Source: Flavobacteriales bacterium (GTDB lineage: Bacteria > Bacteroidota > Bacteroidia > CAIKAF01). Taken from it: a stretch of DNA of 33,158 nt. Below are positions 1 to 33,158 of the stretch, piece after piece; the first letter of the stretch is position 1; the number at the start of each line of letters is the position of its first letter. The notes beneath the pieces were generated by a model. It ran no database searches, was not told where the DNA came from, and saw nothing but the letters and a program-made list of their open reading frames with translations. The translations under genes and the position numbers were made by a program. The DNA is taken from positions 94,741 through 127,898 of the forward strand of contig JAKRSD010000023.1 in the NCBI GenBank assembly GCA_022402535.1. Reading direction: 5' to 3'.

Positions 1-1
1 G

Positions 2-2104
2 CTTTGGAAAAAAGTAAAACCATCCCTTTCTGCAGGAAGAGTACAATCGGTTGCCGTAAAACTAATTGTGGAAAGAGAACGGGAAAGAAATGCATTTAAA
101 AGTACCTCATCCTTTAAAGTAACCGGAAAATTCGCGGAATCCTCCAAAGAATTTAAAGCGGAACTGGCCGTTAAATTCGATAACGAAGGCAAAGCCGAGG
201 ACTTCTTAAAGTCGTGCATGGGCGCTCAGTTTAAAGTAGATAATGTAGAAACCAAACCGGCCAAAAGAACGCCCGCAGCACCGTTTACCACATCCACCCT
301 GCAACAGGAAGCCGGGCGAAAACTGGGCTACACCGTTCAGAGAACCATGCAGATTGCCCAGCGGCTGTATGAAGAAGGATTCATAACTTATATGAGGACA
401 GACTCCGTAAACCTTTCGGATACTGCCATACAGGGTGCCGAATCGGCAATTGTGAGCAATTACGGTAAAGGGTTTCATCAGGTTCGTAAATACGCCACAA
501 AATCAAAAGGCGCCCAGGAAGCCCACGAAGCGATAAGACCCACTTACTTTGAAAAACAACATGTTTCAAGCGATTCATCCATGCAAAAATTGTATGAATT
601 AATCTGGAAACGCACCGTAGCTTCTCAAATGGCCGATGCCCGGCTAGAAAAAACACAGATTGATATCAAAGCGGCAGGAGTCAGCGAAAAGTTTGTAGCC
701 AGCGGTGAAGTAATAAAATTCGAAGGCTTCCTGAAAGTATATATCGAAGAAAAAGACGAAGATCTGGACGAATCAGAAAACACACAGGATCAGAATCTTC
801 CTGCATTACAAAAAGGACAGTCGTTAACATGCAATGAAATAACGGCCGTGCAACGCTTTTCAATGCCTCCCGCAAAATATACGGAAGCCGGTTTAGTGAA
901 GAAACTGGAAGAACTCGGTATCGGAAGACCTTCTACTTATGCACCTACTATCAGCACCATACAGAAAAGAGGCTATGTAGAAAAGAAAGAAATAGAAGGT
1001 GTAAAACGGAACTATTCGGTAATTACACTTAAAAACGATTCGCTTAAAAAAGAAACCAAATCAGAAAACACCGGAGCCGAAAAAGGGAAACTTTCACCCA
1101 CGGATATTGGCATCCTGGTTACCGACTTTCTATCCGAAAATTTCAAGCAGATTATGGATTACCACTTCACGGCTAAAGTGGAAAAAGAGTTCGATGATAT
1201 TGCCGAAGGCAATCTGGTTTGGAATAAAATGATTGAAGAATTCTACGGCCCATTCCACAACTCGGTAGAATTTACAGAAAAAAATGCCGAAAGAGCCCGC
1301 GGAAAAAGAGAACTCGGAAAAGATCCGGCTACCGGAAAATCAGTTTATGCATTGGTAGGCCGATATGGTCCGATGGTTCAAATTGGGGAAACAGAAGACG
1401 AAGAGAAACCGAAATATGCTACCATAAAGAGCAACCAAAGCATTGAAACCATTACTCTGGAGGATGCTCTGAGCCTGTTCAGATTACCCCTCTCACTTGG
1501 CGATTTTGAAGGAAAAGAAATCATCATCGGAGAAGGCCGTTTTGGCCCTTATGTTAAATGGGGCGAGCAATTTATTTCCTTACCCAGGGGTGAAGACCCT
1601 CTATCCGTGGACATGTCCCGGGCAATAGAAGTAATTAAAGAAAAACAAGAAACCGATGCCCCGATTGCATCATACCAAAACAAGCCGGTAACAAAAGGAA
1701 AAGGGCGGTTCGGACCTTTCATCAAATGGGATAATCTGTTCATAAATGTGCCCAAAGCCTATAACTTCGATAACCTATCACAAAAAGAAATTGAAGAATT
1801 AATCAGCAAAAAGATTGAAAAAGAATCCAACCGTTTTATCCAACAATGGGAAGATGAAAAAATTGCACTGGAAAATGGACGTTGGGGACCATTTATCCGC
1901 TTTGGGAAAAACATGTTGAAAATTTTGCCGAAGGAAGATAAATCTAAATATGCTCCTGAAGAAATAGCGGCACTTTCTTTAGAAGAAGTGAAAAAAATGA
2001 TTGTAGCCCAAATGCCCGAAGCGTTTGAAAAAGCCCCTAAGAAAAAGGCGGCACCGAAAAAGAAAGCGGCCACAAAATCAACGGCAAAAACCAAAAAGAA
2101 ATAA
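2..2104 (+). CDS. topA: DNA topoisomerase I, 3' part (5' end outside window)
   Basis: Type IA topoisomerase that relaxes negative supercoils through a transient 5'-phosphotyrosine link. The reading frame is already open at base 2 and reads LWKKVKPSLSAGRVQSVAVK, a conserved topA stretch, so the gene begins left of the window; the GTG at 68 is internal. The Toprim domain is therefore missing from view. The catalytic motif ITYMRTDS is present, with the active Tyr at codon 389-391, and the later core motifs follow (RPSTYAPTISTIQKRGY). The C-terminus carries four GRxGP-type repeats (GRYGPMVQIG, GRFGPYVKWG, GRFGPFIKWD, GRWGPFIRFG) in place of the Cys4 zinc ribbons of E. coli TopA, and ends in a Lys/Ala-rich tail suited to binding DNA. 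The next gene starts 11 bp after the stop, so the two are probably cotranscribed. Confidence 0.97.
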   Translation, partial: LWKKVKPSLSAGRVQSVAVKLIVERERERNAFKSTSSFKVTGKFAESSKEFKAELAVKFDNEGKAEDFLKSCMGAQFKVDNVETKPAKRTPAAPFTTSTLQQEAGRKLGYTVQRTMQIAQRLYEEGFITYMRTDSVNLSDTAIQGAESAIVSNYGKGFHQVRKYATKSKGAQEAHEAIRPTYFEKQHVSSDSSMQKLYELIWKRTVASQMADARLEKTQIDIKAAGVSEKFVASGEVIKFEGFLKVYIEEKDEDLDESENTQDQNLPALQKGQSLTCNEITAVQRFSMPPAKYTEAGLVKKLEELGIGRPSTYAPTISTIQKRGYVEKKEIEGVKRNYSVITLKNDSLKKETKSENTGAEKGKLSPTDIGILVTDFLSENFKQIMDYHFTAKVEKEFDDIAEGNLVWNKMIEEFYGPFHNSVEFTEKNAERARGKRELGKDPATGKSVYALVGRYGPMVQIGETEDEEKPKYATIKSNQSIETITLEDALSLFRLPLSLGDFEGKEIIIGEGRFGPYVKWGEQFISLPRGEDPLSVDMSRAIEVIKEKQETDAPIASYQNKPVTKGKGRFGPFIKWDNLFINVPKAYNFDNLSQKEIEELISKKIEKESNRFIQQWEDEKIALENGRWGPFIRFGKNMLKILPKEDKSKYAPEEIAALSLEEVKKMIVAQMPEAFEKAPKKKAAPKKKAATKSTAKTKKK

Positions 2105-2115
2105 TGAAGTAAGCT

Positions 2116-3300
2116 ATGGACTACCTTTCCTTGTTTCTTCCCATTCCGGATTCTATTTTACCGGAACAATTCAACCGCGAACAACTCGGATCCCGAATCA
2201 GGGCATTCAGTCCCGCAGGCGGGTTTCCCGAATACAATGAAGACAGCAAACCCGATTTTGCAATTATCGGTGTAAACATGTATCAGTTCAAACATCCATC
2301 AAACGAATTAATACATGTACCCAATTTAGTCCGCAAAGAACTCTACTCATTGTTCACAGGCACATTCAGCAATGTAAACATTGCCGACTGGGGTAATTTG
2401 CGCATTTCAGAAAATGAAGCAGAAAACAAAAACAAACTGATACTTGCCTTATCCGAAGCGATTCAAAACAACATTATTCCTATCATTATAGGGGGAGGTC
2501 AGGAAATCACCTGGCTAAACTATTTGGCATACAAAAAAATGGGAAGGTTTTTTAACCTGTTGAGTTTAGATCCCAAACCTGATTTTCAGGCAGATGCTGA
2601 GGATATTAATTCAGATAACTACCTGTCTCACATTATATTCGACCCTGATAATTACATGTTTAATTACAGCATATTGGGGTATCAAAATTATTTGGTTGCT
2701 CCTTCAGTCATGGACACCATGGAAAAACTATTCTTTGAAGTGCTGCGATTGGGTGATATTAGGGCTATTCCCGAAATTGCAGAGCCTGTAATCCGGGATG
2801 CCGATTGCATTTCGTTGGATATGAATAGTGTGAAAGCATCCGATGCCCAGGCTGTATTGCATCCGGAACCCAACGGCTACCGCAGTGAGGAAATATGTAA
2901 GATGGCCAGATACTGCGGAATGAGTCATAAATTAAACTCTTTCGGACTGTACAACCTTTCTCCGCATGAAGAAAACCGCTCCACATTAAAATTAGCAGCA
3001 CAGGTTATATGGCATCTCTTAGATGGGTTTTACAGCAGAATGGAAGAATCGTCAGATTTCACCTCCAATGAATTCATTCGTTACGATGTGTCGTCCCCCG
3101 ATACCGGATTTGACATCCGTTTCTATAAAAACAGATTAACCGGACGTTGGTGGATGAGCTTACCTTTGAATGAAGAAAAAGAGATTAAATTTGGGTTAAG
3201 AGAGTACATCATTCCCTGTACAGAACAGGATTATTTGGAAAGTTTACGGGGCGAAATCCCAGAAAGATGGTTTAAAGCAGAAAAAAAACTTAATTTTTAA
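2116..3300 (+). CDS. Arginase/formimidoylglutamase-fold protein with degenerate metal site
   Basis: 394 aa protein of the ureohydrolase (arginase/agmatinase/HutG) superfamily. Family enzymes hydrolyse guanidino or formimino groups with a two-manganese centre held by GGGH, DxHxD and SxDxD motifs. Here these read GGGQE (Gln129), LDPKPD (Asp152, Lys154, Asp156) and SLDMN (Asp235, Asn237). By this reading three of six expected ligands are changed (His to Gln, His to Lys, Asp to Asn), so it is unlikely to work as a normal Mn2+ hydrolase. It lies 11 bp after topA and 112-148 bp before porP of the type IX secretion operon. There is no signal peptide, so it should be cytoplasmic. Annotation as formimidoylglutamase would be misleading; a binding or structural role is an inference. 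Confidence 0.8.
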   Translation: MDYLSLFLPIPDSILPEQFNREQLGSRIRAFSPAGGFPEYNEDSKPDFAIIGVNMYQFKHPSNELIHVPNLVRKELYSLFTGTFSNVNIADWGNLRISENEAENKNKLILALSEAIQNNIIPIIIGGGQEITWLNYLAYKKMGRFFNLLSLDPKPDFQADAEDINSDNYLSHIIFDPDNYMFNYSILGYQNYLVAPSVMDTMEKLFFEVLRLGDIRAIPEIAEPVIRDADCISLDMNSVKASDAQAVLHPEPNGYRSEEICKMARYCGMSHKLNSFGLYNLSPHEENRSTLKLAAQVIWHLLDGFYSRMEESSDFTSNEFIRYDVSSPDTGFDIRFYKNRLTGRWWMSLPLNEEKEIKFGLREYIIPCTEQDYLESLRGEIPERWFKAEKKLNF

Positions 3301-3391
3301 TTAACTGTTTTTCATAGGCTTAGCCAAGTTATCAACCGATTTATAAACATTTTTAATAAATAGATTTGGTATTGTCTGGGAAATAATTGCA

Positions 3392-3399
3392 TATATTTA
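3392..3399 (+). promoter_or_regulatory. Possible -7 box for porP operon
   Basis: TATATTTA matches the Bacteroidota -7 consensus TAnnTTTG at seven of eight positions, with a TTG about 17 bp upstream (3372-3374). A transcript starting near 3406 gives a leader of about 43 nt to the ATG at 3449. It would leave almost no leader for the alternative TTG/ATG starts at 3413/3416, which favours 3449 as the porP start. Confidence 0.35.
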
Positions 3400-3448
3400 C
3401 GACTTAAATCTATTGATGTTTTATTTGAGAAAACTATACTCTACACTT

Positions 3449-4411
3449 ATGAATCTAAGGGCTATCGTCGTTGCGGGACTAACATTTACAGCATTACTGG
3501 GAAAAGTTCATGCACAGCAAGATCCTCAATTTACGCAGTTTTATTTCAATAAACTCATGATAAATCCTGCTACCGCGGGGTATCATGATAATATTTGTGT
3601 TAACCTTTTCAACCGTTTCCAGTGGACAGGTTTTGAGAAAGCCCCGTTTACCAATCAATTGTCGGTAGATGCGAACTTAAAAACATTCATTAAGCACGAT
3701 ATAGGTGTGGGTTTAACCGTGTTTAATGATAATATCGGTTTTTTCAACACCACGGGTCTTCGTTTGGCCGGAGCTTACCGATTCCAACTCGGTCCAGGAC
3801 GTCTTGGCGTCGGTTTAGACTTAGGGTTCCAAAACATGATTGTTAACGGAGCCTCTTGGAATCCTCCCCAAACCAGCATAGACGCATCTTTACCGATAAC
3901 TGGAAACTCTATGGTTTTTGATGCAGGTTTAGGCGTATTTTACCATACCCCACTCTGGTATGCAGGTATTTCAGCCAAACAGTTACCCGGCATGCGATTC
4001 AAAGATTTTTCATACCGCGCAGCACGCCATATGTTTTTCACCGGCGGATATACCTTTAAAGCCGTGGGCGGAAACCCCAACATTGACATTAATCCCAATG
4101 CAATCGTGAAAACTGATTTAGCTACCGTATCATTCGATGTAAACGTAAACATGATTTACAAAGAAAAATATTGGGGCGGTTTAACTTACCGCTTCCAAGA
4201 TGCCGTAGCACTTAATTTGGGAATGGTACTTTATCAGACTCCCAAACATTCGTTTATAGCAGGTTATTCATATGATCTGACAACATCCCGATTATTACGT
4301 TTCAGCTACGGTACACATGAATTATTTTTACGTTACTGCTTCAAAATGGAGCTTCCTCCCATGGGTGGTGGGTTTCGTGTAAGAGATTTGGATTCAAAAC
4401 GTGACTGGTAA
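3449..4411 (+). CDS. porP: PorP/SprF family type IX secretion outer-membrane protein
   Basis: Outer-membrane beta-barrel of the PorP/SprF family, needed for type IX secretion and, in gliding species, for placing adhesins on the surface. The family signature is clear: after the signal peptide comes QQDPQFTQFYFNKLMINPA, followed by NRFQW and alternating aromatic/glycine beta strands to the C-terminus. The start is taken as ATG 3449, giving 320 aa and a signal peptide MNLRAIVVAGLTFTALLGKVHA cut before QQDP; in-frame TTG/ATG at 3413/3416 would add 11-12 residues. Placement directly ahead of gldK matches the porPKLMN order known from Porphyromonas gingivalis, whereas sprF in Flavobacterium johnsoniae lies behind sprE elsewhere. 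The 94 bp gap to gldK holds a small hairpin. Confidence 0.9.
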   Translation: MNLRAIVVAGLTFTALLGKVHAQQDPQFTQFYFNKLMINPATAGYHDNICVNLFNRFQWTGFEKAPFTNQLSVDANLKTFIKHDIGVGLTVFNDNIGFFNTTGLRLAGAYRFQLGPGRLGVGLDLGFQNMIVNGASWNPPQTSIDASLPITGNSMVFDAGLGVFYHTPLWYAGISAKQLPGMRFKDFSYRAARHMFFTGGYTFKAVGGNPNIDINPNAIVKTDLATVSFDVNVNMIYKEKYWGGLTYRFQDAVALNLGMVLYQTPKHSFIAGYSYDLTTSRLLRFSYGTHELFLRYCFKMELPPMGGGFRVRDLDSKRDW

Positions 4412-4468
4412 CGACAGATATTAATAAATTTTAAGTATAAAGCAACCCCACATACATAACATTCAAAA

Positions 4469-4486
4469 ATAAGAATCGTTTCTTAT
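4469..4486 (+). promoter_or_regulatory. Small hairpin in the porP-gldK spacer
   Basis: A perfect 7-bp inverted repeat ATAAGAA / TTCTTAT with loop TCGT sits 20 bp before gldK. No T-run follows, so it is not a standard terminator. It may be an RNA stability or processing element that lets GldK be made at a different level from PorP, or a protein-binding dyad. The stem is AT-rich and could be chance. Confidence 0.3.
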
Positions 4487-4505
4487 CAAGAAATTTGGGT
4501 TAGAC

Positions 4506-5837
4506 ATGAAAAAGAACAATTTAAAAAAGCTTGCCATTCTTGGCGCAGTTGCAACCGTATTTGTAAGTTGTAACAACGGTAATATGGGCCAGCTGACAGG
4601 GGTTCCAAACAGACCTAAATGGTATCAGGCAGATCCTTACGGAACTGTTTACATTCCAATGGGAAGTTTCAACATGGGTCCATCTGATCAGGATGTACCC
4701 AACAACTTCACGCAACAGTCAAAAACAGTTTCTGTTCAGGCGTTCTATATGGACCAGACAGAAATTACAAATAATGAATATCGGCAGTTCGTTGCCTATG
4801 TCAAAGACTCAATGGCTCGCCAGGTGCTTGGAGATAATGGGTTAGATGCGGACTTCTTTATTCAAGAAGAGGAATATGAAGATTGGAATATTGCAGTAGG
4901 TACTCCCGATCCACCTCTTCTTAACTACAGAACCAAAATTAAGTGGGATGATGTAGAACAGGCCGAGATTTTGGAGGAGTTATACTATCCGCCCAATGAA
5001 AGATTCTACTCAAGAAGAGAAATAGATACCCGTAAACTTATTTATGAGTATTACTGGATTGACTATAAAGCAGCGGCCAATAACAGACCTCAGGGTTTGA
5101 AAGACCGTTCTGTATTCATCCGTAGAGATAAAGTGGGAGTGTATCCTGATACATTGGTTTGGATTGCAGACTTCACGTATTCATACAATGAACCTTTGAC
5201 CAAAATGTATTTTTGGCACCCTGCTTATGATGATTATCCTGTAGTTGGAATAACTTGGAAACAAGCCAATGCTTTCAGCATCTGGAGAACCAATTTAATG
5301 AACCAGTTCCTCACAAGCCGTGGTGATTTCCCTGTACATGACTTCAGATTACCAACGGAAGCAGAATGGGAATACGCTGCCCGTGGAGGATTAGATTTGA
5401 GTCCATATCCTTGGGGTGGTCCATACATCCGTAATTCAAAAGGTTGTTTCTTAGGTAACTTTAAACCGTTGAGAGGTAACTACATTGACGATGGTGGATT
5501 CCACACTGTACCAGCCAATTCATACAATCCTAACGAATACGGGTTATACTGTATGGCAGGTAACGTAGCTGAATGGTGTAGAGATGCTTTTGAAGAAAGT
5601 GGATATAGCTTTTCCCATGACCTGAACCCAGATTTATATTATGAAGCGAAAGATGCTGCCGATGGTGGTGTACCTGCTCTTCGTAGAAAAGTAATTCGTG
5701 GTGGTTCATGGAAAGATATAGGCTTTTACCTTCAAGTATCTTCCCGTTCTTATGAATACCAAGATTCTTGTAAAAGTTATATAGGATTCCGTAACGTTCA
5801 AACCTTTATGGGTAGAGCTAAAGAAGACTATAAATAA
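4506..5837 (+). CDS. gldK: GldK/PorK type IX secretion lipoprotein
   Basis: Lipoprotein of the T9SS periplasmic ring, where it pairs with GldN/PorN under the outer membrane. Residues 1-22 form a lipoprotein signal with lipobox VFVSC and acylated Cys22. The mature part is a formylglycine-generating-enzyme-like (FGE-sulfatase) fold from about residue 45 to 435: PMGSFNMGPSD, then MDQTEITNNEYRQF, FRLPTEAEWEYAARGG, GNVAEWCRDAF, VIRGGSWKD and YIGFRNVQ. This fold is characteristic of GldK, which is structural rather than enzymatic. A long insertion (about residues 105-245) separates the two halves, as usual in the family; 443 aa is typical. It is second in the porP-gldKLMN operon, with a 137 bp gap to gldL. 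Confidence 0.95.
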   Translation: MKKNNLKKLAILGAVATVFVSCNNGNMGQLTGVPNRPKWYQADPYGTVYIPMGSFNMGPSDQDVPNNFTQQSKTVSVQAFYMDQTEITNNEYRQFVAYVKDSMARQVLGDNGLDADFFIQEEEYEDWNIAVGTPDPPLLNYRTKIKWDDVEQAEILEELYYPPNERFYSRREIDTRKLIYEYYWIDYKAAANNRPQGLKDRSVFIRRDKVGVYPDTLVWIADFTYSYNEPLTKMYFWHPAYDDYPVVGITWKQANAFSIWRTNLMNQFLTSRGDFPVHDFRLPTEAEWEYAARGGLDLSPYPWGGPYIRNSKGCFLGNFKPLRGNYIDDGGFHTVPANSYNPNEYGLYCMAGNVAEWCRDAFEESGYSFSHDLNPDLYYEAKDAADGGVPALRRKVIRGGSWKDIGFYLQVSSRSYEYQDSCKSYIGFRNVQTFMGRAKEDYK

Positions 5838-5974
5838 CATACATCCCCTGTCACGATTCTTTTTTTAATTTTTTAAGTAAAAACTGCATTCCTTCACAAA
5901 GCTGAATGGGAAAAGGCGGTAAATTAGCATTGTGAATTTTTTAAATCAATAAACAAGTAAACAAAAGAAAACGT
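5838..5974 (+). other. 137 bp AT-rich spacer between gldK and gldL
   Basis: The longest gap inside the secretion operon. It is AT-rich and has no open frame of note. TAGCATTG at 5925-5932 is one mismatch from the TAnnTTTG -7 consensus, so a second promoter serving the gldLMN motor genes is possible. No stable hairpin or terminator was seen. Confidence 0.3.
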
Positions 5975-6799
5975 ATGAAATTCCTACACACTAAAAAAGG
6001 AAAGATTGTAATGAACTTCGTCTACGGGATGGGGGCAGCAGTAGTAATCGTGGGTGCGATGTTTAAAATTATGCACTGGCCTGGGGCGAATGAGATGTTG
6101 ATTATAGGTCTTTCTACAGAGGCAGTTATTTTCGCCATTTCGGCATTTGATCCACCTGCAGAAGATTTAGATTGGACACTCGTTTATCCGGAATTGGCCG
6201 GTTTACCTGGTGAAGAAGGCGGACATGGCCGTGGTGGAGCAGTATCTGGTAATATTGTTCTTAAAGATTCTGTAACCCAAGAACTTGATAAAATGTTGGC
6301 CGAAGCTAAAATCGGTCCCGAATTGTTAGAAAGTTTAGGTTCAAGCATTAAAAGATTAGGTGAAAACACAAACCAATTAGCTGATATTTCCGGAGCTAGT
6401 TTAGCTACCGATGAGTACGTAAAAAGTGTTTCGTCTGCAAGCAAAACCGTTTCTCAACTATCTGATTCTTATGTAAAAGCAGCCGAGTCATTGACAGGGT
6501 TAAGCGTATCAAACGCAGATGGACAAAGCTACGGTGAACAACTTCAGAGAGTATCTAAGAATTTATCAGCACTGAACAACGTATATGAATTACAAATTTC
6601 AGGTTCTCAAGATTACTTAGAGGCTACTTCTAAAGTGTATACCAACATTGCACAATTATTGAATAACCTAGGAGATTCTGTAGAAGATACTAAACGTTAC
6701 AAAACAGAAATCGCTAAATTAGGTGAGAACTTATCAGCATTGAATACCGTTTACGGTAATATGTTGTCTGCAATGAACATTCGTCCTCAGGGAGCATAA
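5975..6799 (+). CDS. gldL: GldL/PorL type IX secretion motor subunit
   Basis: Inner-membrane subunit of the proton-driven GldLM motor that powers T9SS and gliding. The N-terminus has the conserved MNFVYGMGAAVVIVGAMFKI helix, a HWPG turn and a second helix LIIGLSTEAVIFAISAF. Lys31 in helix 1 and Glu49 in helix 2 match the functionally important Lys27 and Glu49 described for F. johnsoniae GldL, so the motor should be active. From about residue 75 the protein is cytoplasmic and largely helical (ELDKMLAEAKI..., SLGDSVEDTKRYKTEIAKLG), typical for the family. Length 274 aa is slightly above the F. johnsoniae protein. It lies 24 bp before gldM. Confidence 0.95.
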   Translation: MKFLHTKKGKIVMNFVYGMGAAVVIVGAMFKIMHWPGANEMLIIGLSTEAVIFAISAFDPPAEDLDWTLVYPELAGLPGEEGGHGRGGAVSGNIVLKDSVTQELDKMLAEAKIGPELLESLGSSIKRLGENTNQLADISGASLATDEYVKSVSSASKTVSQLSDSYVKAAESLTGLSVSNADGQSYGEQLQRVSKNLSALNNVYELQISGSQDYLEATSKVYTNIAQLLNNLGDSVEDTKRYKTEIAKLGENLSALNTVYGNMLSAMNIRPQGA

Positions 6800-6809
6800 T
6801 TAATTTAAT

Positions 6810-6815
6810 AAGGAG
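6810..6815 (+). promoter_or_regulatory. Shine-Dalgarno-like site before gldM
   Basis: AAGGAG lies 8 nt before the gldM ATG (6824), an ideal anti-SD match and distance. None of the other starts examined closely here shows a comparable site, in keeping with the general lack of SD use in Bacteroidota. Confidence 0.5.
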
Positions 6816-6823
6816 ATTATACA

Positions 6824-8425
6824 ATGGCATCAGGAAAAGCGTCACCCCGTCAGAAGATGATTAACATGATGTACCTCGTGTTAACAGCACTACTGGCATT
6901 AAACGTATCAAAAGAAATTCTTGAAGCGTTTGTAGTCGTAAATGAAGGCATGTTGTTACAAAAGACCAATATTGAGAAAAATAACGGTCGTATCTATGGA
7001 GATTTTGAACAACAAAAAATTCTTTATAAAGAAAATTTCGAGCGAATCAAACCGTTCTATGAAAACGCTCAGCTTCTCAGAAAAATATCTGATGAACTGG
7101 TAAATGAAATAGAGGTTATGAAAGCCGAATTGATTGCGACTGCTGAACAAATCACAAAAGAAAAAGCACTGGAAGATGGTATGACGGCTAAAGATCTTAC
7201 GAAATTGGAAGATTATGATATTCCAACGTATTATTTTGGCACAGACGACCCTGCAAAACCTGCTCGTGGTGAAGGTAAAGCGGCTGAACTGAAAAAGAAA
7301 ATAGCTGATTACAGAGAAAAATTACTCAGTAAACAATTTTTCGATAAAATTTCAGACACTTCAAAAGTTCAGTTAAACTTATCTACTGAAGATCCTATCA
7401 GCTTCAAAACTAAACAAAAAGAGCCTTGGGAGATGTTTTACTTCTATCATCTTCCTATGCCTGCAGCGTTAACGGAGCTTACTAAATGGCAAAATAACGT
7501 AAGAGCTGCTGAAGGTGCGATTTTAAGTTATCTGTACGATAAAATCAGTGCCAGCTCATACAAATTTGATGCAATCAAAGCTGCCATTATTCCTAAATCA
7601 AACGTAGTTTTTGCTGGTAATGCTTTTGAAGCTGATATATTCTTAGCCGCTTACAATACCAGTGAAAGACCTACCATTTTAGTTAATGGTTCTCCGGTTA
7701 CAGAATTCTCTGAAGACGGAAGAGGTTTATTCAAAGTTCAAGCATCGGGTGAAGGTGAAAAAACCGTTACAGGGGTTATTAAAATTAAAGATCCTATAAC
7801 CGGTGGCGAAAGAGAAGAGCCATTTGAAACCAAGTATCAGGTTTCAAAACCAATGATGACGGTAACACCAGATCAAATGAATGTGTTCTACCGTGGATTA
7901 GATAACCCGATTACAGTTTCAGTACCCGGTGTGGCTCCAAATCAAATTACAGCTACTTGCTCCGGTTGTAATTCATTTACCGGCGGTAATGGAAAATACA
8001 TCGTAAAACCCGGATCAGGAAATGAAGCGAACATCAGTGTCTCAGTAAAGCTTACTGATGGCAAAGTGCAAAATATGGGAGCTGCTAAATTCCGTGTAAA
8101 ACGTATTCCTGACCCACAGATTAAATTCGGTAGTAAAAGTACAGGTGAGGTAATTACGGTTCCTGAAGCACAAAACAGTGCCCTGATTCCGTTAATGCAA
8201 GATTTTGACTTCAACGTATTTGCTCAAATCAAAAGTTTTGCAATTTCTTACGAGTTGAACGGTTCGATTCAAGATAAACAGGTTTCTGGCAATAAAATCC
8301 CTTCTGATGTGGCAACCAACATTGCCCGTATGCAGAAAGGCAAGAAAATTTATTTCGACAAAATTATGATCGGAATGCCTGACGGAACAACAAGAACGCA
8401 ATCAGCAGTATTCACAATCAGATAA
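6824..8425 (+). CDS. gldM: GldM/PorM type IX secretion motor rotor
   Basis: Bitopic protein that pairs with GldL in the inner membrane and reaches across the periplasm to the GldK/GldN ring, passing motor torque to the secretion machine. The N-terminus MASGKASPRQKMINMMYLVL is classic, with Arg9 matching the residue proposed to interact with GldL Glu49, and one transmembrane helix at about 13-31. The long periplasmic part contains the helical region (about 35-220) followed by three beta domains; a Cys pair CSGC lies near residue 385. 533 aa is close to the 510-525 aa of known GldM/PorM. Its ATG has an SD-like site, and gldN follows after 10 bp. Confidence 0.95.
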   Translation: MASGKASPRQKMINMMYLVLTALLALNVSKEILEAFVVVNEGMLLQKTNIEKNNGRIYGDFEQQKILYKENFERIKPFYENAQLLRKISDELVNEIEVMKAELIATAEQITKEKALEDGMTAKDLTKLEDYDIPTYYFGTDDPAKPARGEGKAAELKKKIADYREKLLSKQFFDKISDTSKVQLNLSTEDPISFKTKQKEPWEMFYFYHLPMPAALTELTKWQNNVRAAEGAILSYLYDKISASSYKFDAIKAAIIPKSNVVFAGNAFEADIFLAAYNTSERPTILVNGSPVTEFSEDGRGLFKVQASGEGEKTVTGVIKIKDPITGGEREEPFETKYQVSKPMMTVTPDQMNVFYRGLDNPITVSVPGVAPNQITATCSGCNSFTGGNGKYIVKPGSGNEANISVSVKLTDGKVQNMGAAKFRVKRIPDPQIKFGSKSTGEVITVPEAQNSALIPLMQDFDFNVFAQIKSFAISYELNGSIQDKQVSGNKIPSDVATNIARMQKGKKIYFDKIMIGMPDGTTRTQSAVFTIR

Positions 8426-8435
8426 ATTTAGCATT

Positions 8436-9290
8436 ATGAAAGCTATTAAAATCATCATCGTCCTGTTTTGCGGAGTTTTCGCACTCCCAAACATACAAGC
8501 TCAGGTATTAGAGCCAAACGACGGCGTGTATGACAAAGTACATACCGAAACCCGTCGTGTTGTGCCTTACACTTCCTTGAGAGAAGCTGATGTTATGTGG
8601 TCCAGAAGAATTTGGAGAACAGTGGATTTACGTGAAAAAATGAATCAATTTTTCTACTATCCATCTGAACCGACTAACGGACGTGAAAATTTAATCACCA
8701 TCATTATGAATGCCATTCTGGTTGACAAAACCGTGGCGGCTTATGATGCGATTTATGATGATTTTAAAATGAAGCTGACTTTATCTGAAGTAGCTGCCAT
8801 CGGTGCCGATACGCTTCAGTTATCCTTGTATAGAGATTATCCACCATATGATCAGTTTGATACTACTGTAATTAAACAGTTGGATGTTACCACTATCAAA
8901 AAGTTCAAAATTAAAGAAGATTGGGTTTTTGATAAACAAAAGTCAGTGATGGAAGCTCGTATAATTGGTATCTGTCCCGTTCGTGAGCGTCTTGATCCAC
9001 AAACCGGTGAATTCAGAGGTTACTCTGACATGTTCTGGGTATACTTCCCTGAATTGAGAAGAGTAATTGCGAATAAGGAGATTTATAATCGTTTTAACAA
9101 CGTAGCTCAACAAATTACTTATGATGACGTGTTCATGAAAAGAATGTTTGCCTCATACATTCATAAAGAAGATAACGTGTATGACAGACGTATTGAAGAC
9201 TATATGAAAAATGGATTAGAAGCTCTTTTAGAATCTGAAGACATAAAAGATAAAATTCGAAATTTCGAGCATGATCTTTGGGAACAATAA
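8436..9290 (+). CDS. gldN: GldN/PorN type IX secretion ring protein
   Basis: Periplasmic partner of GldK in the T9SS ring. It has a Sec signal peptide MKAIKIIIVLFCGVFALPNIQA, cut before QVLEPNDG. Family motifs are present: VYDKVHTETRRVVPYTSLRE, DVMWSRRIWRTVDLREKMNQ, FYYPSEP near the N-terminus, then IKEDWVFDKQKSVMEARIIG and a central IGICPV...DMFWVYFPELR block. 284 aa is near the family norm (290-360). It is the last gene of the porP-gldKLMN operon: a strong terminator begins 18 bp after the stop. Confidence 0.95.
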   Translation: MKAIKIIIVLFCGVFALPNIQAQVLEPNDGVYDKVHTETRRVVPYTSLREADVMWSRRIWRTVDLREKMNQFFYYPSEPTNGRENLITIIMNAILVDKTVAAYDAIYDDFKMKLTLSEVAAIGADTLQLSLYRDYPPYDQFDTTVIKQLDVTTIKKFKIKEDWVFDKQKSVMEARIIGICPVRERLDPQTGEFRGYSDMFWVYFPELRRVIANKEIYNRFNNVAQQITYDDVFMKRMFASYIHKEDNVYDRRIEDYMKNGLEALLESEDIKDKIRNFEHDLWEQ

Positions 9291-9308
9291 ACCGTTTCCA
9301 AACTTTTT

Positions 9309-9337
9309 AAAGCCCCTGAATAATCAGGGGCTTTTTT
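9309..9337 (+). terminator. Rho-independent terminator after gldN
   Basis: An 11-bp perfect stem AAAGCCCCTGA / TCAGGGGCTTT with loop ATAA runs into a T-rich tail (CTTTTTTATT). It marks the end of the secretion operon and separates it from the DUF58 gene. Confidence 0.92.
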
Positions 9338-9368
9338 ATTTATTACATTTAGGCATCTAAAGCAGCAA

Positions 9369-10715
9369 ATGATACAGAAAATAAAATCAATATGGAATTC
9401 TGTGTATTTCAATAATCGCCTATACCTGGCCGGATTTTTCATATTCATTTGTGCTATAATATCGTATTATATACCATTCTTAAATACTTTAGCCACTATT
9501 TCGCTTTTCGTATTGGCCATAATTCTACTCATTGACTTTTTTATTCTTTTCAAACCCAAAATCCCGATTGAAATAAAGCGTATCTGCCCGGATAAACTCT
9601 CAAACGGAGATGATAATACCATTAAATTATACCTAACGAATTATTTTTCGTTTCCTGTTCATTTTCAAGTGGTAGATGAAATACCACATGTGTTTCAAAA
9701 GCGAGATATTTTATTCGAAGTGAAAGCCGAAGCCGGCGACACTAAAATCATAAATTACATATTAAGACCGACCAAACGGGGCGCATATGAATTTGGAAAC
9801 ACATTAGTTTATTGTTCCTCACCACTGGGGATTGTTCAACGGAAAATAACCGTATTAAATACCAAAGAAGCAGCCGTGTATCCATCGATTATCCAGATGT
9901 ATAAATATGAGTTTCTGGCAATCAGTAATCGGCTGACTCTTTATGGTTTGAAGAAAATTAGGAAAATCGGACATAACACCGAATTTGAAAAAATTAAAGA
10001 ATATGTAGCCGGCGATGATATAAGAACCATAAACTGGAAAGCAACTGCCAAAAGGTCTTCATTGATGGTGAATCAATATATTGATGAGCGGGCTCAACCG
10101 GTTTATTGTGTCATTGATATGGGCCGAAATATGCGTATGCCATTTCATGGGTTAAGCCTTTTAGATTACTCGATTAACTCGGCGTTGGTATTATCCAATA
10201 TTGCATTGAAAAAATTTGACAAAGCGGGAATTATTACCTTCTCACATAAAATCGATTCATTTCTTGCGGCAGACAGTAAATCAGACCAAATCAACAAAGT
10301 ATTAGAATTGCTTTACAAGCAACAAACCGGTTTTTTGGAAAGCAATTTTGAAGCACTTTACATACAAACCCGTCGGCAAATAAAACAAAGAAGCCTGATA
10401 CTGCTATATACCAATTTTGAGAGTCTGTCTTCCATGGAAAGGCAACTTCCGTATTTAAGAGCCATATCACAAAAACATTTATTGTGCGTGGTGTTTTTTG
10501 TAAACACGGAACTCCGGAAATTTATTGAAAAAAACGGGGATAATCTTGAAAGCGTTTATGAAAAAACGATTGCCGAAAAGTTAGATTTTGAAAAAAGACA
10601 GATTGTGAAAGTGCTTTCCTCCTATGGAATTTATTCAATCCTTACAGAACCCGAAAACCTTACGGTAAATGCCATTAACAAATACCTGTCATTTAAAGCC
10701 AAAGGCTTGATATAA
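9369..10715 (+). CDS. DUF58 domain-containing membrane protein
   Basis: 448 aa. Two N-terminal hydrophobic segments (about 19-38 and 42-62) are followed by a beta-rich extracytoplasmic or linker region and then the DUF58 signature: RPTKRGAYEFG, SSPLGIVQRK, KIKEYVAGDDIRTINWKATA and KRSSLMVNQY. After this comes a von Willebrand factor A-like fold beginning PVYCVIDMGRNMRMP. DUF58 proteins usually sit beside a MoxR-type AAA+ ATPase and BatA/BatB-like vWA proteins and are thought to take part in envelope protein assembly or metal insertion. Here it stands alone between two terminators, so its partners must lie elsewhere. It converges on dnaN. Confidence 0.9.
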   Translation: MIQKIKSIWNSVYFNNRLYLAGFFIFICAIISYYIPFLNTLATISLFVLAIILLIDFFILFKPKIPIEIKRICPDKLSNGDDNTIKLYLTNYFSFPVHFQVVDEIPHVFQKRDILFEVKAEAGDTKIINYILRPTKRGAYEFGNTLVYCSSPLGIVQRKITVLNTKEAAVYPSIIQMYKYEFLAISNRLTLYGLKKIRKIGHNTEFEKIKEYVAGDDIRTINWKATAKRSSLMVNQYIDERAQPVYCVIDMGRNMRMPFHGLSLLDYSINSALVLSNIALKKFDKAGIITFSHKIDSFLAADSKSDQINKVLELLYKQQTGFLESNFEALYIQTRRQIKQRSLILLYTNFESLSSMERQLPYLRAISQKHLLCVVFFVNTELRKFIEKNGDNLESVYEKTIAEKLDFEKRQIVKVLSSYGIYSILTEPENLTVNAINKYLSFKAKGLI

Positions 10716-10720
10716 ATGAA

Positions 10721-10745
10721 AAAAGGGAGCGATAAACTCCCTTTT
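10721..10745. terminator. Bidirectional terminator between DUF58 gene and dnaN
   Basis: A 9-bp stem AAAAGGGAG / CTCCCTTTT with a 7-nt loop lies in the 52 bp between two converging genes. The A-run on one side and T-run on the other let it act on both strands. Confidence 0.85.
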
Positions 10746-10767
10746 CATTATCTTAAAATGGTTTTTG

Positions 10768-11892
10768 TTAATTGTTGAGCATGATGGGCATAACCAACAT
10801 CATGATATCTTCATTTTCATCGGCTTTTTCGGCAGGAACCAAAATACCCGCACGATTAGGAACAGACATCTGAACGGTAACCGTATCACAACCGTCCATG
10901 TTGGAAAGCATTTCCATTAAGAATTTACTATTAAATCCGATTTCCATATCTTCTCCACTGTAGCTACATGCAATAACTTCAGCCGCTTCATTACTGAAAT
11001 CTAAATCTTCGGCACTGATATGCAGCTCACTTCCTGCAATCCGCAATCTGATTTGATAGGTGGTTTTGTTAGAGAAAAGAGAAACCCGACGCAAGGTATT
11101 TAGAAAAGAGGTTCTGTCAACCGTAAGTTGATTGGGATTTTCTTTGGGAATAACGGCTTCATAATTCGGGTATTTACCATCAATAAGGCGGCTGGTAACC
11201 GTAATATTATCAAATGAAAATACAATATTCATGGCATTGAACTGCACCTTAACGGGAGTATCAAAACTTAACAGAATATTCTTCAGCACGTTGAGTGGCT
11301 TTTTGGGCACAATGATGGACTGAACGGTATCTGATTTTAAATCAAAACGGCTGTATTTTACCAATTTGTGGGCATCGGTAGCCACAAAATTAGTGCAGTC
11401 CCCTCCTATTTCGAGCAATACGCCTGACATCACCGGACGCAAATCATCATTACCCGTGGCAAATATCGTTTTGTGTATGGCATTACTGAGTATGGATGAA
11501 TCTATTTCTACCTGAGCGGTAGGCTCCACTTCCGGAAGTTTGGGAAATTCTGATGGATCGTGGCCGGCCACTTTAAATCTACCGGTTTCACTGGTAACAG
11601 AGACCGCATTTTGGTCAGCCTGAATGGAAAAGGTTAACGGCTGGTCGGGAAAAGTTTTCAATGCATCAATGAGCATTTTAGCTCCGATGGCCACTTTACC
11701 GTTTTCATTGGCATTCACAGTCATGGAGGCGCTGATTGTAGTTTCAAGGTCGGAACCGGTAATGGTAAGAACCCCATTCTTAATTTCGAACAAAAAATCG
11801 CTCAGAATCGGCAGGGTGCTGTTACCTGCTATTACTCCGCCCACAATCTGTAATTGCTGTAATAGGGCTTTACTTTGGACTACAAAATTCAT
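10768..11892 (-). CDS. dnaN: DNA polymerase III beta subunit (sliding clamp)
   Basis: Ring-shaped processivity clamp that encircles DNA and tethers the replicative polymerase. 374 aa is standard. It starts MNFVVQSKALLQQLQIVGGV and shows the three-domain clamp pattern: LPILSDFLFEIKNGVLTITG (domain 1), GRFKVAGHDPSEFPKLPEV, FATGNDDLRPVMSGVLLEI (domain 2), LIDGKYPNYEAVIP (domain 3), and a C-terminal MLVMPIMLNN corresponding to the conserved M-P-M end that shapes the peptide-binding pocket. It is not next to dnaA as in many bacteria. Instead it is the last gene of the leftward gldF-gldG-DUF4340 group, though with its own likely promoter in a 125 bp gap. Confidence 0.97.
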   Translation of the reverse strand: MNFVVQSKALLQQLQIVGGVIAGNSTLPILSDFLFEIKNGVLTITGSDLETTISASMTVNANENGKVAIGAKMLIDALKTFPDQPLTFSIQADQNAVSVTSETGRFKVAGHDPSEFPKLPEVEPTAQVEIDSSILSNAIHKTIFATGNDDLRPVMSGVLLEIGGDCTNFVATDAHKLVKYSRFDLKSDTVQSIIVPKKPLNVLKNILLSFDTPVKVQFNAMNIVFSFDNITVTSRLIDGKYPNYEAVIPKENPNQLTVDRTSFLNTLRRVSLFSNKTTYQIRLRIAGSELHISAEDLDFSNEAAEVIACSYSGEDMEIGFNSKFLMEMLSNMDGCDTVTVQMSVPNRAGILVPAEKADENEDIMMLVMPIMLNN

Positions 11893-11914
11893 ACTTAATT
11901 GGTACTTATGAACG

Positions 11915-11922
11915 CAAATATA
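11915..11922 (-). promoter_or_regulatory. -7 box for dnaN
   Basis: Reads TATATTTG on the minus strand, a full match to TAnnTTTG. The predicted start near 11908 gives a leader of about 16 nt. No good -33 TTG was seen. This would let dnaN be expressed apart from the gliding genes upstream. Confidence 0.5.
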
Positions 11923-12017
11923 TCATTCTTCCTGCTCTAAAAAAGGAATTGTTAATTACTTGGAATAAATCAAAAAACAAAGCTAAAAACAAATAAGACT
12001 AGCCCTGCGAAGAAAGC

Positions 12018-13037
12018 TTACCGCTTAGGCTTTGGGTAAAAAAACGATACGGGAACGGCAATTCGGTCGAACGTGTAGTATTGCAGAATAATAAACTCTT
12101 CAATATCATTAAACTCCCCATACATACGGTCTTCATCGAACAAAATGGGTTTACCAAAATCGTCGGTAACATTTGGGGGGAGCGGTAAACGGTATCCTTT
12201 TACAGATTTTATTTTGCCTCCGTTTTTTTCTTTAACCGAAATGGTGAACAGGTGATGTTTGGCCCTTACGGAGTCCATTTTCTCAGGACTTACGGTAGTA
12301 AAATCTTCAAAGGCAATGTTTTTATATTCCAGCAGATAGCTTTTCACCAAAGAGGTATCAAATGTCGGCAGGTATCTGCCTAAGCCATCAGCCTTTATGC
12401 GAAAATCATTATTGCCCAAAATTTCGATGGTAAAATTATTCTCCGGGTTATAGGGATACGCCACCGAAACGGATTCCATTTCTTTAAATGAGTGATTGAA
12501 AATCAAGCGGTTTCTCCATTCACTTTCCAAAGGCATGAAAAAGTTGGTAATGGTGCCTTTATGACCGGGAAGGAAACAGATAAACGGGGCGGAAGAATTC
12601 TCGAGCAACATAAATGACCCGATATTATCCATGGTCCCCGAACCCACGTAATACACCTTATGAAGATTCCCGGATTTATAAATTTCTACCTTAATGGAAC
12701 CCGTTGCCATACGTTTGATGATGTTTTCCTGCGCCGCCTTAGCCACTATAGAACGAACGGTAACTCTACGGATTACATCCATCAGGTTGTCGAGCATATC
12801 CTTACGGGCATAATATTTACCGTTTACCATCCATTTTCCGGGAGCTTCTTTGGTAAGCAAAACCTGATGATTGCTTTTATCGGCCAAGAAAATTTTGTCA
12901 ATATCTGAAGTGTCTTCCACCGCAAAGTTTTTGAGCTCAGGCTTTACCGTTCCTTCGGAATTGGAAAAATAAACCACTAAAGCACCGGCGAGCGACAATA
13001 CAAATGTGGCAATGAGAATCAGGTTTTTTCTTTTCAT
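12018..13037 (-). CDS. DUF4340-like envelope protein of the gldFG operon
   Basis: 339 aa with a single N-terminal hydrophobic segment (about residues 5-23) after MKRKN, so anchored in the inner membrane or exported with the rest in the periplasm. The pattern of a short repeated module, IDKIFLADKSNHQVLLTKEA then GKWMVNGKYYARKDMLDNLM, resembles DUF4340. DUF4340 proteins are found elsewhere with ABC-2 permease and GldG-like auxiliary proteins. The gene starts 7 bp after gldG stops and follows gldF-gldG in the same direction, which suggests a third envelope part of that transporter. No catalytic motif was seen. Confidence 0.7.
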   Translation of the reverse strand: MKRKNLILIATFVLSLAGALVVYFSNSEGTVKPELKNFAVEDTSDIDKIFLADKSNHQVLLTKEAPGKWMVNGKYYARKDMLDNLMDVIRRVTVRSIVAKAAQENIIKRMATGSIKVEIYKSGNLHKVYYVGSGTMDNIGSFMLLENSSAPFICFLPGHKGTITNFFMPLESEWRNRLIFNHSFKEMESVSVAYPYNPENNFTIEILGNNDFRIKADGLGRYLPTFDTSLVKSYLLEYKNIAFEDFTTVSPEKMDSVRAKHHLFTISVKEKNGGKIKSVKGYRLPLPPNVTDDFGKPILFDEDRMYGEFNDIEEFIILQYYTFDRIAVPVSFFYPKPKR

Positions 13038-13044
13038 GGGAATG

Positions 13045-14787
13045 TTACTTTTTTCGGCCGTATTTGAATTTTCTGTACTGAAGGAAAATAATGCCCATCA
13101 ATATGGTGAATATTATGGGAATAAGCATGTTCAACACTTTCCAGGAAACACCGCTTTCTTTTACCAATTTCTTGTCCAACAGCCTCACCTTAAATTGTTT
13201 TGAACGCAGAGGAATCAGCCAGGCATCATCCATCAGGTAGTTGATGCTGTTGAGCAGGAATGTTTTGTTCGCAGGGAAATACTCGTTGCTTTTGGCATCA
13301 TAACCCAGCGGCTCGGGTGTTCCCTCGCGTAGGTTAAACCTGTTCTTGATTATGTCTCCGTCGGCCACCACAATCATTTTGCTGCCTTTTTGGGCAGATT
13401 CTAAAAATTGTAAACCGGGCTCCAAATCTCTTTTGGCTACCACGCGGTTAGCAAAAGCCGATGTAAAATTCCCTTCGAGTAGCACAGCCAGCGGTACATT
13501 TTTCTTATTAAAGGACTTTTCGTCGGTCGGTTGATCCACCATAGACAAGGCAATCCTTACGGGCGCCAATAATACTTTTGACAGGTTGGATGATTTCAAC
13601 AGAATGGTTTTGGAAACCCCTTCGGCTTTTACGGTATCCAGCGAACCCACAAATTCAAAACGCATATTGGGGAGCCGGTTTGCTATAACATGCTCTTCGC
13701 CGGGCGTAACCACCGGAAAGTAGTACCAAGGCTTTAATTCGGTTTGCGGCTGATTGCCATACATGCCGGTTACCAACGGTATTCTGCCGGATTGGGCATC
13801 TAATACCAAATCGTAGTTGAGCCTCACTCCATATTTGAAAAGCAAATCATCCAGATTCAACTGCATGGGCAAACCGATGGTAAAACCCGTCTGGCTTTTG
13901 GCCAAGCTGTCCATGGAAGCATCCACATTATCAATAAGCCAAAGAATGCGGCCGCCACGCATAACAAACTGATCAAGTACAAATTTTTCACCTTCGGTAA
14001 ACGGTTTTCGGGGTTTAGCCACCACTAAGGCATTGGCTTCCATAGGAATGGATCGCAAATCATCGGTTATGGTTACGCCTTTTACATTGTAAAAACGGCT
14101 TAAATCCATTCCGATATCACTCAAAAAAGGACCCGATGCTTCATCATGTCCTGTGGTGAATAATAAATTTTTGCGGCTCATGCCCATTTTCAGGATGTAA
14201 ATGGCGCGGGCAAATTCGTATTCCAGTCCCTCTATACTTTCGTTTAATACCACTTCCTGATTTCGGTTTACCTGACTGCGCAGCAACTGCACGGGAACGG
14301 TGCGGCCTTTGTAACTAAACAACGCTCCCGGAAAAATGAGCAACTGCTTGGCGCCGTCTTCTTCCTGCAGCTGAAGGTTGGTGGGCTGCAAGCCGTCGTC
14401 GACCAGCTGACGAATCATTTTTTGATGATCGGCCTTATCGGTACCTGAATACGGATCGATGAATTCAAATTCAAAGTTGGTGCCGCCGTATGCCCTGAAT
14501 TCATTCAGCATTTCGCGGGTTTCGTTTCTGAGTCTTTTGATTCCTGCAGGCAAATCTTTGCCCTGAAGATAACATTGCACATACACCACATCGTCCAGAT
14601 TGCGGAGTATGGTTTTGGTGCTGTCACTTAATGAAAAACGCTTTTCTGCGGTTAAATCAAGCCGTATGAACGATACGGAGCCGATGTAATTCACCAGAAA
14701 AACCACTGATACCACAATTAAAAAAATGGCCAGATCTCTCTGTTTACCCGTTTTACGGACAGTTGAATTTGTTTTTTTATTTACCAT
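13045..14787 (-). CDS. gldG: GldG-like gliding-associated ABC transporter auxiliary protein
   Basis: 580 aa. One transmembrane helix near the N-terminus (about 19-37), a large periplasmic region of the ABC_transp_aux/GldG type, and a C-terminal transmembrane helix (about 552-572) followed by a basic tail KFKYGRKK. Typical family text includes FSLSDSTKTILRNLDDVVYV, EMLNEFRAYGG, LLFTTGHDEASGPF and RGGRILWLIDNVDASMDS. In F. johnsoniae GldG works with GldF and the ATPase GldA, and loss stops gliding. Its start overlaps the end of gldF by 7 bp, which implies translational coupling. No gldA is present in this window. Confidence 0.9.
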   Translation of the reverse strand: MVNKKTNSTVRKTGKQRDLAIFLIVVSVVFLVNYIGSVSFIRLDLTAEKRFSLSDSTKTILRNLDDVVYVQCYLQGKDLPAGIKRLRNETREMLNEFRAYGGTNFEFEFIDPYSGTDKADHQKMIRQLVDDGLQPTNLQLQEEDGAKQLLIFPGALFSYKGRTVPVQLLRSQVNRNQEVVLNESIEGLEYEFARAIYILKMGMSRKNLLFTTGHDEASGPFLSDIGMDLSRFYNVKGVTITDDLRSIPMEANALVVAKPRKPFTEGEKFVLDQFVMRGGRILWLIDNVDASMDSLAKSQTGFTIGLPMQLNLDDLLFKYGVRLNYDLVLDAQSGRIPLVTGMYGNQPQTELKPWYYFPVVTPGEEHVIANRLPNMRFEFVGSLDTVKAEGVSKTILLKSSNLSKVLLAPVRIALSMVDQPTDEKSFNKKNVPLAVLLEGNFTSAFANRVVAKRDLEPGLQFLESAQKGSKMIVVADGDIIKNRFNLREGTPEPLGYDAKSNEYFPANKTFLLNSINYLMDDAWLIPLRSKQFKVRLLDKKLVKESGVSWKVLNMLIPIIFTILMGIIFLQYRKFKYGRKK

Positions 14788-15509
14788 TTTCTGCGTTGTA
14801 AAGTGAAGTTAGCAGCAGCCAAAAATAACGTTACGGCTCCCAGAAAATAAAATACATCGCGGCTATCTATCACACCCCGGCTGATGGAATTATAATGCTC
14901 TGCAATACCCAGATTGATAATAAGCAAATCGATAACCCTTACGGAATTAAAATTTGAAATTTCGCTGAGGCCGAATGTGAGAAACAGGCAGATACAGACC
15001 GAATAGATAAAAGAAATTATCTGATTATCAGTTAGCGTAGAAGAAAAAATGCCGATGGCAATGTATACCGAAGACAGAAGCAACAGCCCCAGATAAGAAC
15101 CCCAAACGGCTCCAAAATCAATATCCCAACGGGGATTAGCCAAATACCCTACCGTGTACACATAAACAAGCGTTGGCAGCAGGCTGATAATTACCAAAAC
15201 CAGTGAAGCCAGGTATTTGGCAGCAATAATTTGTAAATCGCTGATGGGTTTGGTAAAGAGCGTTTCAATGGTGCCCGTCTTTTTTTCTTCGGCGAAGGTG
15301 CGCATGGTAATGGCAGGAATCAGCAGCAGAAAAACATAAGGCGCATTGATGAAAAGCGGATCGATAGTGGCATACCCGTAATCGAGAATATTGGAGAATG
15401 GCATCCACCATAACACCAATCCGTTAGCGACCAAAAACACCCCGATAACAATATATCCGAGGAGCGATCCCAGAAAACCGGTAAGTTCTTTTTTGAATAA
15501 AGCGTACAT
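14781..15509 (-). CDS. gldF: GldF gliding-associated ABC transporter permease
   Basis: ABC-2 type permease of 242 aa with about six transmembrane helices (roughly 15-37, 53-72, 98-120, 133-155, 165-187, 216-235). The N-terminus MYALFKKELTGFLGSLLGYI and the cytoplasmic segment MRTFAEEKKTGTIETLFTKP are strongly characteristic of GldF and related ABC-2 permeases. It should form the transmembrane part of the GldAFG transporter. It is first in gldF-gldG-DUF4340 and has a good promoter of its own just upstream. Confidence 0.92.
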   Translation of the reverse strand: MYALFKKELTGFLGSLLGYIVIGVFLVANGLVLWWMPFSNILDYGYATIDPLFINAPYVFLLLIPAITMRTFAEEKKTGTIETLFTKPISDLQIIAAKYLASLVLVIISLLPTLVYVYTVGYLANPRWDIDFGAVWGSYLGLLLLSSVYIAIGIFSSTLTDNQIISFIYSVCICLFLTFGLSEISNFNSVRVIDLLIINLGIAEHYNSISRGVIDSRDVFYFLGAVTLFLAAANFTLQRRKW

Positions 15510-15530
15510 TCCCCAGTATTGAAATTAGTT

Positions 15531-15558
15531 CAAAAATAACGTGAAATCGAATGGCAAA
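15531..15558 (-). promoter_or_regulatory. Promoter for gldF operon
   Basis: On the minus strand TTTG (15555-15558), followed by CC, lies 16 bp before TATTTTTG (15531-15538), a full match to TAnnTTTG. A start near 15524 would give a leader of about 15 nt to the gldF ATG at 15509. Confidence 0.5.
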
Positions 15559-15588
15559 GGCATACAAAATTGCGCATTTATCGGAGCA

Positions 15589-16803
15589 CTATAAATTTCT
15601 CAGATCATGGCCCATTTTATCTTTTTTGGTCTGCAGATAAAACAGATTATGACGGTTTGCTTCAATTTCAATCGGCATATTTTCCACAATTTCAAGCCCG
15701 TACCCGATGAGCCCGATACGTTTTTTGGGATTATTGGTAAGCAGTTTGATTTTAGAAACGCCCAGATCATGCAAAATCTGAGCCCCAACACCATAATCTC
15801 TTTCATCCATAGAGAAGCCTAATTTTTCGTTGGCTTCTACGGTGTCTAAGCCCTGCTCCTGCAGTTTGTAGGTTTTCAGTTTATTCAATAAACCAATTCC
15901 GCGGCCTTCCTGATTCATGTACAGTATAACGCCTTTGCCGGCATCATTCACCAGTTTCATGGCTTTGTGCAACTGCGGTCCGCAATCGCAGCGACATGAA
16001 CCGAAAATATCGCCGGTAGCACAGGAAGAATGCACACGAACCATAACCGGTTCCCCGGCTTCCCAAGAACCTTTTACCAAGGCCATGTGGACCTCGCCGG
16101 TGGTAATCTGTTCATAAGCATGAAGCTCAAAATCGCCATGTTCAGTGGGCATCTGCACAATTTCTTCTTTGCGGATGAGGGTTTCATTTTTCATCCGGTA
16201 AGCCACCATATCGGCGATAGAAATGATTTTCAAATCAAATCTTTCCGCAATTTTAATCAACTCTGGCAGACGGGCCATGGTTCCGTCTTCATTCATGATT
16301 TCCACCAACACACCGGCGGGTTCAAAACCCGCAAGACGCGAAATATCAATAGTCGCTTCCGTGTGGCCTGTTCTGCGCAGTACTCCTCCTCTTTTTGCCC
16401 TCAACGGGAAAATATGCCCCGGTTTTGCAAAATCTTCATATTTCGTGGCGGGATTTATCAGTGCCTGTATGGTTTTGGCACGGTCGTGCGCTGAAATTCC
16501 GGTGGTACATCCATCTCCGATCAGGTCTATAGAAACCGTGAACGGAGTAGCATGCAGCGAGTTATTGTCGGTAACCATAAGTTCCAGTCCCAGTTCATCG
16601 CAGCGGTCTTCAATGAGCGGAGCACAAATCAGTCCGCGGCCGTGTGTGGCCATAAAATTGATTACCTCCGGCGTTACATTGCGGGCTGCCGTAATAAAAT
16701 CTCCTTCGTTTTCGCGATCTTCATCATCCACCACTATGATTACTTTTCCTTTCTTGATATCCTCAATGGCTTCTTCAATGGTATTTAACTTAAACTCAGA
16801 CAT
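15589..16803 (-). CDS. ribBA: Bifunctional DHBP synthase / GTP cyclohydrolase II
   Basis: Makes both precursors of riboflavin: the N-terminal RibB half forms 3,4-dihydroxy-2-butanone 4-phosphate from ribulose 5-phosphate, and the C-terminal RibA half opens GTP. RibB motifs are [15 protein letters not shown] (26-40) and [11 protein letters not shown] (143-153). RibA has the zinc ligands Cys261, Cys272 and Cys274 in [18 protein letters not shown] and the [11 protein letters not shown] and GVGAQIL motifs. Both halves look catalytically intact; an extra Cys270 lies between the ligands. 404 aa is standard. No FMN riboswitch fits in the 61 bp upstream. Confidence 0.97.
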
Positions 16804-16829
16804 GTATTTTTACTTTGATAATAAGGGTG

Positions 16830-16837
16830 CAAAATTA
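16830..16837 (-). promoter_or_regulatory. -7 box for ribBA
   Basis: Reads TAATTTTG on the minus strand, a full match to TAnnTTTG, in the 61 bp between the methyltransferase stop and the ribBA start. The predicted leader is about 20 nt. No -33 element was evident. Confidence 0.4.
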
Positions 16838-16864
16838 GTAATAATACCGGGACGGCCGGCAATT

Positions 16865-17614
16865 TTACTGCACGGAAATGACGGAAAGAATAATACCCGC
16901 TGAAACGGCCGCATTCAATGATTCGGGGCGGTTTTCGGGATGATGCGAAGGGATGAATATTTTTTCCGTAAGGTATTTTTTCGAAATTTCAGAAAGTCCG
17001 TGCGATTCACTGCCGATAATGAGCGCAAATTCGGCCCGAGGTTTCGTTTCGTACAACGATTTTCCGTCCAAATCGGCCCCCAAAAAGGATACTTTCCCGG
17101 CAAATCGGGCATAAAAAGAATCCGCATCCTCGTGAAAAACAGGAACCCGACCCAATGAACCCATGGTGCTCTGTACGGTTTTGGGATTATATTCATCCAC
17201 CGAGGAATTTAGGGCTATAATGGCATTGACACCAAACCAGTGAGCCGTGCGGATTAAGGTACCCATATTCCCGGGATCTTTTATGCCGTCGGTAATTAAC
17301 CAGCGGGGAGGTAATTTTTCCAAAATATTTTCAGCTACCGACCACTTTTTAAAAACAGCCAACACGCCCGGAGGCGTCGTCAACGAACTGATGGAAGCCA
17401 TATCTGCGTCATTGCAGGTAAAAAACGATAAGGGATAATGGGACAATTCGATGGGCTTATCCTTCACTTTCACCATCATTTCGGGCACACCTCCCGAAGC
17501 CAAAATATCATGAATTACTTTTTCGCCTTCAGCTACAAACACCCCGTGTTCATCACGAAACTTTTTCAGTTGGAGCGATTTAATCCACTTTTTTTTGGCG
17601 TGTGACAATTGCAT
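16865..17614 (-). CDS. TrmH/SpoU family RNA 2'-O-methyltransferase
   Basis: SPOUT-fold enzyme that methylates ribose 2'-OH in rRNA or tRNA using S-adenosylmethionine. 249 aa. An N-terminal substrate-binding segment (KKFRDEHGVFVAEGEKVIHD) precedes the catalytic domain. The three SpoU motifs are clear: DPGNMGTLIRTAHWFG (motif 1, with the catalytic Arg), LIIGSESHGLS (motif 2) and ESLNAAVSAGIIL (motif 3, making the trefoil knot that holds SAM). It resembles RlmB/TsnR-type rRNA enzymes, but the exact target cannot be told from sequence. It is divergent from tamL. Confidence 0.93.
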   Translation of the reverse strand: MQLSHAKKKWIKSLQLKKFRDEHGVFVAEGEKVIHDILASGGVPEMMVKVKDKPIELSHYPLSFFTCNDADMASISSLTTPPGVLAVFKKWSVAENILEKLPPRWLITDGIKDPGNMGTLIRTAHWFGVNAIIALNSSVDEYNPKTVQSTMGSLGRVPVFHEDADSFYARFAGKVSFLGADLDGKSLYETKPRAEFALIIGSESHGLSEISKKYLTEKIFIPSHHPENRPESLNAAVSAGIILSVISVQ

Positions 17615-17618
17615 GAAA

Positions 17619-17626
17619 CAAAGGTA
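17619..17626 (-). promoter_or_regulatory. -7 box touching the methyltransferase start
   Basis: Reads TACCTTTG on the minus strand, a full match to TAnnTTTG. Only 4 bp separate it from the ATG at 17614, so a transcript from it would begin at or within the start codon. Either the mRNA is leaderless or the true start is further in. Confidence 0.4.
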
Positions 17627-17731
17627 ATTTCAATTCCGGAATCTCTGGCACGGAGCCTGTTTTTTCTCACGAACAGATTATTCACCTGAGCATTAGCTTC
17701 AATCAGAAAATCTGCCCGATAATTTATTACG

Positions 17732-17758
17732 TGCATTCGCATGCAGGTATTAACTTTG
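17732..17758 (+). promoter_or_regulatory. -7 box and small dyad before tamL
   Basis: TAACTTTG at 17751-17758 fully matches TAnnTTTG and lies 7 bp before the tamL ATG (17766), so the leader would be almost absent. A 5-bp dyad TGCAT / ATGCA with a 4-nt spacer (17732-17745) sits just upstream and could be an operator or chance. No -33 TTG was found. Confidence 0.45.
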
Positions 17759-17765
17759 TCTCTTT

Positions 17766-20162
17766 ATGTTTAACCACTTCCGAATCGTTTTATTCTTTGC
17801 CGGTGTGCTTTTCACCGTTTCGGCGTGCAGTCCGTTACGAAGGGCAGGAAAAGAAGATTATTTGCTTACTAAAAACAAAGTGGTACAAGAAGGTGTACAT
17901 AAAGATAACGATGATATTAAAAACTATATCCTTACTAAACCCAATAAAAAACTTCTGGGTATTTGGGCATTAAGGCTTCAGATTTATAATCTGATTGACC
18001 AGGATAAAATGAATGCCCGCCGCGAATACTTGGACAGCACCCGCGAAGCCAAAAATGCCAAACGACTGGCCGATGGCAAAAAACCAAACCTTAAACCCAG
18101 AAGCACCCTTCGGGAACGTTTTTTTAAATTTGGGGAACCGCCTGCATTATATTCTGAAAGCGAAACCAAAAGCTCGCTGGAAAACATGGAACTGTACCTA
18201 TTCAACAAAGGATACTTCAACGGGGAGGTAAGAGATTCGGTGGTATTAAAAAAGAATCGCCGGAGTACAGTGTATTATATCGTGAACCGAAAAAGACCTT
18301 ATCTGGTGAACAACATAATTACAGAGGTAACGAACGAGGGCTTACGAGGAAAAGTGAATGAATGGGCCGCACAAAGTCTGATAAAAAGTGGTGAAAAATT
18401 TGATCTGGAAAAACTGGATGAAGAGCGGAATCAGCTTACCCGATTTTTGCGCAAAAAAGGATATTACTTTTTCAATAAAGAATTTATTGAATTTGAAGCA
18501 GATACGGGCACCGGCGACCATCAGGTGAATATCAAAATGAGGGTGCTGGAACCGGATTTTAACATCAAACTGGGCGACAGCCTGATTTTGATTGACAAAC
18601 ATCGCCCCTCGGAAATCAGAAGAATAATTGTGGATGCGGATTATAATCCTGCCGATATCCGGGCATTTACGGACACCGTATTTTATGGAAAATATATTTT
18701 TCCGTACAGAGAAAAAATGCAGGTAGATCCGCAGATTATCGCCCGTCAGATTATTCTGGAACCTGGATTTTATTTCAACACAGACGATAACGACTTCACT
18801 TACCGAAACCTGTCGAATCTGAGAAGTTTCCGGAACATTTCCATTGAGTTTGTATATGTGGGAAGCGAAAAAGGAAAAGATTTTCTGGACTGCCGGATTC
18901 TTCTTTCAACGGCAAAAAAACAAAGTTTCGGGATAGATTTTCAGGGAACCACCACGGGCGCTTATCCCGGACTGGAAACCAACTTTTTTTATCGTAACCG
19001 CAATGCATTTTATGGTGCCGAAAATTTTGATTTCAAACTCTATGTGCGGGCCGAATCGCAGCGGGTGGGTAATGATCCCGTTTTTAATGTGGGAAGTCTT
19101 TTCAATACCTTAGAGTTTGGTAATGAAATAGGCATACGGGTGCCCAAATTTTTGGTTCCGTTTAAAATTTTAAAACAATCCAAACGCAATACGCCTTTTA
19201 CTACCATGCGGGTCAATAACGCCTACCAGACCCGTCCGGACTATTCGAGGTTTATCTCTACATTTTCTTACGGATATGAATGGCAGGAAACCGCACAGAA
19301 ATTTCATCGCTATGTGCCGCTGGAGTTCAGTATAATCCGGGTACAGAAAAGCAACGAGTTTGAATCTATCATTAACTCCTCCAACGACTTATTTCTTCGA
19401 AACAGCTTCAGCGACCATATCCTTTTTCATAATGTGTATTCGTATGCCTATTCCAACTTTGTGCCCAACCGCCCCGGAAGGTATGTTTCATTCCGTGGTA
19501 ATGCACAGATAGGCGGAAATCTGCTGTATTTGATAGCCCTGGCCGGAAAATTTCAGAAACAATCGGACCGTTACACCATCTTAAACACCCCATTTGCGCA
19601 GTTTGTGCGGGTTGAACCTGATGTCCGTGGCTATTTTATTTTCAACAATACCAATTCCATTGCGCTCAGGGGAGCACTGGGTATAGGAATTCCCTATTTG
19701 AATTCGCGGAGTTTACCTTTTGAAAAAAGTTTCTCGGCAGGCGGTGCCAACGACATCCGGGGCTGGCGTGCCCGACGCCTGGGACCGGGTTCCTTTAACC
19801 AGGGTTCGGGGTTTGTATTTGACCAGTTTGCCGATTTAAAACTTCTGCTTCAGGCAGAATATCGAATTACCCTGATCAAACAGATTGAATTGGGCATATT
19901 TGCCGATGCCGGCAATATCTGGTCGCTCAACAAAGATCCGAATAAACCGGGAGCTGAATTCAGTGTGAAGCGCTTTTACAGAGAAATTGCATTGGGCGCG
20001 GGAGTGGGAATTCGTATCAACTTAGGATTTTTTATTTTCAGGGTAGACCCGGGCATTCCGCTATATGACCCCACCGTGGTCCCCGTAGAAAATAAATGGG
20101 TGGTTAAATACCTGAAATGGAACAGCGTGGTCTGGAATTTTGCCATCAACTATCCGTTTTAA
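17766..20162 (+). CDS. tamL: TamL-type lipoprotein variant of BamA/TamA
   Basis: Outer-membrane assembly protein of the Omp85 superfamily. The N-terminus has a lipobox (TVSAC, Cys21), the feature that marks Bacteroidota TamL as opposed to BamA. POTRA-like repeats follow (about 25-400), including ENMELYLFNKGYFNG and LTRFLRKKGYYFF, then a 16-strand-type barrel with the surface-antigen motif FEKSFSAGGANDIRGWRARR and RLGPGSFNQGSG. It ends in WNFAINYPF, whose terminal Phe fits a beta-signal. TamL is thought to work with TamB in envelope assembly; no tamB is seen here. 798 aa is in the usual range. It is divergent from the RNA methyltransferase. Confidence 0.9.
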   Translation: MFNHFRIVLFFAGVLFTVSACSPLRRAGKEDYLLTKNKVVQEGVHKDNDDIKNYILTKPNKKLLGIWALRLQIYNLIDQDKMNARREYLDSTREAKNAKRLADGKKPNLKPRSTLRERFFKFGEPPALYSESETKSSLENMELYLFNKGYFNGEVRDSVVLKKNRRSTVYYIVNRKRPYLVNNIITEVTNEGLRGKVNEWAAQSLIKSGEKFDLEKLDEERNQLTRFLRKKGYYFFNKEFIEFEADTGTGDHQVNIKMRVLEPDFNIKLGDSLILIDKHRPSEIRRIIVDADYNPADIRAFTDTVFYGKYIFPYREKMQVDPQIIARQIILEPGFYFNTDDNDFTYRNLSNLRSFRNISIEFVYVGSEKGKDFLDCRILLSTAKKQSFGIDFQGTTTGAYPGLETNFFYRNRNAFYGAENFDFKLYVRAESQRVGNDPVFNVGSLFNTLEFGNEIGIRVPKFLVPFKILKQSKRNTPFTTMRVNNAYQTRPDYSRFISTFSYGYEWQETAQKFHRYVPLEFSIIRVQKSNEFESIINSSNDLFLRNSFSDHILFHNVYSYAYSNFVPNRPGRYVSFRGNAQIGGNLLYLIALAGKFQKQSDRYTILNTPFAQFVRVEPDVRGYFIFNNTNSIALRGALGIGIPYLNSRSLPFEKSFSAGGANDIRGWRARRLGPGSFNQGSGFVFDQFADLKLLLQAEYRITLIKQIELGIFADAGNIWSLNKDPNKPGAEFSVKRFYREIALGAGVGIRINLGFFIFRVDPGIPLYDPTVVPVENKWVVKYLKWNSVVWNFAINYPF

Positions 20163-20213
20163 ATTTATTCAGCATCTTTTAATAAATTCTTAGGATTAGG
20201 GTCGAAATACGAA

Positions 20214-20229
20214 AAACGTATAAACGTTT
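20214..20229 (+). promoter_or_regulatory. Dyad upstream of the small lipoprotein promoter
   Basis: Perfect 6-bp arms AAACGT / ACGTTT with loop ATAA lie 21 bp before the -7 box at 20251 and overlap the expected -33 region. This may be an operator, or a weak terminator of tamL without a T-run. Confidence 0.3.
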
Positions 20230-20250
20230 AGTATGAATGAACTAAAAACT

Positions 20251-20258
20251 TAACTTTG
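20251..20258 (+). promoter_or_regulatory. -7 box for the small Cys-rich lipoprotein
   Basis: TAACTTTG, a full match to TAnnTTTG, with the weak -33 candidate TTTAG 19 bp upstream (20227-20231). A start near 20265 leaves about 15 nt before ATG 20280 and rules out the in-frame TTG at 20256, which lies inside the box. Confidence 0.5.
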
Positions 20259-20279
20259 CCAATAATCAAATTATATAAA

Positions 20280-20480
20280 ATGAAAAAGTTAATCGTTCTC
20301 TCCGCCGGTTTATTGTTCACCACCCTGTTTTTCTCGTGTAAAGAAAACGTGTGTATAAAATGTACCACCATTCAAAACGGAGATGATCCACAGGAACTTT
20401 GCTCAAGAAACCGCGACGAAAGACAAAAATTCCAGACCGACTGGATAAAAGCGGGTTACAACTGTACTGTTGTTGAATAA
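20280..20480 (+). CDS. Small Cys-rich lipoprotein, function unknown
   Basis: 66 aa. A lipoprotein signal MKKLIVLSAGLLFTTLFFSC gives an acylated Cys20, followed by a mature part of only about 47 residues with four more cysteines (CKENVCIKC, ELCSRN, GYNC). The cysteines could form two disulfides or bind a metal. The mature part is charged (DDPQE, RNRDERQKF) and ends in TVVE. Its own -7 box sits just upstream, and a coiled-coil lipoprotein gene follows after 29 bp in the same direction, so the two are likely cotranscribed. I do not recognise the family. The in-frame TTG at 20256 was rejected because it lies inside the promoter. Confidence 0.8.
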   Translation: MKKLIVLSAGLLFTTLFFSCKENVCIKCTTIQNGDDPQELCSRNRDERQKFQTDWIKAGYNCTVVE

Positions 20481-20509
20481 TACCATATAAAACAAAATAC
20501 CTGAATATT

Positions 20510-21370
20510 ATGATGCGTACCTCTTTGTCGGTTGCCGTATTTTTCGTTTCTGTTTTTCTGTTGGGCTCCTGCGGAAGCGGAAATGATGAAGCCCTTAATC
20601 AGTTGAAATCTGAAAACGAGCTGTTGAAAAAGGATTTGTCGGAGCGTGATGAAACCGTGAATGAATTCATGCGTTCGTTCAATGAAATTGAAAACAACCT
20701 GCTCACCATTCAGAAAAAAGAACGTAACCTGAATGCCAGCAACGTAGAAAACAGTGCCGAGTTGGGCGGAGATGCCAAAACCCGCATTGAGCTTGAAATT
20801 CAAAGCATCAATGAGTTGATGGAGAAAAACAAAAATCAAATTTCGCAACTGGAAAAGAAACTGAAAAAATCTAATTTCAAAATTGCTGAATTTGAAAAAA
20901 CCATTGAGCGCCTCAATCAGTCCATTGCCGAAAAAGACGCAGAGATTGTGGCCTTGAATGAAAAACTGATTGCCTTGAATTATCAGGTGGAAGGGTTGAA
21001 AGAAACCGTTGAAAACCTTACCGCAGAGTCTGACGCCAAATCACAGACCATCACGGAAAAAGAAACCCAGCTGAATGAAGCGTATTACGCCGTAGGTACC
21101 AAAAAAGAACTGATTGCCAACGGAGTACTTTCCAAAGCGGGTGATTTCAGTGGAGGCGGAACCGGTAAAAAATTAGATTTCAATTCAAAGTATTTCAGCA
21201 AAATTGACATCCGCAACACGAAAGAAATTACCATCGGAGCCAATAAAACCAAAATGCTTTCGAGCCATCCCGTTCAGTCATACGAACTTACGGGCAATAA
21301 GCTCATCATTAAAGATGCCGATGCATTCTGGAAAGCCTCTAAATATTGCGTGGTTGAAGTAGTGAGATAA
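20510..21370 (+). CDS. Coiled-coil lipoprotein
   Basis: 286 aa. A lipoprotein signal with lipobox LLGSC gives Cys21, followed by an acidic stretch GSGNDE that might favour surface exposure. A long heptad-rich coiled coil runs from about residue 28 to 195 (LKSENELLKKDL, ELEIQSINELMEKNKNQI, LEKKLKKSNFKIAEFEKTIE, VEGLKETVENLTAE). A compact C-terminal domain of about 85 residues follows: AYYAVGTKKELIANGVL, KYFSKIDIRNTKEI, SSHPVQSYELTGNKLIIKD and FWKASKYCVVEV. This coiled coil plus C-terminal module recurs in Bacteroidota lipoproteins, some labelled adhesins, but the role is not established here. It ends at a strong terminator. Confidence 0.85.
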   Translation: MMRTSLSVAVFFVSVFLLGSCGSGNDEALNQLKSENELLKKDLSERDETVNEFMRSFNEIENNLLTIQKKERNLNASNVENSAELGGDAKTRIELEIQSINELMEKNKNQISQLEKKLKKSNFKIAEFEKTIERLNQSIAEKDAEIVALNEKLIALNYQVEGLKETVENLTAESDAKSQTITEKETQLNEAYYAVGTKKELIANGVLSKAGDFSGGGTGKKLDFNSKYFSKIDIRNTKEITIGANKTKMLSSHPVQSYELTGNKLIIKDADAFWKASKYCVVEVVR

Positions 21371-21400
21371 ACCGCCATTCAAAAATAAAAACGTGAATAT

Positions 21401-21432
21401 ACACCCGCTGAGTTTTTGGCGGGTGTTTTTTT
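21401..21432 (+). terminator. Terminator after coiled-coil lipoprotein gene
   Basis: An 8-bp stem ACACCCGC / GCGGGTGT with a 10-nt loop is followed by a run of seven T. It closes the two-lipoprotein unit, and it overlaps the TTG at 21416, which rules that codon out as the start of the next gene. Confidence 0.88.
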
Positions 21433-21454
21433 AAACCTCAATTTCCCCCTGATC

Positions 21455-22303
21455 ATGCAAAAAATCGGAGTATCCCTTTTAATGTTCATCCTGTTTCATG
21501 GCAGTGTTTTCGGTACCCGTGTGGTTGTTTCCACTCCGCTCGAATTATTCAACGCCCTGAAATCAGACACCGAAATTGAATTAGCGCCCGGTACATACAA
21601 CCTTTCGGAAGTGGCCGGTTTATATACCTTCCCCAACATTGCATGGGAAAACAATTACGACGGCTACGAACCTGTGCTTTCGGGCCTAAACAACCTGTCT
21701 CTTTTTGGAAAGAAAAAAGCCAAAATTGTGATTGAACCGCGCTATGCGTGGGTGATGAATTTTGTTTCGTGCAGTAATCTTTTGTTTGATGGTCTCACTT
21801 TTGGCCACACGGAAGCCGGTTCCTGCATGGGCGGTGTTTTGAGTTTTACAGCCTGTAAACATGTGCGCTTAGAAAATTGCCATCTGTTTGGCAGTGGCAC
21901 GGTGGGCATTCAGGCGCAGGACTCCGAAAATATTACGGTAAACCAATGCGATATTTATGAATGTACTTACGGATTGGCTTATTTGTACACATCCAACAAT
22001 ATCACCTTTACAAAAACGAAGTTTCGAAATACCGGAAATTTTGATCTGATTGAAATAGCAGGATGCAAACAGGTGACATTCAACAGCTGCATGTTCAAAG
22101 GAAATTATAACAGCCGGTATGCGCCCCATCTGTTTTCGGTAGATGCCAATATTCTCCACGGCGAACTGCCTTTGCTGTCAAACGAAATTACGATTGAAAA
22201 ATGCACGTTTAACAACAATCAGGTACACAAATTCGTGAACTCACCCCAAAAAGTGAAACTGATTAACAATACATTCAAAAAGAATTTATTTGAGAACCCG
22301 TAA
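21455..22303 (+). CDS. Secreted right-handed beta-helix protein
   Basis: 282 aa with a Sec signal MQKIGVSLLMFILFHGSVFG, cut before TRVVVS. The mature part opens like pectate-lyase-fold proteins (STPLELFNALKSDTEIELAPGTYNLSE) and then shows successive beta-helix rungs of about 22-25 residues: NLLFDGLTFGHTEAG, HVRLENCHLFGSGTVGIQAQ, NITVNQCDIYECTYGLAYLY, NITFTKTKFRNTGNFDLIEI, QVTFNSCMFKGN and EITIEKCTFNNN. Cys recurs at the same rung position (NC, QC, SC, KC), making a cysteine ladder. No polysaccharide-lyase active residues are obvious, and there is no T9SS C-terminal sorting domain. A role in binding glycans is a guess. ATG 21455 was chosen because the upstream TTG lies in a terminator. Confidence 0.85.
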   Translation: MQKIGVSLLMFILFHGSVFGTRVVVSTPLELFNALKSDTEIELAPGTYNLSEVAGLYTFPNIAWENNYDGYEPVLSGLNNLSLFGKKKAKIVIEPRYAWVMNFVSCSNLLFDGLTFGHTEAGSCMGGVLSFTACKHVRLENCHLFGSGTVGIQAQDSENITVNQCDIYECTYGLAYLYTSNNITFTKTKFRNTGNFDLIEIAGCKQVTFNSCMFKGNYNSRYAPHLFSVDANILHGELPLLSNEITIEKCTFNNNQVHKFVNSPQKVKLINNTFKKNLFENP

Positions 22304-22309
22304 GGGGTT

Positions 22310-22311
<2 letters not shown>
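22293..22311. terminator. Compact hairpin between beta-helix gene and enolase
   Basis: AGAACCC / GGGTTTT (one G-U pair) with loop GTAAG spans the 6 bp between two converging stop codons. The + strand side ends in four T. It is weak but well placed to act on the rightward transcript. Confidence 0.35.
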
Positions 22312-23608
<1,297 letters not shown>

Positions 23609-23621
23609 TTATTTAATGCGG

Positions 23622-23629
23622 CAAAAGTA
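23622..23629 (-). promoter_or_regulatory. -7 box for enolase
   Basis: Reads TACTTTTG on the minus strand, a full match to TAnnTTTG. The predicted start near 23615 gives a leader of about 16 nt. A TTTG only 7 bp upstream of the box is too close to be its -33 element. Confidence 0.5.
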
Positions 23630-23713
23630 GTATTACCAAACTAAAATGAGTGGCTTAGCCCTTTTGTTTTTTTAGAGTTTATTCACTTGTTTTCAACCAA
23701 CGAAATCAGTTTA

Positions 23714-24394
23714 TCACGCTTTTGCAAGCAAGGCCTCTACAGCCATATCCACATTTTTCTTTACTTCCGAAATGCGGGCATCCATCATATAACAAGGGGC
23801 AGAAATGATTTTCAGGCCATTGTCCGTGTGAATTTCGCGGATGGATTTCATCACGGGTTTCACCCCGATTTTTTCCATGCCGGCAGCTACGGCCGCAATT
23901 TCGTTGGATGAGGGTTCGGCATCAGTGCCTACGGTAAGCTCGGCATGATATTCCGTGCCCTCCAATGCTTTGGCAATTACCGTGGGTGATATACACAAAG
24001 CCGCGATGGGTTTAGAAGCCTGCACGGTTTCCAGAATGGCCCGCTTTACTTCGGCATCTATACTGCCTTCAGGACCCGAAAAGGCCCATTGGTTCAGGTT
24101 TTTGGCAGCACCGAATCCACCGGGGAGCACCAATCCGTCAAAATCCGCTGCGCGGTATTCTGAAAGTGGTTTGGCGTTGCCGCGGGCAATACGGGCTGAT
24201 TCGGTCAACACATTGCGGGTTTCGGGCATTTCCTGCCCCGTCAGATGATTAACCACATGATGCTGCGGTTTGTCTGGGGCAAACACCTGATACGAAGCGC
24301 CCCTTTCGTCCAATGCCAATAATGTAAAAACCGATTCGTGAATTTCGGCTCCGTCATATACGCCACAACCCGATAAAATAACTGCAATGTTCAT
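23714..24394 (-). CDS. elbB: ElbB-type glyoxalase III-like DJ-1/PfpI protein
   Basis: 226 aa protein of the DJ-1/PfpI superfamily, close to E. coli ElbB, which has glyoxalase activity in vitro and was linked to isoprenoid metabolism. It starts MNIAVILSGCGVYDGAEIHE, the typical ElbB opening. It has the glycine turn LVLPGGFGAAKNL (88-100) and the nucleophile elbow IAALCISPTVI with Cys134. SAPCYMMDARISEV near the end is also typical. Length is standard. It lies 114 bp upstream of enolase on the same strand, but enolase has its own promoter. Confidence 0.93.
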   Translation of the reverse strand: MNIAVILSGCGVYDGAEIHESVFTLLALDERGASYQVFAPDKPQHHVVNHLTGQEMPETRNVLTESARIARGNAKPLSEYRAADFDGLVLPGGFGAAKNLNQWAFSGPEGSIDAEVKRAILETVQASKPIAALCISPTVIAKALEGTEYHAELTVGTDAEPSSNEIAAVAAGMEKIGVKPVMKSIREIHTDNGLKIISAPCYMMDARISEVKKNVDMAVEALLAKA

Positions 24395-24471
24395 GTCTTT
24401 ATGTTTTGAAAAAGGGAATGTTTACTTCAAAACAAAAATGCACATTTTTCGGGATTGGGCAGCATGGCATT

Positions 24472-24912
24472 TCAGGCCGAAGGCGAACGTTCCAGATATA
24501 CTTCTCCCGGGCCGTTGCAAATCTCATTCAGCCAGGTTCCCGTGAGTTTTTCTACGCCGTTTTCGTTGGAATATTTCAGCGTAATTTCTTTCAGACACCA
24601 ATACGCAAACAATGAAATATGCTGTTCCATGATTTCCAGTTCGGTAAATCGGATCACGTTTCCCTGCTGTTTACCACTTATCCGCATTATGCCATAAACG
24701 GATTCGTCATTCCAGAGGCGTATTTCGGTGGTTCCCTCAAGCCAGTCGCCATCGGTGTAAACGAACAGTTTAAACTGATAATTATCAGCAATGGCCGTGG
24801 GCGAATTCTGGGTGATATACCCCGCCCATCCACCATTCAGGTTTACCTGCGCCAATGCGAAGGCCGGCAAAATCATCCATGCGGCCACAAAACAATAAAC
24901 GGACTTTATCAT
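24472..24912 (-). CDS. Small secreted beta-rich protein, function unknown
   Basis: 146 aa from the ATG at 24912. This start was chosen because MIKSVYCFVAAWMILPAFALA is a good signal peptide cut before QVNLNGG; in-frame upstream starts to 24966 would place 18 polar residues ahead of it. The mature part is all-beta in pattern: GGWAGYITQN, YQFKLFVYTDGDWLEGTTEI, VYGIMRISGKQQGNVIRFTE, WCLKEITLKY and LTGTWLNE...GEVYLERS. Such WxG...WC(L/I)K domains are common in Bacteroidota exported proteins and look like small barrels. No function is known to me. It is divergent from the lipoprotein gene at 25012, with starts 99 bp apart. Confidence 0.75.
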   Translation of the reverse strand: MIKSVYCFVAAWMILPAFALAQVNLNGGWAGYITQNSPTAIADNYQFKLFVYTDGDWLEGTTEIRLWNDESVYGIMRISGKQQGNVIRFTELEIMEQHISLFAYWCLKEITLKYSNENGVEKLTGTWLNEICNGPGEVYLERSPSA

Positions 24913-25011
24913 AAGTATGCGTGTTTTTACAAAATTGAGGCAATTCGTTATGGGTCGAAATACCACATCTGCGGCATTTTCGTTTTAAACGACAGGAAAT
25001 ACCTTCGCCAT

Positions 25012-25923
25012 ATGAACCCAGATACAATCGCCCGCTTTTTTATCATTTTTTTTGTTTTTTCAGGAGTACTTTTTTCATGCCATCGGGCTGATTCTTCGCT
25101 GCATGAACGGGCGCTGAACGCTCATTCAACACATGAAAAACGGGACATTCTGAACGAATTGTACGAACTGACCCGTATGCAGAAAATTGAAAATGGCGAT
25201 ACAGGATCCCTTTACTTCAATGCCCTCAGCGTAAATCTTGATGCCACCCCGGAACCCGAACTGATTGTACTGGGCGGAAAAAATCAAAAGGAAACCCAGT
25301 TGATGATTTTAAAACAAGCCGGGAACAAAAACCAATTCCTCCTGAACAAAACCATACAGAACTGGTATCATGAGCCACAGCTTACAGTACTCAATGTGCC
25401 CGGACCGCAAAAAATGCTGGCCGTCCGCGAACTGCTGAACCACGGAACGGGTATTTATCACGAAGTAATCCATTACATCCGTTTTACCGAAAATGCAGAA
25501 CCTGCATGGCTTACGCTGCCCTTTCATGCGTACCGAGAAGGTTGGGGCGAATCGGTCAGTTATGAAATCAAGACCCGGGTAAAACAGGCGACCCTCAACG
25601 AAATTTATGTGGAATTTGATTACGAATATCATCTGCTTGGGCAGGAAGAAGCAGCTGCCGGATATTACATACCCAATCTGGTACTTGCCGGCGGAAAAGA
25701 AGAAGTTCTTTTTGTTTTTGAATCGGGAAAATGGACGGTATTCACCGGCGAAGAAAACGAAGCAGGACAGCTGAATACATCGAAAGTGGAATTTCTGATG
25801 GCCGAAACCTTTGATGATTCAACATTCCATCACGTATTTAAAGCCGAAATCGCTGAGGCAACAGCTGTGCTGAAAGGCGAAAAGAAAGCGGCTTTGGAAC
25901 GGTATCTGAACGCGATTCCCTAA
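25012..25923 (+). CDS. Lipoprotein of unknown function
   Basis: 303 aa. The ATG at 25012 is chosen: it begins a lipoprotein signal ending VLFSC (Cys23), and a longer in-frame reading upstream would run over the divergent gene. The mature protein has a short helical start (NELYELTRMQKIENGD), then a repetitive beta pattern like FG-GAP/VCBS-type repeat proteins (EPELIVLGGKNQKETQLMIL, PQLTVLNVPGPQKMLAV, IPNLVLAGGKEEVLFVFESG). It ends in a helical segment AEATAVLKGEKKAALERYLN. A near-consensus -7 box TACCTTCG (25000-25007) lies right before the start. Family not recognised. Confidence 0.75.
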   Translation: MNPDTIARFFIIFFVFSGVLFSCHRADSSLHERALNAHSTHEKRDILNELYELTRMQKIENGDTGSLYFNALSVNLDATPEPELIVLGGKNQKETQLMILKQAGNKNQFLLNKTIQNWYHEPQLTVLNVPGPQKMLAVRELLNHGTGIYHEVIHYIRFTENAEPAWLTLPFHAYREGWGESVSYEIKTRVKQATLNEIYVEFDYEYHLLGQEEAAAGYYIPNLVLAGGKEEVLFVFESGKWTVFTGEENEAGQLNTSKVEFLMAETFDDSTFHHVFKAEIAEATAVLKGEKKAALERYLNAIP

Positions 25924-26010
25924 GTATTCGGAAAAGGTTTTATAAAGTAAAACCCGCATTTCACAAACTGAGTCTATTATTTAGAGAGGTATATCGCTAC
26001 TTATCAGAGA

Positions 26011-26018
26011 TATATTTG
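26011..26018 (+). promoter_or_regulatory. -7 box for the PLP enzyme gene
   Basis: TATATTTG, a full match to TAnnTTTG. A start near 26025 gives a leader of about 22 nt to the ATG at 26047. No clear -33 was seen in the AT-rich 123 bp gap. Confidence 0.5.
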
Positions 26019-26046
26019 TTTCTTTGAAAAACCAAACCCTCTCATC

Positions 26047-27300
26047 ATGAATCGTCGGCATTTTATTCCGGGGCTATCCGGTATTTTGATGGCTCCCCTT
26101 CTACCCCAAAATGCATTCAGCATGTTTACAGAAAAAACGTATGCGCATGTGCCCCAAAACGAAATGGAATTCTGGCCTTGGGTGCGCAGTCAGTTTCGAA
26201 CCGGGTCGTTCATTAACCTGAATAACGGCGGGGTAAGTCCGCATGCCTTGCCGGTGGAAGAAGCTTTTTTTAATTATCACCGCCTGTGCAACGAAATGCC
26301 CACCTATACCATGTGGAGAACATTGGAAAAAAAACGGGAAGAAATCCGTTCCAAACTGGCGGCACTGGCCAATTGTGTTCCGGAAGAAATTGCCACCAAC
26401 CGCAATGCCACCGAATCGCTGGTTACCATCATCATGAATCTTCCGCTCAAAAAAGGCGATGAAGTAGTCTTATCCACCTTTGATTATCCGCGCATGATGA
26501 ACGCCTGGAAAGTTCGCGAACAGCGGGATGGCATCAAACTGCGTTGGGTTGACCCCGAAACGGGCAATCCGGACAAGGAAACCCTGAAAAACCGATTTAC
26601 CGAAAAATTCAATAAAAAAACGCGGGTGGTTCACCTCACCCATATGATTAACTGGACGGGGCGCATGATTCCAGCCCGCGAAATTATTCAGGAAGCCAAA
26701 CCGTTGGGTATTATTTCTATCGTGGATGCCGCCCACAGTTTTGCCCATCTGCCGTTTTCGGTAAGCGAAATGGGCTGCGATTACCTGGGCGCGAGTTTGC
26801 ACAAATGGCTCGCGGCTCCTTTTGGCAACGGGTTGTTATATATCCACCTTAAAAATTTGGATAAAATCCAGCCCTTTTTTCCTGCAGAAACCGATATGAA
26901 TCACAGCATCAAAAAGTTTGAAGAACTGGGCACACGGAATAATGCCTTGGAATTTGCCATTTCGGATGCCATAGATTTTCATAACGTGATAGGCACCAAA
27001 AGAAAATACGAGCGTTTGTTATATCTCAGAAATTATTGGGTAAACGAAGTAACCAAACATCCCAAAATCCGGGTAATCACACCGCTCCAAAAAGGCGAGT
27101 CGGGAGTAATCGGTCTGGTGGAAATTGAAGGAAAACAGGCGGAGGAAATAGATTCATTTTTATACGAAAAATATAACATCCATTGCGTAGGCATAAAACA
27201 CCATCAGGTGAACGGCGTGCGCATTACCCCGAATGTATATACGAACGAAAGCGAATTGGATAAACTGATTGAGGGACTTCTGACCCTGGCCGACAGTTGA
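26047..27300 (+). CDS. Exported class V aminotransferase-fold PLP enzyme
   Basis: 417 aa pyridoxal-phosphate enzyme of the aminotransferase class V / isopenicillin-N-epimerase-like group. PLP site residues are visible: VDAAHSF with Asp227 (pyridine N) and His230, and GASLHKWLAAPFG with Lys253, the Schiff-base lysine. Other family text is INLNNGGVSPH, NRNATESL and GTRNNALEFAI. The N-terminus MNRRHFIPGLSG resembles a twin-arginine signal (RR followed by xF and a hydrophobic stretch) with a likely cut after NAFS, so the folded holoenzyme may be exported by Tat. The substrate is unknown; epimerase, cysteine-lyase-like or other amino acid chemistry is possible. It converges on tadA with 2 bp between stops. 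Confidence 0.88.
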   Translation: MNRRHFIPGLSGILMAPLLPQNAFSMFTEKTYAHVPQNEMEFWPWVRSQFRTGSFINLNNGGVSPHALPVEEAFFNYHRLCNEMPTYTMWRTLEKKREEIRSKLAALANCVPEEIATNRNATESLVTIIMNLPLKKGDEVVLSTFDYPRMMNAWKVREQRDGIKLRWVDPETGNPDKETLKNRFTEKFNKKTRVVHLTHMINWTGRMIPAREIIQEAKPLGIISIVDAAHSFAHLPFSVSEMGCDYLGASLHKWLAAPFGNGLLYIHLKNLDKIQPFFPAETDMNHSIKKFEELGTRNNALEFAISDAIDFHNVIGTKRKYERLLYLRNYWVNEVTKHPKIRVITPLQKGESGVIGLVEIEGKQAEEIDSFLYEKYNIHCVGIKHHQVNGVRITPNVYTNESELDKLIEGLLTLADS

Positions 27301-27302
27301 TT

Positions 27303-27752
27303 TTATTTCCGTTTCTCTCTGAAAAAATGTTGCATTAATTCGCGGCAATCGGTTTCCAACAGTCCGTATTCCACCTTGGTTTTGGGATGATATAACGATT
27401 TACCCGCCGTAGAAGCGCCCGATTTATCATCGGCTGTGCCATACACCACCCGGGTAATCTGAGCCCAACGAAGCGCTCCCGCACACATCACACAAGGTTC
27501 TACGGTTACATACAGGGTACAATCTTTCAGATATTTTCCGCCCAGATAATTGGCAGCCGCCGTAATGGCCTGCATTTCGGCATGGGCTGTCACGTCGTTC
27601 AGGGTCTGAGTAAGGTTGTGCGCCCGGGCAATAATCTGGTTTTGCGAAACCACCACCGCACCTATCGGCACTTCATCTTTTTCCAATGCATAACGGGCTT
27701 CTTTGAGTGCCTCACGCATGTAATGTTCGTCGCTGAATACGGTGAATGTCAT
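27303..27752 (-). CDS. tadA: tRNA-specific adenosine deaminase-type protein
   Basis: 149 aa zinc deaminase that converts A34 to inosine in tRNA-Arg(ACG). The zinc site is intact: HAEMQAI with His57 and catalytic Glu59, and VEPCVMCAGAL with Cys87 and Cys90. Other TadA text is MREALKEARYALEKDEVPIG near the N-terminus and RVVYGTADDKSGA after the zinc site. Length and motifs fit TadA better than guanine or cytosine deaminases, though related nucleobase deaminases cannot be fully excluded. Confidence 0.92.
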   Translation of the reverse strand: MTFTVFSDEHYMREALKEARYALEKDEVPIGAVVVSQNQIIARAHNLTQTLNDVTAHAEMQAITAAANYLGGKYLKDCTLYVTVEPCVMCAGALRWAQITRVVYGTADDKSGASTAGKSLYHPKTKVEYGLLETDCRELMQHFFREKRK

Positions 27753-28086
27753 GGAAGAGTATTGGGTATTTAGTATTGAGTAGTTAGACTTTGTTATATT
27801 TTAGATACAAGAACCAAGATTCAAGACAAAGATGTACTAATTATTTGATGTGCTGATGTGCTGATGATTTTTATTAACGCATAATAACCGATAACCATTA
27901 ACTTTTTATGGAACCAAGATTCGATAGCCAAGATTGAGTATAAATGTTATATATTTTTTTATTTATTAAATTATCCGGAGCGCAGCCCCGAACCCCTTCG
28001 TGGGCATGGAGCGATAGCGGAATAAATCACCAAATTTTCAAATTAATTATTACATCAGCACATCGATTCATCAGCACATTACCTAA
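27753..28086. repeat. Gene-free gap built of short repeated words
   Basis: 334 bp with no coding frame of note. It contains a GTATT-rich stretch (27758-27781); a 12-mer GAACCAAGATTC twice in direct order exactly 100 bp apart (27811-27822 and 27911-27922), with a related GCCAAGATTGAG at 27928; and an 11-mer ATGTGCTGATG twice, overlapping, on the left (27849-27867) and twice in inverted order on the right (28053-28063 and 28069-28079). Between them is a GC-rich island of about 47 bp (27974-28020) in otherwise AT-rich DNA. No terminal repeats, transposase or CRISPR spacing were found. Confidence 0.7.
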
Positions 28087-28584
28087 TCAGTACCTTTCCT
28101 TTAAAATCTGCATATGATGCATTTCATGGCCGGTGATCATGTAGGCAATCCACTCCGTTTTTACTTCGTAATTATTCGCCGTGCCGGTTCGGGCCAATTC
28201 TTCTTCCGAAAGATTTTCAAATAACGTTATCGAAGCATTCCTCACGGAAACATATTCGTTTATCAGCGACTCCGGCGTTCTTTTCAAGGCATTTCCGGCT
28301 GCCACAAACACATCCTGATCAAAACCTGGTAAATGAGTTTTATCGTTCCGCGAGAAACGCAATGCCCTATACTGAAAAACCCGCTCCGAATCAATGATAT
28401 GCCCCAACAGTTCCTTTACGGTCCATTTTCCCGGGGCATAGGCATAGTCCCATTTTTCGGAAGGCAGACAGCGAAAATACACTTCGTTATTTGCTCCGTT
28501 TTCTTTCATCAGTTCCAACGGATTTCTACTGCCGATCTGTTTAAAATACCCCTGATAAAAGGCGGGAATCTGTAAAGTATCCAT
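28087..28584 (-). CDS. DinB-like superfamily protein
   Basis: 165 aa four-helix-bundle protein of the DinB/YfiT type. The likely metal triad is His62 (KELLGHIIDSERVF), His153 and His157 (MITGHEMHHMQILKERY), typical for metal-dependent DinB-like transferases, some of which use thiols such as bacillithiol. PGKWTVKELLGHI and the C-terminal GHEMHHMQIL are strong family marks. The substrate cannot be told. It starts 9 bp after the DUF2797 gene ends, so the two likely share a transcript. Confidence 0.88.
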   Translation of the reverse strand: MDTLQIPAFYQGYFKQIGSRNPLELMKENGANNEVYFRCLPSEKWDYAYAPGKWTVKELLGHIIDSERVFQYRALRFSRNDKTHLPGFDQDVFVAAGNALKRTPESLINEYVSVRNASITLFENLSEEELARTGTANNYEVKTEWIAYMITGHEMHHMQILKERY

Positions 28585-28593
28585 ATTAAAAAA

Positions 28594-29388
28594 TTAAGCG
28601 TTGAACGTGATTTGGTATCCGGCATGATTGCGGATATTTAACACCCTGCCATCCTCAAACATGAGATACTGGCCTTTGATACCGCTGAGCACCCCCTGAA
28701 TTTCGGGCATCTTATCAAAACCCACGGAAGTTACTTTGGAAGGATGTTTCAGTACAGGATATTGAATTTCGAGCAGGGCTTCGTCTCCGGTTATGTGTTC
28801 CGCTAATTCGGGAGCCAATTTTTCTTTCAGCAGGTCTTTTACTTCGTGCAGCGATTCCTGCGAGGTCTCTCCTTTCAGCATGCGCTGCCAGTTGGTTTTG
28901 TCTGTAAGGAAAGATTTCAGTGCCACCTCCAGCGTACCGGCCGTAAATCGGTTGGGTGTACGGGCCAACACCAACGCCTGCGAAGCTCCCTGATCTATCC
29001 ACCGGGTGGGCATCTGGCTTTCGCGGGTAACCCCCACTTTTACGGCACTGCTCAGGGCCAGATACACTACATGCGGCTGCACATGATGTTCCAGTTCCCA
29101 TTGCGGGTCGCGGCCTTCGCCCAAATGACCGCGGCATAACTCCGGACGAATAATGCATTCTGCGTTTTCGGGGCTATTGGCAAAACACGGATAACAAAAA
29201 CCCTGCGCAAAAGACTTGGGCGTTTTGCGGCCGCAGTTCACACAGTAAATCTGTTTTTCAAAAACCAGAGAAACCGGTTTACCCAGAAACTCGTTGAGTA
29301 AGAGCCTTTCGTCGCCCAGGCGCAAAAAGTAATTGACCGGCAGGGCCAGTTCTGTTTTCATTTTGGCTAGGTTTCCCGTAATTTGCAT
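28594..29388 (-). CDS. DUF2797 domain-containing zinc-binding protein
   Basis: 264 aa. An N-terminal zinc ribbon has Cys49/Cys52 and Cys65/Cys68 (YCVNCGRK...GFCYPC). A central segment VVYLALSSAVKVGVTRESQMPTRWIDQGA has the look of a GIY-YIG-like nucleic-acid fold (YLA...VKVGVT...RW), though a full nuclease site is not evident. The C-terminal part carries an IKGQYLMFEDGRVLNIRNHAGYQI motif typical of DUF2797. The function is unknown; RNA or DNA binding is an inference. It is first of a two-gene unit with the DinB-like gene and divergent, by only 15 bp between starts, from the next gene. Confidence 0.85.
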   Translation of the reverse strand: MQITGNLAKMKTELALPVNYFLRLGDERLLLNEFLGKPVSLVFEKQIYCVNCGRKTPKSFAQGFCYPCFANSPENAECIIRPELCRGHLGEGRDPQWELEHHVQPHVVYLALSSAVKVGVTRESQMPTRWIDQGASQALVLARTPNRFTAGTLEVALKSFLTDKTNWQRMLKGETSQESLHEVKDLLKEKLAPELAEHITGDEALLEIQYPVLKHPSKVTSVGFDKMPEIQGVLSGIKGQYLMFEDGRVLNIRNHAGYQITFNA

Positions 29389-29403
29389 GGCAATTCAATC
29401 TTT

Positions 29404-29967
29404 ATGCAAACATATCAAAAAGCCGTGTGCAGTGTTTTATTTCTTTTGATTAGCACGGCCACTGTGCTCCACGCACAAAGTCCGGTGTTTAAAAAACCGG
29501 CCGATTACAACGATTATATTGTGATGGAACAGACTGCCATAGGCCGAAAAATTGAGCAGTTTAATCAGGCGTTGGCCGGCGATGATATTAAAAATGCCAA
29601 AAAACAACATGCCGAATTGCTCACACAGATTGATATTTCCATCAACAAAATCGGAAATTTATCAGATTTCAAAGGCAATGCCGAGTTTAAAAATGCAGCT
29701 TTTGAACTCTTCGTTTTCTATAAAATGATTATTGAAACCGATTATAAAAAAATCATGACCATTGTGGAAAAAGAAGGGGTGAATGACAATTCCTTTGGGC
29801 GGATAAACTCCATTTTCACTTCCATACAGCGCGACGAAACCGTGATGTACGGGCAGTTTGACCGTGCGCAGAAAAACTTTTCGAAACAGTTTGACATGAA
29901 ACTGGAAGAAAACGAACTCGAAAAAGAACGGAAAGAAAAAACACAACCCGAACCCGCCAAACCTTAA
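29404..29967 (+). CDS. Small exported helical protein
   Basis: 187 aa. The ATG at 29404 gives a clean signal peptide MQTYQKAVCSVLFLLISTA with cut after LHA; an upstream in-frame ATG at 29383 would overlap the divergent gene and spoil the signal. The mature protein is mostly helical: PADYNDYIVMEQTAIGRKIE, AKKQHAELLTQIDISINKIG, AFELFVFYKMIIETDYKKIM and a charged tail EENELEKERKEK ending in EPAKP. It resembles a family of Bacteroidota/Leptospira exported proteins known as LIC11966-like surface proteins, a tentative match. Function unknown. It lacks a T9SS sorting domain. Confidence 0.75.
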   Translation: MQTYQKAVCSVLFLLISTATVLHAQSPVFKKPADYNDYIVMEQTAIGRKIEQFNQALAGDDIKNAKKQHAELLTQIDISINKIGNLSDFKGNAEFKNAAFELFVFYKMIIETDYKKIMTIVEKEGVNDNSFGRINSIFTSIQRDETVMYGQFDRAQKNFSKQFDMKLEENELEKERKEKTQPEPAKP

Positions 29968-30007
29968 CAGCCGCCCCGGAATAGTCCGAAGCGGCTTCTC
30001 TGTTAAG
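29963..30007 (+). terminator. Bulged hairpin at the end of the small exported gene
   Basis: Two stacked stems, outer CTTAAC / GTTAAG and inner AGCCGC / GCGGCT, are separated by a 5-nt bulge on one side and overlap the stop codon. No T-run follows, so it may be a weak or factor-assisted terminator. Confidence 0.4.
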
Positions 30008-30066
30008 ACACCCCTCATTAAACGCAAACAAAATGAAACGGGTGGGTTGTAGAAAACCGGAAGTAC

Positions 30067-30822
30067 TTATTTTTCCTGAATGAGTTCGGCGGCGCCCGAA
30101 AGATCCGACACTACGGTAGGATTGCCTTTATAGTAAATGGTGGAAGCCCCCGAGGCATCCACTTTCAAATGTTGCGAAACGGAAATTTCCACATCGGATG
30201 CTCCGGACAAATCCAGCATACAGGTATCGGTGAGCAGTTCAAAACCGCTAATGGACGAAGCGCCCGAAAAATCTCCGCGAAACGATTGCACTTTCCCGTT
30301 CAACTCCAGGTCCGAAGCGCCCGAAAGTTCGGCTTCTAACCGCTTGCAAAAAAAGGAACCCTGCAACTCACTGGCACCCGAAATATCGATGAAAAGACTT
30401 TCGCCGTGATAGGCGGGCGAAAACACAATTTCCGAAGCACCCGAGGCATCCAAGGCCGACAAGGTTTTGTAGTGCACATGAACCTGCACATCTCGGCGGC
30501 TTCTCAGCGCTTTGTTTATGCGGATATTGAGTACCTCGTTCACCGTTTCGGTTTTGATGTGATGCAATAGGTTTTCGTCAAATTCGATGGACACAAATTC
30601 CACCGAATCGGGAATAAATGTTACGCTGAACGTGGCCATGTGCACCTCACCGAAGGTGAGTCCCGAAACCGACGAACTCTGGCTGATTTTTACTTTGGAA
30701 AACGGACCCACTTCACGGTTTTCCACCTGTATGTTTCCATTTCCGGTGTAGCCGCAGCCCGACAATCCGAACAAGACGGAAAGCAGCAGCAGAATAATTG
30801 AAATGATGCTTGTATGTTTCAT
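30067..30822 (-). CDS. GIN-domain (DUF2807) lipoprotein with SGAS ladder
   Basis: 251 aa. A lipoprotein signal with lipobox LSGC gives Cys23. The mature part is a head GIN / DUF2807 domain, a right-handed beta-helix-like fold that Bacteroidota keep beside PspC proteins. Seven SGA(S/A) turns lie at residues 127, 148, 167, 186, 206, 224 and 242, spaced 18-21 residues apart, each followed by a beta strand (SGASEIVF, SGASELQG, SGASDLEL, SGASSISG, SGASDVEI, SGASTIYY, SGAAELIQ). Each likely forms one coil of the helix. It is last in the padR-PspC-GIN operon, starting 2 bp after the PspC gene, which suggests translational coupling. Role in envelope stress is inferred. Confidence 0.9.
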   Translation of the reverse strand: MKHTSIISIILLLLSVLFGLSGCGYTGNGNIQVENREVGPFSKVKISQSSSVSGLTFGEVHMATFSVTFIPDSVEFVSIEFDENLLHHIKTETVNEVLNIRINKALRSRRDVQVHVHYKTLSALDASGASEIVFSPAYHGESLFIDISGASELQGSFFCKRLEAELSGASDLELNGKVQSFRGDFSGASSISGFELLTDTCMLDLSGASDVEISVSQHLKVDASGASTIYYKGNPTVVSDLSGAAELIQEK

Positions 30823-30824
30823 GA

Positions 30825-32420
30825 TTAAGGAAGTTTAGAAGTAACGGTATCTGAATTTTCGGAAGGAGCGGGAATCGGGCAGTTTTCGCAGGATAAGCCT
30901 TTATCGGTCATAATCCAGAAGCGTCCGGGCATTTCGGAATCAAACATATTCTGCACATTAATCACCCCGCTCAGCAGGCGGCCCATGCCTTCTTCAATGT
31001 ATATTTTTCTTCCCTGCGGAATACGCAGTTCCATGTTTACCGATTGGGATCGGAAACGGGCTCCGGCCGGAATCATAAAACGGTCGGGGAAAATCAATAC
31101 CGAATCACTCACCTCGGGTTTATAGACAATTTCCTTCAGATGCATTTCGGCGTCGGATTCGGTTCTTCCCATCGATTCGCGGTAGACTTTCAGCACAAAC
31201 ACAGAATCCCGGGTTTCGCGCAGGTCGAGGTTGATATCGCGCAGGGTCAGCCCTTCCTTAGGCAGGTTTTCGGGACTCTGCACACGCAGGTAGAGCGGAG
31301 TCTGTTCGGGCAGCACAATCACCGTTTCTGATTTCCCGGTGGCACTTTTCGTGAAGTTCAGCGCCAGATCAATCGCCATGTAGGAAAGCCCCACCGTAGC
31401 CAGCAGCCAGATGGCCAGACCCGCAACGGTAAACCATTTGGACGGTTTTACCTGAATATTGGCCAAATAGCGGATGGAATTGGCTAACAATGCCAGGGCA
31501 GGAATAGCCAGAAACAGAAAGGCAAACAGCTGGAAAATGCGTCCCATGCCGGGCGATTCAAACAGGTATGCCATATACGACCTGAAATCATGCACATCTA
31601 CCTCCGAACCGCTGATTTCAATGGAATGTATGCCCGAAACCAGCATAAACACCACAAAAACCAGAAACACCAGACTGCCCACAGCCACAATACCCGCAAA
31701 TACTTTCAGGGCCACTTCCAGTATTTTACCGATAGCCACAAACAGACGCGTAAGCACTTCATTCACCACACCGCCCACGCGGTTCACACCCTCGCGCAGC
31801 TTTTTTTCATCGGCCATTTTGTTCAGGTTATCGCCCACGCCTTTAAATTCCGAACGGATGGAATGTTCTATGTTTTTCAGGTCGGGGCGTTTGCCCTGCA
31901 TCTGCAATTTCTGCAAGCGGGTTTTAGCTGCCGGAATAATTACCCACAATACGATATATAACATGAGTCCCGTGCCGTAGCCCAAAAAGGCGATGGCAAA
32001 CGCCAGCCGGAACCAGATGGGGTCGATACCCGCATAAGCACCCAGTCCGCCGCAGACACCGCCCAGGATTTTATTATCGGGATTGCGGTAGAGACGGCGC
32101 GGCCCGCCGGCTTCGTCGCGTTCGGGTTGTGTGGTGTTGGATGCCGATGCGCCGGAATCATCCTGCACATAGACTTCGGGTTCGCCCATACGGGTAATCA
32201 CAGCCGTTACGTCCTCATTATTCACCACTTCGCGGCCGCCTTTGTTTTCGCGGAATATTTCGGCAATACGCACTTCAATGTCGGCCATAATTTCATCGGC
32301 CCCCTGCGAACCGGCAAGGTTGCGTTTTACGCTGTCGGTATAGGTTTTCAGGCGCTGGTAGGCATCTTCTTCAATCACGAAGGCATACCCGCCCATACTG
32401 ATGTTTTTTGTTGTGTTCAT
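30825..32420 (-). CDS. PspC-domain multi-pass membrane protein
   Basis: 531 aa. A cytoplasmic N-terminal segment (about 1-88: YAFVIEEDAYQRLKTYTDSV, MADIEVRIAEIFRE, ITRMGEPEVY) is of the kind seen in Bacteroidota PspC proteins. It is followed by the PspC domain (about 107-168: RRLYRNPDNKILGGVCGGLG, IDPIWFRLAFAIAFLGYGTG). Further hydrophobic segments occur near 239-263, 295-315 and 331-353, and a large C-terminal beta-rich part is probably extracytoplasmic. PspC in enterobacteria senses membrane stress; here no pspA/B/F is nearby. It sits between padR (20 bp) and the GIN lipoprotein (2 bp). Confidence 0.9.
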   Translation of the reverse strand: MNTTKNISMGGYAFVIEEDAYQRLKTYTDSVKRNLAGSQGADEIMADIEVRIAEIFRENKGGREVVNNEDVTAVITRMGEPEVYVQDDSGASASNTTQPERDEAGGPRRLYRNPDNKILGGVCGGLGAYAGIDPIWFRLAFAIAFLGYGTGLMLYIVLWVIIPAAKTRLQKLQMQGKRPDLKNIEHSIRSEFKGVGDNLNKMADEKKLREGVNRVGGVVNEVLTRLFVAIGKILEVALKVFAGIVAVGSLVFLVFVVFMLVSGIHSIEISGSEVDVHDFRSYMAYLFESPGMGRIFQLFAFLFLAIPALALLANSIRYLANIQVKPSKWFTVAGLAIWLLATVGLSYMAIDLALNFTKSATGKSETVIVLPEQTPLYLRVQSPENLPKEGLTLRDINLDLRETRDSVFVLKVYRESMGRTESDAEMHLKEIVYKPEVSDSVLIFPDRFMIPAGARFRSQSVNMELRIPQGRKIYIEEGMGRLLSGVINVQNMFDSEMPGRFWIMTDKGLSCENCPIPAPSENSDTVTSKLP

Positions 32421-32440
32421 AACAGATAAGGAGTTTTACA

Positions 32441-32776
32441 TTAAGGTTTGGAGGATTGGGATAAGGTGGAAACGGCGGTTTGAATTTCGGACCAGGAGGC
32501 GTTGAGTACCCGGAGGAATTCCTGCCCTTTTTCGGTGATGGAAAAGTATTTGCGGGGCGGGCCCATGGTACTTTCTTCCCAGCGGTAGGTGAGCAGTTCT
32601 TCGTTTTTGAGGCGGGTAAGCAGCGGATACAGCGTACCCTCGGGCATATCGAGCCCCGAGTTTTTGAGCGAGGCAATAATATCCGAAGGATAGGCCTCTC
32701 CCCTATGCAGCACCAGCAGGATGCAGAACTCCAGGAGTCCTTTGCGCATCTGGGCTTTTGAGTTTTCTATATTCAT
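32441..32776 (-). CDS. PadR family transcriptional regulator
   Basis: 111 aa winged-helix repressor of the PadR family. Clear family text: QMRKGLLEFCILLVLHRGEA, YPSDIIASLKNSGLDMPEGT, LYPLLTRLKNEELLTYRWEE and PPRKYFSITEKGQEFL, containing the recognition helix and the wing. It ends in a short helix used for dimer contact, so it belongs to the short PadR subgroup. It is first in padR-PspC-GIN, and a palindrome over its promoter suggests that it represses its own operon. The inducer is unknown. Confidence 0.93.
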   Translation of the reverse strand: MNIENSKAQMRKGLLEFCILLVLHRGEAYPSDIIASLKNSGLDMPEGTLYPLLTRLKNEELLTYRWEESTMGPPRKYFSITEKGQEFLRVLNASWSEIQTAVSTLSQSSKP

Positions 32777-32819
32777 ATTGAGTCCGGTATAATCGTTTAT
32801 AATGGTAATAACAACGACA

Positions 32820-32849
32820 CAAATCTATACACATTTTAGTACTTTGCAA
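32820..32849 (-). promoter_or_regulatory. Promoter of the padR operon
   Basis: On the minus strand TTGC (32846-32849) lies 18 bp before TAGATTTG (32820-32827), a full match to TAnnTTTG with normal spacing to the -33 element. A start near 32812 gives a leader of about 36 nt to the padR ATG at 32776. Confidence 0.6.
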
Positions 32850-32865
32850 TACATAGTACTAAAAT
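32833..32865. promoter_or_regulatory. Palindromic operator over the padR promoter
   Basis: Perfect 11-bp arms ATTTTAGTACT / AGTACTAAAAT are separated by 11 bp (TTGCAATACAT). The -33 element lies in the spacer, so a bound dimer would block RNA polymerase. Arm length and position are what is expected for PadR autorepression; the binding itself is inferred. Confidence 0.7.
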
Positions 32866-32915
32866 TATCAGAATATTTCGACGAATGAACGGATTGCTGG
32901 GGATGAATGCATTTA

Positions 32916-32985
32916 TGTAAAAAGATATATACCCGAAAAGGTATAATTCAAGGAGTTTGTAAAGATTTACACCCGAAAGGGTACA
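32916..32985. repeat. Two dyad-containing direct repeats, 40 bp apart
   Basis: Copies at 32916-32945 and 32958-32985 share the pattern TGTAAA..GAT.TA.ACCCGAAA.GGTA.A, with the ACCCGAAA cores beginning at 32931 and 32971, exactly 40 bp or about four helical turns apart. Copy 1 holds the dyad TATACC / GGTATA; copy 2 holds ACCC / GGGT around GAAA. They look like tandem operators, of a kind known from XRE/HipB-type regulators, but the regulator and target are not identified. Confidence 0.55.
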
Positions 32986-33157
32986 AAATGAAATTTACCT
33001 GCTTATAGACGGTGTGCTCACCAACCCATTTTCCTATCAGAATAAGTAGCGGCATCAGGAAGTAAATAGGTTTTATTTCATCTTTTTTCGCATTGAATAT
33101 CTTAATGACTCTGCCTAAATTTGGTTGACAGTTTTTATACTGATTTCTGTTAAATAA
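32948..33157 (-). CDS. Possible 3' end of an unknown gene at the right edge
   Basis: A minus-strand frame is open from the window edge for 69 codons to a TGA at 32948-32950. The end part is hydrophobic (PIYFLMPLLILIGKWVGEHT) and the frame overlaps the two dyad repeats, which is unusual for coding DNA. It could be the tail of a real gene, a decayed gene or chance in AT-rich sequence. No family is recognised. Apart from this and the repeats, nothing else was seen from 32870 to the edge. Confidence 0.2.
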   Translation of the reverse strand, partial: LFNRNQYKNCQPNLGRVIKIFNAKKDEIKPIYFLMPLLILIGKWVGEHTVYKQVNFILYPFGCKSLQTP

Positions 33158-33158
33158 T

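Follow-up and report, generated by a model that had tools for sequence, protein, structure and literature searches.

What is a member of the arginase family with substituted metal-ligand motifs doing between a topoisomerase gene and a type IX secretion system (T9SS) operon, and is it still an enzyme? The gene in question, here called the pseudo-ureohydrolase gene, is an open reading frame of 394 codons (2116..3300, + strand, with an ATG start and no internal stop) in the 33,158-nucleotide stretch of Flavobacteriales contig JAKRSD010000023.1 that was analysed (the window). Its product has an arginase/formiminoglutamase fold followed by a clade-specific C-terminal domain. Upstream on the same strand lies topA (68..2104, its 5' end cut by the window edge), and downstream, also on the + strand, lie a porP/sprF family gene (3416..4411; TIGR03519) and the T9SS ring and motor genes gldK, gldL, gldM and gldN (4506..9290). 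Directly after gldN is a strong terminator-like hairpin (9309-9334) that likely marks the end of the gldKLMN operon. The porP, gldK, gldL, gldM and gldN products each score above their own NCBIfam cut-offs and only the incomplete topA falls below, and these matches bear out the placement given by an earlier reading made from the sequence alone (the sequence-only reading). No signal peptide is evident in the N-terminal sequence of the protein, and it is therefore presumed to be cytoplasmic.

The AlphaFold2 model of the window protein (pLDDT 93.3, from 62 alignment rows) shows the ureohydrolase fold intact, as had been claimed, and overlays on the T. cruzi formiminoglutamase (2a0m; Z 34.1, rmsd 2.4 over 278 residues). 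Model residues ~12-310 match formiminoglutamases with Z of 29-34 and other ureohydrolases with Z of ~26-31. The Pfam arginase family PF00491 matches the protein with 57.1 bits (cut-off 22) and matches all 62 relatives scanned. The narrower equivalog models do not accept it: it scores 55.1 bits against a cut-off of 229.15 for formimidoylglutamase HutG (TIGR01227) and 19.7 bits against 174.3 for agmatinase (TIGR01230). It is highly improbable that the protein is a working formimidoylglutamase, as homology-based labels would have it. Among family models hutG does fit the window protein best, and it matches 62 of 62 relatives as well, but the score of 55 bits lies far below the cut-off of 229 and the metal-B site is lost throughout the group; the warning that such an automatic label would be wrong was justified.

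In arginase I, metal A is bound by H101, D124, D128 and D232, and metal B by D124, H126, D232 and D234; the metal-A and metal-B labels used below are this textbook assignment, which we take to carry over to the window protein. When aligned with canonical members, a set that includes two paralogues from the window's own genome (L001 and L002), the protein differs in exactly three of the six ligand columns (H to Q129, H to K154 and D to N237). All three motifs, on the + strand, are exactly those first reported: GGGQE (2491..2505, residues 126-130) is the first metal-A ligand site, with His replaced by Gln129; DPKPD (2569..2583, residues 152-156) keeps the bridging Asp152 and the metal-A ligand Asp156, with the metal-B His replaced by Lys154; and SLDMN (2812..2826, residues 233-237) keeps the bridging Asp235, with the metal-B Asp replaced by Asn237. 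The six positions thus read Q, D, K, D, D, N where a catalytic ureohydrolase has H, D, H, D, D, D for two Mn ions. No intact His/Asp set, which would have undone the pseudoenzyme reading, occurs elsewhere in the chain, and the model overlays the ureohydrolases over residues ~12-310, so alignment and model together describe what appears to be an arginase fold without the ligands for the catalytic metal pair.

The substituted pattern is present in 110 relatives, which excludes chance or an assembly slip. Among them the loss is uneven. The H101 position is Gln in 94, and the ligand Asp residues are kept in most, at D124 (Asp152 of the window protein) in 99, at D128 in 95 and at D232 (Asp235) in 104. 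The H126 position is His in just two relatives and the D234 position is Asp in just one, and in none of the 110 do both of these private metal-B ligands occur together. By this alignment the metal-B site is destroyed throughout the clade, and that loss is a stronger argument for inactivity than is the Gln at the first position. The GGGH position carries an amide, Asn, in the T. cruzi formiminoglutamase as well (the title of PDB entry 4myn is that of its N114H variant) and in several canonical-type relatives, so Q129 alone is no proof of inactivity. The six positions of the canonical relatives are HDHDDD or NDHDDD, with a single HDHNDD. We note that formiminoglutamase-like proteins from other classes of the phylum include four with Asn for the first metal His (L115, L122, L123 and L127) and one with Asn for Asp128 (L114), the other five ligands being intact in each case.

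The metal-A set of Gln (rarely His or Asn) and three Asp is retained in 93 of the 110 relatives, with Q/D/D/D in the window protein; its retention looks selected, and it could hold a single bound metal. A living enzyme of new chemistry with one metal in the A site (Gln/Asp/Asp/Asp) would explain this retention, including the near-constancy of Asp152 and Asp235. Such an enzyme is nevertheless unlikely, given that the site has been dismantled in relatives from the window's own family, where all or almost all of the ligands are gone in several members (the six positions read ATRPNG, GSRPNG, KSTNDG or SSVHNA) and the remaining protein is conserved; an enzyme that depended on the site should not tolerate this unless its function had shifted there. 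Because the site has decayed in several members of that family and the remainder has not, the clade's function would seem to have no need of it. The pseudoenzyme reading is well supported by alignment and model, and it extends from the single protein for which it was first advanced to the whole class, with the refinement that metal B is gone and the metal-A set is mostly kept.

The pseudo-ureohydrolase is kept across the class Bacteroidia. Relatives, mostly 25-41% identical, were found in 141 of the 148 genomes of a class-wide sample (~95%), and 56 of 60 near genomes have one. No full-length match occurred beyond Bacteroidia in a phylum-wide sample; the matches outside the class stop near profile position 320, and the ones whose sequence was read out are ordinary members of the family. 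The substituted form is one Bacteroidia clade with support of 100/100, as the sequence-only reading had proposed checking, on a branch of 1.5 changes per site in a tree of 62 proteins; this tree is midpoint-rooted and its outgroup sample is modest, so that it does not fix the exact sister group. The clade has its own motif, F207-R211-G213-E223-P224-R227, and its invariant residues lie in the 207-230 region and in the C-terminal domain.

The C-terminal domain (3043..3297, + strand, residues 310-394) is a clade-specific stretch of about 85 residues with the predicted order bbb-a-b-a-a and with F336, W345, W346, C368, Y373, P382 and W385 invariant; the canonical-type relatives compared do not have it. 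Modelled alone it has a pLDDT of 82. A family profile search gave no match above noise for it, no solved structure is related to it by sequence, and no fold match was significant (best Foldseek E 0.74, best Z 4.6). The domain was never found separate from the arginase domain in 150 Bacteroidales genomes, in which domain and full protein occur in the same genomes and the same reading frames; a 43-residue match in this set (E 7e-4) contains stops and was dismissed. One genome (G623) matched the arginase part only and was counted as lacking the pseudo-ureohydrolase. In the complete Bacteroidales genome G654, a shortened copy (L131, 9995-10984, - strand) has an unrecognisable metal site and an intact C-terminal domain, and lies directly behind topA.

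The surroundings of the gene point to topA more than to the secretion genes. In the window the gap to topA is 11 nt and the gap to porP is 115 nt (3301..3415), with no terminator-like site in either. The wider spacer holds TAGATTTG (3361-3368, + strand), a candidate promoter element that fits the Bacteroidota -7 consensus TAnnTTTG and has no TTG at -33. Across loci the topA-to-gene gap has a median of 36 nt with some overlaps (n=51), and the gap to porP or gldK is never below 106 nt (median 145, n=29). By an open-reading-frame count, topA comes next upstream on the same strand in 50 of ~78 named loci with readable upstream sequence; this count is preferred to one based on tblastn ends (48/78), which is an undercount because the lysine-rich TopA tail stays unaligned. 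Downstream, gldK is present in 27 of 80 named loci (the best matches of one scan and not a random sample), most of which have topA on the other side; 22 of the 60 loci whose downstream flank is readable have gldK, gldL or gldM within 6 kb in the same orientation; and in ~75 of the 140 class genomes with both genes, by a hand count of coordinates, the gene precedes gldL by 3-4 kb and has the same orientation. Since the gap to topA is short and that to porP/gldK wide, topA is the better candidate for transcription partner, and the simplest reading puts the gene on the topA transcript, with gldKLMN usually transcribed from a start of their own.

Does the protein then work with TopA, in supercoiling or chromosome upkeep, with the secretion genes as bystanders? 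Upstream topA is commoner than downstream gldK, often with overlapping or near-zero gaps, and the link persists at L131, in a genome without GldL and SprA. We still regard such a partnership as quite unlikely: co-transcription with a housekeeping gene may serve just steady expression, lineages without the pseudo-ureohydrolase thrive on topA alone, and the protein is acidic (net charge -18) with no recognised DNA-binding domain.

Several features of the flanks are recorded here for their own sake. There seems to be a wider conserved order of (LptE-like, NtrC-like, MiaB-like, on the opposite strand) - topA - pseudo-ureohydrolase - (porP) - gldKLMN, seen in the flanks of L045, L058, L065, L084, L087, L089, L095, L104, L105, L110 and L111; the LptE-like, NtrC-like and MiaB-like names come solely from inspection of the sequences. 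At loci with neither topA nor gldKLMN adjoining, the flanking genes vary by lineage. A deoxyhypusine-synthase-like gene directly precedes the pseudo-ureohydrolase gene in five rumen Bacteroidales (L049, L068, L074, L075 and L100), and in L068, L075 and L100 the gene is followed by one for a secreted agmatine-deiminase-like protein, whose C-terminus in the L068 copy resembles, by eye, a T9SS sorting tail.

The proposed link with secretion or gliding, and the suggestion that the substituted form tracks gldKLMN, can be judged from co-occurrence with GldL, the single T9SS marker used; draft genomes can miss genes, and two GldL-negative genomes (G361 and G572) still have SprA. In the class sample of 148 genomes both genes are present in 140, the pseudo-ureohydrolase alone in one (G359), GldL alone in three and neither in four. 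Among 150 Bacteroidales, with G623 removed from the positives, the corresponding counts are 102 with both, one with the pseudo-ureohydrolase alone (G654), 37 with GldL alone and 10 with neither. The two exceptions, G654 and G359, lack both GldL and SprA; the protein of the former is partly decayed and the latter is a 95% complete draft. The gene is thus nearly restricted to T9SS genomes, yet T9SS does not require it: it is missing from 37 of 139 GldL-positive Bacteroidales, and in family f32 it is found in none of 81 genomes, 56 of which have GldL, so the secretion genes persist without it. Co-loss with GldL was not shown in the Bacteroidales sample: most of its GldL-negative genomes belong to families in which the gene is absent from GldL-positive members too, so the two losses are not simply coupled. 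As a separate observation, the GldL homologues of family f32 (G432, G463 and others) are far weaker than those elsewhere in the class (best E ~1e-38, against 1e-80), and these weak matches fall in genomes without the pseudo-ureohydrolase.

An accessory of T9SS or gliding, for example a cytoplasmic factor acting on GldL/GldM expression, assembly or motor control, has in its favour the near-confinement to GldL-positive genomes (140 against one in the class, ~102 against one in Bacteroidales) and the frequent adjacency to gldK/L/M. We consider it possible but on the whole rather unlikely, because of the many GldL-positive genomes without the gene (all 56 in f32 among them), the spacing that groups the gene with topA, and the fact that the Fisher p of ~3e-5 for association with GldL in Bacteroidales, calculated with G623 still counted as positive, ignores shared descent. 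The link to secretion and gliding is correlative, and an accessory role is possible.

The explanation that we favour, with somewhat better than even confidence, is that the gene encodes a cytoplasmic pseudo-ureohydrolase that works as a binding protein, is expressed with topA and plays no more than an accessory part in type IX secretion. From an arginase-superfamily ancestor came a single clade, within Bacteroidia, in which the metal-B ligands are lost and the 85-residue C-terminal domain is present; the fold, the F207-R211-G213-E223-P224-R227 motif and the C-terminal residues have been kept even where the metal site decayed. With the two-metal centre missing, the protein should not hydrolyse amidines or guanidines. 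As judged from sequence and model, it is probably a ligand- or protein-binding scaffold throughout the class: the old pocket may bind a small guanidine- or glutamate-like ligand, or the C-terminal domain may bind a protein partner. It would be expressed along with topA; the type IX secretion genes would be its neighbours by ancestry. A bolder version strikes us as distinctly doubtful: in it a former formiminoglutamase-like enzyme, equipped with a new C-terminal domain, would be a sensor or scaffold in the cytoplasm of most Bacteroidia and would adjust both gliding and type IX secretion in response to a guanidine signal or an amino-acid signal. Whatever its role, a protein in ~95% of sampled Bacteroidia, conserved at tens of positions, would be misnamed by homology, and the wrong enzyme name should stay out of metabolic models. 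It is present in gliding Flavobacterium species, which are amenable to genetics. A role in secretion would make it a so far overlooked accessory of a system that matters in periodontal disease and in fish disease; failing that, it would be a clean and ancient case of an enzyme fold turned binding protein. The open-access literature gave no function for it. Open-access full texts held no paper joining arginase or formiminoglutamase with gldKLMN, T9SS or a Bacteroidota pseudoenzyme, a result that shows little, and any two of gldK, topA and arginase occurred together only in unrelated medical papers.

Among known systems, the T9SS porP-gldKLMN genes (porPKLMN in P. gingivalis) are frequent neighbours of the pseudo-ureohydrolase gene in Bacteroidia, but the latter is missing from some GldL genomes and is spaced separately, and a T9SS review names no arginase-like component (PMC5445135). 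HutG (T. cruzi 2a0m/4mxr, B. subtilis 3m1r and V. cholerae 1xfk) has the same fold over residues ~12-310 (Z 29-34). The window protein shares with it Asp152, Asp156, Asp235 and the "S[VL]KxSD" stretch after the third motif, and with the T. cruzi enzyme an amide at the GGGH position; it differs in having no metal-B His and Asp, in its extra C-terminal domain and in falling far below the family cut-off. MetCb of metformin hydrolase (8x3g, 8ryi and 8snf) is likewise an arginase-fold pseudoenzyme with replaced metal ligands, and metformin hydrolase chains top the Foldseek list for our model. MetCb has lost five of six ligands and is the metal-free binding partner of active MetCa (PMC11271267), whereas the window protein has lost three of six, has an added C-terminal domain and has no paired active gene adjoining. 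By this precedent the window protein might, as a subunit, regulate a canonical ureohydrolase of its own cell, and its host genome does have two canonical paralogues (L001 and L002). That arrangement is very unlikely, since the only arginase-family gene of a 100% complete genome (G153) scores weakly against Pfam, as expected of the pseudo form, so that this genome seems to have no canonical homologue, and since the flanking genes examined around the pseudo-ureohydrolase gene include no canonical paralogue that recurs as its partner. The T. brucei arginase-like protein, a eukaryotic member of the arginase superfamily, is described as inactive and missing key catalytic residues (Hai et al. 2015, as cited in PMC10820115), and is likened to the window protein by that description and not by structure. 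Arginase-fold pseudoenzymes are thus already known from MetCb and T. brucei, and the present clade differs from them in being class-wide and in having a C-terminal domain of its own.
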